A DNA stretch of 64,000 nucleotides from Nitrosopumilus sp. GTDB lineage: Archaea; Thermoproteota; Nitrososphaeria; Nitrososphaerales; Nitrosopumilaceae. The DNA lies in the NCBI RefSeq assembly GCF_025699255.1, contig NZ_JAILWA010000003.1:62001-126000 (forward strand), given 5' to 3'. Positions 1-64,000 of the stretch are shown piece by piece. Below the pieces are notes generated by a model. That model was not told the DNA's origin. It saw only the letters and a list, made by a program, of their open reading frames with translations, and did no database searches. The position numbers were made by a program, and so were the translations under genes. The number at the start of each line of letters is the position of its first letter. Position 1 is the first letter of the stretch.

Positions 1-199
1 TATTGGTGAATGCAAAAAATACAAGGCTCTAAAACCTACAGAAATTGGCAGATATGCTGCAGGCCAAAAAAGATGCAACTATTGTGAAGTGTTTGTTGAG
101 TATGAAGGAATTATTTGCCCTTGTTGTAATAGACAACTAAGATGTCTACCAAGAAGTAGAAAAGGCAAAGAAAAGTACATGGAACAAATTGTAAGATAA
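1..199 (+). CDS. Zinc-ribbon protein, C-terminal part (5' end outside window)
   Basis: The open frame enters from the left edge (first full codon at base 2) and stops with TAA at 197-199, giving at least 65 residues. It carries two CxxC pairs, CNYC and CPCC, spaced like a zinc ribbon, followed by a basic tail rich in Arg and Lys. This suggests a small metal-binding, possibly nucleic-acid-binding protein. I do not recognise a specific family. The true start lies outside the window, so total length is unknown. Confidence 0.7.
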   Translation, partial: IGECKKYKALKPTEIGRYAAGQKRCNYCEVFVEYEGIICPCCNRQLRCLPRSRKGKEKYMEQIVR

Positions 200-255
200 A
201 AATTCACGCCTAAGAATTAAAGTTCTATTTATAAGAAATCAATACAAGGATAATT

Positions 256-528
256 ATGGCAATTCCTCTAGATGTTGAAGAATTCGTTGAGAAACACATC
301 AAATTAATGATATCTCAGACTGAAACATACTTACCATTTATCAAAGTAGCATTTCCGTATTCAAACAATGTTGCAGACGGGGTATACAATCTAATTATTG
401 GAAGTGCATTATCTGTATTCGTAAATCAATTTGCCATGAAGATGAAATATCCTACTGCAGATGATTTTACAGAGTTTGGAAAAATTGCTCTAAAATACAG
501 AGATCAAGTTGATCAATTTTTTGCATAA
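256..528 (+). CDS. Small conserved-type hypothetical protein (90 aa)
   Basis: ATG start, with a TATA-like element (ttctatttataag) about 30 bp upstream, fitting a short leader. The protein is mixed alpha-helical, with no signal peptide, no cysteines and no clear motif. A mildly hydrophobic middle segment could be a buried helix rather than a membrane span. It converges on the minus-strand gene ending at 529 with no spacer. I do not recognise the family. Codon use matches its neighbours, so it is probably a real lineage-specific gene. Confidence 0.65.
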   Translation: MAIPLDVEEFVEKHIKLMISQTETYLPFIKVAFPYSNNVADGVYNLIIGSALSVFVNQFAMKMKYPTADDFTEFGKIALKYRDQVDQFFA

Positions 529-759
529 CTAAGCTAGTTCACCTAGAAAATGAACTGTATGGTTTGTTACTACAACAGTTCTATCTTTTGGAACATGAAA
601 TAATTTTTTTGATCCACTAGAAGATTGAACAATAAGTTTTGCATATGGGTCTTTAAGTGATTTGTAAAGAATTCCTTTATCGCCTACTGATTGAGACCAA
701 TGATTTCCTTGCACAAAAGATATTGTTTGGAATTTTATAACTTGATACGAATAAACCAT
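529..759 (-). CDS. Small hypothetical protein (76 aa)
   Basis: A 76-residue basic protein starting with ATG. Hydrophobic residues alternate as in a small beta-rich domain, but I see no recognisable motif. It lies 6 bp downstream of the fluoride channel gene on the same strand and is probably co-transcribed with it. Its stop abuts the convergent gene ending at 528. No function can be assigned from sequence. Confidence 0.6.
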   Translation of the reverse strand: MVYSYQVIKFQTISFVQGNHWSQSVGDKGILYKSLKDPYAKLIVQSSSGSKKLFHVPKDRTVVVTNHTVHFLGELA

Positions 760-765
760 TTCTAA

Positions 766-1149
766 TTAATTATTAACAATTGCACTCATTAATGACTTTC
801 CTCCTATTAATGCAGTAATTGACAGACCAATATTTGCCAAAATATTGATAGCTAGTGCTCCATAATGATTATTCTCTAATAGATTACTTGAATCCAGTGC
901 AAATGAAGACATTGTAGTAAGTGAACCACAAAATCCTACTGCGGCAAATAGAGAATATCTACCATCCAAATTCCAGTATTCAGATAATACAATAAATGAT
1001 CCTAGAACAAATGCCCCCAGAACATTGACTATCAAAACGTTGAGTGGTAATGTGTTGAAAAGTAATGGTGATTCAGTGACTTTGTATCTTAGAAATGCTC
1101 CTAGTACTGAACCTGCTGCAAGAAAAACAAACTCTAATCCTTTCATCAC
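766..1149 (-). CDS. crcB: Fluoride channel CrcB/Fluc
   Basis: At 127 residues with four hydrophobic helices, this has the length and layout of a Fluc (CrcB) subunit, which forms dual-topology dimers that export fluoride from the cytoplasm. Diagnostic features are the N-terminal GxxLGAFLRY stretch, the NVLGAFVLG helix and the GFCGSLTTMSSFA segment near residue 75, which matches the family's G-x-x-G-x-x-T-T-x-S-x-F core. Only one crc gene is seen, consistent with a homodimer. The family is often preceded by a fluoride riboswitch, but I saw no convincing crcB-motif RNA upstream on this strand. Confidence 0.9.
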   Translation of the reverse strand: MMKGLEFVFLAAGSVLGAFLRYKVTESPLLFNTLPLNVLIVNVLGAFVLGSFIVLSEYWNLDGRYSLFAAVGFCGSLTTMSSFALDSSNLLENNHYGALAINILANIGLSITALIGGKSLMSAIVNN

Positions 1150-1242
1150 ACAAATCAGACAATTTGGTATTATTAGTGCTATATGGAAAAAATCTGGCTA
1201 AATTGTGCCTAATTTCAGATTGAATTAGAAATTATGTATATG

Positions 1243-1252
1243 GTTTTTATAG
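1243..1252 (+). promoter_or_regulatory. TATA-like promoter element of the 63-aa gene
   Basis: The sequence gtttttatagg lies about 25-30 bp before the ATG at 1276. This spacing fits an archaeal TATA box driving a leaderless or nearly leaderless transcript. It is a visual match only. Confidence 0.45.
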
Positions 1253-1275
1253 GTTCAATATTTTCCCCAGACTGA

Positions 1276-1467
1276 ATGACATTAAAATTGAGATGTGAAG
1301 ACTATGGTTTTGAATGTGATTACATTCTAGATGAAGAAAAAACTGTAGGTCTGATTGAAAAATTAAGAAATCATTTTGAAGAAGAACACGGAATTGATTA
1401 TACTGTTGAAGCAGTTACTCAAATGATAACAAATCGTGGTCACTCTTTAGAATCAATTAAGAAATAG
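1276..1467 (+). CDS. DUF1059-like small protein (63 aa)
   Basis: A 63-residue acidic protein with two early cysteines (Cys7 and Cys14) followed by a helical EEEHGIDYTVE segment. The pattern of Cys, a D/E-rich helix, His and an amphipathic C-terminus resembles the small DUF1059 family, common in archaea and of unknown function. It has its own TATA-like element. The family assignment is from memory of the pattern and is moderate. Confidence 0.65.
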   Translation: MTLKLRCEDYGFECDYILDEEKTVGLIEKLRNHFEEEHGIDYTVEAVTQMITNRGHSLESIKK

Positions 1468-1648
1468 ATAATTTCTTTAAAAAAATTATTTTCATTTTTA
1501 ACATTTATTACAATGTGTGTTGCATTATAGATAAGAATTAAATTTCTACAATAAGTTGAGGAATTTTTCGTTTATGAAGTTTGGTTTTGAATCAAAAATT
1601 TCCTGAATCATATTATTTTTATTTTATAATCACCAATAGTAGTTAATA

Positions 1649-2569
1649 GTGGTAGAAAATTATTCAAATGATTATGATGTCAAGTGTCAGTTAGATACTT
1701 GCAAAACCTACCCTACAATAACAGATTCTGAAAGAGGAGAAATTGTTTGTGGGGGTTGCGGTCTTATTCTATTGCAAAATATGGCTGACGCATCATATGA
1801 AAACAACGGTTACAACTCTGAAGACTTTATGAAACTATCAAGAACAGGTCCTGCTACATCACTTACAATGCATGACAAAGGACTTTCAACTGTAATTGGT
1901 ACAAATAAAGATTCTTCTGGAAATTCATTATCTAGCAAAACAAAATATGAATTCAATAGACTAAGAACATGGGATCAAAGAAGCAAATCAAGAAAAACTG
2001 CCAGTTTGAGCAAGGCATTTACAATGCTTCACGGAATGAAAACAAAACTAGGTATCCCTAACAACATAGTAGAAAATGCTGCCTATATTTACAGAAAAGC
2101 TGTCAGTGCAAAACTAACCAGAGGAAGAACAATGAATTCATTGATTGCTGCCTCTCTATATGCAGCATGCAGAGAAAACAACATTCCAAGAACATTAGAT
2201 GATATCGCAAAAGCTGGAAATGTAGAACGAAGAATACTCTCTAGAGATTTGAGAACCATAATCAAAAAGCTGGAATTAAGTCTAAATCAATATGATACTG
2301 CTTCATTCATCTCAAAAATCTCAAACAACATGAATCTAAAAGAAAAAACAAAAAGAGATGCATTTGAGATATTAGCACGCTCTGAAAAAGAACAGATTAC
2401 TGCTGGAAAACACCCAGTAGCACAAGCTGCTGCATCATTATACATTTCATGTATAATGAATGGAGAAAAAATTAGCCAGAAAAAATTTGCAGTAGAATCA
2501 GGGGTAAGTGATGTTACTATTAGAAACAGAGCAGTATTGATAAAGAAAACCTTAAAGCTTATTGAGTGA
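1649..2569 (+). CDS. tfb: Transcription initiation factor IIB (TFB)
   Basis: TFB bridges TBP-bound promoter DNA and RNA polymerase. The 306-residue protein has an N-terminal zinc ribbon (two cysteines around residues 13-18 and CGGC near residue 35), a B-reader/linker region around SRTGPATSLTMHDKG, then two cyclin-like repeats (about residues 105-200 and 205-300). LIAASLYAACRE in repeat 1 and AAASLYISCI in repeat 2 are typical. The start is GTG, preceded by a TATA-like tattttataatca about 25-30 bp upstream. Length is normal for archaeal TFB. Thaumarchaea often encode several TFBs, and which paralogue this is cannot be told here. Confidence 0.95.
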   Translation: MVENYSNDYDVKCQLDTCKTYPTITDSERGEIVCGGCGLILLQNMADASYENNGYNSEDFMKLSRTGPATSLTMHDKGLSTVIGTNKDSSGNSLSSKTKYEFNRLRTWDQRSKSRKTASLSKAFTMLHGMKTKLGIPNNIVENAAYIYRKAVSAKLTRGRTMNSLIAASLYAACRENNIPRTLDDIAKAGNVERRILSRDLRTIIKKLELSLNQYDTASFISKISNNMNLKEKTKRDAFEILARSEKEQITAGKHPVAQAAASLYISCIMNGEKISQKKFAVESGVSDVTIRNRAVLIKKTLKLIE

Positions 2570-2585
2570 AAATTCCAAAATAATC

Positions 2586-3023
2586 CTACAATTGAATTGT
2601 AGGAGAAAATATTTTTTCAAATATTATTTCTTTTAGTTGATTAGTTAATTCTAAAATTACTCTAACTTGTTCTAATGTAATTTCTCTAAGACTTTGAATT
2701 GAATTGTTAAGTACAGATATTTCTTCTTGTAGTCTTTGTTTATCGTTTTTTAAAGAAGAGATTTGGCTCTGGAGATTAGAATTTTGTTGTTTTAGATTAT
2801 TGTTTTCCTCAGTCAATCTTTTTACTTTTTCTGAATCAGATTCCCCAGGAAAAGGATCTGGTGTAGGTTCAGGATCTGGCATTCTAATTGGTTCAGGTGC
2901 AGGACTAGGTTGTGGAATTTGTGGTGGTTCTGGTTCTTGTTCAGTTTCAAATGCAAATGAAATTTGTATTAAACTTAGAGAAACAAAAATTGTAATAATT
3001 ACAAAGATCTGACTAGGTTTCAT
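2586..3023 (-). CDS. Secreted coiled-coil protein with Pro-rich linker
   Basis: The 145-residue product begins with a signal peptide (residues 1-24, hydrophobic IFVIITIFVSLSLIQISFA). A proline-rich segment of roughly 30 residues with repeated P-E-P and P-D-P units follows. A coiled coil with Asn/Gln/Leu heptads (EENNNLKQQNSNLQSQIS) covers about residues 68-130. No catalytic motif is visible. It probably sits outside the cytoplasmic membrane as a spacer or oligomeric surface protein. It stands alone, convergent with tfb. Confidence 0.7.
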   Translation of the reverse strand: MKPSQIFVIITIFVSLSLIQISFAFETEQEPEPPQIPQPSPAPEPIRMPDPEPTPDPFPGESDSEKVKRLTEENNNLKQQNSNLQSQISSLKNDKQRLQEEISVLNNSIQSLREITLEQVRVILELTNQLKEIIFEKIFSPTIQL

Positions 3024-3099
3024 GTTATAATTTCACAAAAATCTTATGTTATTTTTGTATATGAATATGATTATTAATTTCTAAGAATGAAAAAGAAGA

Positions 3100-3318
3100 T
3101 TATTTGTAGAAATCAGGTTCTTGATCTCTTTTTTGTTTTGGAAGATCTTCCATAACTGCTTGGACCACTTCATTGTGATTGTATGTTAGATGTCTGAGAA
3201 ATTTTGCTGATTCATCTGCTCTAGTTTTTTCATCAGCAAACAACATTTCAGGACTACTTAGCTCAGTCATCATTGTGTTACATTCGTTGCATGGCTCAAA
3301 GTCAAGATAGAGTTTCAT
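3100..3318 (-). CDS. Small CxxC hypothetical protein (72 aa)
   Basis: Soluble 72-residue protein with a CNEC pair near residue 10 and a His in HLTYNHNE near residue 44. This might be part of a metal site but is short of the usual four ligands. It lies 35 bp upstream of nothing on its own strand except the CDC48 operon end, so it is probably expressed separately. No family is recognised. Confidence 0.6.
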   Translation of the reverse strand: MKLYLDFEPCNECNTMMTELSSPEMLFADEKTRADESAKFLRHLTYNHNEVVQAVMEDLPKQKRDQEPDFYK

Positions 3319-3353
3319 GATTTTACGTCATTTTCCTTAGTATTTAGACTATT

Positions 3354-5489
3354 TTATGGATTAGGTATAGGGGCCTCTTTTGTTCGAGGTTTTACCTTAT
3401 CCACAGCGTCAATTAGATCTTGTTGTGTAATCTTTATCTCCTTAACATTCTTTGACTTGCCAGAAACATATCTCTTCAAAGAAGCAATAGCTGCTCTATT
3501 TGTAACTGCTGCAATTTCAGCACCGCTGAAATTTTCAGTCAATTTTACAAGTTCTGGGATTTTAACATCGCTTGCAAGAGGTTTGTTCTTTGTATGAATC
3601 TCAAAGATATGTTGTCTTCCTTTTTCATCAGGATTTGGAACCTTGATTATTCTATCAAATCTTCCTGGTCGTAAAAGTGCTTCATCTACAATATCTAATC
3701 TGTTTGTTGCGCCAATAATTAACACATTGTGCAGTTCTTCTAATCCATCAATTTCTGTTAGAATTTGAGACACTACATTCTCTGTAACATGTGACTCTGA
3801 ACTTCCACTACCTCGTCTTGGTACTAGTGCATCAACTTCATCTAAAAATATTATACATGGTGCTGCTTGTCGTGCCTTTCTGAAGATCTCTCGTACTCCT
3901 TTTTCTGATTCTCCAACCCATTTTGACAATAGTTCAGGGCCTTTGATACTAATGAAATTAGACTCTGTCATTTTTGCAAGAGCTTTTGCTATCAATGTCT
4001 TTCCAGTACCTGGAGGACCATGAAGTAGAATTCCTTTTGGAGTTTCAACATCAACATAATCATATGCGTCTTTGTATTTTATTGGCCACTCAACAGCTTC
4101 TTTGAGTTCTTCTTTTAGTTCATCTAAACCTCCAACGTCATCCCAACTTACATTTGGAATTTGGACTTGGACTTCTCGGAGTGCACTTGGTCTGACTTCT
4201 TTTAATGCATCTCTGAAATCTTCACTGGTGATTTTGATCTTTTGAATAATCTCTGATGAGATTTTTTCTTCATCAAGATCAATTTCAGGAAGAATTCTAC
4301 GAAGTGATCTCATTGCAGCTTCTTTGGATAATACTTCCAAATCAGCTCCTACAAATCCATGTGTTGTCTTTGAGATTTGTTTGAGGTCTACTTTTTCATC
4401 AATTGGCATTCCTCGTGTATGAATTGAGAGAATATCAAATCTACCTTCCTCATCAGGAATTCCAATCTCTATTTCTCTATCAAATCTACCTGGTCTTCTA
4501 AGTGCAGGATCAATAGAATCAGGCCTGTTAGTAGCTGCAATTACTACAACCTTGCCTCTAGATTTCATTCCATCCATTAGTGTTAGTAATTGAGAAACAA
4601 TTCTTTTCTCTAATTCACCAGATACCTCATCTCTTTTTGGAGCAATTGAATCAATTTCATCTATGAAAATTATGCTAGGTGCATTTTCTTCAGCTTGAGT
4701 AAAGATTTCCCTAATTCTCTCTTCACTTTCTCCATAATGTTTGCCCATAATTTCAGGACCGCTAAGTGAGATAAAGTGGGCATTTGTTTCACCAGCTACT
4801 GCCTTTGCAAGCAAAGTCTTTCCGGTTCCTGGTGGACCATACAAAAGTACACCCTTTGGGGCTTCCACGCCTATTTTGTCAAACAATTCAGGATGTCTCA
4901 TTGGTAATTCTACCATTTCACGAATTTTTTGCACTTCATTTTTTAGGCCTCCAAGTTCATCGTATGTGATTCTAGGAACTGAAGAATCAACTGCCTTTGT
5001 CATTGCTCCAAGCTTGAAAACAGTATTTTCTGTAACCAAAACTGGTTTTGATGGTTTTGTACTTGTTACAACAAATTGAACTCTTCCTCCCATCTGGGTG
5101 TTTAGAGATACAGAGTCTCCGGTTGTAAATACATGATTAAGGTAATTGTAAATCATATATTCCTGTAATCCTTCTGCGGCAATCTTTTCAGTTGGAGATA
5201 AAACAATTTGTTCAGCATTTACAGCTTCTACTGATTTAAGTGAAATTTTATCACCGATTCCAGCTCCAATATTTTGTCTTGTCATTCCATCTATTTTGAT
5301 AAAGCCTGAACCATATTCTTCAGGGGGGCCTGGCCAAAGTTTAACATGTGTTTTTTTGTTATATGTTAATTCTAAAATTTGTCCTGTATTCCATTTTTGA
5401 TCCTCAATTACTTTAGGATCAACTATAGCTCTGCCTCTTCCAACATGTTGTTGAGGACTTTCTTCAATTTTTAAAACTATTTCAGTCAT
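3354..5489 (-). CDS. cdc48: CDC48/p97-type AAA+ unfoldase
   Basis: This 711-residue protein has the full VAT/CDC48 architecture: an N-terminal double-psi barrel plus beta-clam substrate domain (about 1-185), then two AAA+ modules. D1 shows GPPGTGKT near residue 220 and IIFIDEID. D2 shows a second GPPGTGKT near residue 490 and [11 protein letters not shown] arginines follow each ([13 protein letters not shown] and [13 protein letters not shown]). As a hexamer it unfolds proteins for degradation or remodelling. It follows hsp20 by 27 bp on the same strand, suggesting a stress-linked transcription unit. Confidence 0.96.
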
Positions 5490-5516
5490 ATTATTACCTC
5501 AAAAATTAAGAGGGGT

Positions 5517-6023
5517 TTATTCAACCTCCACCGTTTTGCCTTTTGGTTTTTCCTCTTCAATTAATTTGAAGATGATTTGTAAAACCCCATTTTTGTATGA
5601 TGCTTTAACAGAGTCCTCATCAACTTTTTGTTGTACAGGAACTTTTACATGATATTTTTTGTCACCATGTTCTGCAGAAAGATCAACTATTTTGTTTTCA
5701 ACAACAATTTTGACATCTGACTTTTCTACACCTGGCATCTCAGCTATGAGTTTTACTACTTTTTCTTTTTCGTCGACTATTGTGTCAACTAGTGGTTCTC
5801 GTGTATCAGAAGTTGGCAAAAGGCCTGGTTTGACATTTCCATACTCCTTTACAACAGGTTTTCCATCAGGACCAACGGTCATTGTATAACCGTAATAATA
5901 TGGACCAGATTCAGAACCATTTCCCTTGAATTCCTCAAAAATGTCATCTATATTGAAAAAAGAGTTTGACATTCTTTTGAAGATTCTATCAAATTCACTA
6001 TCAAAGAACATTGTCATATTCAC
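5517..6023 (-). CDS. hsp20: Hsp20/alpha-crystallin small heat-shock protein
   Basis: A 168-residue ATP-independent holdase chaperone. The N-terminal arm (1-75) is Phe/Gly rich. The alpha-crystallin beta sandwich (about 76-160) includes VKLIAEMPGVEKSDVKI and the typical YKNGVLQIIF near the end. A terminal VEV could serve as the I-x-I docking motif. The gene lies directly upstream of cdc48 on the same strand and is divergent from the gene at 6122. The 98-bp AT-rich space between holds TATA-like sequences for both directions. Confidence 0.9.
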   Translation of the reverse strand: MNMTMFFDSEFDRIFKRMSNSFFNIDDIFEEFKGNGSESGPYYYGYTMTVGPDGKPVVKEYGNVKPGLLPTSDTREPLVDTIVDEKEKVVKLIAEMPGVEKSDVKIVVENKIVDLSAEHGDKKYHVKVPVQQKVDEDSVKASYKNGVLQIIFKLIEEEKPKGKTVEVE

Positions 6024-6121
6024 CTATGTTATGTAATATATATGACATTATATAAAGATTATTGATAATCCCTAGATTTTTTACATAATCCTATTATAAC
6101 TGACATAATATAATAATTTTA
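6024..6121. promoter_or_regulatory. Divergent promoter region hsp20 / ACT-like gene
   Basis: A 98-bp AT-rich spacer between divergent genes. On the minus strand, tatataatgtc lies about 25-35 bp before the hsp20 ATG. On the plus strand, cctattataactg and cataatataata precede the ATG at 6122. I see no clear operator palindrome. The assignments are visual. Confidence 0.45.
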
Positions 6122-6787
6122 ATGAGGACTACAAACATGTCCGTTCCAGAAGTTGTTAGAGAAATCATTACTAGAAATCGTTCAATTTATGATTGTATGA
6201 AAATGGATTTGATAAACTATACAGCTTTGGCTGTAAAAATTCAACCAGAAATTGAAAAAATTCTAGGCAATTCTGTAAATCTCAATACAGTAGTTGTTGC
6301 AATCAAAAGATATGCTGACTCGTTTGAAATTAAAGATGAAGTTCGGGAAGAATCAGTTTTAAAAAATGCCAGATTAGCTTTAACAGATGGGATTATGGAT
6401 GTAAAGTTTTCAGTAAAGGATTCCAATGGAATGGATCCAATGGAAATTATTGATAAATTCTCTAAAATAACTAATAATTATGATTTTTTCAGACTTTCTG
6501 ATTCATTTAGATTTCTTGCAGAAGATATGGACGATATTAGACAGATTTTTGGTAATGTAGCAGAAAATAATGAAATGTTCAGTACGGGTCTGGCAAAAAT
6601 TCGAATTTCAATTCCAAGTTCTCAAAATCAATCAGATGTAGTATCCTATGTAGCTGAAGTATTACATGCTAATGGAATAGAATTGGTTAATGCATTTTTC
6701 AGTCAGGATAGCATCATAATTATTCTAAATGAGAGAGATTCTTCAAAGGCCTATGATATTTTACATTCAGATATCATGAGAACCTGA
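6122..6787 (+). CDS. ACT-like domain protein (predicted regulator)
   Basis: A 221-residue soluble protein. The N-terminal 70 residues (VPEVVREIITRNRSIYDCM onward) look like a helix-turn-helix-type helical domain. Two beta-alpha-beta units follow, around 75-135 and 145-215, and the last (ISIPSSQNQSDVVSYVAEVLHANGIELVNA) resembles an ACT/aspartokinase-type ligand-binding fold. This matches a thaumarchaeal/methanogen family of unknown role. A second ATG at 6137 is an equally plausible start. It may sense an amino acid, but nothing identifies the ligand. Confidence 0.65.
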   Translation: MRTTNMSVPEVVREIITRNRSIYDCMKMDLINYTALAVKIQPEIEKILGNSVNLNTVVVAIKRYADSFEIKDEVREESVLKNARLALTDGIMDVKFSVKDSNGMDPMEIIDKFSKITNNYDFFRLSDSFRFLAEDMDDIRQIFGNVAENNEMFSTGLAKIRISIPSSQNQSDVVSYVAEVLHANGIELVNAFFSQDSIIIILNERDSSKAYDILHSDIMRT

Positions 6788-6812
6788 GTCAGTAATGAAT
6801 TTAGTGAAAATT

Positions 6813-6823
6813 ATTCTTATAGC
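6813..6823 (+). promoter_or_regulatory. TATA-like element of the ndh gene
   Basis: The sequence attcttatagc lies about 23-28 bp before the GTG start at 6841. This spacing would give a leaderless transcript and supports the GTG start. Confidence 0.4.
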
Positions 6824-6840
6824 ATATATTCACCCAAATT

Positions 6841-8214
6841 GTGGAAAATACACGATTGGCAAGAAATAAGAAAAAAATTGTGATTTTAGGAGGGGGTTTT
6901 GCAGGAGTAGAATGTGCCAGACAATTAGAATCAGAGTTTGGAGATGATCCCGAAATTGAGTTGGTAATGGTAAGTGAAGATAATTTTCTACTATTTACTC
7001 CAATGTTACCTCAAGTAGCTTCAGGCATGATTGAGACTAGGCATATCGTTTTACCTATCAGAACTGTTTGTAAGAAAACAAAATTCTATGAAGGGAGAGT
7101 CAAAAATATTGATCCCTATGGAAAACTTGTTACTTTATGGGGAACTGGAGACAAAAGAAGTATTTCAATACATTATGATTTTCTTGTAGTAGCATTAGGT
7201 AGTGAAACAAACTTTTTTGGAATGGCAGATGTTGAAAAAAATGCATATACGATGAAGACGCTTAACGATGCCGTTATGTTAAGAAATAGAGTTATTGATA
7301 TGTTAGAACAGGCAGAAAATGAAACAAATCCAATACTAAGAAAAAGTTTTTTGAATTTTGTTGTTGTTGGAGGAGGATTTGCTGGAATTGAAACTGCAGG
7401 AGAATTAATGGATCTTTTATTGGATGCAAGAAAACATTATCCAACAATTCACAAAGAGGATCTCAAAGTTATTGTTCTAGAAGCTTTAGGAATGATTTTA
7501 CCTGGATTTAATGAAAAACTAGCAGACTTTGCAAAAGACAAGTTAGTTGAAAGAGGAATTGATATTAGATTAAAAACAGCTGTTACTAGTTTTGATGGAA
7601 ATGAGGTAACTACAAAATCATTAGATGAAAATCCAAGAGATTCAATTGATACATCAAAAGTGGATTCAATAATCACAAAAACTTTGATTTGGACTGCAGG
7701 AGTTACTCCAGTTAATACAATTAAAAGATCTATGTTCAAAACTGAAAAAGGAAAAGTCATAGTGAATGATTATCTAGAAGTTGCTGATTTTCCAGGAGTC
7801 TTTGCAATTGGTGATTGTGCGTTGCATATAGATCCTGAAACAAAAAGGCCCTTACCTCCAACTGCTCAGATTGCTGAAGCTCAAGCAAAAATTGCAGCTA
7901 AAAATCTGGTTTCATTAATTAAAAATTCTGAAAAAGAAAAATTTGTTTATCATTCAAAAGGGCAAATGGCAATTATTGGAAAAAGATCAGGAATTGCTAC
8001 ATTCTTAGGAATGAATATCTCAGGATTTTGGGCTTGGTTAATTTGGAGAAATGTATACCTCTCAAAAATCACAACTTTTGATAAAAAAATCCGTGTATTT
8101 CTTGACTGGACAATAGATTTGTTCTTTGATAGAGATATCTCCAGACTAAAACTTATGAAACGTGAAACTGAAAAAGAATACAAGCTTCTTGATGAAGTAG
8201 ATGATGTTTGGTAA
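6841..8214 (+). CDS. ndh: Type II NADH dehydrogenase (NDH-2-like)
   Basis: This 457-residue flavoprotein would transfer electrons from NAD(P)H to quinone at the membrane without pumping. The FAD-binding Rossmann motif GGGFAGVECARQLE is at residues 17-30. The NADH-binding motif VVVGGGFAGIETAGEL is near residue 180, and GVFAIGDCA, which holds the second FAD contact, is near residue 325. The amphipathic C-terminus (GFWAWLIWRNVYLSKI and the following basic helix) is typical of NDH-2 membrane anchoring. The start is GTG. Alternative members of the family are sulfide:quinone oxidoreductases, but the SQR cysteines are absent. Confidence 0.85.
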   Translation: MENTRLARNKKKIVILGGGFAGVECARQLESEFGDDPEIELVMVSEDNFLLFTPMLPQVASGMIETRHIVLPIRTVCKKTKFYEGRVKNIDPYGKLVTLWGTGDKRSISIHYDFLVVALGSETNFFGMADVEKNAYTMKTLNDAVMLRNRVIDMLEQAENETNPILRKSFLNFVVVGGGFAGIETAGELMDLLLDARKHYPTIHKEDLKVIVLEALGMILPGFNEKLADFAKDKLVERGIDIRLKTAVTSFDGNEVTTKSLDENPRDSIDTSKVDSIITKTLIWTAGVTPVNTIKRSMFKTEKGKVIVNDYLEVADFPGVFAIGDCALHIDPETKRPLPPTAQIAEAQAKIAAKNLVSLIKNSEKEKFVYHSKGQMAIIGKRSGIATFLGMNISGFWAWLIWRNVYLSKITTFDKKIRVFLDWTIDLFFDRDISRLKLMKRETEKEYKLLDEVDDVW

Positions 8215-8220
8215 AATAGG

Positions 8221-9753
8221 TTATTTTCTAATCTTATAGATAATTAATGCAGGTGCTGCAAAATACATTCCAGCATTCATCAAAATAATTCCAATTCCAT
8301 AAGATAACATTTCTGATTCAGAATTAATTTCAACATAATTTAGAATTGATAGTGAGGATAACATTGGTGTAATAGATAATTTTACAAATTCTTTGAAAAG
8401 AGGATTTTCACGTTCAATATCTGCAATTACGGGTGAAAATGAATAATAGAATTGGTTAAAGCTGCTCATAAAGGCAGTTCCAGACTCTGTTGATAAAATA
8501 GTATTATCTCGCAGTTCTCTTAACTGTTGAACTTGTGGAGCAAGTTCAGAACCAAATGTGGCAGTAGCAATTAAACACCCACCATTTTCTTCAGTGGTTG
8601 TTTCTGAAGGTGATTCTGGTTTTATTATTGCAAAAGATTCTACTGTTTCATCAAATCTTGGAAGTTGAGAATTAAAATCATCTACACCATTACTATATGC
8701 AAGACTGTAAAATTTTTCATCATCATAAAACATTATTTCTTTGAATTGAACATTGAATAATTCTTCATTGGCTGAAAATAATCCTTCTGCTTCAATAACA
8801 TATGCATCATATCCATTAATTATCATTTTTTTCTGTAAACTAATTTCTAATTCTCCCGATTCAATAACTGGTTTTATTGTTTCAAGTTTTTCAGAAATTA
8901 GTTCATCAAAAGTTCGTTGATTGGTTTCTTGAACTGTTAATGAAATTACCGGATTCATTTTTCCAGTTTTTGGACCTACTGCCACTACATCTGGAGAATT
9001 TGGTTGTGATTCATCTCGTTCTTGTAATAACCAACCTTCTGGGATACTAATTTTTAATTCATGTTCTGAACTCTCGTATTGTTGATTTCCTGTTGATGGA
9101 GTAACAGTAGATTGAGTCCGTTCAGGATCCCCTAATTCAAGAACATTTGGAATATCAGAAATACTAACAACTGTAGCTTTAATGATTTTGGCTTTTTCAG
9201 GATCTAAAGGATTGTCTCTGTCGCCGGTAGGTAAAGCCGCAATTTTATCAAGTGTTTCAAAACTTTCTTCAGTAACTATTCTACCAAATACAGTGTATTG
9301 TTCATCAAGAAAATTTGAATCAGCATGAACAATAAAAAATTGAGAACCACCACTATTAGGATCAGCTGATCTTGCCATAGAAACAATTCCACGATTATGT
9401 TTGATTGTGTTAAATTCTGCATCAACGCTTGTGGATGGACCACCAATGCCCCAAGTACTTGGATCACCATCAATTGTATTTGGATCACCTCCCTGAATCA
9501 TAAATCCAGGAATGATTCTATGAAATAAGACACCATCATAAAAGCCGGATTGTGATAATTTAATGAAATTTTCAACATGTTTTGGTGCATCATTTGGGAA
9601 AAATTCTATAACAATTTTTCCAGATGTGGTTTCTAATATAACTACAGGATCCATGATATGGATTTGATTAAACTCTACTGTTTGAGCAAATACAAAACTA
9701 AGTGAACTTACAATAAATAATGAAAATATCAAAACAAGAAAAAATCTATTCAA
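8221..9753 (-). CDS. Secreted cyclophilin-type PPIase with CFI-box C-terminal domain
   Basis: A 510-residue exported three-part protein with a TTG start. Residues 1-24 form a signal peptide. About 38-200 form a cyclophilin peptidyl-prolyl isomerase (HRIIPGFMIQGGDP, then GSQFFIVHA). About 230-375 is a PsbP/DcrB-like beta domain (LKISIPEGWLL). A CFI-box-CTERM module begins at GGCLIATATFGSELAPQ near residue 393 with LRELRD and FYYSFSPVIADI following. It ends in a hydrophobic helix and basic tail (IYKIRK). It is likely membrane-tethered outside the cell and assists folding of exported proteins. Confidence 0.85.
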   Translation of the reverse strand: MNRFFLVLIFSLFIVSSLSFVFAQTVEFNQIHIMDPVVILETTSGKIVIEFFPNDAPKHVENFIKLSQSGFYDGVLFHRIIPGFMIQGGDPNTIDGDPSTWGIGGPSTSVDAEFNTIKHNRGIVSMARSADPNSGGSQFFIVHADSNFLDEQYTVFGRIVTEESFETLDKIAALPTGDRDNPLDPEKAKIIKATVVSISDIPNVLELGDPERTQSTVTPSTGNQQYESSEHELKISIPEGWLLQERDESQPNSPDVVAVGPKTGKMNPVISLTVQETNQRTFDELISEKLETIKPVIESGELEISLQKKMIINGYDAYVIEAEGLFSANEELFNVQFKEIMFYDDEKFYSLAYSNGVDDFNSQLPRFDETVESFAIIKPESPSETTTEENGGCLIATATFGSELAPQVQQLRELRDNTILSTESGTAFMSSFNQFYYSFSPVIADIERENPLFKEFVKLSITPMLSSLSILNYVEINSESEMLSYGIGIILMNAGMYFAAPALIIYKIRK

Positions 9754-9826
9754 TAATTTTTCTCAATATATCTTACATAAAAGCCAATTGTATTAGTTTT
9801 TAACAAAGTCCAATAAATTATTCGAT

Positions 9827-10318
9827 ATGCAACCTGATGAAAAGATTCAGGCACATTTAGTATCAGTGTGGAGAGAATCAAAAAAGTTTTTTTCAATTGG
9901 TGGAAAAGAAGGAATGCTAATTTTAACTGATAGACATTTGATGTTCATCCATAAAACAGAATCAAAGATGAATTGGTGGAAAGCCATAACTCAAAGACAG
10001 GTGATTAATTTTATCAAATCAAAAAATACAATGATCCGTCATGATGGGTATAATGAAGAAGATTTGATGAATGATTGTGAAGATGATAGAAATATGGAAT
10101 TAAATTTTGATGACATTTCTAGTATTAGTTTTACAGAAAAAGATTGGGGTAGTTCTTTACAATTAGAATATCAAAAAGATGGAAAAAATGAGAAATTTCA
10201 GTTTTCAATAGCCCAAGATTGGGTAAAATATCCAGCAAAAGAGCCTACAAAATACATGAAAGTAGATTGGAAACCTTTTGTGCAATATATTAAAGACAGA
10301 CAGAAATTTACAAAATAA
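9827..10318 (+). CDS. Hypothetical PH/GRAM-like protein (163 aa)
   Basis: A soluble 163-residue protein with a strand-rich start: EGMLILTDRHLMFIHK near residues 28-43 resembles the first strands of bacterial PH or GRAM-like domains. A helical insert and another strand pair (MELNFDDISSISFTEKDWG, LQLEYQKDG) follow. It lacks a signal peptide or catalytic motif. It ends 2 bp before cbiE on the same strand, so the two are probably co-transcribed, although a role in cobalamin synthesis is not indicated by its sequence. Confidence 0.55.
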   Translation: MQPDEKIQAHLVSVWRESKKFFSIGGKEGMLILTDRHLMFIHKTESKMNWWKAITQRQVINFIKSKNTMIRHDGYNEEDLMNDCEDDRNMELNFDDISSISFTEKDWGSSLQLEYQKDGKNEKFQFSIAQDWVKYPAKEPTKYMKVDWKPFVQYIKDRQKFTK

Positions 10319-10320
10319 AA

Positions 10321-11034
10321 TTGAAAGTTTACGCAGTAGGTGTTGGACCCGGTTCCCCAAAATATGTGACAGAGGTTGTCAAAGATATAATTCAAAAATG
10401 TGATGTGATAATTGGTTACAAATACACTCTAAAAACAATTGAAGATTTGATTCGAGGTAAAGAGATCTATGAAATTACCATGAATGATCAGGAAGAATCG
10501 TATCAAAAAATATTACCAGAGCTTGGTAATAGAACATTAGTAATACCATTTACTGGCGATGTTAATTTTTCAGAATCTGAAGTTGTTGATAGATTAATAG
10601 AAATTTTTGGAGAGGTTGAAATTATACCAGGAATTAGTTCAATTCAAGTAGCAGCATCAAAAGCCAAAGTTCCTTTAGACAAATCCAAAGTAATTACAAT
10701 GCACGTAACAACTCCAATTGAAGATAAGAAATTAGAATTACAAAAAGCATTGATTGACGGGTTTAGTGTAGTTTTAGTTCCAAGACCTTGGCCAAAACAA
10801 CCAGAAAAACATTTCATGCCTTCTGAAATTGCAATATATCTACGAGAACATAACTTTGTAACAGAAAATATGAAAGTTCATGTTTTTGAGGCGATTACAA
10901 CAGAAAATGAAACAAGTTTTGTTGGCATGGTAAAAGATTTGGAAGGAAAAGAGTTTTCTGATTTATCAGTAATGATATTTGATCAAGTTAGCTTGGATTC
11001 ATATATGAATTACAGATGGCAGTGGGAAAATTAA
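10321..11034 (+). CDS. cbiE: Cobalt-precorrin-7 (C5)-methyltransferase CbiE
   Basis: A 237-residue SAM-dependent tetrapyrrole methylase of cobalamin synthesis. The N-terminal VGVGPGSPKYVT is the family's P-loop-like signature. IIGYKYTL, the FTGDVNFSES loop and EIIPGISSIQVAASK follow the order expected for CbiE/CobL-N, which methylates C5. The start is TTG, 2 bp after the previous stop. Another enzyme of the same pathway, CbiH/CobJ, lies far away at 62365, so the pathway genes are dispersed. CbiE is preferred over other methylases because of the short length and the FTGD/IPGISS pattern. Confidence 0.85.
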   Translation: MKVYAVGVGPGSPKYVTEVVKDIIQKCDVIIGYKYTLKTIEDLIRGKEIYEITMNDQEESYQKILPELGNRTLVIPFTGDVNFSESEVVDRLIEIFGEVEIIPGISSIQVAASKAKVPLDKSKVITMHVTTPIEDKKLELQKALIDGFSVVLVPRPWPKQPEKHFMPSEIAIYLREHNFVTENMKVHVFEAITTENETSFVGMVKDLEGKEFSDLSVMIFDQVSLDSYMNYRWQWEN

Positions 11035-11960
11035 TTTCCTAGATTTTGACCTTGGCCTAAAATTACATTATCTGAATCTGGAAATACATATGCTATAATT
11101 TTCATCCATGGATAGTCTGGATCATACAATCTGTAAAATCCTATATCATTAAATTTTATCGTAGTAGATTTTCCTGGTTCAATATCTCCAGTAGAAATTC
11201 TCCCATCAGGAGTAAAGGGGACATATCGATCATTGTTTTCTTTACCACTAATTACACTATGAGATACAACATCATCATTTGTTATAGTAATTGTAGTTCC
11301 TGGCTCAACTGAAATTCTATCTTGTGAGAAATATCTAAGTCTTAATGGATCAGTATTTTGTTGATTTAATGCAGCTTCTAGTCTAATATCACCAGATTGA
11401 ATATAACTTCCAGCTATTCCTTGTGTTGCTGATCCTTTAAGAATATAAAGTGTGAGATTTTTTGATTCTTCTATATTACTAGAAGTTGAATCAATTTTTG
11501 TTAAACTAGATAATTTTGTTGTGTAAATTATTTTGTATGTATCATCAGATGTTGTAATCCTGCCTGAAAAACCATAAACTGATGCATTTTTGCTTTCATC
11601 AACTAATCTACCAAAAAAACTAATTGATGTATCAAGTCCATTAGAACTTTCTATTTGACCATTAATTCTAATGTATTTGCCTTCCCGTAAAAATTTCCCT
11701 TCTAAATTGGAAATAATAAATTCTTCATCATCTAATGTGATGAATCCATCTTCTGTTAGAAAGTTGATTGTGCTACCACGTTGATTTTGTGATGATAAAC
11801 CTAAATCAATTTCAGATGTTTTAATGATTTCTTCAGTAACTGCAAATCCAGATCCTTCCAGAATGAATGCTTGATTTTCTGAAATTTCAGCAAATGATTC
11901 ATTTACATAATATCCAGATGAAACTGCAAGTAAAACTAGTAATGAAATAACTACCCTCAT
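11031..11960 (-). CDS. Secreted cupredoxin-like protein with altered copper ligands
   Basis: A 309-residue exported protein. A signal peptide covers residues 1-24. A long beta-rich domain (about 30-205) carries no known motif. A C-terminal cupredoxin fold begins at RISVEPGTTITITNDD near residue 222. The first copper His is present in VSHSV. The usual C-x-x-H-P-x-M end is instead YDPDYPWM, so by alignment with the intact cupredoxin at 52334 the Cys has become Asp and the His Tyr, with Met kept. It converges on cbiE with a 4-bp overlap. The fold is fairly sure; copper binding is uncertain. Confidence 0.75.
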   Translation of the reverse strand: MRVVISLLVLLAVSSGYYVNESFAEISENQAFILEGSGFAVTEEIIKTSEIDLGLSSQNQRGSTINFLTEDGFITLDDEEFIISNLEGKFLREGKYIRINGQIESSNGLDTSISFFGRLVDESKNASVYGFSGRITTSDDTYKIIYTTKLSSLTKIDSTSSNIEESKNLTLYILKGSATQGIAGSYIQSGDIRLEAALNQQNTDPLRLRYFSQDRISVEPGTTITITNDDVVSHSVISGKENNDRYVPFTPDGRISTGDIEPGKSTTIKFNDIGFYRLYDPDYPWMKIIAYVFPDSDNVILGQGQNLGN

Positions 11961-12045
11961 AGTTAATTATTCATCTAATTTGGTTTATAATTTGCTACTA
12001 AAGAATTTTAGACTGATTAGGCAAATACATGGGAAAAGTGTAAAA

Positions 12046-12606
12046 TCAAAATCCAGGCATGTCCAAAAGTCCTTCCTTTTGAGCTAATTCAATCATATAA
12101 AATTCAAGATAACCTCCTGCCAAAAGAAGTCCTGTTACAATTCCTATTTCAATTAGAGTTGGTTTGAGAAATTTTATCAAATCAATTTTTTTAATGACTG
12201 CTCTAATCAAAATAAAACTTCTAGAAATTCCTAAAGAATATGCCGCAAGCTCCATTAATCCAAAAGGAGATAAGAAAAGAATTGAAAGTGGAGGAATTTC
12301 ACCAATTTGGGGAGCAGTTACTGCAATGGATGCAAATGCAAAACCAGTTGACCATGCAGAAAAAAGCCCCCATCCAACACCAAATCCTGGTATAAACATT
12401 GGAAGTGCAAGAGTTAGATTATGAGTAAAGATTCCAAATGCATCAATATCCAGAACTAACTCTTCAAATTCTTTCATAAACATATTAGCTTCCTCATCAC
12501 TTACAGTAGAAAGAGAACCAATTTGATATGCCGCTGCAAATGAACCTAAAAATACAAAAAATGTAATTATTCTAATTTTATTCACATAACAATATCCCAT
12601 ATACAA
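12046..12606 (-). CDS. SpoIIM/DUF95-family membrane protein
   Basis: A 186-residue integral membrane protein with four to five helices: near residues 10-30 (TFFVFLGSFAAAYQIG), 65-90 (LALPMFIPGFGVGWGLFSAW), 100-130 and 150-175. The FGVGWGLFSAWSTGFAFA segment followed by SPFGLMELAAYSLGISRSF matches the stage II sporulation protein M / DUF95 family, found widely in archaea that do not sporulate. Function in archaea is unknown; an ABC-like export or membrane-remodelling role has been suggested for the family. It is divergent from the polymerase D small subunit gene. Confidence 0.75.
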   Translation of the reverse strand: MYMGYCYVNKIRIITFFVFLGSFAAAYQIGSLSTVSDEEANMFMKEFEELVLDIDAFGIFTHNLTLALPMFIPGFGVGWGLFSAWSTGFAFASIAVTAPQIGEIPPLSILFLSPFGLMELAAYSLGISRSFILIRAVIKKIDLIKFLKPTLIEIGIVTGLLLAGGYLEFYMIELAQKEGLLDMPGF

Positions 12607-12661
12607 TATTTGAGGGTTAGTGTAGGCGCAGATTTAATTAAACCAGATAATATTTTTGGAT

Positions 12662-14107
12662 ATGAAAAAGGAACTTAGTTTTGCATTAAATTATGCGTTA
12701 AACAAAGGATTCCAGATTCATCCAGATGCTTTTAAAATATTAGAAAATATTGATGTAAAAAAACTAGAAAAAATCATCAAGGAAATTGTTAGGGAAAAGA
12801 CGAAACAAAAATTGTTTCAAATTAGCCAAGATGATTTAGAGACTTACCTTGGGATAAAAGAAGATTCAACATTACAAAATCAAGTCAAAATATTATCTGA
12901 TCCATCTAGTAAGATTACATCTGGAGAAGGTGTTAAAGGGTATAATGCCTTGTTTTCAAGTCGTTTTAACAAACTTAAACGAATTATATCTGATAGACCA
13001 GAATCAAAAATGCTCAAATCTGCGGCATCTCTAAAAAATACCAAAATTGAAGATGATTTGTATGTTTGTGGATTAGTATCTATACGAAATTCTGAGAGAA
13101 ATATCACAAAAATTGTTTTGGAGGATCCCTCAGGTTCGTTTGAGGGTATAATTTTTGATGAAGAACTGCAAAAAGTAGCAGGTACGCTTTTGTTAGATCA
13201 GTTTGTCATGGCTAGAATAGGTTCTGCAAAAAATTCAGGATATATCATTAAAGATCTGATTTTGCCAGATATTCCAGAACAGGCAAAAAACAAGTCAGAA
13301 AGTGAAGCATATGCTGTATTTCTTTCTGATTTACATATTGGAAGTAAATATTTCATGGAAGATGAATTCTCAGAATTTGTTTCATGGATATCTAGTCCAG
13401 ATCCAGTTGCCAGAAGAATAAGATTTGTATTAATTGGTGGAGATGTGGTAGATGGAGTTGGAATCTATCCAAATCAGAATAAAGAATTGGTTTGTCAGAC
13501 AATTCAAGAACAATTAGAAAAAGTAGAGGGTTTGATTGATAAAATTCCTAAAAATGTAAAAATCATCATTATGCCTGGAAACCACGATCCAGGAAGAAGG
13601 GCATTACCACAACCTGCAATACCCAAAAAATACAACTCTGGATTATGGGAGAGAGAAAATGTGATAATGGTAGGCAATCCTGCTGTAGTTTCATTAAATG
13701 GGGTAATAGTCTCCATGTTTCATGGTCAAAGCATAGATGATATTGTAAAGACCACTCCAGGTCTAAGTTATGACAAACCAACTGATGTTATGAAACACCT
13801 TCTAAGAGCAAGACACCTTAGCCCGATTTATGGTAGTCAGACACCAATTGCTCCAGAAATGGAAGATCAAATGGTAATTCAAGATATTCCAGATATCTTT
13901 CATGTTGGTCATGTCCATCGAGCCCAATTGGATATGTATAAAGGAATTTTATTGGTAAACTCTGGTTCCTGGCAAAAACAAACACCATTCCAAGCAAGTG
14001 TTGGAATGACTCCAAATCCAGGAATTGCCATTATGGTAAACTTGAAAACTTTCCAAGTATTCCATCAAAATTATAGTTCAAACTCAGACAATGTCTTGCA
14101 GAGTTAA
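12662..14107 (+). CDS. polB: DNA polymerase D small subunit (DP1, exonuclease)
   Basis: A subunit of about 480 residues carrying the 3'-5' proofreading activity of archaeal family-D DNA polymerase. The calcineurin-like phosphodiesterase motifs are complete: DLHIGS (about residue 222), GGDVVDGVG (258), GNHDPGR (305), HGQS (354) and HVGHVHRAQ (413). An OB-like domain precedes them (about 110-215). I chose the ATG at 12662 over the TTG two codons upstream; gatttaattaaacc about 25 bp upstream is a plausible TATA box. The 3' end overlaps the convergent cdc6 gene by 24 bp. Confidence 0.95.
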   Translation: MKKELSFALNYALNKGFQIHPDAFKILENIDVKKLEKIIKEIVREKTKQKLFQISQDDLETYLGIKEDSTLQNQVKILSDPSSKITSGEGVKGYNALFSSRFNKLKRIISDRPESKMLKSAASLKNTKIEDDLYVCGLVSIRNSERNITKIVLEDPSGSFEGIIFDEELQKVAGTLLLDQFVMARIGSAKNSGYIIKDLILPDIPEQAKNKSESEAYAVFLSDLHIGSKYFMEDEFSEFVSWISSPDPVARRIRFVLIGGDVVDGVGIYPNQNKELVCQTIQEQLEKVEGLIDKIPKNVKIIIMPGNHDPGRRALPQPAIPKKYNSGLWERENVIMVGNPAVVSLNGVIVSMFHGQSIDDIVKTTPGLSYDKPTDVMKHLLRARHLSPIYGSQTPIAPEMEDQMVIQDIPDIFHVGHVHRAQLDMYKGILLVNSGSWQKQTPFQASVGMTPNPGIAIMVNLKTFQVFHQNYSSNSDNVLQS

Positions 14108-15292
14108 ATCGTCTTTGAATGTATTTTTAATCATTTCAGATGATATTGTAAGTTTGTATTTTTTTGTCCTACCATGAATTCCTTGATGAATTAGTCTTCC
14201 AGAGATTAATCCAGATAATTCTATTTCACTCAACATTTGTGTAATTCGTCTTTGTGTAAGTTCATCTTTTCCAACTGCCTTACAGAGGTTTTTGTAAGAA
14301 GAGTAGATTTCGCCAGTTGAAGAACCATTTGCTTTCATTATTGAGATAAGAACCAATTTTTCATGAAGTGGAAATGATTTGAGTGATTTTTCTTCTTTAT
14401 TTTCTTCCATTTTTTGAGAGGCATCTCTTACATGTTCAACTGTGACTTTCTCAGATTGTTGTCTTTCAGCAAGTTCCCCAGCCACTCGAAGTAAATCAAT
14501 TGCTCTACGGGCATCTCCATGTTCGCCGCCTGCAAGAGCTGCAATGAGATTTAGGGCTGGATTTTCTACCGAATTTGAAATAAATGATTCGTTGATTCTT
14601 TCTTCAAGTATTTTTTTGATTTGTTCAACATTATAATTTGTAAATACAATCTCTTCCTCTCCTAGACTGCTGATAACTCTGGGATCTAGTTTTTCTTTGA
14701 AAGTTAAATCATTTGAAATTCCCACTAATGTTAGAGAGCCTTGGTTAAGACGTTCATTTGCCCTGGTAAGTTGGTATAAGATGTCTTTTCCTGTCTTTGC
14801 TACAAGTTGGGCAAGATAATCAATTTCATCAATAACAAAAATTGCGTTGAGTTTACCTTCTTCTATTTTATTTAGTAATCTTTTGAAGACTTCACTGATA
14901 GCAAGGCCAGTTGTCGGTAATTCTTTGTCAGTCAAGCCTAATTGCCTGCCTAAACTAACCAATAATCCGTATAATGTTGTCTCTTCTTTGGAATTAGAAT
15001 ACACTAATTTAATTGGAAAATTTGATTTTTCTACCCTCTCTTGAATTTTTGAAAGTACTTTTTTTACTACTAATGTCTTGCCGGTACCAGGTTTACCATA
15101 AACCAATAGGTTTGATGGTCTTGATTGTTTTAGAATTGGTAATAATGATTGGGTAACTTGTTCTTGTTCATTGTTTCTATGTAATATTATTTCAGGAATA
15201 TATGAAAAATGAAGTATGTCTCGATTTTTAATAATCGATTTTCCAGATTCAGCTGCATCTAACAATCTATCTATTGGATCAGACATACTCAC
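14084..15292 (-). CDS. cdc6: Cdc6/Orc1 replication initiator
   Basis: This 402-residue AAA+ ATPase binds origin recognition boxes and starts replication. YGKPGTGKTLVVKKVL (Walker A) lies near residue 65, FVIDEIDYL (Walker B) near residue 150 and sensor-1 GISNDLTFKEKLDPRV near 190. A lid with GDARRAIDLLR follows near 260, and a C-terminal winged helix for DNA contact spans about 305-395. It is transcribed away from an ORB-bearing intergenic region (15293-15777), the classic arrangement of an archaeal origin next to its initiator gene. The length is normal. Confidence 0.95.
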   Translation of the reverse strand: MSMSDPIDRLLDAAESGKSIIKNRDILHFSYIPEIILHRNNEQEQVTQSLLPILKQSRPSNLLVYGKPGTGKTLVVKKVLSKIQERVEKSNFPIKLVYSNSKEETTLYGLLVSLGRQLGLTDKELPTTGLAISEVFKRLLNKIEEGKLNAIFVIDEIDYLAQLVAKTGKDILYQLTRANERLNQGSLTLVGISNDLTFKEKLDPRVISSLGEEEIVFTNYNVEQIKKILEERINESFISNSVENPALNLIAALAGGEHGDARRAIDLLRVAGELAERQQSEKVTVEHVRDASQKMEENKEEKSLKSFPLHEKLVLISIMKANGSSTGEIYSSYKNLCKAVGKDELTQRRITQMLSEIELSGLISGRLIHQGIHGRTKKYKLTISSEMIKNTFKDDLTLQDIV

Positions 15293-15436
15293 ACACCTTT
15301 GTTTCCTCTCAACATTATCATATTCATACCTAAATTAAGAGAGTATAGAATACAATAGTAAGAGTAGTTTAGTTTGTAATTAATTATTTTTAGTTAGTTT
15401 TAGATTTTCTTTTTAAAAAAATTAAAGAAAAAGATA

Positions 15437-15458
15437 GAGTGGAAATATTGGTGTGTGG
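15437..15458 (+). repeat. Partial ORB-like element in opposite orientation
   Basis: Reads gagtggaaatattggtgtgt on the plus strand. The gagtggaaat half matches the ORB dyad exactly; the G-string half is only partly conserved. Opposed orientation to repeats 1 and 2 across the intervening AT-rich, GTTAA-rich tract fits a mini-ORB. Confidence 0.5.
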
Positions 15459-15530
15459 GATGAGTCTAAATTTTGAGTTGGTTAACATTTTTGTTAAGAT
15501 TATGTTAAGAAATGGTCTGAAAAGCCCATT

Positions 15531-15556
15531 TTAACCCCTTTATTTCCATTCCAGGC
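15531..15556 (-). repeat. ORB-like repeat 1
   Basis: A 26-bp element that reads ggaatggaaataaagggg in its core on the minus strand, followed by ttaa. It differs from the copy at 15593 by one base. It matches the remembered archaeal ORB pattern of a TTCCA/TGGAAA dyad followed by a G-rich string, the Cdc6/Orc1 binding site. Confidence 0.8.
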
Positions 15557-15592
15557 GTTAAGATGAATGTTAACACTGTGAATATCACAAAA

Positions 15593-15618
15593 TTAACCCC
15601 TTTATTTCCACTCCAGGC
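15593..15618 (-). repeat. ORB-like repeat 2
   Basis: Second 26-bp copy, core ggagtggaaataaagggg on the minus strand, one mismatch from repeat 1 and in the same orientation, 62 bp away (about six helical turns). This copy is closer to the remembered ORB consensus. Confidence 0.8.
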
Positions 15619-15777
15619 AGGAAAAATACCTATTTTTGAGGGTTAAATATGAATAAACTGTTAATAACAAAAAACATCTCAGGCGTGGGCTAGGCAGTCA
15701 ATGTTAACAAACTACTTAGTTAACAAAAATTCGTGGATCATTTCAACTGTTAACACTAGATCCTTTAGATCTCAAAG

Positions 15778-16164
15778 ATGGCTAAAAAACGGATTAGAAT
15801 AGATATGGAAGATTCTGATGGTGCACGCTATGACATCAAATTAGAAGGTAATGTAACTAGAGATAAAGTCCTCAAAATCTTTGAAATGATGGACCTAATG
15901 AATATTGAAGAAGAGAATGAAATTACCAATGTAGATTCTATTGGTGCAAAAATTTGGAATATTATAGATAAATTCTTCCCAATGGGAAAATTCACTTCAA
16001 CAAACATTTTAGAAAAATATGAAGATGAATATAATGAGCCAGTAAAACTTAGTGTAATCTCTACATATCTATCAAGATTTTCTCAAAAAGGTAGGGTAAA
16101 TAGGATAAGAAATGGTAGAGAATGGACATATCAAATTATCAAAATAGCCCAAAAACAACAATAA
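15778..16164 (+). CDS. Winged-helix protein next to the origin (128 aa)
   Basis: A basic 128-residue protein. The N-terminal part (KKRIRIDMEDSDGARYDIKLEG) is a beta hairpin-like segment. The C-terminal half (about 60-125) looks like a winged helix: IWNIIDKFFPMGKFTSTNI, helix SVISTYLSRFSQKG and wing RVNRIRNGREWTYQI. It is divergently placed from cdc6 across the origin and starts about 20 bp after the last GTTAAC. It may be an origin-associated DNA-binding protein or an autoregulator using the GTTAAC sites. I do not recognise a named family. Confidence 0.7.
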   Translation: MAKKRIRIDMEDSDGARYDIKLEGNVTRDKVLKIFEMMDLMNIEEENEITNVDSIGAKIWNIIDKFFPMGKFTSTNILEKYEDEYNEPVKLSVISTYLSRFSQKGRVNRIRNGREWTYQIIKIAQKQQ

Positions 16165-16168
16165 CTAA

Positions 16169-16330
16169 TCAAGAAATAGTAACTTTTCTAATCAACAATC
16201 TATCTTTTCCAAGAATAACTTTAACATATTCTCCTTTTTGGATGTCCATATACTTTCTAAATTGTTTTGGTATTGAAATTGTGCCTGCAGATGTTATTTT
16301 TACTAAAACTTCATTCTCATTTACAGACAT
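16169..16330 (-). CDS. AbrB/SpoVT-type DNA-binding protein (53 aa)
   Basis: A short gene with an ATG at 16328-16330 and TGA at 16169-16171, giving 53 residues, too short for many ORF scans. The core VKITSAGTISIPKQFRKYM followed by DIQKGEYVKVIL matches the swapped-hairpin AbrB fold (V-T-x-x-G-x-I-x-I-P-K-x-x-R), which dimerises to bind DNA, often as antitoxin or transition-state regulator. No toxin gene is adjacent; it converges on the winged-helix gene 4 bp away. Upstream, a 12-bp direct repeat (16339 and 16356) may be its operator. Confidence 0.85.
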   Translation of the reverse strand: MSVNENEVLVKITSAGTISIPKQFRKYMDIQKGEYVKVILGKDRLLIRKVTIS

Positions 16331-16338
16331 ATTCTTGT

Positions 16339-16367
16339 TATAATTTAATAATATATATAATTTAATA
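16339..16367. repeat. 12-bp direct repeat upstream of the AbrB gene
   Basis: The sequence tataatttaata occurs at 16339-16350 and again at 16356-16367, a 17-bp period, directly in front of the AbrB start. It could be a promoter/operator; the low-complexity AT sequence makes chance plausible. Confidence 0.35.
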
Positions 16368-16464
16368 AATTATTTAATTCTTATTCCATTAAAAAATACG
16401 ACTGTTTTTACCAAAATTGATCATATTTTTACAAAAATTATATACAAAAAAATCTAAAAATAAT

Positions 16465-17070
16465 TTATTCTGTTATTGGAGTTGCTTCAGTTTGCTCAAC
16501 TTTTGCAATACCTTTTTTGGTGATTGAGTAAGTATATGGTTTTGATTCTGTATTTCTTTCAACATATCCATCTTCAAACAACTTTTTCATCAGGCGTGAA
16601 GTATGTTCTCTGCTTTTCTTTAATGTGACTTGTATATCACGTGATGTCATAGCTTTGTTTGTGATTAGGTGTAACACATAATCAATTGGATTTGCAGGTG
16701 TAATATTGGGCACATTAGGCACAGAAATCTCTTTTTCAGAAGCAACTTCAGGCTTACTAACAATCTCAACAGGTTTTTCTTGAACTTCATTCTTTGCCAA
16801 TTTTTCTAAAAATTGTTTTAATTCCAAATTTGGATCCTCTACTTTTTGCTCAATTCTCTGTATTTCTAATGCATCTAGGCGTATTTTCATATCAATTAAC
16901 TGTCTTTCATAATATTCCAAACGTTCAGTTTGTGAGGCATCAAATACCTCACTTCTAGTTTTTACAAATGGACGTATTCGAAAATATGCATACAATCCTA
17001 CAACTCCCACAATAAATGCTAAAATCACACCTAAAATCACTTCAGGTTCAGGAATTTCTATTAACATCAC
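16465..17070 (-). CDS. Membrane-anchored winged-helix protein (201 aa)
   Basis: One N-terminal transmembrane helix (about 10-32, VILGVILAFIVGVVGLYAYF) is followed by a basic flank and a charged coiled coil (about 45-90, ERLEYYERQLIDMKIRLDAL). A flexible Pro/Val/Glu-rich linker comes next, then a C-terminal winged helix (about 128-190, MTSRDIQVTLKKSREHTSR onward, wing YTYSITKKG). This arrangement would hold a DNA-binding domain at the membrane. No signal-receiver domain is visible. It could be a membrane-tethered regulator or a nucleoid tether. Name and target are unknown. Confidence 0.7.
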   Translation of the reverse strand: MMLIEIPEPEVILGVILAFIVGVVGLYAYFRIRPFVKTRSEVFDASQTERLEYYERQLIDMKIRLDALEIQRIEQKVEDPNLELKQFLEKLAKNEVQEKPVEIVSKPEVASEKEISVPNVPNITPANPIDYVLHLITNKAMTSRDIQVTLKKSREHTSRLMKKLFEDGYVERNTESKPYTYSITKKGIAKVEQTEATPITE

Positions 17071-17194
17071 AACATCTATGCCTATAACGTGATTTATCGT
17101 GATTGAACAACATTAATTCACACTTTAGATTAACAATCTCACACTAACAATCACAAAGAAATCAATTTGAGTCTAATCTAACATATCACATACA

Positions 17195-17557
17195 TCACAT
17201 ATTACATGCCTGTCTTACAAGCCTGTCTATCACACTAATCACTTCATCTTCTCTCTCAGGAAAAATATCACTCTCATTTATCACACTAATCTGTTCAGAA
17301 AGCTTTGATATCACATCTATATCATCAGGCAAAAGTATGCCTAAACCACGAAAAAGTATGATTGAGTAGAATAAACCAATTAATTTCTCTCTAGATTGCC
17401 CAACTTGTCTATAATATGCTCCTTTAGTTATAGAAAAATTGGATTCAAGAAGATCCTTTTGATTTAAAATAATTTCAACTTGTCTCTCTGTAAATAGTGA
17501 TTTTTTGATAATTTTCTTAATAATATTGTTAAAATTAGATTCTTCTAACTTGTCCAT
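17195..17557 (-). CDS. Hypothetical helical protein (120 aa)
   Basis: A helical, soluble 120-residue protein, taken from the ATG at 17557. An in-frame TTG at 17587 would add ten Cys-rich residues but would leave little room for the promoter shared with the divergent GGGP synthase gene. TERQVEIILNQKDLLES and KGAYYRQVGQSREKLIGLFY suggest a DNA-binding-like helical domain similar to small thaumarchaeal regulators, but no family is recognised. The 124-bp space downstream to the next minus-strand gene is rich in short ATCAC words. Confidence 0.6.
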   Translation of the reverse strand: MDKLEESNFNNIIKKIIKKSLFTERQVEIILNQKDLLESNFSITKGAYYRQVGQSREKLIGLFYSIILFRGLGILLPDDIDVISKLSEQISVINESDIFPEREDEVISVIDRLVRQACNM

Positions 17558-17590
17558 AGCTATACAAATCTGTATACAGCATTCCAATTA

Positions 17591-17600
17591 AACTTTAAAG
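17591..17600 (+). promoter_or_regulatory. TATA-like element of the GGGP synthase gene
   Basis: actttaaaga is centred about 26 bp before the ATG at 17622, consistent with a leaderless transcript. Confidence 0.4.
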
Positions 17601-17621
17601 AGCCATACACAAACCCAATCT

Positions 17622-18374
17622 ATGGCTGGAGATAAAGTTGAATCATTCCTAAAATCTGAATTAAAAAAGAAAAATGCATTATTATTTGTCTTAATAGACT
17701 CTGAAGTATCGAATCTAGAGGCATCAAGCAAGCTTGCTAAAGATGTAGAAAAGATTGGCGCTTCAGCAATCTTAGTTGGAGGTTCCTCTGCTACTGATCA
17801 AATTGAAATGGCACAAGTAGTCAAAGGTATCAAAAAAGGTCTAAAAATCCCAATAATTCTATTCCCAGGCAATGTAACAGGTGTAGTACCTGATGCTGAT
17901 GCTATTCTGTTTAGTTCATTAATGAATTCTGAAAACCCTTATTTCATTACTCAGGCACAGGCATTGGGAGCACCAAGTGTTCTTAAATTTGGATTAGAAC
18001 CACTTCCGACTGCATATTTAGTAATTGGAGATGGAACATCTGCATGGTTTGTTGGTTCAGCTAGAGGAATTCCATTTGAAAAACCAAAAATCGCAGCAGC
18101 ATATTCATTGGCAGCACAATTCCTTGGTATGAGATTTGTATACCTTGAAGCAGGATCTGGCGCTAAAACTAACGTTACACCAGAAATGGTAAAGACCGTA
18201 CGACATGTATTTAATGGATTTTTGATTGTGGGAGGTGGAATTAAAGATGAAAAAACCGCTGAAAGTCTTGTAAAAGCAGGAGCTGATGCTCTAGTTATTG
18301 GAACATTCCTTGAAAAAGGAGGTAGTCTCAAAAAATTAGAAAAAATAGCAAAAGCAATTCAAAGAAGCAAGTAG
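17622..18374 (+). CDS. Geranylgeranylglyceryl phosphate synthase (GGGPS)
   Basis: This 250-residue TIM-barrel enzyme joins sn-glycerol-1-phosphate to geranylgeranyl diphosphate, the first committed ether bond of archaeal lipids. Visible signatures are IDSEVS with the metal/phosphate Asp near the N-terminus, AILVGGSSATDQ, IPIILFPGNVTGV, the YLEAGSGA loop and the phosphate-binding LIVGGGIKDEKTAE and ADALVIGTFLEK. The length is standard for group II enzymes. It is followed after 13 bp by the polymerase D large subunit, so lipid and replication genes share a unit. Confidence 0.95.
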   Translation: MAGDKVESFLKSELKKKNALLFVLIDSEVSNLEASSKLAKDVEKIGASAILVGGSSATDQIEMAQVVKGIKKGLKIPIILFPGNVTGVVPDADAILFSSLMNSENPYFITQAQALGAPSVLKFGLEPLPTAYLVIGDGTSAWFVGSARGIPFEKPKIAAAYSLAAQFLGMRFVYLEAGSGAKTNVTPEMVKTVRHVFNGFLIVGGGIKDEKTAESLVKAGADALVIGTFLEKGGSLKKLEKIAKAIQRSK

Positions 18375-18387
18375 TACAAGTCTCATA

Positions 18388-21300
18388 ATGTCTGAAAACG
18401 ATACGATATCTCGAATTAGTGATATCAAAATGCCAGATTACTATCTTGATTACTATTCCAACCTTTCAAATGAAACATACTCAATTTTCCAACATGCAGC
18501 TGAAGCAAAATCTAGTCTAGCTGATTCATCAGGTAATATTGAGCCTAAAATCGCATTTGATTTGGCTGATAGAGTTGCAAAAATGCATGATATTGATATT
18601 GCAGATCACTTAAGAGAAATTTTAAAAATTAATGGAAAAGAGCTTTCAGCACTAATTCTGGCAAAAGAGATAGCTTCCGGCAAATACTGTCTTCCAGATG
18701 CTACTTTAGAAGATAAATTGGATCTTGCAGTGCGTGTTGGATTAGCAATAATTACTGAAGGTGTAACCATTGCTCCTTTACAAGGAATTAGTGAAGTAAA
18801 AATTAAAAAAAATAAGGATGGTTCAGAATACCTTTCTGTTTCCATCGCTGGTCCTATGCGTTCAGCAGGAGGAACAGAATCTGCTGTAACTCTGTTAATT
18901 GCAGATCATGTAAGAAAAATAGCTGGTCTATCAAAATTTCAAGCAAATTCATTTGATGATGAAACCGGTCGATTTGTAGAGGAATTACGTATCTATGAAA
19001 GAGAAGCAAGCAGCTTCCAATTCCATATTTTAGATGAAGATATTGAACATGTAATTTTGAATCTTCCTGTAGAATTGGCAGGTGTGGATACCGATCCATA
19101 TGAGGTTGTTAATCATAAATCAATGGCTAGAATTCAAACTGATCGAGTAAGGGGTGGTGCCTTACGTGTTCTAAATGATGGTTTGATTGGAAGATCAAAA
19201 AAACTCCTCAAAAGAATAGAATTGTATAATCTTGATGGATGGGAATGGCTCAATGATTTGAAAGGGGCTGTTCAGACAGGAGATAATCAGGAAGATGCAG
19301 CAGCAAAAAGGATGCGTGAAGTGATTACAGGCAGATCAGTATTATCAATGCCTAACAAACTTGGTGGATTTCGTTTAAGATATGGTAGAGCATGCAATAC
19401 AGGCTTTGCAGCAGTTGGTATTCATCCAGTTATTGCCGAAATTCTTGATCATACTGTTGCTGTTGGAACTCAAATCAAAATAGATATTCCTGGGAAAGGG
19501 GCAACTGTAGCCTTTGTTGATTCTATAGATACACCTACAGTTAGACTCAACAATGGAAATGTGGTAAAAATCCGAGATGTAAAACATGGTTTAGAAATTA
19601 AAAATAACATTGAAAAAATTCTCCATCTAGGTGATATTTTAATCTCATTTGGAGATTTTCTAGAAAATAATGCTCAACTAGTACCATCAGGATACGTAGA
19701 AGAACTTTGGATCGAAGAACTGAAACAAAAATTTCAGAAGTATGATCCAAACGATCAACATCTAAAACAATTTTTGAATAGAATTCCTACAATAGATGAA
19801 GCAGTAAAACTCTCATTAGATTTCAAAATCCCACTACATCCACATTACTTGTATTTTTGGGATAAAATTTCATCCGAAGAACTTCTCAAACTTTTAGAAC
19901 CAAACAAAGTCAATGAATCCTACATCGAATATCCACTTCAAATCAAAAAAATTTTAGAAAACCTAGGAACTCCACATATAGTTGAAAATAATTTAATTAT
20001 TCTAGAACAACAAGAAGCAAAAATTTTCTATAATCTACTCTTTCGAGAGAAACCAATTATCAGTGATTTGTCTGTCCCAAAAATACTATCAAAATCTTCA
20101 GGAATTCAAATCAAAAATAAATTTTCAACTAGTATTGGAGTTAGAATTGGGAGACCTGAAAAAGCAGCGGCAAGACAAATGAAACCTGCAACACATGTAT
20201 TATTTCCAGTTGGTGAAAAAGGTGGACCTACCAGAGATCTTCTTAAAGCTTCACGAACTGAACATTTTTTTGCTAATATCTACAACCGACATTGCACAAA
20301 ATGTAATCAACCCTCAATTGGAATTAAATGCTCAATTTGTGGCACAAAAACATCAATTAGTTTTAGATGTTCCAATTGTCGTGATACCTTAGAAGAACCC
20401 TTTTGTGAAAAATGTAAGCGTAAAGCTCCTGCACATTCTCATAAAGAATTTCCATTAAAAACACGATTACTTCTAGCTCAAGAAAAGATGGGAATACGTG
20501 CAAAAGAACCATTCAAAGGCGTTAAAGAATTAATTAATCAGGACAAAATTGCAGAACCTCTTGAGAAAGGACTAGTAAGACAAAATTTTGGATTGACCAC
20601 ATTTAAAGATGGAACTGTAAGATTTGATGCAACAAATTCCCCACTTACCCAATTCAAACCATCATGGATAGGAACTTCTATTGAAAAATTAAAACAACTT
20701 GGATACTCTTATGATATTGAAGGAAAACCACTTGAATCAGAAGATCAAACAATAGAGCTTCTTATGCAAGATGTAGTTGTTCCTTATGAAAGTGGAAATT
20801 ATCTTGTATCTACTTGTAAATACATTGATGTTTTATTAGAAAAATTCTATGGTAAATCTCCGTTCTATAATGTGAAAAATTCAGAAGAACTAATTGGACA
20901 TTTGATAATTGGATTAGCTCCACATACTTCTGTAGGAATTGTAGGAAGAATAATTGGATATACAGAAACTCATGTTTGTTTTGGAACTCCCAATTGGCAT
21001 TCTGCAAAAAGAAGAGATGCAGATGGAGATGCAGATTCAATAATGCTTCTCATGGATAGTCTCCTTAATTTCTCAAGACAATTTCTTTCTGATAGAATTG
21101 GTGGTTTGATGGATGCACCATTACTTGTACAACCACATGTATTACCACATGAATCCCAACCTCAAGCACATAATCTTGAAGTTACAAAAATTTTACCTTT
21201 AGAATTTTTTGAATCTACTTTTGAACAAATAAAATCATCAGATGTTACATCAATTGAAATTATCAAATCCCGTCTTGAAACCGAAAGACAATTCTATGAT

Positions 21301-21765
21301 TATCACTTTACACATACAACTTCATCTTTAACTACATCAAAATCAAGAAGTGCATATTCTACTCTTGGTTCAATGCTGGACAAATTTGATATGCAAGTAA
21401 AAAATGCCGAATTGATTAATGCTGTAAACACTTCAGAAATAGTCTCAAATGTAATTTCAACACACTTAGTTCCGGATTTAATGGGAAATCTTAGAGCATA
21501 TGCTAGACAAAGTTTTAGGTGTACTGCATGTGGAAAATCATTTCGCAGAATGCCTCTCATACAAACTTGTATTTGTGGACATAAACTAATTGCCACCATT
21601 ACAAGAGGTTCTGTAGAAAAATATCTTAAACTAGCAAAAAGATTAGTTGAAAAATACGATGTAGGTGAATATCAAAGAGGAAGAATTTTAGCATTATCTG
21701 ATGAAATCGAATTAGTATTTGGAAAAAGTCAAGGAGATCAATCCTTACTCACTGACTATGCGTGA
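18388..21765 (+). CDS. polC: DNA polymerase D large subunit (DP2, catalytic)
   Basis: The catalytic subunit of archaeal family-D polymerase, a double-psi beta-barrel enzyme. Key sites: AGPMRSAGGTESAVTLLIAD (about residue 155), GRACNTGFAAVGIHP, a zinc module of repeated CxxC pairs around residues 635-675, the catalytic RRDADGDADSIMLLMD near residue 877 with its metal-binding aspartates, and a second CxxC module near residues 1046-1066. At 1125 residues the gene has no intein. Its partner DP1 lies at 12662 across the origin. The C-terminal segment after residue 1090 is short and may end in a PCNA-binding tail. Confidence 0.96.
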   Translation: MSENDTISRISDIKMPDYYLDYYSNLSNETYSIFQHAAEAKSSLADSSGNIEPKIAFDLADRVAKMHDIDIADHLREILKINGKELSALILAKEIASGKYCLPDATLEDKLDLAVRVGLAIITEGVTIAPLQGISEVKIKKNKDGSEYLSVSIAGPMRSAGGTESAVTLLIADHVRKIAGLSKFQANSFDDETGRFVEELRIYEREASSFQFHILDEDIEHVILNLPVELAGVDTDPYEVVNHKSMARIQTDRVRGGALRVLNDGLIGRSKKLLKRIELYNLDGWEWLNDLKGAVQTGDNQEDAAAKRMREVITGRSVLSMPNKLGGFRLRYGRACNTGFAAVGIHPVIAEILDHTVAVGTQIKIDIPGKGATVAFVDSIDTPTVRLNNGNVVKIRDVKHGLEIKNNIEKILHLGDILISFGDFLENNAQLVPSGYVEELWIEELKQKFQKYDPNDQHLKQFLNRIPTIDEAVKLSLDFKIPLHPHYLYFWDKISSEELLKLLEPNKVNESYIEYPLQIKKILENLGTPHIVENNLIILEQQEAKIFYNLLFREKPIISDLSVPKILSKSSGIQIKNKFSTSIGVRIGRPEKAAARQMKPATHVLFPVGEKGGPTRDLLKASRTEHFFANIYNRHCTKCNQPSIGIKCSICGTKTSISFRCSNCRDTLEEPFCEKCKRKAPAHSHKEFPLKTRLLLAQEKMGIRAKEPFKGVKELINQDKIAEPLEKGLVRQNFGLTTFKDGTVRFDATNSPLTQFKPSWIGTSIEKLKQLGYSYDIEGKPLESEDQTIELLMQDVVVPYESGNYLVSTCKYIDVLLEKFYGKSPFYNVKNSEELIGHLIIGLAPHTSVGIVGRIIGYTETHVCFGTPNWHSAKRRDADGDADSIMLLMDSLLNFSRQFLSDRIGGLMDAPLLVQPHVLPHESQPQAHNLEVTKILPLEFFESTFEQIKSSDVTSIEIIKSRLETERQFYDYHFTHTTSSLTTSKSRSAYSTLGSMLDKFDMQVKNAELINAVNTSEIVSNVISTHLVPDLMGNLRAYARQSFRCTACGKSFRRMPLIQTCICGHKLIATITRGSVEKYLKLAKRLVEKYDVGEYQRGRILALSDEIELVFGKSQGDQSLLTDYA

Positions 21766-21767
21766 AT

Positions 21768-23099
21768 CTATCTTAGTTTGACGTACTCGTAAGCACCTAA
21801 TTTATTATCAAAACAGAATTTTACTTTTTGATAATCTTTTCTAAATGATTTTACTTTTGAAAGTAATTTCTTTGGATCTTTTTTATCAATTACAACTTGT
21901 TTTATGAAAGATGCAATCTCTTGCATCTCATTTTTCTTCATTCCTAATCTTGTAATTTCAGAAACTCCTAATCTAATTCCACCTGGATGGAAATAATTTC
22001 TTCCAGCTTTGATATCTCCTGGAATAAGTTGTCTGTTTACTATGATGTTTGCTTTTTCTAAATCAGCTTCTACCTTTCCTCCATCTGAATAATCTAAAAC
22101 ATTAACAGCAATTTGATGTGATTTTGTAAATCCTCTACTTTCACCTAATACTTTGAATCCTGCATCATTCAAAGCTTCGGCAAATATTTTGGCATTTTTA
22201 ATTACTTCGACAGCATAATCTTTTCCAAATTCTAAGGCTTCAGCAAAAGCTACTGCTTTCCCAGCCATATGATGAATATGATGACTACTAGTTAGACCAG
22301 GAAAAGTTGCTTTCTTGATAACTTCTTCATGTTCTTTCGAACCTAAAACAAGTCCTCCTTGCGGTCCAAACAAAGTCTTATGAGTACTCATAGTCATTGT
22401 ATCAGCTCCCTCACGTAATGGATCCTGGAATTTTCCTCCTGCAATTAATCCTGCAACATGAGCTGCATCATAATTGATATGCATATCATAACTCTTAAGA
22501 AAATCTGATAATTCTTTGACAGGATGAGGAAACAAGAATAATGAACCCCCAAACATTGCCATTTTAGGAAGACGATTTGTTTTTTTAAGATCTTTAACTT
22601 TTTGTTTTGTTTTATCTACATCTATTGTCATTTCTTCAGCATCAAATGGATAGAATTCTATCTCTAAACCATGTACTAAACCAGCAGTTCCAGAATGTTC
22701 TTTTTTACCATGTGAAATATGTCCACCTGCAGGGATTGAAGGTGCTAACATTACATCTCCAGGATTGGTATATCCTGAATAGACTGCTAAATTTGCAACA
22801 ACACCTGAAATTGGTCGTACATCTGCAAATTTTGCTTTGTATAATTTTTTAGCTAACTTCATACATTCAAACTCAACATCATCAATGTAGACACATCCAG
22901 CGTAAACCCTTTCACCAGGCCAACCTTCAGCATACCTATTCCCAAAATCAGAAATTATTGCTTCTCTAACTGCAGGACTAGGAATATTTTCACTTGCAAT
23001 CAGAGGAATTGAATTCTCAAACCATTTATGGTGTTCCTTTAACTTTGAAAAAATTTTATCATAAGATTGCCTATTTTGTGATTTGGCCATATTTTCCAT
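21768..23099 (-). CDS. glyA: Serine hydroxymethyltransferase
   Basis: This 443-residue PLP enzyme interconverts serine and glycine using a pterin C1 carrier. ENIPSPAVREAI and NRYAEGWPGERVYAG near the N-terminus bind substrate. HINYDAAHVAGLIAGG has the PLP-ring Asp-x-x-His. MSTHKTLFGPQGG contains the Schiff-base Lys near residue 238. The C-terminal PGGIRLGVSEITRLGM supplies the substrate-carboxylate Arg. It converges on polymerase D large subunit (2-bp gap) and is divergent from the thermosome gene. Archaeal SHMT may use a modified folate. Confidence 0.95.
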   Translation of the reverse strand: MENMAKSQNRQSYDKIFSKLKEHHKWFENSIPLIASENIPSPAVREAIISDFGNRYAEGWPGERVYAGCVYIDDVEFECMKLAKKLYKAKFADVRPISGVVANLAVYSGYTNPGDVMLAPSIPAGGHISHGKKEHSGTAGLVHGLEIEFYPFDAEEMTIDVDKTKQKVKDLKKTNRLPKMAMFGGSLFLFPHPVKELSDFLKSYDMHINYDAAHVAGLIAGGKFQDPLREGADTMTMSTHKTLFGPQGGLVLGSKEHEEVIKKATFPGLTSSHHIHHMAGKAVAFAEALEFGKDYAVEVIKNAKIFAEALNDAGFKVLGESRGFTKSHQIAVNVLDYSDGGKVEADLEKANIIVNRQLIPGDIKAGRNYFHPGGIRLGVSEITRLGMKKNEMQEIASFIKQVVIDKKDPKKLLSKVKSFRKDYQKVKFCFDNKLGAYEYVKLR

Positions 23100-23154
23100 C
23101 TTGATTTTCCCAATTTAAAAACACCGATATTATTTCAAAACTATCGATCTTGAT

Positions 23155-23170
23155 CTGGAAGGTATAAAAG
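23155..23170 (+). promoter_or_regulatory. Thermosome promoter (BRE/TATA)
   Basis: ggaaggtataaaag carries a purine-rich BRE-like stretch followed by a near-perfect archaeal TATA box about 28 bp before the ATG at 23194. It is the strongest TATA box in the window, in keeping with a highly expressed chaperonin. Confidence 0.6.
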
Positions 23171-23193
23171 GGGAATCTGAAGTTTTTGCATCT

Positions 23194-24906
23194 ATGGGAA
23201 TGCAAGCAACTTCCAAGGGAAATATGCCTGTTGTTTTACTAAAAGAGGGTGGCTCTGAAACTAAAGGTAAAGAGGCCCAAAAGAACAACATTGCAGCAGC
23301 AAAAATTATCGCTGAAATTGTTCATACTAGTCTAGGTCCACGAGGAATGGATAAAATGCTAGTTGATTCCTTAGGTGATGTCACAATCACAAATGATGGT
23401 GCTACTATTCTAAAAGAGATTGATGTTCAACATCCAGCTGCAAAAATGCTAGTTGAAATCTCAAAAACAACAGATAATGAAGTAGGAGACGGTACAACTT
23501 CCGCTGTTGTATTGGCAGGTGCTTTACTTTCACAAGCTGAATCATTAATTGATCAAGAAGTACATCCAACAATTATTGTAGATGGATATAGAAAAGCTGC
23601 AAGAAAAGCTAAAGAATACTTGGAAGAAATTGCAGATTCAATCAATGCAAACGATAAAAATATTCTAAATAAAATTGCAAAAACTTCAATGCAAACTAAA
23701 CTTGTTAGAAAGGATTCTGATTTACTTGCGGATATTATTGTAAAATCAGTACTTGCTGTCTCAGAAAAAACTGGTGAAACATATGATGTAGATATTGATG
23801 ATATTAAAGTAGAAAAGAAAGCTGGAGGCTCAATTAAAGATTCTATGATTATTCAGGGTATTGTTCTTGATAAAGAAATTGTTCATGGTGGCATGCCTAG
23901 AAAAATAACTGATGCAAAAATTGCACTTATCAACACTGCTTTAGAAATTAGTAAAACTGAAACTGATTCAAAAATTAACATTTCAAATCCACAACAATTG
24001 AAATCATTTCTAGATGAAGAAAATAGAATGTTAAAGACAATGGTTGACAAAGTTATTGGTTCTGGCGCAAATGTTGTTTTATGTCAAAAAGGATTAGATG
24101 ATATGGCTCAACATTATCTAGCAAAAGCAGGAATCATAGCAGTTAGAAGAATTAAAGAAAGTGATCTTACAAAATTAGCAAAAGCAACTGGTGCTAGAAT
24201 AGTTACAAACCTTGATGATTTATTTGAAAAAGATCTTGGAACTGCAGAAGTTGTTGAAGAAAGAAAAATCGAAGAAGACAAGTGGGTATTTGTAGAAGGA
24301 TGCAAACATCCAAAATCCGTTACTTTACTTCTTCGCGCAGGCTCACAAAGAGTTGTAGATGAAGTAGAACGTTCAGTACATGATGCTTTAATGGTTGTAA
24401 AAGATGTAATTCAAAAACCACAAATTGTTGCAGGTGGAGGTGCTCCTGAAACATTTGCGGCAACAAAACTTCGAGGTTGGTCAAAATCTTTAGAAGGACG
24501 AGAACAACTTGCAGCAGAAAAATTTGCTGATGCTTTAGAAGAACTCCCAATGGCTCTTGCAGACAATGCTGGAATGGATCCAATTGATACACTTACACTT
24601 CTTCGTTCTAAACAACAAAAAGGAGAAAAATGGACTGGAATAGATGTTATGAAAGCAAAAATTGGAAATATGAAATCTAGTGATATAATTGAACCACTTG
24701 CAGTTAAACTTCAAATTGTTTCAGCAGCAGCAGAAGCTGCTTGCATGATTCTTAGAATTGATGATGTTATTGCCACGCAAAAATCTGCCGGTGGTCCACC
24801 TGGTGGAGAAGGTGGAATGCCACCTGGAATGGGTGGAATGCCACCTGGAATGGGTGGAATGCCACCTGGAATGGGTGGAATGCCTGATATGGGCGGAATG
24901 ATGTAA
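23194..24906 (+). CDS. thsA: Thermosome (group II chaperonin) subunit
   Basis: A 570-residue subunit of the double-ring ATP-dependent folding chamber. [20 protein letters not shown] and [19 protein letters not shown] hold the nucleotide site. [12 protein letters not shown] near residue 98 has the catalytic Asp. The helical protrusion lid is in the apical domain around 245-275. GGGAPE and the late DVIATQKS are typical. The C-terminus is a Gly/Met/Pro tail of three identical MGGMPPG units that projects into the chamber. A second ATG two codons downstream is possible. Confidence 0.96.
24811..24881 (+). repeat. 21-bp tandem repeat in thermosome tail
   Basis: Three perfect tandem copies of ggtggaatgccacctggaat plus a final g (period 21 bp) start at 24811, 24832 and 24853, then a shorter partial copy. 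They encode repeated GGMPPGM. Copy number at such sites may vary between strains by slippage, without frameshift. Confidence 0.85.
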
Positions 24907-24959
24907 TTATTTTGGAAATTATTCAAAACTTTAATTGCTAATCAATTTTACGAACAACA

Positions 24960-25238
24960 TTGAATCAAATAACATCTAAAGCTATTACTGGATTCAAATA
25001 CATCTATTTGGTTGCATTTTTTGCATTACTTGCAGGATTTTTTCATCCACTAATTACAAACACAAGTTTTGATGGAGTTATCAGTGGCGTTATCATTTTA
25101 TTTGTAGGTCTTGCAGGTGGAGTTTTGTTATACAGAGCTGCTACATCGGAAAGTAAAAGAGCTATATTTCTTGGAAGTGGATTTGCTTTAATGGCTATTT
25201 CATTATACTATATTTTTCAATTTACTGGCAGGGCTTAG
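24960..25238 (+). CDS. Small membrane protein, three helices (92 aa)
   Basis: The 92-residue product (TTG start) has three predicted transmembrane helices: about 12-30 (FKYIYLVAFFALLAGFF), 40-58 and 66-88 (AIFLGSGFALMAISLYYIF). No catalytic residues are seen. It follows the thermosome by 53 bp and overlaps the convergent glutamine synthetase gene by 4 bp. I do not recognise the family. Confidence 0.6.
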   Translation: MNQITSKAITGFKYIYLVAFFALLAGFFHPLITNTSFDGVISGVIILFVGLAGGVLLYRAATSESKRAIFLGSGFALMAISLYYIFQFTGRA

Positions 25239-26707
25239 ACATCAAAGTATAGATAAAATTCGTGTGGATGTGGTCTAATTGCTATCTCACGCTGATCTCT
25301 TCTTTCCAATTCAATTATTTTATCTATAACATCATTTGTGTAAATTGGATTAAGGAATTTTCTATCACTTTCTAATTCATCTAATGCTTCACCAAGACTT
25401 TTTGGCAAAACACCAATTCCTCTTTTTGCTCTATCAGATTTTGTCATCTTGAAAATATCGTCACGTACTTCATCTCCAGGATCCATCTTTTTCTTGACTC
25501 CATCCATACCAGCTGCTGTAACTGCTGCAAATACAAGATATGGATTTGATGAAGGATCTGGTGCCCTAAATTCTAGTCTTTTTAGGTTTGAATAGTTCTT
25601 TCCTTTGAGATGTTTTGGAACTCTAACTATGGCAGAACGATTTCCTGAACTCCATGCAATATATGCAGGAGCTTCATAACCTGGAACTAATCTATGATAT
25701 GAATTGGTTGTCGGATTACAAATTGCAGATAGAGCTTTTGCATGATTAACTATTCCTCCACAGAAATATCTGCCAAGCTGACTTAACTCAATCTCATCAT
25801 CTGGATCATAAAATGCATTTTCATTTCCTTTCCATAAACTAACATTTACATGCATACCAGAACCTGAATCCATTGCAATTGGTTTGGGCATCATTGTTGC
25901 AACTTTTCCATATTTTTGTGCAACATTTCTAATTACATACTTGTATGATTGTGCCGCATCTGCAGCATTTGTCATATAATCATATTTGATATCAATTTCA
26001 CATTGTCCTGCTGTAGCTACTTCATGATGATGATTATCACATAAGATTCCAAAATTTTTGTTAAGAATATTTACACATTCATTTCTGTACGGTGTAAGGG
26101 TATCTGCTGGAGTACTAGGATAATATCCCTCTTGTAATCCCATTGGATATCCATCACCTGATTGATTCCATGGTGCTTCTTTTGATTCAATTGAGTATGA
26201 TTGACCTTTGTACGGTGTTAGTACATCCCAATGTACCTTATCAAACACAAAGAATTCAACTTCAGGACCCCATGTACTAAAATCAAATCCCTGAGTTTTG
26301 ATATATTCTTCAGCTTTTTGAGATATTCCTCTTGGGTCTCTTGATAATCGTCCTCTGTTTTCTCCCCAATAAACATCACATAGAAGTCTAGCAGTTTTAT
26401 TTTCTGTCATCCAAGGAATTATTGCAAATGTATTTGGATCAGGTTTTAAAAGTAAATCCGAATCATCTATACTGGTAAATCCAATAATTGATGAACCATC
26501 TAATTTTGGTAACCCATCTCTCATTTGTTCTGGAGTAAAGGTGTTTGCTGAAATTGTAGTATGATGAAAATGTCCTGTAAGACCGGTAAACTGAAGATCG
26601 ATAAACTGAATATTTTCGTGTTGAATTCTTGAAAAAACTTCGTCAGGTGAATATGTTACTTGGATAGCTTTACCGTGACTGACTTTATATGGCAATTTAT
26701 TCTTCAA
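25235..26707 (-). CDS. glnA: Glutamine synthetase 1 (canonical active site)
   Basis: This 490-residue type I enzyme makes glutamine from glutamate, ammonia and ATP, the main ammonia-assimilation step. Active-site signatures are intact: WGPEVEFFVFD, HHEVATAGQCEID for metal and glutamate, MPKPIAMDSGSGMHVNVSLW, RLVPGYEAP (ammonium flap Glu), NRSAIVRVP and EFRAPDPSSNPYL. I see no NLYDLP-type adenylylation site, so control is probably by feedback or PII rather than adenylylation. Compare the second enzyme at 41450, where the SGSGMH motif is changed. It is divergent from GINS by 41 bp. Confidence 0.95.
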   Translation of the reverse strand: MKNKLPYKVSHGKAIQVTYSPDEVFSRIQHENIQFIDLQFTGLTGHFHHTTISANTFTPEQMRDGLPKLDGSSIIGFTSIDDSDLLLKPDPNTFAIIPWMTENKTARLLCDVYWGENRGRLSRDPRGISQKAEEYIKTQGFDFSTWGPEVEFFVFDKVHWDVLTPYKGQSYSIESKEAPWNQSGDGYPMGLQEGYYPSTPADTLTPYRNECVNILNKNFGILCDNHHHEVATAGQCEIDIKYDYMTNAADAAQSYKYVIRNVAQKYGKVATMMPKPIAMDSGSGMHVNVSLWKGNENAFYDPDDEIELSQLGRYFCGGIVNHAKALSAICNPTTNSYHRLVPGYEAPAYIAWSSGNRSAIVRVPKHLKGKNYSNLKRLEFRAPDPSSNPYLVFAAVTAAGMDGVKKKMDPGDEVRDDIFKMTKSDRAKRGIGVLPKSLGEALDELESDRKFLNPIYTNDVIDKIIELERRDQREIAIRPHPHEFYLYFDV

Positions 26708-26748
26708 TCAAACACAAATACATCAGCCATTTAAGGATTAGGTAAGAA

Positions 26749-27306
26749 ATGTCAGAATCAAATCAAATAGATCTTAACTCGTTACATCATGCAGTTTTGC
26801 GTGAAACTGAAAGTGATTCTCTTTTAGAAATTGATCCAAACTTTTACAGAAATTTAGCTAATTTTATAGGAAATTTACAAAAACAAGAATTTGATGGAGT
26901 AGAAAATAAAATCAAAGATACTATGATAGAAATGGTAACTGAATTAACATCTTTACTAATCAAAATTAGATTGGATAAAATTTCAAAAACTACAGATTTA
27001 GAAATAAGCCATCTTTTAGATGAAGAAAAATTTATTCTTGATTCTCAAGAGGATCAGAAAGATAGAACAGAAATGATTCTTTCTGCAACAATTAATGGAA
27101 AATCGAAATTTTTAGAATCATTAGCTCAGAATCATAAAACTAAAAAAATTGTTATTCGATTTTTACACGAAGTAGATGAATTAGTTGGAGCCGATCTTGA
27201 AAAATATGGACCATTCAAAACAGAAGATATAGCAACTCTTCCATATGAGAATGCTCAGGCATTAATAGCAAAAAATATTGCAACCAAGGTCCATTTGGAA
27301 GATTAG
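26749..27306 (+). CDS. GINS complex subunit (Gins51/GINS15 type)
   Basis: A 185-residue subunit of GINS, which bridges MCM helicase and the Cdc45/RecJ-like protein at replication forks. The long helical A-domain (about 10-125) is followed by a small C-terminal B-domain (about 130-182) with VIRFLHEVDELVGADLEKYG and GPFKTEDIATLPYENAQALI. A-then-B order defines the Sld5/Psf1-like (Gins51) type. Its partner Gins23 is not in the window. A 41-bp space separates it from glnA. Confidence 0.85.
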   Translation: MSESNQIDLNSLHHAVLRETESDSLLEIDPNFYRNLANFIGNLQKQEFDGVENKIKDTMIEMVTELTSLLIKIRLDKISKTTDLEISHLLDEEKFILDSQEDQKDRTEMILSATINGKSKFLESLAQNHKTKKIVIRFLHEVDELVGADLEKYGPFKTEDIATLPYENAQALIAKNIATKVHLED

Positions 27307-27337
27307 ATAGAAATTATACCTTTTATCATGATATTAC

Positions 27338-27622
27338 ATGTCTCATACAGGTGTTGATGTAATTGATTTTCTTTTTTACACAATTTATCCTGTAATCGGA
27401 ATTTTTGTTGTAGAAGCTATTAGTAGATTAGCAAAAATACCAAAATGGATTAAACTATGGACACAAGCTGTAGTTTCTATTGGTTTTGGAGTTTATTATT
27501 GGTTTATTCTTCCAGCACCTCAAAATTTTCCATTAACAGCCATGGTTATGTTTGCACTTGCTATTGCATTAATTTATCAAGGAAGACGAGCAAAAATTTC
27601 TCCTGAAAAAAGTCCTTATTGA
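27338..27622 (+). CDS. Small membrane protein, three helices (94 aa)
   Basis: Three hydrophobic helices (about 8-28, 38-58 and 65-84) are followed by a short basic tail (RRAKISPEKSPY), suggesting a cytoplasmic C-terminus. It lies 31 bp after the GINS gene and may be co-transcribed. It resembles DUF-type archaeal membrane proteins without a known role. Confidence 0.6.
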   Translation: MSHTGVDVIDFLFYTIYPVIGIFVVEAISRLAKIPKWIKLWTQAVVSIGFGVYYWFILPAPQNFPLTAMVMFALAIALIYQGRRAKISPEKSPY

Positions 27623-27624
27623 TT

Positions 27625-27846
27625 TTAGAATTTTCCAAAAATTCGCTTTAGAATATTTGGTTTATTTCGTCCACCGTCACGAATAACTTTTCTCTCCCCA
27701 AATCTTTTTGCTCTAATTTGACTTAGTTTGACACATCTATGCTCTTCTGGGAGTCTATGTTCAGAACAAAATGGATCCTTACAGTAATTACACTGAAATG
27801 GCATATCGGTTAGATCACCACAATATGCACATTTTTCTGATTGCAT
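27625..27846 (-). CDS. AN1-type zinc finger protein
   Basis: The 73-residue protein is almost entirely an AN1 finger. CAYC, CNYC, CSEH and HRC give the two-zinc pattern C-x2-C, C-x2-C, C-x2-H, H-x-C between residues 6 and 38. A basic C-terminal tail follows. AN1 fingers in eukaryotes are linked with ubiquitin and stress; in archaea the small stand-alone versions are uncharacterised. Convergent with the preceding membrane protein, 2 bp apart. Confidence 0.85.
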   Translation of the reverse strand: MQSEKCAYCGDLTDMPFQCNYCKDPFCSEHRLPEEHRCVKLSQIRAKRFGERKVIRDGGRNKPNILKRIFGKF

Positions 27847-27956
27847 ATTTTTAATTACTATTTTTCTTTTAATAAAGGTGCCAATAATTTATTCTTCAAA
27901 TTACTTTATGTCTAAACATTTTTACGATGTTTTACTTTACTTGGTTTAGAAATTAA

Positions 27957-28697
27957 ATGATTAAAGATAAAGTTGCAATAATTACTGGTGCTAGTAGTGG
28001 AATTGGATTTGCGACGGCTTTGGCTTTATCAAAAGCAGGAGCAAAAGTTGCTATAGGTGCTAGGAGAGTTGATCGTTTAGAAGAACTTGCAAAAACAATA
28101 TCAGCAAATGGAGGAGAAGTATTCTATCAAAAATTAGATGTAACGCAGAGAACTGAATGTGAAAATTTTGCTAAAGCAGTATTAGAAAAATGGAATTCTA
28201 TTGATATTCTTGTGAATAATGCTGGATTGATGCCTTTGAGCTTCTTCAAAAGTCTCAAAGTTGATGAATGGGATAGAATGGTTGATGTTAATATCAAAGG
28301 TGTTTTGTATTCAACAGGTGCCGTAATTTCTCACATGAAAGAAAAAAAATCTGGTCATATAGTTAATCTTTCATCTGTTGCTGGAAGAATTGTTTTTCCT
28401 GCTGGTAGTGTTTATTGTGCAACCAAACATGCAGTAGCTGCATTTAGTGAAGGACTAAGACAAGAATTTAGTGTTCGCTCTAACATCCGAGTAACAAGTA
28501 TTGAACCGGGAGTTGTTGCTACAGAACTTAATGACACGATTACTGATGAGTCATTACAAGGATTCATTGAAAATGCAAAGAAAATGGAAGCTTTACAAGC
28601 TGAAGATATTGCAAATGCTATTTTGTATGCTGTTGATTCACCATCACATGTTAATGTAAATGAAATTCTGATAAGACCTACAACTCAAGAACGCTAA
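27957..28697 (+). CDS. Short-chain dehydrogenase/reductase
   Basis: A 246-residue classical SDR of NAD(P)H-dependent alcohol/ketone chemistry. ITGASSGIGFATALALSKAG at residues 8-27 binds the cofactor, and the GARRVDR following it favours NADP. NNAG is near residue 84, the catalytic Ser in VNLSSVAGR near 139 and the Tyr-x-x-x-Lys pair in YCATK near 152. The substrate cannot be told. It is followed after 1 bp by an FAD oxidoreductase, suggesting a joint redox task. Confidence 0.9.
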   Translation: MIKDKVAIITGASSGIGFATALALSKAGAKVAIGARRVDRLEELAKTISANGGEVFYQKLDVTQRTECENFAKAVLEKWNSIDILVNNAGLMPLSFFKSLKVDEWDRMVDVNIKGVLYSTGAVISHMKEKKSGHIVNLSSVAGRIVFPAGSVYCATKHAVAAFSEGLRQEFSVRSNIRVTSIEPGVVATELNDTITDESLQGFIENAKKMEALQAEDIANAILYAVDSPSHVNVNEILIRPTTQER

Positions 28698-28698
28698 G

Positions 28699-29847
28699 TT
28701 GACAAACATTCCTCATGTTGTTATTCTGGGAGGAGGATTTGGTGGACTTTCAGCTGCAAATGAATTAAGAAATTCATTGTCTACATCTGAAGTAAAAATT
28801 ACTGTAATTGATAAAAAAGACTGGTTTATGGTAGGATTTGCTAAATTATGGATAGTTAATGGAACAAGAACTTTTGAAAATTCTACTGGTTCATTAAATG
28901 AATTACCAAAAAAAGAAATTGATTTTATCAAAGATGAAATCATATCGTTTGATCTTGAAAATAAGAAAGTAAATACCAAATCTCAAAAAATCTCATTTGA
29001 TTTTCTAATAATTTCTATGGGTGCAATTTTAGCACCTCAAAAAATTCCTGGATTAGAAGAAAACGGATTTAATCTTTATGATCATAATCAACTGTTAGAA
29101 ATTCGTCATAAACTAGAGAACATAGAATCTGGAAAAATAGCTATTTGTATTATGGGCATGCCTTACAAATGCCCTCCTGCTCCATTTGAGGCTAGTTTAT
29201 TGATAGATTCTATGCTAAGAAAACGAGGAATTCGTGATTCGATTCAAATCCATTTTTACAGTCCTGCTCCAATTACATTACCTGCAGCTGGACCTAATGT
29301 AAGTAAACAAATCCTTGAACTAATAAATTCTGAAAAAATTATTTTTCATAATTCTAGTAAAATCAAATCTGTTGAATCAAATAAATTAATTTTTGAAAAC
29401 AACGAAGCGGATTTTGATTTACTCTTATCAATACCACCTCATATTGCTCCAAAAATTATTTATGATTCTGGATTAGCAAAAGAGCCAGGATTCATTTCAA
29501 TAGATAGAGATTGCAAAACATCTTTTGAAAATGTATTTGCTGTAGGCGATGTAACAAGTTTAACTGTTGCAGAAAACATGGCAGTTCCAAAAGCTGGAAT
29601 TTTTGCAGAAGGAGAAGGAATAACAGTAGCTAAAAATATTATTTCAAAAATTCAATCCAAAGAAGATTACACATTATTTGATGGAAAAGGTGGGTGCTTC
29701 ATTGAATCTGGTAGAGATACAGCATCTATAATTGAAGTTGATATGTTCTCAAATAATAAACCGACAACTAATCTTACTGAATCGACCTCTGATAATCTTT
29801 CTAAAAAGATTGAATTTGAAAGAGAACGATTATCAAAATGGTTATAG
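28699..29847 (+). CDS. FAD-dependent oxidoreductase, sulfide:quinone reductase-like
   Basis: A 382-residue flavoprotein of the two-dinucleotide-binding superfamily. VVILGGGFGGLSAANELR at the N-terminus binds FAD, and FENVFAVGDVTSL near residue 275 is the second FAD motif. MGMPYKCPPAPFEA near residue 155 places a Cys where SQR-type enzymes carry their redox cysteine, and GGCFIESG near residue 333 supplies another. The amphipathic C-terminus of NDH-2 is lacking. SQR-like or a related persulfide/thiol enzyme is plausible; the electron donor is uncertain. Start TTG, 1 bp after the SDR stop. Confidence 0.75.
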   Translation: MTNIPHVVILGGGFGGLSAANELRNSLSTSEVKITVIDKKDWFMVGFAKLWIVNGTRTFENSTGSLNELPKKEIDFIKDEIISFDLENKKVNTKSQKISFDFLIISMGAILAPQKIPGLEENGFNLYDHNQLLEIRHKLENIESGKIAICIMGMPYKCPPAPFEASLLIDSMLRKRGIRDSIQIHFYSPAPITLPAAGPNVSKQILELINSEKIIFHNSSKIKSVESNKLIFENNEADFDLLLSIPPHIAPKIIYDSGLAKEPGFISIDRDCKTSFENVFAVGDVTSLTVAENMAVPKAGIFAEGEGITVAKNIISKIQSKEDYTLFDGKGGCFIESGRDTASIIEVDMFSNNKPTTNLTESTSDNLSKKIEFERERLSKWL

Positions 29848-29848
29848 T

Positions 29849-30058
29849 TTATTCATCTGAATCTTTGTTTTTTGAAATATGTTCTAAAATTGCTCTAACT
29901 TCAACACCTAATTCTTGATTATTGTTAGATAGATTGAGTTTTTCTGGAAGACTATTTTTAAAATCCTCAGCTTCGGATTCTATACTTCGTTTTTGGATAC
30001 AATCTAGATGATCTTCACCTGTAGCAGAAATCTTGTGACATATCTTACAAAGTTTCAT
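29849..30058 (-). CDS. Small CxxC/HxxC protein (69 aa)
   Basis: MKLCKICHKISATGEDHLDC at the start has Cys4, Cys7, His17 and Cys20, a compact zinc-binding pattern. The rest is an acidic helix. It may be a small zinc-ribbon adaptor; no family is recognised. Converges on the FAD oxidoreductase 1 bp away and is divergent from tRNA-Pro. Confidence 0.65.
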   Translation of the reverse strand: MKLCKICHKISATGEDHLDCIQKRSIESEAEDFKNSLPEKLNLSNNNQELGVEVRAILEHISKNKDSDE

Positions 30059-30113
30059 GTTTTTGTTAATTAATAGGACGATTTAATAATTTCATTTTAT
30101 GCCTCTGAATCGA

Positions 30114-30187
30114 GGGAACGTAGTCTAGCTTGGTATGATACTAGTCTGGGGGACTAGTGGTCGCAGGTTCAATTCCTGCCGTTCCCA
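30114..30187 (+). tRNA. tRNA-Pro (anticodon GGG)
   Basis: A 74-base cloverleaf reads: acceptor gggaacg paired with cgttccc, short D stem gtc/gat with a ggt loop, anticodon stem ctagt/actag around loop ctggggg, T stem gcagg/cctgc with loop ttcaatt, and discriminator A. Anticodon bases 34-36 are GGG, reading CCY proline codons. No intron and no encoded CCA, so it depends on the CCA-adding enzyme encoded just downstream (30924). The next gene's stop begins at the following base. Confidence 0.92.
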
Positions 30188-30949
30188 TTATAACTTAAGA
30201 ATTTTAAGCAATTGTTCAAAATTTTCTTGTGATTTTTCTTGTTTGTATAATTTTAGAGCCTGAATAATTTTTTCTTTAGGTGAACTTTTGAATATTTTTT
30301 GAGTTTTTTTAGAAATCCCTGAACCAATAAAAAATGCCTGTGAAATTGATGTAACATTAGATGGTCTTCTTTGCGTACTGCCACTTTCAAAATCAATTAA
30401 CGAAGATTTTGTTTTACCTACAATAACATGTTTTGAAATATTACTTAATTCACCATGATCAAATCCAATCTGATCTAGTCTATAACAATCCTCTAAGATA
30501 TTTTTTATTGTAGATTTTAATTTTTTTGCACTACCAATACCTTTCAATGTTTCAATCCATTTGCTAAATTTTTCTCCTTCCAGATATTCCATCACCAAAA
30601 AATTTTTACTTGCATCAATCATTTTTGGACCAACATCGACAGAATTGACTAATTGTAACAAAGATGATTCATTCTTCATATTCTTTCTTTGAGAATCTGT
30701 TCTTCTAATTTTCAAAGCAACTTCTTTGTTTCCTCTTTTGGCAATTACTACAATACCTACGTATCCTTTGCCTAAAATTGCTAAATTCCCAAGTGTTGTG
30801 GGGCCAGTTAATGAAATTGATTTAATTTTTAATTTTTCTAATTCGCTGATCCTTGACTTAAGTTGTCTATTGGTTGCATTTGGATATCCTAAAATTTTTG
30901 AGTATGGGTCATCTGAAAATTTTTTAATTGAAATGAAGGAGAGTGCCAT
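30188..30949 (-). CDS. Predicted Ser/Thr protein kinase (RIO/COG2112-like)
   Basis: A 253-residue small kinase domain. GKGYVGIVVIAKRGNKEVAL holds the Gly-rich loop and VALKIRR the ATP-anchoring Lys (about residue 78). HGELSN near residue 164 replaces the usual HRDxxxxN, and LIDFESGS near residue 187 replaces DFG, typical of archaeal RIO-like/COG2112 kinases. The start lies 26 bp inside the CCA-enzyme gene, so translation is probably coupled. Association with tRNA maturation genes hints at an RNA-related target, which is inference. Confidence 0.8.
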   Translation of the reverse strand: MALSFISIKKFSDDPYSKILGYPNATNRQLKSRISELEKLKIKSISLTGPTTLGNLAILGKGYVGIVVIAKRGNKEVALKIRRTDSQRKNMKNESSLLQLVNSVDVGPKMIDASKNFLVMEYLEGEKFSKWIETLKGIGSAKKLKSTIKNILEDCYRLDQIGFDHGELSNISKHVIVGKTKSSLIDFESGSTQRRPSNVTSISQAFFIGSGISKKTQKIFKSSPKEKIIQALKLYKQEKSQENFEQLLKILKL

Positions 30950-32255
30950 CTACTGAAATCAATTCAACTGCTTCCTTTTTAATTAATTTACTTAGGTTTT
31001 TGTTTCCTATTGATATCTTGAAACCTTTTTTGAGATCAGCCTGAAGACCTTTTGATATACATACTTGAAGGTTTTCCCTCAAAAACACTTTCATGAAATT
31101 TACTGCATCAACATATTTTCTTTTTTCCAGAGAAACTATTTTTTTGTCATTTCCTAGCCATACTAATTCGGCATTTTTAAGATTTTTAGAAATAAAACTA
31201 TGGGTGCTACCTTCCCTAAAAAATTCTGGTCCCTTCTTTCGATATATTTCATTAATTTTTGTAGATTCTAAAAAGAACATTAGATAGGCTTCATTTTGTT
31301 GATCTGTGTATGATTTACTCCGAAGTACAGTAAAACCTCCTAATTCTAACTGCGTAGATAACATTGATGTTGTTCTTTTGATTTGTCCCCAAATTATATC
31401 TGGACTTCTAGGTTTGAAATTGAATTTTATCACCAGTAAATTTTTCCAAAATTTATTTACCACTCTTCGTTTTTTATCCTTGAAAAATCCTAAACTTGGA
31501 TTATTCTTTAAAGCTCTAGAAATTAAAATAAATTTTCCAATATTTTCATCTGAAATAGCAGCTGCTAAATTTCTGTTACTGTCAATTGGATCGATAACCA
31601 CAATTGATGTTTCAAATGATTTTGAGGTTTCCCCAATTATTTGATTCTCTTTTATTTTTGAAATTGATTTTATCAAATTTTCAAAACTTCCAAATTCTAA
31701 AATTAAAACTTCAGAAATATATCCACTGAATCCTTGTTTTGCAATCTCTGCACCATAAATTCCATTTGATTTTAAAAATGTCTTCAATACTCGAACTTCA
31801 TTTTTCATCTTTGTTGTTAATGATTTTTTCATAAACTTTGTATGGAATGGTGATCTATCAGCAGCGCTTTTCCATTCTCCGATTTTTACATCATAACATG
31901 GTACTATGTTGATTTTTGTATTATTGATTTTAGCCTCAACATATGGATGTTGAGAATATCTTACATAGGGAGAATATTTTTTCAGTGAATTAAAACCAAT
32001 TTTCTTTGAAATTTTTTCAAATTTTTCTTCAGATATAGTTTTTTTAAATTTAATGAAAATGTCAACGTCTGCATCTTTGGATAACCATGTACCCTTTGCA
32101 AAAGAACCACCAAATTCTAAACCAATCACTTCAGAATATTTTTCAATTTCTTTTTCTACCAGTTCAAAAGCTATTTCTGCAATTTGATTTTTTGATTTTT
32201 CTATTACTTTTGAAGGGATTACAGATTTAGAAACTTTAGAAATTATTTGTTTCAT
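30924..32255 (-). CDS. cca: Archaeal CCA-adding tRNA nucleotidyltransferase
   Basis: A 443-residue class I enzyme that adds or repairs the 3' CCA of tRNA. The nucleotidyltransferase signature LEFGGSFAKGTW is at residue 45-58 and the catalytic DADVDIFIKF at 61-70, with a third carboxylate expected near the KINIVPCYDV stretch. Central and C-terminal parts follow archaeal CCA enzymes. Its ATG overlaps the ThpR stop by 4 bp (ATGA), and its 3' end overlaps the kinase gene. The neighbouring tRNA-Pro has no encoded CCA. Confidence 0.93.
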   Translation of the reverse strand: MKQIISKVSKSVIPSKVIEKSKNQIAEIAFELVEKEIEKYSEVIGLEFGGSFAKGTWLSKDADVDIFIKFKKTISEEKFEKISKKIGFNSLKKYSPYVRYSQHPYVEAKINNTKINIVPCYDVKIGEWKSAADRSPFHTKFMKKSLTTKMKNEVRVLKTFLKSNGIYGAEIAKQGFSGYISEVLILEFGSFENLIKSISKIKENQIIGETSKSFETSIVVIDPIDSNRNLAAAISDENIGKFILISRALKNNPSLGFFKDKKRRVVNKFWKNLLVIKFNFKPRSPDIIWGQIKRTTSMLSTQLELGGFTVLRSKSYTDQQNEAYLMFFLESTKINEIYRKKGPEFFREGSTHSFISKNLKNAELVWLGNDKKIVSLEKRKYVDAVNFMKVFLRENLQVCISKGLQADLKKGFKISIGNKNLSKLIKKEAVELISVDGTLLHFN

Positions 32256-32794
32256 TTTCTTGCATTAATCTCCAATAAATCTGAATAGATAGGCCCACTT
32301 GAAGTAAGCTCACTTTTTTTCAATTTAATACTGGATATCTTTTGTATTCCAAAACTCTCCATTTTTTTATCTTCCAATTCTTTTGATATATCTCCAATCT
32401 TCTTTTTAATTCTAAATACTGTGATATGAGGTTTGAATGGTTTATCTGGTGAAAAACCCAATGGTTCTAGTATTTTTTTCACTTTTTCTGATAGATGAAT
32501 AAGCATATTGCCACCATTTACGTCTGTTCCAATCCATATTATTCGAGGAAATTTAGGTTTTGGAAATACTCCGACTCCTTTTAGAAATACATCAAAACTC
32601 TCAAATTCTATTTTTTGGAGAGATTGGCATATTTTTTGACTCATTTCCTCTGAAATTTCACCTATGAATTGCAGAGTAAAATGAAAATTGTTTTCCTCAA
32701 CTGGTTTAGCATCAATTTTTATTTCATTTTGAAATTTTTTGATTGAATTAATTATTATGCTATTTGTTATTTCAATTGCTACAAAAACACGCAT
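32252..32794 (-). CDS. thpR: RNA 2',3'-cyclic phosphodiesterase ThpR
   Basis: A 180-residue LigT/2H family enzyme that opens 2',3'-cyclic phosphates on RNA (also called 2'-5' RNA ligase). The two catalytic motifs are HFTLQFIG near residue 42 and HITVFRIK near residue 128, both H-x-T/V. It is the first gene of the thpR-cca-kinase set, a logical pairing of tRNA end processing steps. It is divergent from the nucleotide kinase-like gene. Confidence 0.92.
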   Translation of the reverse strand: MRVFVAIEITNSIIINSIKKFQNEIKIDAKPVEENNFHFTLQFIGEISEEMSQKICQSLQKIEFESFDVFLKGVGVFPKPKFPRIIWIGTDVNGGNMLIHLSEKVKKILEPLGFSPDKPFKPHITVFRIKKKIGDISKELEDKKMESFGIQKISSIKLKKSELTSSGPIYSDLLEINARK

Positions 32795-32863
32795 TCTAAC
32801 TTTTTTTGAATTATGTTTATAATTATTTCCGGTAGCTTCATAGACGAGCCTTTTATTTGATAA

Positions 32864-33415
32864 TTGTTGACAAAACTAATCGTATGCTTAACCGGTATGC
32901 CTGGAGCCGGTAAATCCACTATTGCTGATGGCTTAAAATCTAAAGGATATGAAATAATCAATATGGGTAATGCCGTAAGAGAAGAAGCAAAAAAAAGAAA
33001 CTTGGAATCCACAAGAGATAATCTTGGGAAATTAATGTTAGAGCTTAGAGAAAAGAATGGTCCAGGTGCTATTGCAGAATTAGTAAAGCCACAAATAGAA
33101 TCATCAACATCAAATGTAATTTTAGTTGACGGTGTAAGATCAAATGATGAAATTCAAGTTCTCAAAAAATATGGTAATGTAAAATTATTAGCAATTCATG
33201 CATCAACTGATACTAGATTTGATTTTTTACAAAAAAGAGGAAGATCAGATGATCCTCAAACTAAACAACATTTTGAAGAAAGAGATAATCGTGAATTAGG
33301 TGTAGGTATTAGCAATTCAATTGCATTATCTGATTATGCAATTTCAAATATAGGATTAACAAAAGAAGAATTAATTGAACAATCTTTTAAAATTATTCAA
33401 AGTTGGCTGGAATGA
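32864..33415 (+). CDS. P-loop kinase-like protein (UPF0200 type)
   Basis: A 183-residue NMP-kinase/dephospho-CoA-kinase-like protein. GMPGAGKSTIADGL (residues 11-24) is the P-loop; NMGNAVREEAKKR and VDGVRSNDEI follow the lid and substrate-binding order of the UPF0200 archaeal family. The true substrate is unknown. Start TTG. The end overlaps the next gene by 13 bp. In archaea this family is commonly adjacent to the exosome-type RNA-binding protein, as here. Confidence 0.8.
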   Translation: MLTKLIVCLTGMPGAGKSTIADGLKSKGYEIINMGNAVREEAKKRNLESTRDNLGKLMLELREKNGPGAIAELVKPQIESSTSNVILVDGVRSNDEIQVLKKYGNVKLLAIHASTDTRFDFLQKRGRSDDPQTKQHFEERDNRELGVGISNSIALSDYAISNIGLTKEELIEQSFKIIQSWLE

Positions 33416-33810
33416 AAATTCCAAATATTAATTGTAAAATTAAAATGGTTTGCCCAATCAATCTATCAGAAAATCCTGAGAAAGTCAAACAAGCAATTTC
33501 AAATATATTTCCATTTTCTGACATACAAAATGAAAATTTTTCAATTAAAGCACAATCATACGAATTACGTTCTTTGGAAAAAATCTACGAAACAATCATT
33601 TCAACCAAGTCTCAAAAAAGTTACATAAGAAATTTAGAGAATAATTTACAAGATGAAAAAACTTGGTTTTTTTTAAATAAACAAGCTGCTTTTGTAGAAA
33701 AAATTGCAATTTGTGATGAGGTTGAAGAATCTCCGTTAGGACCAATCAAGGTGATTTTAACCTCATCAAATATTGATGGAATAATTGATTGGTTAGCTTT
33801 TGCAAAATAA
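33403..33810 (+). CDS. RNA-binding/exosome-associated protein (COG1325-like)
   Basis: A 135-residue small alpha/beta protein, probably starting at the ATG at 33412 (MKIPNINCKIKMVCPINLSE), with an earlier GTG/TTG at 33403 possible. The fold order and the LEKIYETIISTKSQKSYIRN segment match the archaeal RNA-binding family of COG1325, related in structure to ribosomal L5 and predicted to join the exosome. Upstream overlap with the P-loop gene indicates translational coupling. Confidence 0.75.
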   Translation: MAGMKIPNINCKIKMVCPINLSENPEKVKQAISNIFPFSDIQNENFSIKAQSYELRSLEKIYETIISTKSQKSYIRNLENNLQDEKTWFFLNKQAAFVEKIAICDEVEESPLGPIKVILTSSNIDGIIDWLAFAK

Positions 33811-33840
33811 TGAAAATTAGCTAAGAAAATTCAATCATTT

Positions 33841-34623
33841 TTGACTATTTTTTTTAGTTGGGATCTAAAATCTATTTTTTTGAATCATTCATTGATGTTC
33901 ATCAAACTAGGCATAATTGCTGGTATTGTTATCTTGGGAGGGATGATCTTTTCTAATGAAATTGATAATCTGTTTCCCACAACATCTGCAACTGTATTTG
34001 ATTCATTAAAAAATGATGTAAATAATTTTGGCACAAAAGCCTCGAATTCTGTAGAACAACGAATTGATTCATCAATTGATAAAATTGTAGATAAAACCAC
34101 TGAAACAATATCTGATGAAATTAATGAAGTGGGAGATAAAGTAACTGATGAAATTTCTGATGTAAAAGAATCTTCTCAAAAAACAATCAAAGAAGAAATT
34201 TCAAACTTTAATCCTTTAGAATCAATTCAAAATATTTTAGGTGGTAATTCAAATTCAGATTCTAGTTCATCACCCATTCAAGAATCAACAAATGTTATTT
34301 CTGATAACAACATGTCAATAATTCCTGAAACACTTTCCTTATCAACTACACAACAATCTGATGATAACATACTTCTTCAATATGTTGATACAAGTGGTAA
34401 AACAAAAAGTGTTAATGTAGTAATTAGAACTGCTGATAAAGAAATTTTCTCTGGTACATTCTTTACTTCAATGTTTGATACAAATGTCAATGATGCAAGT
34501 GGAATTCCATATTATGTAGATATGATTGTTGAACATGAAGATTATGGAACTGTAACTTCATCAGTTTATAATCCAGGAGATTCATCTGATACAAAAATTA
34601 ATGGAATATTTTCTCAATCATAA
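33841..34623 (+). CDS. Membrane-anchored protein with amphipathic helical repeats (260 aa)
   Basis: A hydrophobic N-terminal helix (FIKLGIIAGIVILGGMIF) anchors or exports it. A region of short amphipathic repeats in D/E/K/S/T (about 60-125, e.g. TDEISDVKESSQKTIKEEIS) resembles LEA/apolipoprotein-like helical repeats. A Ser/Asn/Gln-rich spacer and a C-terminal beta domain (about 175-255) follow. The start could be TTG 33841 or the better-placed ATG at 33895. The role is unknown; exposure outside the membrane is likely. Overlaps the convergent sir2 end by 6 bp. Confidence 0.65.
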   Translation: MTIFFSWDLKSIFLNHSLMFIKLGIIAGIVILGGMIFSNEIDNLFPTTSATVFDSLKNDVNNFGTKASNSVEQRIDSSIDKIVDKTTETISDEINEVGDKVTDEISDVKESSQKTIKEEISNFNPLESIQNILGGNSNSDSSSSPIQESTNVISDNNMSIIPETLSLSTTQQSDDNILLQYVDTSGKTKSVNVVIRTADKEIFSGTFFTSMFDTNVNDASGIPYYVDMIVEHEDYGTVTSSVYNPGDSSDTKINGIFSQS

Positions 34624-35345
34624 TTTATTTTTAAATATTGAAACCAATTTTGGTATTGATTTTGCGCTAGTATTTCTAATTTTTAAATTCATTACTTCTG
34701 ACATTTCTGTATCTTCTGGATTAATTTCTACTAGTATTGCATTGTTTTGTTTTGCGTAGATTGGAAGCATATTTGCTGGTGATACAACAAGTGATGTACC
34801 TGCAATTATCATTAAATCACATTGGCTTGCAAATCGCATAGCATTTTTCCATACATCTTGAGGTAACGATTCTCCAAACCATACTACATCAGGTCTAAGT
34901 ATATTTCCACATTTACAAAGTGGAGGAATATTTGTAATTTCTGTTAAAATTTCTTCTTTATAGTTACACACACTGAACATTTGATCTTTACAATACTTCC
35001 ATGAAGTTCTAATACCTTTGAACTACCGGCTTTTTGATGTAAGCCATCAATATTTTGTGTTAAAACCACGACTTCAGCATATTTTTCTAATTCAGCAATT
35101 GCTTTATGGCCTAGATTTGGATTGGCCTGAAAAATATTTGTCCTTCTTTCATTATACCACTCCCAAACTAGTTTTGGATTATCATAAAATGCATCTATTG
35201 TGGCTAGCTTCATTGCATCATGATTTCTCCATAATCCGTCTTTTCCTCTAAATGTCGGAATTCCACTTTCTTGTGAAATTCCAGCTCCTGTTACAAATAC
35301 AATTTTTCTAAATTTTTGAATCTGTTCTTCAAATATTTCAAACAT
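34618..35345 (-). pseudogene. cobB: Sir2-family NAD-dependent deacylase, frameshifted
   Basis: Two reading frames together make one sirtuin. The N-terminal frame (34944-35345) has VTGAGISQESGIPTFRG, the catalytic TQNIDGLHQKAGS and LHGSIVKIKCSVC. The other (34618-34980) continues with NYKEEILTEITNIPPLCKCG, RPDVVWFGE and GTSLVVSPAN. The break lies at the AC/GT dinucleotide run at 34966-34973: removing one GT would join CSVC directly to NYKEE and restore all four zinc cysteines. It could be a real slippage mutation, a phase-variable site or a sequencing error. It lies 1 bp downstream of rnz. Confidence 0.85.
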
Positions 35346-35346
35346 T

Positions 35347-36246
35347 TTATTTAATTTCTACTTCTAAAAGATCTTTGGCTGTAATTACTGAATCATGAAT
35401 TTTTAATGCTTCTTTTAGATGTCCTATCTCATCTTTGTATCTTGCTGAAAAATGTGTTAAAATCAAATTCTTTACTTTTGCATTTTTACCCAATATTGCA
35501 GCTTGTTTTGCAGTAGAATGACATGTGTCTTGTGCTCTTAGTTTTTCTTCATCTAAAAATGTTGAATCAAAAACAAGATAGTCACAATCTGTAAAAAATT
35601 TTTCTAATTCTGGTGTAGGCATTGTGTCTCCAGAAATTCCAATTTTTTTACCTGGACGTTTTGCCCCTAACACTTGTTCTGGCTTTATTATTTTTTTGTT
35701 AATGATGACTTCCTTTCCTTTTTGTAACTCACTCCATAATTTTCCCTCAGGTATTCTCAATTGTTTTGCTTTTTCTAGATTAAATCTTCCAGCTTTATCT
35801 TTTTCTTGAAACAAATATGAATATGCTGTTACAGAATGACTTGCTTTACAAACATACATAGAAAATTTTTCATCTTCATAAATTTTCCCTTCTTTAATTG
35901 TAGTGATTATTATTGGAAATGATAATCCAAAATTTAATATTTTAATATTTGCTCCAATAAATTCTTCAATTCCATTTGGTCCAAAAATTTCCAATGTTTC
36001 AGTTCTATTTTGCATTGACATTGTTTGTAATAATCCTAAAATTCCCACACAATGATCACCATGCATATGCGTCACAAATAATTTCATTTTTTTATTCCAA
36101 CCCAAACCTGATTTCATAAATGATATTTGAGCTGATTCACCTGCATCAAACATCAAAATTTCACCATCTCTTTCTAGGCAAATACATGACAATCCCCTAT
36201 TTTCAGTGGGTTGTGCTGCAGATGTTCCTAAAAATACAAGTTTCAT
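35347..36246 (-). CDS. rnz: Ribonuclease Z (tRNase Z)
   Basis: This 299-residue metallo-beta-lactamase nuclease trims tRNA 3' trailers. LGTSAAQPTENRGLSC at the N-terminus, THMHGDHCVGILGL (the HxHxDH zinc motif near residue 60), the SHSV His, SGDTMPTPEL with Asp, FDSTFLDEE and the terminal LTHFSARY complete the zinc site and the tRNase Z pattern. The start overlaps the methyltransferase stop by 4 bp, so prs, the methyltransferase and rnz form one operon. Confidence 0.95.
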   Translation of the reverse strand: MKLVFLGTSAAQPTENRGLSCICLERDGEILMFDAGESAQISFMKSGLGWNKKMKLFVTHMHGDHCVGILGLLQTMSMQNRTETLEIFGPNGIEEFIGANIKILNFGLSFPIIITTIKEGKIYEDEKFSMYVCKASHSVTAYSYLFQEKDKAGRFNLEKAKQLRIPEGKLWSELQKGKEVIINKKIIKPEQVLGAKRPGKKIGISGDTMPTPELEKFFTDCDYLVFDSTFLDEEKLRAQDTCHSTAKQAAILGKNAKVKNLILTHFSARYKDEIGHLKEALKIHDSVITAKDLLEVEIK

Positions 36247-37190
36247 TTAATCAGAATTGTTCGTGTCAAGCTTTTATGCCTATAGATATGATATTTTTTT
36301 AATCCTGTTAACTTGGAATTAAAATCCAATTCTTTTTTGTACATAATTGCCACTCTTTTCCTTTTAGGTAGACTGGCAAAAAATTTCTTCAAAATTGCAT
36401 GTGGTTTTTCTGATGCTTTTGAGGCAGTTCCATAGGGTAAATCAGTCACAATTCCATCAAATTTTTCTGATATTTTTGACAATTCTTGGAATTCAGAGTT
36501 AATTATTTGTGAATTATATCTATTAGCCTTAAGATTTGTTTTAGCTATTTCACACATTTTTTCGTCAAAATCTAATCCAATTCCATGAATACCCATTGAT
36601 TCTGCTTCTAGAAGTGTGGTCCCTGTACCACAAAATGGATCACATACAGTTTCACCCTTCTTCATACCTATCAGATTTATCATCACCCTAGCTAACTTCC
36701 AATCTAATTCATGAGGATGCTTCTTGATCTTTTTTGGTCTTACTTGATTTTTTACTCGTTTTGAAAACCCAAAAAAGTTTTCTTGGTTGGTAAAAATCAA
36801 ATATACTGTAATATCAGGATTTTCTAAATTTACTTTAGCATGTGAGAATTTTGATATCATATCTCCCATAGAACTTTCTAATTCTGGAATGTTGAATTGA
36901 TTAGATGATAAATTTACTATTCTACAAACAAATGTTTTTGCATTTTTGAGAACTCCTACATTTTCTTCATCCAAAAATAATCCTGACATTTTACGTAGTA
37001 TTTGTCCTGAAATTTTTACAAATGTTGCTCTTTTAGCTATTTCATTCCAATTTGTTTTTGATTGAACAATTACTAAATTAGAAATTACTTTAATTTTAGA
37101 AAATCGATCATACATTTTTGCTAATGCAGTAATCTCATCTATAGCAAGCTCTAGATAATCTTTAGATAATACAAAAAAACTTTCTGGCAT
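36243..37190 (-). CDS. tRNA (guanine-N2) methyltransferase, THUMP type (TrmG10/Trm11-like)
   Basis: A 315-residue SAM methyltransferase. The N-terminal half (1-150) is an NFLD/THUMP-like RNA-binding region. The catalytic domain begins with NLIGMKKGETVCDPFCGTGT near residue 170-190. The catalytic motif IVTDLPYGT near residue 247 is the N/D-P-P-Y type used for exocyclic amine methylation. The family places m2G or m2,2G at position 10 of tRNA. It sits 2 bp after prs and overlaps rnz by 4 bp. Confidence 0.88.
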   Translation of the reverse strand: MPESFFVLSKDYLELAIDEITALAKMYDRFSKIKVISNLVIVQSKTNWNEIAKRATFVKISGQILRKMSGLFLDEENVGVLKNAKTFVCRIVNLSSNQFNIPELESSMGDMISKFSHAKVNLENPDITVYLIFTNQENFFGFSKRVKNQVRPKKIKKHPHELDWKLARVMINLIGMKKGETVCDPFCGTGTTLLEAESMGIHGIGLDFDEKMCEIAKTNLKANRYNSQIINSEFQELSKISEKFDGIVTDLPYGTASKASEKPHAILKKFFASLPKRKRVAIMYKKELDFNSKLTGLKKYHIYRHKSLTRTILIK

Positions 37191-37192
37191 AA

Positions 37193-38071
37193 TTAAATTG
37201 CCTTTGCAATAATGTTAGAAATATCTACAATTGATGTTTTACCAGGAATTGTATTTGTACTAATAATTTTTGTTACACCTGCTTTTTTAATTCTTTTTTC
37301 TGCATCATTCATTAATAATGCATGTGTGCAAGCAACATACACTTTTTTGCATTTTTGCTTTTTAAGAAATTGAGTAGCTTTTACAATACTTCCTCCTGTA
37401 CTAATCATATCGTCAACTAAAATCAAATCTCTGTTGGCAACTTCTGATATGTTCTTTGTCTTTATCTGAACTTTTCCCGTCTTTCTATCTCTTTTTTTCT
37501 CTAATGCAATATACTCTGAGCCTAATTCTTTTGCAAATTTTTGTGCTCTTTCTTTTCCACCCTGATCTGGCGATACTACAAGTGGGTTTTTTAGGCTCAT
37601 TTTTTTGAAATGTTCTACTAATTCTGGAATTGCAGAGATATTTTTTGTTTTGATTGGAAAGTGTTTGAATCCAATCATACTGTGAATATCTACAGCAATA
37701 ATTTTAGATGCACCTGCTCCTTTGAATAATTTTCCAAGAACTTTCATTGTTACAATTTCCCCTGGCAAAAACTCTCTATCTTGTCTTGCATATCCCATAT
37801 ATGGAATCACTGCAATAACTTCAGATGAAGTTTCTTTAGCTTTTGCAACAAGTGATAATGCTTGAATTAGATTTGTATCCACTGGAGGATATATTGATTG
37901 TATAACGATAGATCTTTTCTTAGAAATTTTTCCACTTAAGGTAATCTTACTTTCGCCATCTGCAAAAACCCTGATTTGTGATTTTACTAGATTTGCTTTT
38001 ATTTTTCTAGATAATTTTTTTCCAACATCCTCAGAAGATTTTCCTGCAATTATTGATACTTTATTCAACAA
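37193..38071 (-). CDS. prs: Ribose-phosphate pyrophosphokinase (PRPP synthetase)
   Basis: A 292-residue enzyme making PRPP from ribose-5-phosphate and ATP for nucleotide and cofactor synthesis. VFADGESKITLSG lies near residue 36, the ATP-loop YMGYARQDREFLPGE near 95, VDIHSMIGFK near 125 and the PRPP loop LILVDDMISTGGSI near 215. The length is typical for archaeal class enzymes. It heads the prs-methyltransferase-rnz set on the minus strand. Confidence 0.95.
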   Translation of the reverse strand: MLNKVSIIAGKSSEDVGKKLSRKIKANLVKSQIRVFADGESKITLSGKISKKRSIVIQSIYPPVDTNLIQALSLVAKAKETSSEVIAVIPYMGYARQDREFLPGEIVTMKVLGKLFKGAGASKIIAVDIHSMIGFKHFPIKTKNISAIPELVEHFKKMSLKNPLVVSPDQGGKERAQKFAKELGSEYIALEKKRDRKTGKVQIKTKNISEVANRDLILVDDMISTGGSIVKATQFLKKQKCKKVYVACTHALLMNDAEKRIKKAGVTKIISTNTIPGKTSIVDISNIIAKAI

Positions 38072-38109
38072 GAAATGTCAATTAATGGGATTCTTAAGTT
38101 TTGAGAAGA

Positions 38110-39855
38110 TTATTCTTCTCCACCTCCACCACGACCAAGATCACCTAGGCCATATTCGTCAATAACCTTGTTTCTATCTTCCACAAGCTTATCAATCTCT
38201 TCTTGTTCACGTTTTTCATCTCCCTGATATACAGTTCTGATTGGCCATGGAATTCTAATATCATATTTTTTAAATTCTTCATACATTATAATTCTCATGT
38301 CAGTTTTAGTTTTGAATTGTGCACCGTAATCTCTAACATAAACCCAAACTGAAAAATCCAATGATGAATCATTAAATTGATTAAATCTTACAACTGGTTG
38401 GTTAATATCAACATGAATATCTTTATCACAACCACAACTTGGTTGATTGTTTTTTAAATATGGACATTGCATTTGTCTTATGAGATGTTTTCCTTTTGCA
38501 TCGATTACTTCATTCATCGCTCGCTTTCCAACTTTTACAAGTATAGCTGAAACTTGTTTAGGATCATTTAGATAAGAAACACCCACATCTACAATAGCAG
38601 GCACCATTTTGTTTCCTTGTGTATAGTTAATTATCTGTGCATTAACTAATTGCCTTGTTGGAATTATTGCAATTGATTCATTCAATGCATCTTTGATGTA
38701 TGTAACTCTAGGCGTAATTCTATGCACATATCCATTATATCCAGTATCAAGCTTTATTCGCTCCCCTTCGACAAATATCTTGTCTTTTCTAATGAGAATA
38801 TATGCAAAATAATTTTGCATTGTTTCTTGTAATGCTAATCCCAAACCAATTGCTAATCCTCCTGTTGCAGTAGCAAGAACAATCAAATCAACTCCCCACC
38901 ATGCAACAACTCCTAAAATTGTTGCAATAAAAATTCCAACAGGAATAATTTGTTTTGCAGATTTTGGAATATTTTCACTTTTCTTTTTTGCATATCCTGG
39001 AGGACGAGAACTTGGGATTATTGGTTCATAACCACTTATTCTCTTCTCTTCTCTCCATATGTCAATTGGAAATATTTCCTCTGGTTTTACACCTGGTTTT
39101 AATTTTCTTCCAGATTGATTATTACCAGTAATACAATCTTGATAATATTTTTCATATTTTGTACGTTCTGAATTTTTCCATTCTTCAAATGGACTGTCAA
39201 CTAATTTTTCATATCCTCCAATTGGATTGCCTCTTGTTGTTCTAAATTGTTCTAATTCTAGCATTCCTTCTTTTGTCTTTAGCTTTTCTCTAAATTCCTC
39301 TTCTTCAATATCTTCTGGAGTGACATTTGGTGGAACCCATTTGTATAATTTATGAAATAGGTTGTCTTCATCATCAATAAATCCTCTCATCTCAAACCAA
39401 GCATCAAAATCTTCTTTTTCTTGTGCAGATTTTTCATGTTTGTTAAGTGCAATTGGAATAAGATGAGAAACTGTATATCCAATTACTAAAATATTGAACG
39501 TGTTGAGGATCTTGGCAAATATTTCTTGAGGTGATACATTCTCACCATTAGCAACTGATAGCTGATCATCTAACAAAAGCCCAGTTTGTATGTGCACATT
39601 AATTACTGTAATGAATATAATTGCAAAAACTGGCAAAACTGCTCTTCGTAAAAATCTTGCAAAATGTGGTTTTTTATAATAAAATTTTTGTGAAGTCACC
39701 CATGATGAAAATTTTCTATAAACTAGAGTAATTCCAATTATGCCTGCTATCATAATAAAAAATGCAATTTGAAGTGTCTCTGATGATGCTAAAAGATGCC
39801 CAACAGTTTCAAATTCACCTGCAGAAATTTGTGATAAATCCTCTTCAGCCATCAA
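38110..39855 (-). CDS. MscS-family mechanosensitive channel with large cytoplasmic insert
   Basis: This 581-residue channel opens under membrane tension to release solutes on osmotic downshock. Early helices lie near 28-50, 68-90 and 110-135. An unusually long hydrophilic insert (about 140-300) separates them from the pore helix region (VVAWWGVDLIVLATATGG then AIGLGLALQETMQNYFAYIL, about 318-355). The beta domain and C-terminal cage follow. A Cys cluster (CPYLKNNQPSCGC) near residue 462 is unusual and might bind metal. It is divergent from an aminomutase gene by 104 bp. Confidence 0.85.
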   Translation of the reverse strand: MMAEEDLSQISAGEFETVGHLLASSETLQIAFFIMIAGIIGITLVYRKFSSWVTSQKFYYKKPHFARFLRRAVLPVFAIIFITVINVHIQTGLLLDDQLSVANGENVSPQEIFAKILNTFNILVIGYTVSHLIPIALNKHEKSAQEKEDFDAWFEMRGFIDDEDNLFHKLYKWVPPNVTPEDIEEEEFREKLKTKEGMLELEQFRTTRGNPIGGYEKLVDSPFEEWKNSERTKYEKYYQDCITGNNQSGRKLKPGVKPEEIFPIDIWREEKRISGYEPIIPSSRPPGYAKKKSENIPKSAKQIIPVGIFIATILGVVAWWGVDLIVLATATGGLAIGLGLALQETMQNYFAYILIRKDKIFVEGERIKLDTGYNGYVHRITPRVTYIKDALNESIAIIPTRQLVNAQIINYTQGNKMVPAIVDVGVSYLNDPKQVSAILVKVGKRAMNEVIDAKGKHLIRQMQCPYLKNNQPSCGCDKDIHVDINQPVVRFNQFNDSSLDFSVWVYVRDYGAQFKTKTDMRIIMYEEFKKYDIRIPWPIRTVYQGDEKREQEEIDKLVEDRNKVIDEYGLGDLGRGGGGEE

Positions 39856-39959
39856 TACTCACTATCTTAACCAAACACATGTTCTAGAATACAAAGGTTA
39901 ACCAATATTACCATTATTTTTTGAAATTATGAGGAAATTATTTTTAAACTAAAAATTCC
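39856..39959. promoter_or_regulatory. Divergent promoter region MscS / aminomutase
   Basis: A 104-bp spacer holding GGTTAACC (39896-39903) and a TTAACC copy near 39866, together a TTAACC-N-GGTTAA inverted pair. A TATA-like tatttttaaact lies at 39939-39950, rather close to the ATG at 39960, so the downstream ATG at 40011 could be the true start of the plus-strand gene. The operator call is speculative. Confidence 0.4.
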
Positions 39960-41375
39960 ATGCCTAGGAACTCTGTAACTTTTATCAAGGGTAAGAGTAC
40001 TATTTACAAAATGACCTATCAAGAATCAGCTTGGGATGATTCACCTTCACTCAAATCTTATACTTTATCAAACTTCAGAACTCTTCCTCAAATCCAAAAA
40101 TTAAGCGAAGAAACTCAATTTGAAATGGAAGTTGTAGGGAACGTTTTGCCATTTAAAGCAAATAATTATGTTGTTGAACAACTAATTGACTGGAATAATA
40201 TCCCAAACGATCCAATCTTTGTATTGACTTTTCCTCAAAAAGGTATGCTTAAACCAGAACATTATGCAAAAATGGAGAGTGCATTAAAAAATAATCTTGA
40301 TAAAAAAGAAATTACATCTATTGCAAATGAAATTCGTTTACAATTAAATCCACATCCTGCAGGTCAAATGGAACTAAATGTTCCAACGTTAAAAGATGGA
40401 ACTAAACTATATGGAATGCAACACAAATACAAAGAAACATGTCTCTTTTTCCCTAGTCAAAGTCAAACATGTCATGCATATTGTAGTTTTTGTTTTAGAT
40501 GGCCACAATTTGTTGGTATGGATGAAATGAAGTTTGCAATGCAAGAAGGAGAACAACTTGTTCAATATGTTTCTGAACATCCAGAAATAAGTGATGTCTT
40601 ATTTACTGGTGGTGATCCAATGATTATGAAAGCAAAAATTTTCTCAAAATATGTTGATGCTTTAATTAACGCCAAACTTCCTAACCTTAAAACAATTAGA
40701 ATTGGAACAAAAGCTCTTGCTTATTGGCCTTACAAATTTTTAACTGATTCAGATTCTCAAGAAATGTTAGATGTTTTCAAAAAAATTACAGACAATGGAT
40801 TACATCTTGCATTTATGGCACATTTTAACCATCTAAATGAACTATCAACAGATGCTGTAAAAAATGCAATTAAGGAAGTCAGAAAAACAGGAGCACAAAT
40901 TCGAACTCAATCTCCATTATTAGCACATATCAATGATGATGCAGAAATGTGGGCAAAAATGTGGACTAAACAGGTTCAGCTTGGTTGTATTCCATATTAC
41001 ATGTTTGTTGTAAGAGATACTGGTGCACAACACTATTTTGGAATTCCACTAGTCAAAGCTTATGAAATTTTTAGAAAAGCATATTCTTCAGTTAGTGGAT
41101 TAGCCAGAACAGTTCGTGGTCCTAGTATGTCTGCAACTCCAGGAAAAGTCCACGTAATTGGAACTGCAAATCTCAATGATCAAAAAGTAATTGTTTTGAG
41201 ATTTTTACAAGGTAGAAATCCTGATTGGGTTCAAGTTCCATTCTTTGCAAAATATGATGAAAATGCAATTTGGTTAGATGATCTAAAACCTGCACTTACT
41301 GACAAATTCTTCTTTGATGAAGAGATGAAAAATTTCAAAGCCAAAAATCCAATTGAAGATTATCCAGAATCTTAG
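39960..41375 (+). CDS. KamA-family radical SAM aminomutase
   Basis: A 471-residue protein related to lysine and glutamate 2,3-aminomutases, which move an amino group from C2 to C3 using SAM, a 4Fe-4S cluster and PLP. The cluster motif is QTCHAYCSFCFRW (C-x3-C-x2-C) near residue 165. LFTGGDPMIM, IRIGTKALAYWP and HFNHLNELS are KamA-type. The candidate PLP lysine is in SATPGKVHVIG near residue 400. The lysine-specific aspartate before it seems to be replaced by Ser. Substrate is unknown. It is followed 74 bp later by the variant glutamine synthetase. Confidence 0.8.
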   Translation: MPRNSVTFIKGKSTIYKMTYQESAWDDSPSLKSYTLSNFRTLPQIQKLSEETQFEMEVVGNVLPFKANNYVVEQLIDWNNIPNDPIFVLTFPQKGMLKPEHYAKMESALKNNLDKKEITSIANEIRLQLNPHPAGQMELNVPTLKDGTKLYGMQHKYKETCLFFPSQSQTCHAYCSFCFRWPQFVGMDEMKFAMQEGEQLVQYVSEHPEISDVLFTGGDPMIMKAKIFSKYVDALINAKLPNLKTIRIGTKALAYWPYKFLTDSDSQEMLDVFKKITDNGLHLAFMAHFNHLNELSTDAVKNAIKEVRKTGAQIRTQSPLLAHINDDAEMWAKMWTKQVQLGCIPYYMFVVRDTGAQHYFGIPLVKAYEIFRKAYSSVSGLARTVRGPSMSATPGKVHVIGTANLNDQKVIVLRFLQGRNPDWVQVPFFAKYDENAIWLDDLKPALTDKFFFDEEMKNFKAKNPIEDYPES

Positions 41376-41449
41376 AATTAACCTGACTAACTTGACAATT
41401 CTAACTTACAAGATAACATTAGTAAATTAATTAATAAAATATATCAAAA

Positions 41450-42895
41450 TTGAATGCAGATCAAGTTTTACAAACTATTAAAGACGAAAATATTTCCTTC
41501 ATTGATTTTTGGTTTGTAGATATTTTTGGTGAATTACATAATGTAGGAATGCCTAGCTATGCAATTGATAAAAACAGTTTTGTAAATGGCCTTGAAAAAT
41601 TAGATGCTAGCTCAATTGTTGGTTTTAAATCTGTAAATAACTCAGATATGATTTTAATGCCCGATCCAAATTCATTTAAAATTCTTCCAAGTGATTATGA
41701 TCCAAGTAGTAGAAAAAATGCAAGAATTTTTTGTGATCTCTATGATGGAAGTACTGAAAAAGAATCAAGATACAACAGAGATTCTAGAGGTATCGCTCAT
41801 AAAGCATCTGAAAAACTCAAAGAATTTGGATTGACTCATACTAATTGGGGACCTGAAATAGAATTTTTTGTATTTGATTCCATCAATGTTTATCCATCAC
41901 CGTATGCAGCAACTCACTCAGGAGGAGGTTCTGGCTATTCAATTGAATCTAAGGAATCACCTTGGGCTAAAGGTAATGTAAGTACTGCCATCGATCTTAA
42001 AGAGGGATACTATCCATCACAACCAAAAGATACCTTGGAAGGATTTAGAAAAGATGTTTGTGATGATCTTTACAACTATTTTGGAATTAAAATTGAAGCA
42101 GAACATCACGAAGTAGCAACTTCTGGTCAATGTGAAATCAATTTGGTTTATGATGAAATGATTAGTATGGCAGATAATGTAATTGCGGTAAAAAATTTAG
42201 TAAAAGTTAAAGCTAAACGAAAAAACAAGGTAGCAACTTTTATGCCAAAACCAATTTTTGGTGATAATGCTTCTGCCATGCACACTCATCAAAGTCTATG
42301 GAATGGAAATTCCAATGTAATGTATGATCAAGACGATGATGTAGCACAAATGAGTCAAACTGGTAGATATTATGTTGGTGGAATTCTAAGTCATGCATCA
42401 GCTTTATGTGCCATATCTAATCCAACAACAAATTCATACAAACGTCTTGTCCCTGGATTTGAGGCTCCAGTCAATGTATGCTGGGGTTTAGCAAATCGCT
42501 CTACAGCAATCAGAGTTCCAATGTATAATCGAAATCAAGAAAAGAGTAAAAGAATTGAATATCGTGTACCTGATCCAACTGCAAATATCTATCTTTTAGA
42601 AGCTGCATTATTACTAGCAGGATTAGACGGAATCAAAAATAAAATAGATCCTGGAGATCCAGTTGAAGAAAATGTATACAAACTTTCTCCAGAAAAAAAA
42701 CGTGAATATAGAATTGGATCCTTACCAGTATCCTTGAAGGGTGCATTGGATTCATTAGCAAGTGATTCTGCTTTCTTGGAGGAAATTTTCACAAAAGACT
42801 TCCTTAAGACATATTCTGAATTAAAATACAAAGAATATACTGCTTTTGCACAAACCCCAACAGCCTGGGAAGTTTCTATGTATGCAGATGCATAA
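41450..42895 (+). CDS. glnA: Glutamine synthetase-like enzyme 2 (variant substrate motif)
   Basis: A 481-residue type I glutamine synthetase paralogue with TTG start. Metal and ATP residues are kept: WGPEIEFFVFD, HHEVATSGQCEIN, RLVPGFEAP, NRSTAIRVP and EYRVPDPTANIYL. In the glutamate-binding loop, the usual N-G-S-G-M-H is N-A-S-A-M-H (MPKPIFGDNASAMHTHQS), with both glycines replaced by alanine, unlike enzyme 1 at 25235. The C-terminus (TAWEVSMYADA) also diverges. It could be a nitrogen-status isoform or use another amino acid. It lies downstream of the KamA-like gene. Confidence 0.85.
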   Translation: MNADQVLQTIKDENISFIDFWFVDIFGELHNVGMPSYAIDKNSFVNGLEKLDASSIVGFKSVNNSDMILMPDPNSFKILPSDYDPSSRKNARIFCDLYDGSTEKESRYNRDSRGIAHKASEKLKEFGLTHTNWGPEIEFFVFDSINVYPSPYAATHSGGGSGYSIESKESPWAKGNVSTAIDLKEGYYPSQPKDTLEGFRKDVCDDLYNYFGIKIEAEHHEVATSGQCEINLVYDEMISMADNVIAVKNLVKVKAKRKNKVATFMPKPIFGDNASAMHTHQSLWNGNSNVMYDQDDDVAQMSQTGRYYVGGILSHASALCAISNPTTNSYKRLVPGFEAPVNVCWGLANRSTAIRVPMYNRNQEKSKRIEYRVPDPTANIYLLEAALLLAGLDGIKNKIDPGDPVEENVYKLSPEKKREYRIGSLPVSLKGALDSLASDSAFLEEIFTKDFLKTYSELKYKEYTAFAQTPTAWEVSMYADA

Positions 42896-42966
42896 CTGGT
42901 ACAAACATAGATTTTTTTAATGAAAATGAGTAGAACCTTTTTAAAATCAAATTCAGTTTTTTTATT

Positions 42967-43626
42967 ATGCAATTAAAATTATTTCTGCTATTTTTGTTAA
43001 TCATACCAGGATTATCAGGTATTGCATATGGTCATACTGTTGATGCTGTTGGTGATTATAGAGTTGAAATTGGTTGGATGAATGAACCTGTTGTTTCAGG
43101 AGAAACAAATGCAATTGAATTCTATGTTAGTCCATTAATTACATGCCCAGAAATTCCTGAACCGATAAAATGTGCCGAATCTCAAGAATTCAAAAACGGA
43201 ATTCCTGATTTGAGAAAAACCATAAAAATGAAATTAATTTACAAAGATGAAAGTATTATCCTTCCTTTATCCCCTGATCATAATATTCCAGGAAAATACT
43301 ATGCATTTGTAAATCCAACAATATCAGGATTTTATCAAGCAAATATTTTAGGAACAATTGTAGATACGCCAATTAGTTTATCCATGCATCCTCCTAAAGT
43401 TGATGAACGCGCATACATTGAATTTCCTGAGCCAGCAGATATTACAGTTCAACAAATGATTGATGGACATACAGCCTTAATTGAAGATGTAGGTGATCTA
43501 AAAGATTCAGTAAGTAATTTAGAAAATGATACACAAGACATGAATCTAGGATATGCTGGACTTGGACTTGGTATAATAGCTATTTCTATTGCAATAGTTG
43601 CTGTAGCAAAATCTAAAAAAAATTAG
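42967..43626 (+). CDS. Exported, membrane-anchored beta-domain protein (219 aa)
   Basis: A signal peptide (1-22, ending SGIAYG) is followed by an extracellular beta domain opening with HTVDAVGDYRVEIGWMNEPV and containing a Cys pair in the TCPEIPEPIKC stretch. A short coiled segment (DVGDLKDSVSNLENDTQ) and a C-terminal helix (GLGLGIIAISIAIVAVA) with a Lys-rich tail complete it. The fold recalls periplasmic copper/heme-protein helper domains, with no clear copper motif. A TATA-like acctttttaaaatc lies about 25 bp upstream. Converges on the permease by 4 bp. Confidence 0.65.
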   Translation: MQLKLFLLFLLIIPGLSGIAYGHTVDAVGDYRVEIGWMNEPVVSGETNAIEFYVSPLITCPEIPEPIKCAESQEFKNGIPDLRKTIKMKLIYKDESIILPLSPDHNIPGKYYAFVNPTISGFYQANILGTIVDTPISLSMHPPKVDERAYIEFPEPADITVQQMIDGHTALIEDVGDLKDSVSNLENDTQDMNLGYAGLGLGIIAISIAIVAVAKSKKN

Positions 43627-44918
43627 TTTGAACTTAGAAAATTATTTTGTTTTTTTAGAATTAAATACAAAATTGAACCAATTCCAATTATAGCTATTCC
43701 TACAAATACAATCTCGATCTCAAACTGTAATGTCATGTAAACTGTAGTTATAAATCCAAACATGGGTAATATAGGAAACTTTCCAACATTAATCGGAACT
43801 TTAAATGGTCTTTCCAAAGTTGGTTCGGTATATCTTAGAACTATTACTGCCAAATTAATTGCAGTAAATGTAATAACTACAGCAAAAACAACAATATTTG
43901 CTATAATTACAATATCTCCAACAAATGTAAATCCTACAGATGTAATTAAAATTCCTACTACTGCAATCCATGGAGTTTTTGTTTTATGATGAATTTTTCC
44001 AAAAAATTGCGGTAAGGAATTACTCTCTGCCATTCCATACAAAATACGTGCACCAGCTACAAGTGTTATCAAAACAGTACTAGCCGTTGCAAATAATGCA
44101 ATTAGTGATATTGTGATATTTCCATTAATGCCTAAAACACTATGAGCTACATCTGCAAGTGGGGCAGATGATACGGATAATTCTTCCCAACTTAATATTC
44201 GAACAACCGATAATGAAACTAGAATGTAAATCACTCCTGTGATTACTATTGATAAAATGATAGCTCTTGGAATTGTCTTTTGAGGCCTTCTTACCTCTTC
44301 TGCTACATTTGCCATGTCTTCAAACCCAATAAATGCAAAGAAAATTAACACAAAAGCGAGAATTATTCCTGTTATTCCATTTGGTGCCTCAAAATAATCA
44401 ACAGATTCAATAGGCTCAATTGTAAATCCTAGAATAATTATCAGTACTAATCCAGCAGCAGTAATAATTGCAAATATGGTATTAGCCCATGCCGATTCTT
44501 TTATTCCAATAAAATTTACTATTGATAAAACCCCAATCAAGAAAATAGCACCAACTGTAATTGGTAAATCAATAAACTGAGTTAGATATCCGCCAAATCC
44601 TAGAGATACTGTTGCAGCAACTATGATTGATGTAATTGCAGTTAACCACCCAATTATAAAACCAAAAAAATGATTCTTAAACGCATTTTTTACAAATGTA
44701 TATTCTGCTGCCGCTTTTGGAAATAACGCAGCAAGTTCTGCATAACTTAATCCTGCAAACACTGCAACAATTGCACCTAACAAAAAAGAAATCCACATAG
44801 AATTTCCTGCAAAACCTGCTGCTTCTCCTATTAAGACGTAGATCCCAGCTCCAAGAATTAATCCAACACCATACATGGTAAGATGAAATAATCCCATGTG
44901 ACGTTTTAATTCAGACAT
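43623..44918 (-). CDS. APC-family amino acid permease
   Basis: A 431-residue carrier with about twelve transmembrane helices. GLILGAGIYVLIGEAAGFAG in helix 1 and the FAFIGFEDMANVAEEVRRPQ loop are hallmarks of amino acid-polyamine-organocation transporters with unwound helix 1 and 6. The substrate is not predictable; amino acid uptake or exchange is likely. It precedes the CCC1-like gene's operon partner with 10 bp spacing on the same strand. Confidence 0.88.
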   Translation of the reverse strand: MSELKRHMGLFHLTMYGVGLILGAGIYVLIGEAAGFAGNSMWISFLLGAIVAVFAGLSYAELAALFPKAAAEYTFVKNAFKNHFFGFIIGWLTAITSIIVAATVSLGFGGYLTQFIDLPITVGAIFLIGVLSIVNFIGIKESAWANTIFAIITAAGLVLIIILGFTIEPIESVDYFEAPNGITGIILAFVLIFFAFIGFEDMANVAEEVRRPQKTIPRAIILSIVITGVIYILVSLSVVRILSWEELSVSSAPLADVAHSVLGINGNITISLIALFATASTVLITLVAGARILYGMAESNSLPQFFGKIHHKTKTPWIAVVGILITSVGFTFVGDIVIIANIVVFAVVITFTAINLAVIVLRYTEPTLERPFKVPINVGKFPILPMFGFITTVYMTLQFEIEIVFVGIAIIGIGSILYLILKKQNNFLSSN

Positions 44919-44928
44919 GATTGCTATC

Positions 44929-45612
44929 CTAAGAAATCAGTAAATTTAATCCATATCCTACAAAATATGCAACAATTGCAGCAATTCCACCAATGATTAA
45001 TGTGTTGATTCCTGAATGCACCATAGATTTTTTAACAATTTTTCCTTTTATCATACCAACAAGGAAAAATGCAGAACATACAGACACAATAGAATATAGA
45101 AAAGCTTCTGAATTCATTTCTATTCCTATTATCATGAAAATCATAAACGGAATTAATGGAATTAATCCAACAAGATTGAAACCTACAAATGTACTTACAG
45201 AGCTATGCATGGGATTTTTTTCATCTTCAATTAATCCTAATTCCTCTTTCATCATTGTGTCTAACCACACTTTTCGTTTTGATGTAATAATCCGTACAAC
45301 ATCTTCCAACAATTCATCCTTGAAACCTTTTTTTCGATAAATTTCTCTAATTTCTTCTCTTTCTTGATCTTCTAAATTATCTATTTCCCACTCTTCTTGT
45401 CTCCTTTTCATTTCAACAAATTCATTTCTTGCTTTTGAAGCTTGATAATTTGCCGCAGCCATAGAAAATCCATCAGCAAATAAATTTGCAAATCCTAGAA
45501 TTAATATGATGACTGCAGGTAACGAGGCGCCCATAACTCCTGCAACTATTGCAAAGGTTGTAACTGCACCATCTATAGAACCATAAATAAAATCATCAAA
45601 ATGTATTTTCAT
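44929..45612 (-). CDS. VIT1/CCC1-family metal transporter
   Basis: A 227-residue membrane protein starting with IHFDDFIYGSIDGAVTTFAI, the conserved first helix of CCC1/VIT1 iron/manganese transporters (Asp and Gly residues lining the path). The cytoplasmic metal-binding helical loop (about 65-125, KRRQEEWEIDNLEDQEREEI and KDELLEDVVRII) is rich in Glu. Three further helices follow. It would move Fe2+ or Mn2+ out of the cytoplasm. It lies upstream of the permease gene. Confidence 0.85.
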   Translation of the reverse strand: MKIHFDDFIYGSIDGAVTTFAIVAGVMGASLPAVIILILGFANLFADGFSMAAANYQASKARNEFVEMKRRQEEWEIDNLEDQEREEIREIYRKKGFKDELLEDVVRIITSKRKVWLDTMMKEELGLIEDEKNPMHSSVSTFVGFNLVGLIPLIPFMIFMIIGIEMNSEAFLYSIVSVCSAFFLVGMIKGKIVKKSMVHSGINTLIIGGIAAIVAYFVGYGLNLLIS

Positions 45613-45683
45613 TTTTAATTAGAAATTAATTTGATATTTGATTAATAAACATGAATAATTCCAATATTGAAAATCATAAACCT

Positions 45684-45693
45684 TTTTTATATT
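45684..45693 (+). promoter_or_regulatory. TATA-like element of the usp gene
   Basis: ttttttatat is centred about 26 bp before the ATG at 45715, supporting that ATG rather than the TTG at 45703. Confidence 0.45.
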
Positions 45694-45714
45694 GAATAGA
45701 TCTTGACATTAAAC

Positions 45715-46137
45715 ATGGCTAAATTGAAAAAAATTCTAGTTCCTCTTGATGGCTCACCAAATTCTATGAGAGGATTAGATAGAGCAATTGAAATTGCTAA
45801 AGGAGGAGATGCAGAAATTACAGGATTTTATGTATTTCACTTACCTCTAGCTGCCGGAATAAAATATACAGCAAAAATGAAAGAAGATGCACAAAAGAAA
45901 GCTGTAAAAGCAATTGGTCCTGCTATGAATAAAACTCAAAAGGCAGGTGCTACTTTCAAGTACAAAACCGGTGGTGGAAATACTGGCTCTGAAATTGTCA
46001 AATTTGCCAAAAATGGAAAGTTTGACATGATTGTAATTGGTGCAAGAGGATTAGGTGGTGCAAAAGAAGCATTTCTAGGAAGCACATCTAACTATGTTAT
46101 GCACAAAACAAATGTTCCAGTATTAGTAGTCAAATAG
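45715..46137 (+). CDS. Universal stress protein UspA family
   Basis: A 140-residue soluble alpha/beta protein. KILVPLDGSPNSMRGLDRAI at the N-terminus and IVIGARGLGGAKEAFLGSTS near the C-terminus form the ATP-binding UspA type (G-x2-G-x9-G-S/T), followed by VPVLVVK. It is thus an ATP-binding USP. I chose the ATG at 45715, since the TATA spacing fits and the fold begins there; a TTG four codons upstream is possible. Confidence 0.92.
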   Translation: MAKLKKILVPLDGSPNSMRGLDRAIEIAKGGDAEITGFYVFHLPLAAGIKYTAKMKEDAQKKAVKAIGPAMNKTQKAGATFKYKTGGGNTGSEIVKFAKNGKFDMIVIGARGLGGAKEAFLGSTSNYVMHKTNVPVLVVK

Positions 46138-46235
46138 TTCAATCTGAACTTTTTCTATTTTTTCCATATCCTTGATATTCTATACGTAATAACCTACAAG
46201 TATAGGAATTTGAAAAAATAATTTTGGTGTAGATT

Positions 46236-47387
46236 ATGGTAGAAAGCAATTATGATATTTTAGGAATTTTAGAGGGCACAACAGAGAAAGAAATACGTGA
46301 TGCATTTAGACGATTGGCTCTTCAATATCACTCAGATCGAGGAGGCGAAAATGAACAATTTATTAAAATTAAACAAGCATATGATGATCTAAAAATTGGT
46401 AAGAAATATCCAGAAACAGATTTTGAAAAATTAAAAAACTCCAAAGTATATTCAAATGATTCTGAAGCTGATGTAAGGAAAAAAAATCAGATTTTAGGTC
46501 AAGAACTATTCAAAGAAATGAAAACTGCTGAAGAATGGGCATCATCTTTGAACAACTCTAACACTACTGGAACTAGATTATTTGGATCAAAAACTCTTGG
46601 AGAAATTGAATTAGAAAGAAAAGCTACTGGAGCTTTATCAATCAAAGGAAATTTTATGGCAGGAAGTTTTTCATATGATGGTCCAATAATTATGCAAGGA
46701 AGTATCACAAGCCCTTCATGGACAGAAGAATATCAAACAAACATACATCTAACTAATGGAGATTTTAAATTCATTAATCCATTAGAAAATAAATACAAAA
46801 TCGATAATGGTGCAAAAATCACTGTTGATAATGGTAATGTGGTTGTTGGAAATGTTTATGGAAGAAAATTTCGGGTAGAAGATCCTGTACGTGTAGGTGT
46901 TTTTCAAATTCAAGAACATAGAACTCATATTTCAGCCCCTAATGGAAAAATAATTGCAGAAAACCTTGCAAATACTGTATCCCTTGAAGCAGATTCTATC
47001 ATTGTTTTAAATGTTGAAGATGATGTTATACTATCTGCACGAGAAATTTTATTTTATGGTGGAAAACTAACTTATGATTCTGTTATTGAACTAAAAGAAG
47101 GTGGTACAATACGATTTTTTGAAAATTTTTCTATTCAAGGTTTAAGCGGAGATGCAATCATTAAACTTGAAAATGGTAAAAAAATCAGGTTATTTGATCT
47201 TAAAACTAAAAAAATTAAAGATTTAGCTGATGAATTTGTACCCAACAAAGAAAATTACCCCAAAGATGCTACTATGGTTGGACATGGATTCACAATCACA
47301 TATGCCATGCTTGATAATCTTTCATTGAAACCATCTAAAAAACAAAAAAAAGGATGGGCATCAAAATTTGGTTTTTCGAAAAAATAA
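46236..47387 (+). CDS. J-domain protein with C-terminal beta-solenoid-like region
   Basis: Residues 5-55 form a J domain (YDILGILEGTTEKEIRDAFR, then QYHSDRGGENEQFIKIKQAY). The invariant HPD is HSD, since codon 2 is TCA rather than CCA. Residues 100-380 carry runs of short strands (LTNGDFKF, VDNGNVVVGNVYGR, APNGKIIAENL, LEADSIIVLNVEDDV) that look like a bactofilin-like or other beta-solenoid. This is not the zinc-finger DnaJ layout. Because HPD is needed for DnaK stimulation, the domain may be regulatory or a scaffold. Confidence 0.7.
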   Translation: MVESNYDILGILEGTTEKEIRDAFRRLALQYHSDRGGENEQFIKIKQAYDDLKIGKKYPETDFEKLKNSKVYSNDSEADVRKKNQILGQELFKEMKTAEEWASSLNNSNTTGTRLFGSKTLGEIELERKATGALSIKGNFMAGSFSYDGPIIMQGSITSPSWTEEYQTNIHLTNGDFKFINPLENKYKIDNGAKITVDNGNVVVGNVYGRKFRVEDPVRVGVFQIQEHRTHISAPNGKIIAENLANTVSLEADSIIVLNVEDDVILSAREILFYGGKLTYDSVIELKEGGTIRFFENFSIQGLSGDAIIKLENGKKIRLFDLKTKKIKDLADEFVPNKENYPKDATMVGHGFTITYAMLDNLSLKPSKKQKKGWASKFGFSKK

Positions 47388-47407
47388 TCATTAAAAAATC
47401 AATTTTT

Positions 47408-47449
47408 AGGCATGGTAATGACCATTTCTGATAAATATGCCTTTTTTTG
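47408..47449. terminator. Nested inverted repeats followed by T-run upstream of the PII-like gene
   Basis: ATGGT (47412-47416) and ACCAT (47421-47425) pair with a 4-base loop. AGGCAT (47408-47413) and ATGCCT (47437-47442) can pair around it. A T7 run follows (47442-47448), like a terminator of the J-domain gene, but it lies only about 18 bp before the next GTG. A regulatory site for the PII-like gene is the alternative. Confidence 0.45.
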
Positions 47450-47459
47450 AAAAATATTT

Positions 47460-48041
47460 GTGAAAAAGATAGAGGCAGTAATTAAGAGAAAAAATTTCCC
47501 TACAATTAAAACCAATTTGAATGCTGTAGGAACTTACATTATTGATAAACGAAATTTAGATGATAGTCATATTTATGATGAGTCTCAAGGTTCTCGTGTT
47601 GGCTCTACTGGATTAAAATCAGTACCACTTGCAAAAATCGAAATGGTTGTTTCTGATAAAGAAGCTAGAAAAGTTGTTGAAATGATTTCTAAAAACTCTG
47701 GCTTATCATCAATACATGGTGGAAAAATTTTCGTCTCTGAAATGGAAGAAGTTGTAGACATGGAAACTCTTGATGGACAACAAGATCTTGAAATTACTCA
47801 TGAACAAAAAACTGAATCAAAACCATTACCTAAAAGAAGTAGATTTGTTCCATTACAAAAATTTACTCTAAACAAATTGCAAAGAATCTATGAAGAAAAT
47901 AAAGAAATACTAAGAGATGATTATAGAATAAAATCCTTTAGTGATTTTGTAAATTATTGCATTATGAAATCTTTGCCAACTCTAGAAAAACAACTAAAGA
48001 ATCCTACAATTGTTTATGAAAATAATTTCGGTGATTATTAG
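47460..48041 (+). CDS. PII-like domain protein with C-terminal extension
   Basis: Residues 1-105 follow a PII fold (VKKIEAVIKRKNFPTIKTNL, a variable T-loop region at about 35-60, then VPLAKIEMVVSDKEARKVVE and GGKIFVSEMEEVVDMETL). The T-loop is divergent, without the usual Tyr. A further 85 residues (KRSRFVPLQKFTLNKLQRIY and SFSDFVNYCIMKSLPTLE) form a helical unit that could bind DNA or a partner. GTG start. It is the first gene of the nitrogen island. It converges on the tiny membrane genes below. Confidence 0.75.
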   Translation: MKKIEAVIKRKNFPTIKTNLNAVGTYIIDKRNLDDSHIYDESQGSRVGSTGLKSVPLAKIEMVVSDKEARKVVEMISKNSGLSSIHGGKIFVSEMEEVVDMETLDGQQDLEITHEQKTESKPLPKRSRFVPLQKFTLNKLQRIYEENKEILRDDYRIKSFSDFVNYCIMKSLPTLEKQLKNPTIVYENNFGDY

Positions 48042-48046
48042 TTATA

Positions 48047-48139
48047 CTACAAAGTTGGCAAAAAGAGATACAATCCAATTAAAGTCATTCCTATAACTGC
48101 AAGTCCCAATTTGGCGATAAAAATTTTGGATACTTTCAT
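48047..48139 (-). CDS. Tiny one-helix membrane protein (30 aa)
   Basis: ATG at 48137-48139 and TAG at 48047-48049 give a 30-residue peptide, mostly one hydrophobic helix (FIAKLGLAVIGMTLIGLYLF). Its ATG overlaps the TGA of the previous 45-residue gene (GTATGA), the classical arrangement of coupled translation. Too short for standard ORF calling, so the evidence is the overlap, the hydrophobic pattern and the operon position behind PII. No family recognised. Confidence 0.55.
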   Translation of the reverse strand: MKVSKIFIAKLGLAVIGMTLIGLYLFLPTL

Positions 48140-48273
48140 ACAACTAAACCAACAAGCAATGGCACAACAATAATTCCTGCTATTGCAAGAATTTTGAATA
48201 TATCTTTAGGCTCTAATGGTTTCATTTCTTCTCTACGAAACAATTTACTTTTACGAATAGAGTCTATGTTCAT
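48136..48273 (-). CDS. Small one-helix membrane protein (45 aa)
   Basis: ATG at 48271-48273 and TGA at 48136-48138 give 45 residues: a basic/acidic N-terminal half (MNIDSIRKSKLFRREEMKPL) and a hydrophobic helix (FKILAIAGIIVVPLLVGLVV). It starts 4 bp after the stop of PII on the same strand, so a PII, small membrane protein, tiny membrane protein order is seen. The topology suggests a cytoplasmic N-terminus. It could be a subunit or regulator of Amt or another membrane complex. This is inference. Confidence 0.6.
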   Translation of the reverse strand: MNIDSIRKSKLFRREEMKPLEPKDIFKILAIAGIIVVPLLVGLVV

Positions 48274-48277
48274 ATCT

Positions 48278-48607
48278 CTAGATTGTAGATTCTCCTTCAT
48301 CACCAGTAGCAATATCTACTGCACGCAAAATCTGAGAAACAAAGATTTTTCCTACTCTGCCATTATCTTTGATAATTCCTATAACTTCATCTTCTTTTGT
48401 GTCTGAAATAATAGCTTCCAATCTGTATTTTTCATTGAATTGAGGAACAAAAATTTCACTACCTTTTGATGCGTGTATCTCAGGTCCTGGTTTCTTTCCT
48501 CTTCCTCTGACTTTAGAGACTGTTAGACCACCAATGCCAATTTCTTTTAGCCCTTCACTAATGGCCATGACATCGTTTTCTCCAAGTATGACTTCTATTT
48601 TGAGCAT
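48278..48607 (-). CDS. glnK: PII nitrogen regulatory protein (GlnK-type)
   Basis: This 109-residue trimeric sensor of ATP/ADP and 2-oxoglutarate would block Amt or modulate glutamine synthetase when nitrogen is plentiful. MLKIEVILGENDVMAISEGL, GIGGLTVSKVRGRGKK, a T-loop rich in Gly/Ser (PEIHASKGSEIFVPQF) and GKIFVSQILRAVDIATGDEG match PII. The T-loop lacks the Tyr that bacteria uridylylate. It is divergent from amt across a spacer with a perfect palindrome, and upstream of two tiny membrane genes. Confidence 0.93.
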   Translation of the reverse strand: MLKIEVILGENDVMAISEGLKEIGIGGLTVSKVRGRGKKPGPEIHASKGSEIFVPQFNEKYRLEAIISDTKEDEVIGIIKDNGRVGKIFVSQILRAVDIATGDEGESTI

Positions 48608-48658
48608 TTAGTAATTGTAGTATAATTTACACAAATATAATTTCTGATTTTGATAACT

Positions 48659-48684
48659 ATTTGATTATCAATTGATAATCAAAT
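48659..48684. promoter_or_regulatory. Perfect 26-bp palindrome between glnK and amt
   Basis: The half-site ATTTGATTATCAA is followed directly by its exact reverse complement TTGATAATCAAAT, with no mismatches. It lies 38 bp before the amt ATG and 51 bp from the glnK ATG, between the two divergent promoters. An extra half-site-like word tttgataac lies at about 48649-48657. It looks like a dimer-binding operator controlling both genes. AT-rich sequence makes palindromes commoner, but 26 perfect bases are notable. Confidence 0.75.
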
Positions 48685-48722
48685 TTAGACATTGTTATTA
48701 ATTTAAAATTAAATTTTTTATC

Positions 48723-50054
48723 ATGGTTCTGGATTCTGGAGATACAGCATGGATGCTTGTCGCAGGTAGTCTTGTGCTATTAATGATCCCCGCATTAGGT
48801 CTCTTTGAATCTGGACTTTTGAGAAAGAAAAATGCAGCATCTATTTTCATGCAAATTTTCTTTGGTTTGGCACTTTTGAGTGTGATGTGGTTTGTATTTG
48901 GATTTAGTATTTCGTTTGGTCCATCGACACAAGGTTTAGTTGGAAATATGGATTGGGTATTCCTGAAAGGAGTTCCGTCAGATGCTCCACTTGAACAATA
49001 TGCACCAACAATTCCTGGTGTATTATTTGTGAAATTCCAATTAATGTTTGCAGCAATTACTCCGTTATTACTTACTGGAACAATTGCTGAAAGAATGAAG
49101 TTTAGCTCATTTATCATATTCATAGCAGCATGGTCAATGCTAATCTATTATCCTCTAGTTCACTGGGTTTGGGGTGGAGGTTGGTTAGCACAACTCGGTG
49201 TTGTTGATTTTGCTGGTGGTATTGTAATTCACACAAGTGTTGGTATGGCAGCTTTAGCTGCCGCTCTAGTACTTGGTAAGAGAAGAAATTACGGTCCTGC
49301 AATAATGATTCCTCATAGTATTCCTCTTGCAGTTCTTGGTTCATCCTTGTTATGGCTAGGATGGTTTGGATTTAACGCAGGAAGTGCTCTTTCTGCATCA
49401 GGTGGTGTTGCTGGTAATACAGTAATTGTAACTCACATGGCTTCATCAGTTTCTGCTTTAATTTGGGCTGGTCTTTCATGGATTAGAACTGGAAAACCAT
49501 CAGTTGTAGCTACAATTAATGGTGCTATTGCAGGTCTAGCTGGAATCACTCCTGCATCTGGATTTGTAAGCGCTGAACATGCTTTTGTTATAGGAATAGC
49601 AATTGGTGTAATATCATATTCCGGCGTAGTACTATTCAAAGAAAAATTACACATTGATGATGCACTTGATGTAAGCTCTGTTCACGGAGTTGCTGGTATT
49701 GTTGGTGCACTTGCTATAGGAATTTTTGCAAGTACCGCAATTAATCCTGGAGGAGTAGATGGTTTACTTTTCGGAAATCCTGATCAACTTTGGATACAAG
49801 CTGTAGGGGTTGGTGTTGCAGCTGCAATGGGCTTTGGTGGAACATGGATTCTTATGCAAGTTATTAAACATCTTATTGGAATTAGAGTTTCACCTGAAGT
49901 TGAAGATATTGGTTTAGATATTAGTGAACATGCTGAATCAGCATATTCTGATGAAGAAGAATTCATGCTAAGTATGGATGAATATACAGAAGATTTACAG
50001 GAAAAGGATGAAATACTCTTCAAAAAGAAGAAGTCTGATAGTGCTAAAAAATGA
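48723..50054 (+). CDS. amt: Ammonium transporter Amt
   Basis: A 443-residue Amt/Mep/Rh channel with eleven helices, which imports the ammonium used both for energy and assimilation. DTAWMLVAGSLVLLMIP, the gate-lining WGGGWLAQLGVVDFAGG, HTSVGMAALAAAL with one conserved pore His, then LLWLGWFGFNAGSAL and DVSSVHGVAGIVGAL with the second His, are all present. The C-terminal cytoplasmic tail (about 385-443) is long and acidic and may contact PII. Overlaps the next gene by 4 bp (ATGA), so that product is translationally coupled. Confidence 0.97.
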   Translation: MVLDSGDTAWMLVAGSLVLLMIPALGLFESGLLRKKNAASIFMQIFFGLALLSVMWFVFGFSISFGPSTQGLVGNMDWVFLKGVPSDAPLEQYAPTIPGVLFVKFQLMFAAITPLLLTGTIAERMKFSSFIIFIAAWSMLIYYPLVHWVWGGGWLAQLGVVDFAGGIVIHTSVGMAALAAALVLGKRRNYGPAIMIPHSIPLAVLGSSLLWLGWFGFNAGSALSASGGVAGNTVIVTHMASSVSALIWAGLSWIRTGKPSVVATINGAIAGLAGITPASGFVSAEHAFVIGIAIGVISYSGVVLFKEKLHIDDALDVSSVHGVAGIVGALAIGIFASTAINPGGVDGLLFGNPDQLWIQAVGVGVAAAMGFGGTWILMQVIKHLIGIRVSPEVEDIGLDISEHAESAYSDEEEFMLSMDEYTEDLQEKDEILFKKKKSDSAKK

Positions 50055-50416
50055 CAATCAATTACGAAGAATTATCTAAAAAAGTTCTAGATTTAGATCC
50101 TAAAATTAGATTTGCAGGTGTTGCAAATAGTAAGGGAGAAATGATTGCTGGTGGACAAAAAGATAATGTTGAAAAAATTTTAGATGGTGAAAATGTAAAG
50201 ATGTCGATTCATTATGCACTACAAAAAAGAGATCTTTATACAAATTTAGCATACAAAATTGGCTCAGAACTATCATCCATTACTGAATATGAAAAAGTTA
50301 CCATGATTAGTATTCCAGTAAATTCTAACGATTTGTTTATGATAAGTACAGAACCAAGAGCTGATTATTTGAAAATTATTGATTTTATTCGTTCATCACT
50401 TAATTCTCAAAACTAA
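50051..50416 (+). CDS. Small Amt-coupled protein (roadblock/DUF6659-like)
   Basis: A 121-residue soluble protein: KIRFAGVANSKGEMIAGGQK suggests a longin/roadblock-type strand pair seen in thaumarchaeal DUF6659 proteins. ITEYEKVTMISIPVNSND follows. Its ATG overlaps the amt stop as ATGA, so it is made with Amt. A role as a small regulator or adaptor of the transporter is inference from coupling. No catalytic motif is visible. Confidence 0.65.
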   Translation: MTINYEELSKKVLDLDPKIRFAGVANSKGEMIAGGQKDNVEKILDGENVKMSIHYALQKRDLYTNLAYKIGSELSSITEYEKVTMISIPVNSNDLFMISTEPRADYLKIIDFIRSSLNSQN

Positions 50417-50481
50417 AAATTACTACAGGCATAATATACTGGGAAGAGTTGATATTCATATAAAAAAACTATAGAATAAAA

Positions 50482-52230
50482 ATGTCCATCTCATTTAATC
50501 TTGGCAAAAAACTTGTTTTACTTGTAATGCTTGTAAGCATAACTGCATTAGGAATTACATCTTACATGAGTATAGATTATGCATCTGAGACTCTAAAAGA
50601 AAGAGGAGGTGAATTATTAATCGGAGAATCTTCTATTAGAGGAGAATCTTTAAAATCAATTTTTGAATCTAGGATTGAACAAAATCATATACTTGCAAAT
50701 GATCCCATGATTCAATCATTAGTTTCAGAAATGAATCAAATTCCAAAAAATCAACTAAAAGAATTTCAAGAAAGTAATCGTAGAGATTTTTTGATTCAAA
50801 TTCAAGCATTTCAAGAATTAATTGGATTTTCAATAGGGTTTGAAGATACAAAAATTATTGGAAATAATGGAAACATTTACTTTTCTCTTGTTGGAAATAC
50901 AGAAGATAATTTTAGTGAAAATGAATTTTTTAAGAGAGGATTGGAAAGTTCTTTCATTGATTTTGAATCAATAAAATCTGGTAAAAAATTAATTGTTATT
51001 TCTCCAATATTTGCCAAAGATAGTAAAAAAGGAGATGAACCAATTGGCGTAATTATCTCAAAAATGAGGACTGCATCAATTGACAATGTTTTGGTTAATA
51101 GAAGCGGATTGGGTGAAACCGGGGAGGTTTACATTGTTAATGATGATTATTTGATGTTATCTGAATCAAGATTTTTTGAAGATGCTGTATTCCAACAACG
51201 AGTAGATACAGTTGCTGTACAGAAATGTTTCAAGGAAGGAGAAGATCATGTTGGATTTTATACTGATTATAGAAACATTCCAATTTATGGTTCATCTTAT
51301 TGTGCAGTAGATTTTGGAATTGTTTTACTTGCAGAAATGGATGAAAAAGAATTAGTTGAACCAATAAAAATTCTCCAAACTAGAATTCTCCTAACGAGCC
51401 TACTTATCACAATGATGATGGGATTAGTTGCATATTTTGCTGCAGAATCATTATCTCATCCATTAAGAGCACTCAAAAATGCTGCAAACAAAATTGCAAA
51501 TGGAAAGTTTGATGTTAGGACAAATATTACAACAGGTGATGAAATTGGAGAATTATCACGTGCATTTGATTCGATGGCAGAAAAACTTGAAGAATCAATA
51601 ATTGAGATCAAAGAGAAAGAAGAAATTATTAAAGAACTCGCAGGTGGTAATCTTCTAAAGTTTTCTCAACATGAAGAAAATGATTGTGTGGGAGTAATTG
51701 ACATGACTGATTCCACCAGAATTTCATCTAAATTATCAGATGATGATGTGAGTAAAATGTATGAAATATTTCTAAATTTTATGGCTAGAATTATTCTTAA
51801 ACATAATGGAGAAGTCGTAAAAAATATTGGAGATGCTTTAATGTTCAGATTTGCAAACATAGATTCTAAAGATACCCAAGCCATGAAAAATGTTCTAGAA
51901 TGCTGTTTAGATATGATTGAATCTCATGATGAATTAAAGAAAGAGCTTAATGCAAATAATATAGATGCATTAGATTATAAAATCAGTGCCACATATGGCT
52001 CTGTCAAAGTAGCTGAAAGTACAACTTCTAAAATTTCAGATATTTTCGGTCCTACAGTAAATAGATGTTTCAAGATTAATTCATTTTGTCCAAAAAATAG
52101 TATTGTAGTTGGTAATAACATGTATGAAATTCTAAAGGACATGCAAGAATACGAATTTTCACAATTTTGTTCAATTGAAATGAAAGCAAAATATGATTAC
52201 AGTATTTATGAAGTTAAAAGAAAAAACTAG
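50482..52230 (+). CDS. Cache-HAMP-class III nucleotidyl cyclase
   Basis: This 582-residue membrane receptor has a helix at 12-32, an extracellular Cache-like sensor (about 35-295), a second helix (about 300-325), HAMP (about 325-378) and a class III cyclase domain (about 405-580). The catalytic domain keeps VIDMTDST (metal Asp), KNIGDALMFRF (second metal Asp) and SDIFGPTVNR (adenine Asp and transition-state Asn). The Arg usually four residues after that Asn is Lys. It may make cAMP or a related nucleotide. The sensed ligand is unknown. Confidence 0.82.
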   Translation: MSISFNLGKKLVLLVMLVSITALGITSYMSIDYASETLKERGGELLIGESSIRGESLKSIFESRIEQNHILANDPMIQSLVSEMNQIPKNQLKEFQESNRRDFLIQIQAFQELIGFSIGFEDTKIIGNNGNIYFSLVGNTEDNFSENEFFKRGLESSFIDFESIKSGKKLIVISPIFAKDSKKGDEPIGVIISKMRTASIDNVLVNRSGLGETGEVYIVNDDYLMLSESRFFEDAVFQQRVDTVAVQKCFKEGEDHVGFYTDYRNIPIYGSSYCAVDFGIVLLAEMDEKELVEPIKILQTRILLTSLLITMMMGLVAYFAAESLSHPLRALKNAANKIANGKFDVRTNITTGDEIGELSRAFDSMAEKLEESIIEIKEKEEIIKELAGGNLLKFSQHEENDCVGVIDMTDSTRISSKLSDDDVSKMYEIFLNFMARIILKHNGEVVKNIGDALMFRFANIDSKDTQAMKNVLECCLDMIESHDELKKELNANNIDALDYKISATYGSVKVAESTTSKISDIFGPTVNRCFKINSFCPKNSIVVGNNMYEILKDMQEYEFSQFCSIEMKAKYDYSIYEVKRKN

Positions 52231-52333
52231 CCTGAAATCCTGATATTCTACCAATCAGTCTATCAAAAAACAATCATTTGCAAAAATGAAAATTACATCA
52301 AGTATTTAATTAACCAAATTGTGGCTATATAAT

Positions 52334-53326
52334 ATGAAATTTTTATTTTACTCGTTAATCTTTGTATTTCTAACTTCATCATCCTTTGTTTATGCTGATG
52401 AATACATTATTGATATCCCATTAGGAGCATATAATCCTGAACTAAATACTGTAGCAGAAGTTTGGTATGATCCTCCTCAAATTTTTGTAACTGTGGATGA
52501 TACTATTACGTGGTACAATGATGATAAAGAAGGTCATACAGTAACAAGTGGAGAAGGTTCAGGACGATTTGGTTGGATGAGTGATAATTTTGGAAAATCA
52601 AACGGTATTTTTGATAGTGGTAGATTCATGCCAGGAGATTCTTGGTCATACAAATTTGAAGAGTCTGGAACATTTTCTTACTATTGCACCATTCATCCTT
52701 GGATGGAAGGAATTGTAGTTGTTGAAAAAGAAATTCCTGATTTCCCTCATGATGCAACAGGGAAAAAATTAGAATTTCCATTATTACAATATACACCAGA
52801 TAGAAGAATAGAAGTAAATCTAACATGGGATCCGCCCGTAATTAAAACTCATGAAAAAGTACAATTTGTTTATCAATTTTATGATCCACAAACAAATTCT
52901 AATTTAGCTGAAATGAAATATAATTTTGTTATATTTCAAAATGGTCAAGAAATATTTCGAGATGAAGGATTAAGTCAAATTGGTGGTGATTATAGAAATT
53001 TTGTTTTTAGCGAGTCAGGTTCTGTTATAATAAGAATAGAAGGAATTGAATCTCCTTCAATTTTTGCTGAGGAGAGCGTAACTGTTTCTGGAAATGTACA
53101 AAGTAAAGAACAACGTTCTGTAGATTTTACAGCTGCAGTATATGACAATCCAGAAAAATCATCTCATGAAACCTATCATACAAAACCAGCTCAAAGATTA
53201 ACGACATATTACGAATTAATGCTTATAATTATTCTAATTCCTGGTGTTATGTTCCTTGTAGCTTTATTTTGGTTAAAACAAAAACCAAAAATTAAAGATG
53301 ATACGCAAGGCGCTGTTAAAATCTAA
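52334..53326 (+). CDS. Membrane-anchored cupredoxin (intact type-1 copper site)
   Basis: A blue-copper electron-carrier type protein of 330 residues. A signal peptide (MKFLFYSLIFVFLTSSSFVY, from the ATG at 52334; a TTG at 52319 adds five residues) precedes a cupredoxin domain (about 45-135). All four ligands are there: His in EGHTV near 67, then Cys, His and Met in YYCTIHPWM near 117-124. A second beta domain (about 145-265) follows. A C-terminal helix (YELMLIIILIPGVMFLVALF) and basic tail anchor it. It probably carries electrons outside the membrane. Confidence 0.9.
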   Translation: MKFLFYSLIFVFLTSSSFVYADEYIIDIPLGAYNPELNTVAEVWYDPPQIFVTVDDTITWYNDDKEGHTVTSGEGSGRFGWMSDNFGKSNGIFDSGRFMPGDSWSYKFEESGTFSYYCTIHPWMEGIVVVEKEIPDFPHDATGKKLEFPLLQYTPDRRIEVNLTWDPPVIKTHEKVQFVYQFYDPQTNSNLAEMKYNFVIFQNGQEIFRDEGLSQIGGDYRNFVFSESGSVIIRIEGIESPSIFAEESVTVSGNVQSKEQRSVDFTAAVYDNPEKSSHETYHTKPAQRLTTYYELMLIIILIPGVMFLVALFWLKQKPKIKDDTQGAVKI

Positions 53327-53361
53327 AATAATAAAAAGAAATTAAAAATTGTTGAACTAAT

Positions 53362-53661
53362 CTAATCGATTAATTCAGTCCAACCTTTGACGAAGACTGA
53401 GTTCTTGTAGAGTGGAACTGGTTGTCCAACAGTAAAGTCCATTGGTCTCATCCAAAAGATTGCTTTTGTTGGGCATACACCGATGCATGCACCATCAGAA
53501 ATACATCTTTCTGGGTAGAAGACAAATGCTTTACCTCTCTTCCAGCCTTCAACTGGTTTTACTCTAAGGACATCTGGTCCAAGTGTGGTACAGATTTCTA
53601 CACATAGTGCACATCCGATACACATTTGTTCGCTGATGTCTGGAATAATTCCTACTGGCAT
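53362..53661 (-). CDS. Two-cluster [4Fe-4S] ferredoxin-like protein (99 aa)
   Basis: CIGCALCVEIC (C-x2-C-x2-C-x3-C) near residue 14-24 supplies one [4Fe-4S] site. CISDGACIGVCPTKAI near 53-68 supplies the second, with a longer spacing before the last Cys pairs. The C-terminus (MDFTVGQPVPLYKNSVFVKG) extends beyond the usual bacterial ferredoxin. A soluble electron carrier is likely. Upstream are twin AACGSCGTT elements (53719-53747) that may control it. Confidence 0.88.
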   Translation of the reverse strand: MPVGIIPDISEQMCIGCALCVEICTTLGPDVLRVKPVEGWKRGKAFVFYPERCISDGACIGVCPTKAIFWMRPMDFTVGQPVPLYKNSVFVKGWTELID

Positions 53662-53715
53662 AACAAAATTATTTCTTGATTTGGTCTTAATATAATTTGC
53701 CTAAAAATATGGTTC

Positions 53716-53748
53716 TATAACGGCGTTTGATATTTTATAACGCCGTTT
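53716..53748. promoter_or_regulatory. Twin AACGSCGTT elements, 20 bp apart
   Basis: TATAACGGCGTTT (53716-53728) and TATAACGCCGTTT (53736-53748) repeat at exactly 20 bp (two helical turns). Each core, AACGGCGTT or AACGCCGTT, is nearly palindromic, and the two are exact reverse complements of each other. They lie about 55-87 bp upstream of the ferredoxin start, just upstream of a TATA-like aaattatattaag on that strand. GC-rich cores stand out in this AT-rich genome. A dimeric or cooperative regulator site is likely. Confidence 0.6.
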
Positions 53749-53805
53749 CAAATTCTGATCGCTAGAAATAATCCTCAAAAATTCTCAGATTTATTTTAAG
53801 AATTT

Positions 53806-54384
53806 TTATGATATGTCTAGAGTTCTGAATAACAAACGGTTTTCATTTTTTTCAAGGAAAAATATACCTGTTTTTTCTGATTTTATGATATGTTTTCCCC
53901 CTGGAGATAATGCCCAACTATTGTTTTCTTTTTTCTTAGCCATTCCAGTTATCAAAATAGATGATTTACTATGATTTCCTAATGAAGATAATAACATTAT
54001 ACATGAATTAATGAATCTAGCAGATTCTAAATTTTCAAACACATTGTATGCACCATTAAACGAATCAATTATCACCAAAAATCTTTCTTTTGATACTTTG
54101 GAAATAATTTCTGATAATTTTTTTTCCCAATTTGTTCTATTTGGATAAAAAATAGTCACATTATCTTTTTTTTGAATCATCCCAGATTCAACATATCCAG
54201 TATACAGTAAATCCATATCAATAACAATTATGGGATCCTCAGTTGAATTAATTAATCTGTAAAGAAATTCCATTTTATGAAACGGTTTTGAACATAATAC
54301 AATGTTGGGATTATTTTGTTCAAATTTCATTTGAATCTGAGTTAAATCATTCTCTACTATTTGCTCAGGATTTTTATCCAACAC
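53806..54384 (-). CDS. RecA/KaiC-like protein lacking Walker A (192 aa)
   Basis: A 192-residue soluble protein whose IIVIDMDLLYTG and RFLVIIDSFNGAYN segments are spaced like strands of a RecA-type ATPase (the second resembling Walker B). The expected P-loop is replaced by VLCSKPFHKMEFLYRL, so ATP hydrolysis is unlikely. Such degenerate RecA-fold proteins often act in complexes. It is divergent from the class V aminotransferase-like gene by 26 bp. Family placement is tentative. Confidence 0.55.
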   Translation of the reverse strand: MLDKNPEQIVENDLTQIQMKFEQNNPNIVLCSKPFHKMEFLYRLINSTEDPIIVIDMDLLYTGYVESGMIQKKDNVTIFYPNRTNWEKKLSEIISKVSKERFLVIIDSFNGAYNVFENLESARFINSCIMLLSSLGNHSKSSILITGMAKKKENNSWALSPGGKHIIKSEKTGIFFLEKNENRLLFRTLDIS

Positions 54385-54410
54385 TACTTTAAGATTTTAC
54401 AGATATAATA

Positions 54411-55562
54411 ATGAATTTAGCAACAAAAGATTTCTCAGATGATTTTCCAGCATCAGATAAAATCTATCTAAACAATGCCTCTGTATCTCTAATGCCTACT
54501 CAAAGTATTGAAGCAATGAAAGAATTTCTTATTTCATACAACTCTATTGGTCCTGATTCTAAAGAATCTGAACCCTTTGTTACCGAAAAACTACAAAATG
54601 TTAGAAAAACAATAGCAAAAATAATTTCTTGCCAACCTGATGAAATTATTCTCACACAAAGTACAACTGATGGAATAAACTTTGTAGCAAATGGATTAAC
54701 TTTTGATAATGATTCTAACATAATTATTCGTGGAATGACTCATGAACATCATGCTAATTTTTATCCTTGGATAAAATTAAAAGAGAAAATCACAATACAA
54801 AATCTTCCTATTGATGAAAATGGATTTTTTCGATTAGATGATTTAGAATCTCTTGTAAATGAAAATACAAAATTGGTTGCACTAAGTCATGCATTGTATA
54901 ATACAGGTTCAATTTTACCTGTAGAAGAAATAGGAAAAGTTCTTGAAAATAACGTTCCATTTTTTATTGATAGTGCGCAAACTATTGGTTGTATTGGAGA
55001 TGTTGATGTATCAAAAACAAAATGTGATTTTATGTCATTTAATGGCTCTAAGTGGCTTTGTGGTCCAATGGGAACGGGATTATTCTATTGTAATAGAAAG
55101 TCGAGTGAATTATTAGAACCAAAAACAATTGGTGGTGAATCTGCAATCATTTACGACGACTCAAAACTTGCCTTTAAGGAATTACCAGATAAATTTCAAA
55201 CAGGCTTTAGAAATTATGTAGGAATTGTCGGATTAGCATCATCTGCAAACTATATGCTTGATCTTGGAATGAATAATATTCGTGAAAAAAATCAATATCT
55301 TTCTAATTTATTTAGAGAAGAATTATCAAAAATCCCAAATATTATTTTGTATGGTCCTGATGATCAAAATCTGAGAACCAGTATTATTTCATTTAATATC
55401 AAAGGATATGATTCACAAGAAGTTGTGGATAAATTAGAAAAACAAAATATCATTTTAGCTGTAAGAGAAATCATGGATCAAAAAATTGTACGAGCATCTC
55501 CACACTTTTTCAATTCTGAATCTCAAATGCTTGAAGTAATTTCTGCAATAAAGAAATTATAG
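54411..55562 (+). CDS. Class V aminotransferase-fold PLP enzyme (desulfurase-like)
   Basis: A 383-residue PLP enzyme. IYLNNASVSLMP at the start, TQSTTDGINFVANGL, PFFIDSAQTIGCIGDVD (pyridine Asp) and SFNGSKWLCGPMGTG (Schiff-base Lys near residue 223) match SufS/Csd/IscS-type proteins. The active-site loop normally reading R-x-G-H-H-C-A is shortened: AVREIMDQKIVRASPHFFN has no Cys. So cysteine desulfurase activity is doubtful; an epimerase, lyase or kynureninase-like function is possible. It overlaps the convergent Lrp-like gene by 6 bp. Confidence 0.8.
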   Translation: MNLATKDFSDDFPASDKIYLNNASVSLMPTQSIEAMKEFLISYNSIGPDSKESEPFVTEKLQNVRKTIAKIISCQPDEIILTQSTTDGINFVANGLTFDNDSNIIIRGMTHEHHANFYPWIKLKEKITIQNLPIDENGFFRLDDLESLVNENTKLVALSHALYNTGSILPVEEIGKVLENNVPFFIDSAQTIGCIGDVDVSKTKCDFMSFNGSKWLCGPMGTGLFYCNRKSSELLEPKTIGGESAIIYDDSKLAFKELPDKFQTGFRNYVGIVGLASSANYMLDLGMNNIREKNQYLSNLFREELSKIPNIILYGPDDQNLRTSIISFNIKGYDSQEVVDKLEKQNIILAVREIMDQKIVRASPHFFNSESQMLEVISAIKKL

Positions 55563-55829
55563 ATTTTCTTGCTCTTCAATAACCATCATTGTTAGTGTCG
55601 ATTGAACTTTACTGATTTTTCTAACTTTGTTGGTGATTATTGCACGTAGTTTTTCAGCATCATCTGATGATAATTTCAAGACAATGTCATAAACTCCATA
55701 CACTCCTTGAACCTCAAATTTGACATTTTCTTCAACAAGAATTTGTTTTACTTCATTGATTATTGATTCGTCTGATCCTAAATCAGAATTCAATAGAACA
55801 TATGCTGTAGGCACAAGGGGTTTTTTCAT
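55557..55829 (-). CDS. Lrp/AsnC ligand-binding domain (stand-alone RAM)
   Basis: A 90-residue protein with the beta-alpha-beta-beta-alpha-beta order of the Lrp/AsnC effector domain: AYVLLNSDLGSDESIINEVK, VYGVYDIVLKLSSDDAEKLR and ISKVQSTLTMMVIEE. No DNA-binding helix-turn-helix is present. Such stand-alone RAM domains can oligomerise with full Lrp regulators or bind amino acids. It lies between a PLP enzyme and a cyclase-family gene. Confidence 0.85.
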   Translation of the reverse strand: MKKPLVPTAYVLLNSDLGSDESIINEVKQILVEENVKFEVQGVYGVYDIVLKLSSDDAEKLRAIITNKVRKISKVQSTLTMMVIEEQENL

Positions 55830-55890
55830 CAGACAGTATTTAACCTTTCATTGTTAAAAAACTGATTAATCCCCATTACATTATGTTGAT

Positions 55891-56532
55891 GTGAAAGCTA
55901 TAGATTTGTCACTTACAATATCTGAATCTATTCCAAGTTTTCCAGGTTCTCCCACACCACAATTCATTGATTGGTCAGATATCAAAAAAGATGGATATAA
56001 TCTTGAGTTGTTATTTCTGAGTTCTCATACAGGTACACATCTTGATGCACCATATCATTTTGTAAAAAATGGTTTAAAAATAAACCAAATTCCTCTTGAA
56101 AGATTGATTGGAAGAGGTATTTTGGTCAAACTCAAAAAATCAAACAATACTCCTATCACAAAATCTGATATTACAACATTTGAAAAAAATAATGGCAAAA
56201 TACCAAATCATTCATCGATTTTTTTCTATACTGAATGGCAAAAAAATCTAAAAAAACAAAACTACTTTACTGAAAATCCTGGATTGGATAAATCATCTGC
56301 AAAATATCTTGTATCAAAAAAAATTAATCTTGTTGGAATTGATTCTCCAAGTATAGATCTTGGAAAAGATGAATCGTTTAGTGTTCATCACATTTTTTCA
56401 AAAAATAATATTCTTATCGTTGAAAATCTAGCAAACTTGAATAAAATAAACTCAAAAGAATTTACTTTTACAATTCTTCCATTAAAACTAAAAGATGCTA
56501 CAGGTTCGCCTGTTCGTGCAGTAGCATCTTAA
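55891..56532 (+). CDS. Cyclase-family hydrolase (kynurenine formamidase-like)
   Basis: A 213-residue metal hydrolase with GTG start. SSHTGTHLDAPYHFVKNG near residues 45-62 is the H-x-G-T-H-x-D metal motif of the KynB/cyclase family. DLSLTISESIPSFPGSPTP opens the fold, and NLVGIDSPSID plus VHHIFSKNNILIVENL complete the remaining metal and active-site signatures. Members hydrolyse N-formylkynurenine or cyclise polyketides and other amides; the archaeal substrate is unknown. It may be linked to the PLP enzyme at 54411. Confidence 0.85.
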   Translation: MKAIDLSLTISESIPSFPGSPTPQFIDWSDIKKDGYNLELLFLSSHTGTHLDAPYHFVKNGLKINQIPLERLIGRGILVKLKKSNNTPITKSDITTFEKNNGKIPNHSSIFFYTEWQKNLKKQNYFTENPGLDKSSAKYLVSKKINLVGIDSPSIDLGKDESFSVHHIFSKNNILIVENLANLNKINSKEFTFTILPLKLKDATGSPVRAVAS

Positions 56533-56577
56533 TTTGATTTAGCAATACTAAAAATATAGAATCAATCTAATGATTTT

Positions 56578-57072
56578 ATGAGTAAACCTGGGAATATCTG
56601 GAGAAAGGTTCATGGAAAAATTACAAAGAAACCAACAAATTTTTCATGGCTAATTGAAGAGAAACTAGCAGGCTCTGGTATACCAACTAGTTATGATGAA
56701 TTTGATTGGTTACTAAATCAAGGAGTAAAATCAATTGTTACAATGACTGAACAATCGTTACCTGATGATTGGGTACAAAATATTGGATATTTGCATGTAC
56801 CAACACCTGACTTGACAGCTCCTGATATGGATAGAATAGATTCTGCAGTGGATTTCATACATGAACAAATTAAAAACGAACAAGCTGTAATGGTTCACTG
56901 TGCAGCTGGAATGGGTAGAGCAGGAACAATACTTGCATGTTATTTTATCAAATATCAAAAATATTCAGCAGATGATGCAATTAAAAAAATTAGAAATGAA
57001 AGACCTGGTTCAATTCAATCTGAAGTACAAGAACTAGCTATTGGATTTTATGAAAAACATGTGAGAAATTAG
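56578..57072 (+). CDS. Dual-specificity protein phosphatase family protein
   Basis: A 164-residue tyrosine/dual-specificity phosphatase-type protein. The P-loop MVHCAAGMGRAGTILA (H-C-x5-R, Cys near residue 107) and an upstream general-acid Asp in VPTPDLTAPD are kept. IRNERPGSIQSEVQE is typical of the archaeal/plant DSP subgroup. It may dephosphorylate proteins or phosphoinositide-like substrates; the target is unknown. Converges on a pair of tiny paralogous genes 1 bp away. Confidence 0.88.
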   Translation: MSKPGNIWRKVHGKITKKPTNFSWLIEEKLAGSGIPTSYDEFDWLLNQGVKSIVTMTEQSLPDDWVQNIGYLHVPTPDLTAPDMDRIDSAVDFIHEQIKNEQAVMVHCAAGMGRAGTILACYFIKYQKYSADDAIKKIRNERPGSIQSEVQELAIGFYEKHVRN

Positions 57073-57073
57073 T

Positions 57074-57220
57074 TTAAACAAATTCTGAAACTAATTTTCC
57101 ATCTACTACTTTAATTTTCAAGGTTTTATCTTCTTGAAAAAATAAAGTTAATCCACCATCTGAATCAGGATCTTCGACTTTGACAAGTTCTAGCATTTTA
57201 ATTCCATCAAATTTATCCAT
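57074..57220 (-). CDS. Tiny paralogue B (48 aa)
   Basis: ATG at 57218-57220, TAA at 57074-57076. The 48-residue product, beginning MDKFDGIKMLELVKVEDPD, has the pattern DG, LxxV/E, D/E-GG-(L/I)-T-x-x-F, then I-K-x-V-D-G-K, which the neighbouring 50-residue gene shares. It looks like a four-strand beta sheet. No family recognised. It is the third gene of a minus-strand set headed by the gene at 57950. Confidence 0.65.
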   Translation of the reverse strand: MDKFDGIKMLELVKVEDPDSDGGLTLFFQEDKTLKIKVVDGKLVSEFV

Positions 57221-57229
57221 TCATTTCAC

Positions 57230-57382
57230 CTATTCTGGGATTGATACGGTCTCAATTTTTCCATCAACTGCTTTGATGAACATAAACCTGTTATCTTTGA
57301 AGATAAAAGTAATTCCTCCCTCTTTATCAGGTTCTTCAACTTCAAGTATTGGTTGTCCTAGCAGACCATCATATTTTGCCAT
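57230..57382 (-). CDS. Tiny paralogue A (50 aa)
   Basis: ATG at 57380-57382, TAG at 57230-57232. The product begins MAKYDGLLGQPILEVEEPDK and continues with GGITFIFKDNRFMFIKAVDG. Aligned with the 48-residue copy it shares DG, VE-(D/E)-PD, GG-T-x-x-F and K-x-VDGK, so a tandem duplication is likely. The start lies 31 bp after the stop of the upstream 178-residue gene on the same strand. Function unknown; small beta-barrel or sheet. Confidence 0.65.
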   Translation of the reverse strand: MAKYDGLLGQPILEVEEPDKEGGITFIFKDNRFMFIKAVDGKIETVSIPE

Positions 57383-57413
57383 TAATAATTACCCAAAAAA
57401 GTTCCTTATATCC

Positions 57414-57950
57414 CTAATTGATTGTAATCTCAATTTCACTAGAATTGTTTTTTACACTTCCAGTTTCCGTATAATCGTGTTTTTGCCAAGATGCAAAAGC
57501 TTCTGCTCCAATCTTATGTTTACCTGGTCCTAAATCTGATGCTTTGAAAACAAATTTTTCGTTAAAATCAAACAATTCTTGTCTAACTTCTTCTTCTGAT
57601 AATCTGATAAATGGCTCAAAATTTTTAGCTACTTGAACCCAAATTCGTCTGTCTTTCATTGGGTTAACCAGTTTTGGATTTCTTGTCCAAAAAATGGATG
57701 CCTTTCGGTATGTATCAATAGTTCTGCCTAATTCCTTCTTTCTGAATCCTCCTGACGTCAATTTGATACCATATTTCATTTTAAATGAAACATCATTGTT
57801 ATTGTACGCTTTAGTCCAATTAGCCTCATTGAAGGCATTTCTAATGTCTCCTTCTACTGAAAATTGGACATTTATCTCAACATTTTCATCCGATGAGTAC
57901 TCATCCTTTGATTTTACTAACTCGATCGCTGAAATCCTGCTTTCTCCCAT
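57414..57950 (-). CDS. Hypothetical beta-rich protein (178 aa)
   Basis: A soluble 178-residue protein of mainly beta structure. VEINVQFSVEGDIRNAFNEA, SIFWTRNPKLVNPMKDRRIW and KFVFKASDLGPGKHKIGAEA recall a beta-sandwich of the kind seen in carbohydrate-binding or arrestin-like folds, but no family is recognised. The last line, with GPGKHKIGAEAFASW, resembles an Ig-like domain end. It precedes two tiny paralogues on the same strand. It is divergent from rpoL. Confidence 0.55.
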   Translation of the reverse strand: MGESRISAIELVKSKDEYSSDENVEINVQFSVEGDIRNAFNEANWTKAYNNNDVSFKMKYGIKLTSGGFRKKELGRTIDTYRKASIFWTRNPKLVNPMKDRRIWVQVAKNFEPFIRLSEEEVRQELFDFNEKFVFKASDLGPGKHKIGAEAFASWQKHDYTETGSVKNNSSEIEITIN

Positions 57951-57966
57951 TTTACCCGCTCATAAT

Positions 57967-57977
57967 GATTTATATCC
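57967..57977 (+). promoter_or_regulatory. TATA-like element of rpoL operon
   Basis: gatttatatcc is centred about 30 bp before the rpoL ATG at 58002; plausible promoter for the rpoL-tfs-pcna set. Confidence 0.45.
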
Positions 57978-58001
57978 GCAATAAGTGCTTTTTCTGAATA
58001 C

Positions 58002-58280
58002 ATGAACGCACAAGTGATCAGTTCTGAGCCTAAAGAAATCAGCCTTTCAATCACTGAAACTGATATAGGAATTTTGTACATTATTCAACACGAACTCCTA
58101 AAAGCATCAAATATCGATTTTGCAGGTGTAATTGTAAAACATCCTCTTACCAATGAATGTTGGATGAGAATTAATTCAAGTTCAAAACCACTCGGTGAAA
58201 TTAAAAAAGCAACCGATTCAGCAATCAAAATGGCTGAAGAGTTCAAACAACTATTCCATTCTAAAATTAAGGTAAATTAG
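58002..58280 (+). CDS. rpoL: RNA polymerase subunit L (Rpb11/AlphaC-like)
   Basis: A 92-residue subunit that pairs with RpoD to assemble RNA polymerase. EPKEISLSITETDIGILYII, then HELLKASNIDFAGVIVKHPL and the long C-terminal helix (GEIKKATDSAIKMAEEFKQL) match archaeal RpoL/eukaryotic Rpb11. It leads an informational cluster: tfs starts 1 bp later and pcna follows. Confidence 0.92.
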   Translation: MNAQVISSEPKEISLSITETDIGILYIIQHELLKASNIDFAGVIVKHPLTNECWMRINSSSKPLGEIKKATDSAIKMAEEFKQLFHSKIKVN

Positions 58281-58281
58281 A

Positions 58282-58599
58282 TTGAAATTTTGCCCCAAAT
58301 GTGAGGTCAAATTAAAAAATAATGGTTCAGGCCTTCAATGTTCTAAATGTGGATATACTGAAGGAGGAGAATCAAAACCTACAAAAAAAATTCTCACTGA
58401 AGAAGAACCAGATTTCTCACTATTAGCTTTTGAAGGAAATGAAGGAGAAGAAACCAATCCAACAGTGAAAATTGATTGTGAAAAATGTGGACATGATGAA
58501 GCAGTTGGTTGGATGTTCCAAACAAGAAGTGCAGATGAACCCACAACTAGATTTTATCGATGTCAGAAATGTAAATACACCTGGCGTGATTACACATAA
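58282..58599 (+). CDS. tfs: Transcription factor S (TFS/TFIIS-like)
   Basis: A 105-residue cleavage-stimulating factor. The N-terminal zinc ribbon is FCPKCEVKL to QCSKCGYTE. The C-terminal ribbon is DCEKCGHDEAVGW to RCQKCKYTW, with the acidic tip RSADEPTTRF that reaches the polymerase active site (D-E pair kept). Start TTG 1 bp after rpoL. Two zinc ribbons and the DE pair are fully typical. Confidence 0.93.
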   Translation: MKFCPKCEVKLKNNGSGLQCSKCGYTEGGESKPTKKILTEEEPDFSLLAFEGNEGEETNPTVKIDCEKCGHDEAVGWMFQTRSADEPTTRFYRCQKCKYTWRDYT

Positions 58600-58633
58600 C
58601 GTTTAACTTGTACTTATAGAGAAGAAAATTGAT

Positions 58634-59380
58634 TTGACTTTTGGAGCAAAAACCAGTGGATCAGATGATCTAAAAGCCATTATTTCTGCAATTTCTACAC
58701 TTGTTGAAGAAGCAACTTTTGTAGCTACTGCAGAAGGAATAACTTTCAGAGGAATGGATCCATCTCATGTTGCCTTAATTGACATATCTTGGCCAAATTC
58801 TGCATTTGAAAAATACGAATGTGATAGTGATATTAAATTTGGTGTAAGAATAGATGAATTTTCCAAACTTATCAAAAGAGCTGACAAAAAAGACAGCATA
58901 GAGATTAGTATCTCAGAACAAAACATGTTACTTGTAACAGTTGGAAAAAATAAAAAATACAAAATGCGTTTAATTGAAAGTTCTGCAACTGATACTCCTT
59001 TACCAAAAATACCTTATGACTCAAAAATAATTTTGACTTCTTCTAAATTTGATAAAATCCTAGGAGATGTACAAGTTGTATCTGATTATCTCACAATCAA
59101 CACATCTGATTCAAAGGGAGACTTTTCTGGAAAAGGAGATTCAGGAGAAGTAGTGATTGATTTAGATAAAGAAGATAAAGAAATTGAAGAAATTTCTTCA
59201 AAAGAAGATAGTGTAGGTACTTACAGTCTTGAATATCTTAATCCAGTTGTAAAAGCAGTAGGTTCCAACGCAGGCTCAATAACATGTGAATTTTCAAGCG
59301 CAAAACCTCTTAGAATTGAGTTTAAAGTAGCAAATATTGGTAGAATTCACTTTTACCTGGCTCCACGCGTAGAAAGTTAA
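58634..59380 (+). CDS. pcn: PCNA sliding clamp
   Basis: A 248-residue clamp subunit with TTG start. It tethers polymerase D, ligase and nucleases to DNA. EEATFVATAEGITFRGMDPS opens the fold, FSKLIKRADKKDSIEIS follows, the interdomain loop is SSATDTPLPKIP, and the end (LRIEFKVANIGRIHFYLAPR) matches archaeal PCNA. It lies downstream of tfs with 34 bp spacing and upstream of the aspartate kinase gene. Confidence 0.95.
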   Translation: MTFGAKTSGSDDLKAIISAISTLVEEATFVATAEGITFRGMDPSHVALIDISWPNSAFEKYECDSDIKFGVRIDEFSKLIKRADKKDSIEISISEQNMLLVTVGKNKKYKMRLIESSATDTPLPKIPYDSKIILTSSKFDKILGDVQVVSDYLTINTSDSKGDFSGKGDSGEVVIDLDKEDKEIEEISSKEDSVGTYSLEYLNPVVKAVGSNAGSITCEFSSAKPLRIEFKVANIGRIHFYLAPRVES

Positions 59381-59415
59381 AGCATTTAAAGATTAACTAA
59401 TTCAGGTATTTTGAA

Positions 59416-60819
59416 TTGAGACTAGTAATAAAATATGGTGGAACATCAATATCTGCCGCAAAAGACATTCAAGCAATAGCTAAACATCTTAATGAATTAT
59501 CAAAGAAAAATCAGATTGTTGTTGTGTGTTCTGCAACAAGTGGAACCACAGATGATTTGATAGAAATTTCTGAATCAATAAAAAAAGAAAACAAATCAAA
59601 AGCAGAACAAATTGCATCAAAAATTATCAATAGACATAAACAATTAGCTAAACAAACAATAAAAAAATCTGAAATAAGAAAAAAATTACTATCCAAATTT
59701 GATCTAGATTTTAATGAACTTGTTGCACTAATTGATGGAATGGTTCTACTTGGAGAAGTTACTCCTAGAACGATGGATTATCTATTTTCTTTTGGAGAAA
59801 GACTATCAATAAAATTAGTTTCATCAGCAATCAATGATTTTGGAAAAAAATCAATACCTCTTACAGGTAAAGAAGTAGGAATTGTTACTGATTCAAACTT
59901 TGGCGAATCAAAACCTCTCATAGATACAACTCGATTAAGAGTATCAAAGACAATAGATGCATTATTTTCAAAGAAAACTGTTCCTGTTGTAGGTGGATTT
60001 GTTGGTGCAGATCAACATGGGCATGTAACTACATTTGGTAGGGGCGGTTCTGATTATTCTGCAACAATTGTTGGTACTTGCATTAAAGCCGATGAGATTT
60101 GGTTAATGAGTGATGTAGATGGCTTGATGACCGCAGATCCAAAAATTGTTAAAAATGCAAAATTACTCAAAGAAGTTTCTTACATTGAAGCAATTGAAAT
60201 GGCATTATTTGGAGCTAAACAAATACATCCACGAACATTCGAACCATTACTTTCAAAAAAAATTCCAATGAAAATCCGAAGTTCATTTAATATTAAAAAT
60301 GAGGGAACTTTGGTTTCAGCAGCAACTTCTGCAGCCGTAAAAAATACTGTAAAATGTGTAAGTAACGTACGAAATAATGGATTAATTGATGTTCAGGGAG
60401 GTAGTATGGTTGGTACTCCAGGCACTGCAGCAAAAATATTTGCAACATTGGCAAAAGCCGGTATCAATGTAATGATGATCTCACAAAATCCATCTGAATC
60501 AAGCATTACAATAGTAGTAAAAAATGCTGATCTTGACAAAGCCGTAAGTGCATTAGAATTAGAATTACTAGGAAAAATAATCAAAAAATTAGATGTTACT
60601 ACTAATGTTGCAATCATTGCATTGATTGGTTCAGGAATGAGAGGAACAGTAGGTGTAGCTTCAAAAGTTTTTGGTGCAATTGAAAAAAATAAAGTAAACG
60701 TATCAATGATTACCCAAGGATCCTCAGAACTCAATCTTGCATTTGTAGTAAAAAACTCTGATACCAATGCAGCTGTACGTGCTTTACACAATGAATTTGC
60801 ACTTGATAAAATCAATTAA
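59416..60819 (+). CDS. lysC: Aspartate kinase with two ACT domains
   Basis: A 467-residue enzyme phosphorylating aspartate, entry to the Lys/Thr/Met family. VIKYGGTSISAAKDIQAI at the start binds ATP/Asp. FTGKEVG-like motifs, FGRGGSDYSATIVG, DEIWLMSDVDGLMTADPKI and HPRTFEPLLSKKIPMK complete the kinase domain (1-295). Two ACT domains (about 310-385 and 390-465), with GTPGTAAKIFATLAKAGINV and GMRGTVGVASKVFGAIEKN, are for feedback control. TTG start. It lies 35 bp after pcn. Confidence 0.93.
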   Translation: MRLVIKYGGTSISAAKDIQAIAKHLNELSKKNQIVVVCSATSGTTDDLIEISESIKKENKSKAEQIASKIINRHKQLAKQTIKKSEIRKKLLSKFDLDFNELVALIDGMVLLGEVTPRTMDYLFSFGERLSIKLVSSAINDFGKKSIPLTGKEVGIVTDSNFGESKPLIDTTRLRVSKTIDALFSKKTVPVVGGFVGADQHGHVTTFGRGGSDYSATIVGTCIKADEIWLMSDVDGLMTADPKIVKNAKLLKEVSYIEAIEMALFGAKQIHPRTFEPLLSKKIPMKIRSSFNIKNEGTLVSAATSAAVKNTVKCVSNVRNNGLIDVQGGSMVGTPGTAAKIFATLAKAGINVMMISQNPSESSITIVVKNADLDKAVSALELELLGKIIKKLDVTTNVAIIALIGSGMRGTVGVASKVFGAIEKNKVNVSMITQGSSELNLAFVVKNSDTNAAVRALHNEFALDKIN

Positions 60820-60856
60820 GATAAATCATTTAAGGGAACAATTTGAAGAATAAATA

Positions 60857-62320
60857 TTGAAAAAACTTTCTGCTTTATTGATAATTGGAATCTTTGCAAT
60901 TGGAATAATTTTCATATCTACAACTTCTGAGCAATTAGTTGATGCAGGTTCAAGGAAAAAAATTCACTTCACTGAAACTATAACATCTTCACAAGATCCA
61001 GGTCAAGGACATCAAAATCATCAACTAGCACTAATTTTGTCCCCTAATGAAGGAACAATCTATGATGGTTCAATGACTTTTACATCTAGCGAACCTGTTC
61101 AAATTGTAGTTCTGCATGAAATCAATTCCCAAGAATCTAAAGGTCAACCAACATGGACTGTAGATGGAAAAACAATCTATGGTTTATCTCTAATAGATTT
61201 ACAAAAAAATTCAGGTTCGTTTGAATTTACAGGAGCTGCTCTAGCCTTACATTCACCAAATTCTAAAGAATTTACTACAACAGTAAGTGTTGATGGCTGG
61301 ATAAGAGGTCAACCCACAGAAGTAATCATGCAAAAAATTGAATTAGAAAAGGAAGATCCAAAATCATTACTATCAAGGACACATGTTCCAGCTACAATTC
61401 CAATGCATAAAGGAATCTATAATGGTAATCAAGTCTTATACATTATAACTGATAGTAGTGATGAGGATTATGCAAAATCAATTTCAGAAAAACAACAATG
61501 GAATGTTGAGATTGCACCATCTCTCTCCAAAGTATCAGAAAACGCTTTACAAAAATTATTCATTTTCAAAAATGGTGTTAAAGGTGATGGAATCTATGGA
61601 TTTCAAGATGAAGTAATTTCAAACACTCCATCACAAGAATCAAAATATAGCGCTTTGAGTTCGGTAATTGAAGTTACTTGGAAGAAAGGTCAAAAAGAAA
61701 TTGAATTTCAATCTGCTGAAGATGTAATTGCCGCAGAAAAAGGTGGAAGAATTGAATTTAATGAAACAGGAGTTATCATAAACACACCTCACATTACTTG
61801 GCCAGATGGACAAATGATTGTTCGTGCAGATAAAGAAATTACAGATGATATGTCATATGGAGGTGGTCAAATTACTGAAATTAATGAAGAAGAAATGACA
61901 GTAACATTTGTTGCTCACAGAGGTTGGGGCCCTGATGGTCAAACAATTTACTATATTGTAACTGATGCAACACCTTCAGGTCCTGCTGAATCTATGGGAG
62001 TTGTTTCTTCACCAAGTTCAGCTAGCCTCATTACTAATTCAGGAGCAGTTGATCTATTCCAATTTAAGAATGGAATTATTGGATCTGGTCCATTAGGATT
62101 TCAACCAGGAATTGCCGCAGCCGCTCTTGGTGATGAAAACTATAGTCCTATGTGGAGAATTTATCTGGTTGAATGGAATAATCCCGATTCTGCAAAAATT
62201 CTAGAAACAAAATCTGATATTGATTCATTTCGTTCAGATCAATTACTATCTGTAAGCATTGCACGACCAACAAACAGTGATCATATTGTTAATTGTCCAT
62301 TCATAGATCCATTCCAATAG
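60857..62320 (+). CDS. Exported protein with duplicated DUF7482-like domain (487 aa)
   Basis: TTG start and a signal peptide (about 1-30). An N-terminal beta domain (40-150) contains a His-rich GQGHQNHQLALILSPNEG. Two copies of a repeated domain follow: one around 180-270 (GNQVLYIITDSSDEDYAK, LQKLFIFKNGVKGDGIYGFQ) and one around 350-465 (DGQTIYYIVTDATPSGPAES, VDLFQFKNGIIGSGPLGFQP). Both share YIxTD and FKNGxxGxGxxGFQ. Family label is from memory. Surface or periplasm-like location is likely. Confidence 0.75.
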   Translation: MKKLSALLIIGIFAIGIIFISTTSEQLVDAGSRKKIHFTETITSSQDPGQGHQNHQLALILSPNEGTIYDGSMTFTSSEPVQIVVLHEINSQESKGQPTWTVDGKTIYGLSLIDLQKNSGSFEFTGAALALHSPNSKEFTTTVSVDGWIRGQPTEVIMQKIELEKEDPKSLLSRTHVPATIPMHKGIYNGNQVLYIITDSSDEDYAKSISEKQQWNVEIAPSLSKVSENALQKLFIFKNGVKGDGIYGFQDEVISNTPSQESKYSALSSVIEVTWKKGQKEIEFQSAEDVIAAEKGGRIEFNETGVIINTPHITWPDGQMIVRADKEITDDMSYGGGQITEINEEEMTVTFVAHRGWGPDGQTIYYIVTDATPSGPAESMGVVSSPSSASLITNSGAVDLFQFKNGIIGSGPLGFQPGIAAAALGDENYSPMWRIYLVEWNNPDSAKILETKSDIDSFRSDQLLSVSIARPTNSDHIVNCPFIDPFQ

Positions 62321-62364
62321 TTCTCTAAAGGGATAAATTACTTGATAAAAAATTTCTTTTCAAA

Positions 62365-63159
62365 TTGACTGGTAAACTGTACATTGTTGGTGTTGGACCA
62401 GGTCATCATGACCATATGACATTTCGAGCCAAAGAGGTAATTGGAGAAAGTGATACGATTGTAGGATATGAAACTTATGTAAACTTGGTTCAGGATCTAA
62501 TTGAAGGCAAAACTGTTCATCGCTATGCAATGACACAAGAAGTAGAAAGAGCTCATCAATGTATTGATCTTGCTAAATCTGGAAAAATAGTTTCACTTGT
62601 TTCAAGCGGTGATCCTGGAATTTATGGAATGGCTGGCTTAATTTATGAAACACTTGCTGAATCTGGATGGAGTCCAAAAGATGATCTACAAGTTGAAATT
62701 GTCCCTGGTGTGTCTGCTCTAAATTCTTGTGCATCAATCATCGGCTCTCCTCTAATGACAGATTTTGCTGTAGTTAGTATGAGTGATTTACTAGTACCAT
62801 GGGAAATTATTTCAAAGAGAGTAGAATCTGCAGCACAAGGTGATTTTGTAATTGTAATTTACAATCCTGCAAGTAAGAAAAGAATTCATCAATTACAAGA
62901 TACAAGAAAAGTTCTTTTAAAATATAGAAAACCTACTACTCCTGTTGCAATTATTAAAGGTGCATTTAGAGAGTCTGAAACTATTGTAATGACTGATTTA
63001 GAAAATTTACCTAACTATTCAGAACAATTAGGAATGATTAGTACAGTAATTATAGGAAATTCTTCTACATATACTTACAAAGATTTAATGATTAATCCAC
63101 GTGGATACAAATCAAAATATAATTTAGAAGAACAAACAAATCCTAATCTTAAAGTTTAG
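62365..63159 (+). CDS. cbiH: Precorrin-3B C17-methyltransferase (CbiH/CobJ)
   Basis: A 264-residue SAM methylase of corrin synthesis with TTG start. YIVGVGPGHHDHMTFRAKEV, then DTIVGYETYVNLV, the middle LVSSGDPGIYGMAGLIYE and EIVPGVSALNSCASIIGSPL are hallmarks of CbiH/CobJ. VIYNPASKKR and TPVAIIKGAFRESE follow. It methylates C17 with ring contraction in cobalamin synthesis. CbiE is at 10321. Overlaps the convergent tyrS end by 4 bp. Confidence 0.92.
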   Translation: MTGKLYIVGVGPGHHDHMTFRAKEVIGESDTIVGYETYVNLVQDLIEGKTVHRYAMTQEVERAHQCIDLAKSGKIVSLVSSGDPGIYGMAGLIYETLAESGWSPKDDLQVEIVPGVSALNSCASIIGSPLMTDFAVVSMSDLLVPWEIISKRVESAAQGDFVIVIYNPASKKRIHQLQDTRKVLLKYRKPTTPVAIIKGAFRESETIVMTDLENLPNYSEQLGMISTVIIGNSSTYTYKDLMINPRGYKSKYNLEEQTNPNLKV

Positions 63160-64000
63160 AAACTTTTCTTTATTGCATCGTTTAATTCTTCACTAAGATT
63201 CAACTTGTCTCTAACTGGAGAAACTATTTTTACCAAATAATTTCCAACTGTCTGTTTCAAATCTCCTGGATGTAATTTTCTTTCAGCAAAATCTTTTTCC
63301 AATTGAATATAATCTGTATATGAGATATTTCCTCCAAATTTTTCAGGTCGTTCTACTCTCATTTCTTTAAATTCATGAAAGATTACTGATTTTGATATCT
63401 CCAAAAGTGGATTATTTTCTATGTTAGCTTCTTCACACCATGCTTTACTGATTTTCTTCTTAATTTCATCATCAGTATTGTGAATAAATATCCCTGAGTT
63501 TGGATCTGATTTACTCATTTTCCCTATTATTTTATCACTAGAATCTGCAGGTTTTGAAAGTCCTGGTAATAGTTTGTGATGAACTGCAACTGGAACTTTC
63601 CATTTCATTTTTGGAAATATTTCTCTTACAAGCATGTGTATTTTTCTTTGATCCATTCCAGCATGTGTAATATCAACATCTAATGAATGAATATCAACTG
63701 CTTGCATCGCAGGATAAAGTAATTTTGCCACATCAATTTTTTTATCATCTTCTGATCTACCCATTATAGTTAATGTTCTCATTGTTCTTGCAATTGACAT
63801 GTGTTTGGTAAATTTAACAAGCTCAGACCAATATTCTGCTTTTTCTTCATATAATTTAGATCCAAGAATTATTTCAGCATCAGGACAAACTAATTTGAAT
63901 GCATCTTGATAATATTTTGAAACTTTTGCAATTGTTTCCCAATCACCGCCGAGTTTGTCATTAATCAAAGTATGCCAATCTGCAAGAAATATTTTACATT
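63156..64000 (-). CDS. tyrS: Tyrosyl-tRNA synthetase, C-terminal part (5' end beyond window)
   Basis: The reading frame runs off the right edge (still open through KIFLADWHTLINDKLGGDWE at the boundary), so the N-terminal HIGH region lies outside. Visible are QDAFKLVCPDAEIILGSKLY, the tyrosine pocket QAVDIHSLDVDITHAGMDQR and the KMSKSDPNSGIFIHN ATP-binding loop, then the anticodon-binding helical tail. Archaeal TyrRS is class I and about 330-360 residues long, which fits. It converges on cbiH. Confidence 0.92.
   Translation of the reverse strand, partial: CKIFLADWHTLINDKLGGDWETIAKVSKYYQDAFKLVCPDAEIILGSKLYEEKAEYWSELVKFTKHMSIARTMRTLTIMGRSEDDKKIDVAKLLYPAMQAVDIHSLDVDITHAGMDQRKIHMLVREIFPKMKWKVPVAVHHKLLPGLSKPADSSDKIIGKMSKSDPNSGIFIHNTDDEIKKKISKAWCEEANIENNPLLEISKSVIFHEFKEMRVERPEKFGGNISYTDYIQLEKDFAERKLHPGDLKQTVGNYLVKIVSPVRDKLNLSEELNDAIKKSF

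Follow-up and report, generated by a model that had tools for sequence, protein, structure and literature searches.

A predicted glutamate 2,3-aminomutase locus as a candidate source of the osmolyte beta-glutamate in a Nitrosopumilus-type archaeon

Introduction

Could a KamA-type radical SAM enzyme, a second glutamine synthetase and an MscS channel, encoded side by side, form a beta-amino-acid osmolyte locus in marine ammonia-oxidising archaea (AOA), which are among the ocean's most abundant cells? Such a locus had been proposed for a 64,000-nucleotide (nt) stretch of DNA, here called the window. It belongs to a Nitrosopumilus-type genome of ~1.65 Mb. According to the part of Heal et al. (PMC8269262) on which we draw, beta-glutamic acid reaches 730 mM in Nitrosopumilus maritimus SCM1, a relative of the window's organism, where it is the top identified metabolite, and in the ocean there is more of it at depth. 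That part of the paper names no gene for beta-glutamate, and in the literature searched we found no prior assignment of an aminomutase gene as its source.

Results

The ORF list of the window contained all three genes of the original prediction, and their domains and strands agreed with the side-by-side arrangement of a KamA-type enzyme, a second synthetase and a divergent MscS channel. The locus comprises the following features.

38110..39855, minus strand: long (581 aa), divergent MscS-type mechanosensitive channel, candidate osmolyte release channel; MscS beta (PF00924) and C-terminal (PF21082) domains above the Pfam cut-offs
39974..39991, plus strand: conserved element TGTAACYTTTAWCAAGGG, located 20-37 nt before the start of the aminomutase, from an intergenic alignment of relatives
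40011..41375 (ORF opens at 39960), plus strand: KamA-superfamily radical SAM/PLP aminomutase, predicted glutamate 2,3-aminomutase; CxxxCxxC, PLP lysine, pocket residues
41450..42895, plus strand: second type I glutamine synthetase with DNASAMH loop and TTG start, candidate beta-glutamine synthetase; TIGR00653, 520 bits

The aminomutase probably starts at ATG 40011 (MTYQES...) and not at 39960, because a stop codon shortly before this methionine closes the reading frame in N. maritimus as well as in numerous relatives, and because the genes of relatives begin at the same site. The only match of TGTAACYTTTAWCAAGGG in the window is the one listed; it is a possible regulatory or leader element. 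The window's genome contains one KamA-family gene and two glutamine synthetase genes, both of the latter inside the window. Just downstream of the locus (43623-45612, minus strand) lie genes for an amino-acid permease (APC) and for a VIT-type iron/manganese transporter, which some of the relatives retain. Elsewhere in the window, a Sir2-like deacetylase gene (34618-35345, minus strand) is seemingly split into the overlapping ORFs 34944-35345 and 34618-34980, as though through a frameshift or a sequencing error.

Judged by its sequence, the aminomutase is a member of the PLP/radical-SAM KamA superfamily that lies below every curated subfamily cut-off. It has the CxxxCxxC cluster motif and a PLP lysine aligned with K337 of lysine 2,3-aminomutase (LAM). 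Its scores were 134.6 bits against TIGR00238 (KamA family; cut-off 199.2), 116 bits against the lysine 2,3-aminomutase model (cut-off 525) and 92.4 bits against TIGR04368 (glutamate 2,3-aminomutase; cut-off 650). Since the bacterial relatives also reach only 118-148 bits with TIGR00238, the whole subfamily falls below the curated cut-off of that model. The sole solved relative by sequence is the lysine 2,3-aminomutase 2a5h, which was also the best PDB match of an AlphaFold2 model made with 26 archaeal relatives. This model was weak (pLDDT 58), and we therefore do not interpret the pocket in structural terms. Close relatives of the aminomutase in the sample of the order all came from within the archaeal family.

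The substrate positions were read from an alignment with LAM 2a5h as the reference, using the numbering of the ORF from 39960. The cluster cysteines C171, C175 and C178, R180 (LAM R134) and the PLP lysine K396 (LAM K337) are kept, and the cysteines, K396 and the LAM R134 equivalent are invariant in the archaeal and bacterial relatives. Both lysine-binding aspartates are absent: Arg352 stands in place of LAM D293 and Ser389 in place of LAM D330, with a spacing of 37 residues, as in LAM. In the LAM structure, D293 binds the side chain of the lysine substrate. Arg352 was invariant in 44/44 archaeal and 8/8 bacterial relatives (the latter at 41-49% identity), and Ser389 was present in 43 of the 44 archaeal ones, with Ser or Val in the bacterial ones. 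The serine before the PLP lysine had already been seen in the original prediction, from which it was argued that lysine is not an obvious substrate; both points held, the second also through Arg352, a change that had been missed.

In glutamate 2,3-aminomutases, the Asp pair of LAM is replaced by Lys and Asn, a change tied to glutamate binding according to SFLD (PMC3965090). The Arg/Ser pair has a charge pattern similar to that of the Lys/Asn pair of TIGR04368-type enzymes, although the residues differ. We infer that a substrate carrying a distal carboxylate would require just such an acidic-to-basic swap. The pocket residues thus favour glutamate over lysine. Because the scores are far below the curated cut-offs, the substrate call rests on these two positions together with the gene context and the metabolomics.

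The second glutamine synthetase scored as a type I GlnA (520 bits vs a TIGR00653 cut-off of 429), and the catalytic, metal and substrate residues E129, E131, E212, E220, H269, E327, R321, R339, R344, E357 and R359 are intact. Its NASAMH loop had been read correctly, and DNASAMH was invariant in 60 of 60 orthologues, out to ~60% identity. Outgroup loops were DNGSGMH or DNASGMH, the latter in other members of the order. Because the first Ala occurs elsewhere, only the second (G267A) is clade-specific among the sequences checked. The idea that NGSGMH is the normal form holds in general, but not for the other synthetase of this genome, which reads DSGSGMH, nor for the DNASGMH sequences. This housekeeping-type enzyme (25235-26707, minus strand; DSGSGMHVN) carries Ser where N264 is usual and Asn in place of H271. 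We rejected the loop as proof of beta-glutamate specificity, the first Ala being found elsewhere and the second having no known meaning. In a phylogenetic tree, the second synthetases grouped in one long-stemmed clade (100/100), separate from the housekeeping enzyme. Since Methanohalophilus portucalensis makes beta-glutamine by a glutamine synthetase (PMC1224877), in agreement with what the original prediction says of some methanogens, beta-glutamine synthesis is a reasonable function for the enzyme, and we give it an even chance.

Synteny across relatives, a check proposed with the original prediction, was borne out by genome loci with enough flanking sequence: a divergent MscS gene lay beside the aminomutase gene at 74 of 75 loci, and the second synthetase gene was directly downstream at 55 of 74. 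The same neighbours, with an aminomutase of 87% identity, were present in the genome that we take to be N. maritimus SCM1. Among 250 genomes of the family, 169 carried the aminomutase and 117 the synthetase clade. The aminomutase was found in 114 of these 117 synthetase-bearing genomes, and the three without it are all drafts. The Fisher value of this association (4e-24; 250 family genomes) is inflated by shared ancestry, and the argument therefore rests on unlinked co-occurrence, as in genomes where the synthetase gene is relocated yet present (e.g., G120), and on a second channel type. The second synthetase was missing from 55 of the 169 aminomutase-bearing genomes, including Nitrosopelagicus-type ones, one of them presumably N. 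brevis. Amidation would thus be optional.

Within the order sample, every genome with the long form of MscS also bore the aminomutase. The C-terminal domain of the window's channel contains a large soluble insertion as well as a Cys-rich segment, CPYLKNNQPSCGC. In genus g2 the long form is missing. At the four loci of this genus where an MscS gene was found, a DUF432 gene comes after the aminomutase gene, together with a gene for a different, short MscS (~280 residues); a lone AsnC-type ligand-binding domain also follows in two of the four, and the synthetase is present in some. The stretch with the DUF432, short MscS and AsnC-type genes is at 6889-8758 in L139 and at 7048-8935 in L147. The AsnC domain might sense the aminomutase product. 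A second channel architecture at the aminomutase argues for a link between its product and osmotic release, and whether the MscS channel releases these solutes appears evenly balanced to us. Genus g2, which we assume to come perhaps from low-salt habitats, also carries the aminomutase, and this counts against an osmolyte. Overall, the proposal of a beta-amino-acid osmolyte locus was strengthened by the conserved gene order, by the synthetase that tracks the aminomutase, by the two MscS architectures and by the abundance of beta-glutamate in a relative.

Full-length bacterial relatives with 44-51% identity were found in Mycetohabitans, Burkholderia and actinomycetes and are mostly annotated as lysine 2,3-aminomutase. 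The homologue of Streptomyces NBC_00334 is encoded between polyketide synthase genes, beside genes for an iminopeptidase, a class I/II PLP enzyme and an AMP-binding ligase. This gene set matches the cassette for the 3-aminobutyrate starter of the macrolactam-type compound incednine. The homologue in such a matching cassette is 45% identical to the window's enzyme over nearly the full length and has R352, R386 and K396 in common with it. For incednine, feeding experiments, the beta-glutamate decarboxylase IdnL3 and an idnL4 knockout indicate that beta-glutamate comes from the radical SAM enzyme IdnL4, the activity of which is so far unseen in vitro (PMC11284099, PMC10662134). Other actinomycete relatives (L133, L135) are located beside CoA-ester lyase/MaoC genes in Amycolatopsis or beside a SidA/ATP-grasp cluster in Rhodococcus, and these neighbours suggest other uses of the same beta-amino acid.

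In methanogens, an aminomutase was excluded by NMR as the source of beta-glutamate, and a route by hydroxyglutaryl-CoA dehydration and glutaconyl-CoA was proposed (PMC1224877). The PF06050 dehydratase family of the methanogen route was absent in four of the archaea under study and was present in the Methanocaldococcus jannaschii control.

Discussion

Taken together, the sequence data are best explained by a predicted glutamate 2,3-aminomutase with beta-glutamate as an osmolyte, and we consider this explanation probable. The 40011 gene product would be the aminomutase, and its Arg352 would hold the distal carboxylate, a role played by Lys in the clostridial glutamate 2,3-aminomutase. Beta-glutamate would then build up as an anionic osmolyte. 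In lineages with the 41450 synthetase, part of it may be converted with ATP and ammonia into neutral beta-glutamine, and upon hypo-osmotic shock the divergent MscS channel would vent beta-glutamate and beta-glutamine.

The closest competitor keeps the aminomutase as the source of beta-glutamate and makes the second synthetase an ordinary L-glutamine synthetase isoform, e.g., for conditions of high ammonia or salt, which is only co-regulated. To this we assign somewhat less than an even chance. It fits the intact canonical glutamate and metal residues, the score as an ordinary GlnA and the many aminomutase-bearing genomes without the enzyme, the N. brevis type included. However, a near-universal other synthetase is already there, the second one forms a separate, long-stemmed clade with an invariant loop change, and it hardly ever appears in a genome that lacks the aminomutase, even where the genes are unlinked.

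Doubts about the aminomutase itself weigh less. It is unlikely that the enzyme acts on another acidic substrate (e.g., alpha-aminoadipate) or makes a beta-amino acid without an osmotic function while beta-glutamate comes from elsewhere. Arg352 would suit any distal carboxylate, and the bacterial relatives are found in several kinds of biosynthetic clusters, but the 730 mM beta-glutamate of N. maritimus needs a source, the dehydratase family of the methanogen route is absent, and two types of MscS are linked to the aminomutase gene. Even less credible, in our estimate, is an enzyme that converts lysine to beta-lysine and on to N-acetyl-beta-lysine, as in methanogens. The annotation of the bacterial relatives and the nearest solved structure point in this direction. 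Against it stand the loss of both lysine-binding aspartates, one of them now a basic Arg, the score far below the cut-off of the lysine model and the gene neighbourhood, since no ablB-kind acetyltransferase was recognised among the genes adjoining the aminomutase.

A predicted glutamate 2,3-aminomutase with beta-glutamate as the osmolyte thus stays our preferred explanation. More tentatively, and with a probability that we place below one half, a distinct radical aminomutase subfamily of aerobes, with Arg for Asp293, may make beta-glutamate as the main osmolyte of marine AOA, in concert with a beta-glutamine synthetase dedicated to this task and with MscS channels as alternative exporters. Such a route would differ from that of methanogens and would represent a large source of beta-glutamate in the deep ocean to which no gene had been assigned before. 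If this is true, two unrelated chemistries lead to one and the same unusual solute in archaea. A named candidate gene makes the beta-glutamate route directly testable and lets metagenomes be scanned for beta-glutamate production. In addition, the label lysine 2,3-aminomutase is put in doubt for the whole subfamily.

Several known systems can be compared with this locus. Methanogens use AblA to make beta-lysine as an osmolyte. With lysine 2,3-aminomutase (2a5h, AblA), the window's enzyme shares the family, the Fe-S motif, the PLP lysine and the R134 equivalent, whereas Arg and Ser occupy the positions of D293 and D330. With the clostridial glutamate 2,3-aminomutase (TIGR04368), it has in common the KamA family, the radical SAM cysteines, the PLP lysine and the change of the Asp pair to a basic and a polar residue. 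However, these residues are Lys/Asn there and Arg/Ser here, and the score of 92 vs 650 bits sets the two apart as different subfamilies. The likeness to the IdnL4-type aminomutases of macrolactam clusters (incednine) lies in the homologue from a matching PKS starter cassette, through which our enzyme was compared with this type; in contrast to the bulk solute proposed here, the product there is an antibiotic precursor. The beta-glutamate/beta-glutamine system of methanogens has the same solutes, and the M. portucalensis synthetase makes beta-glutamine (PMC1224877), but an aminomutase was excluded there, and the dehydratase family of its glutaconyl-CoA route is absent here. The ectoine system of N. 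maritimus is a compatible-solute pathway within the same group, although the aminomutase locus is far more widespread. Among 13 genomes tested, the ectoine enzyme EctB was detected in just two (SCM1 and one other) and not in that of the window, so that the aminomutase locus is the more general osmolyte candidate.
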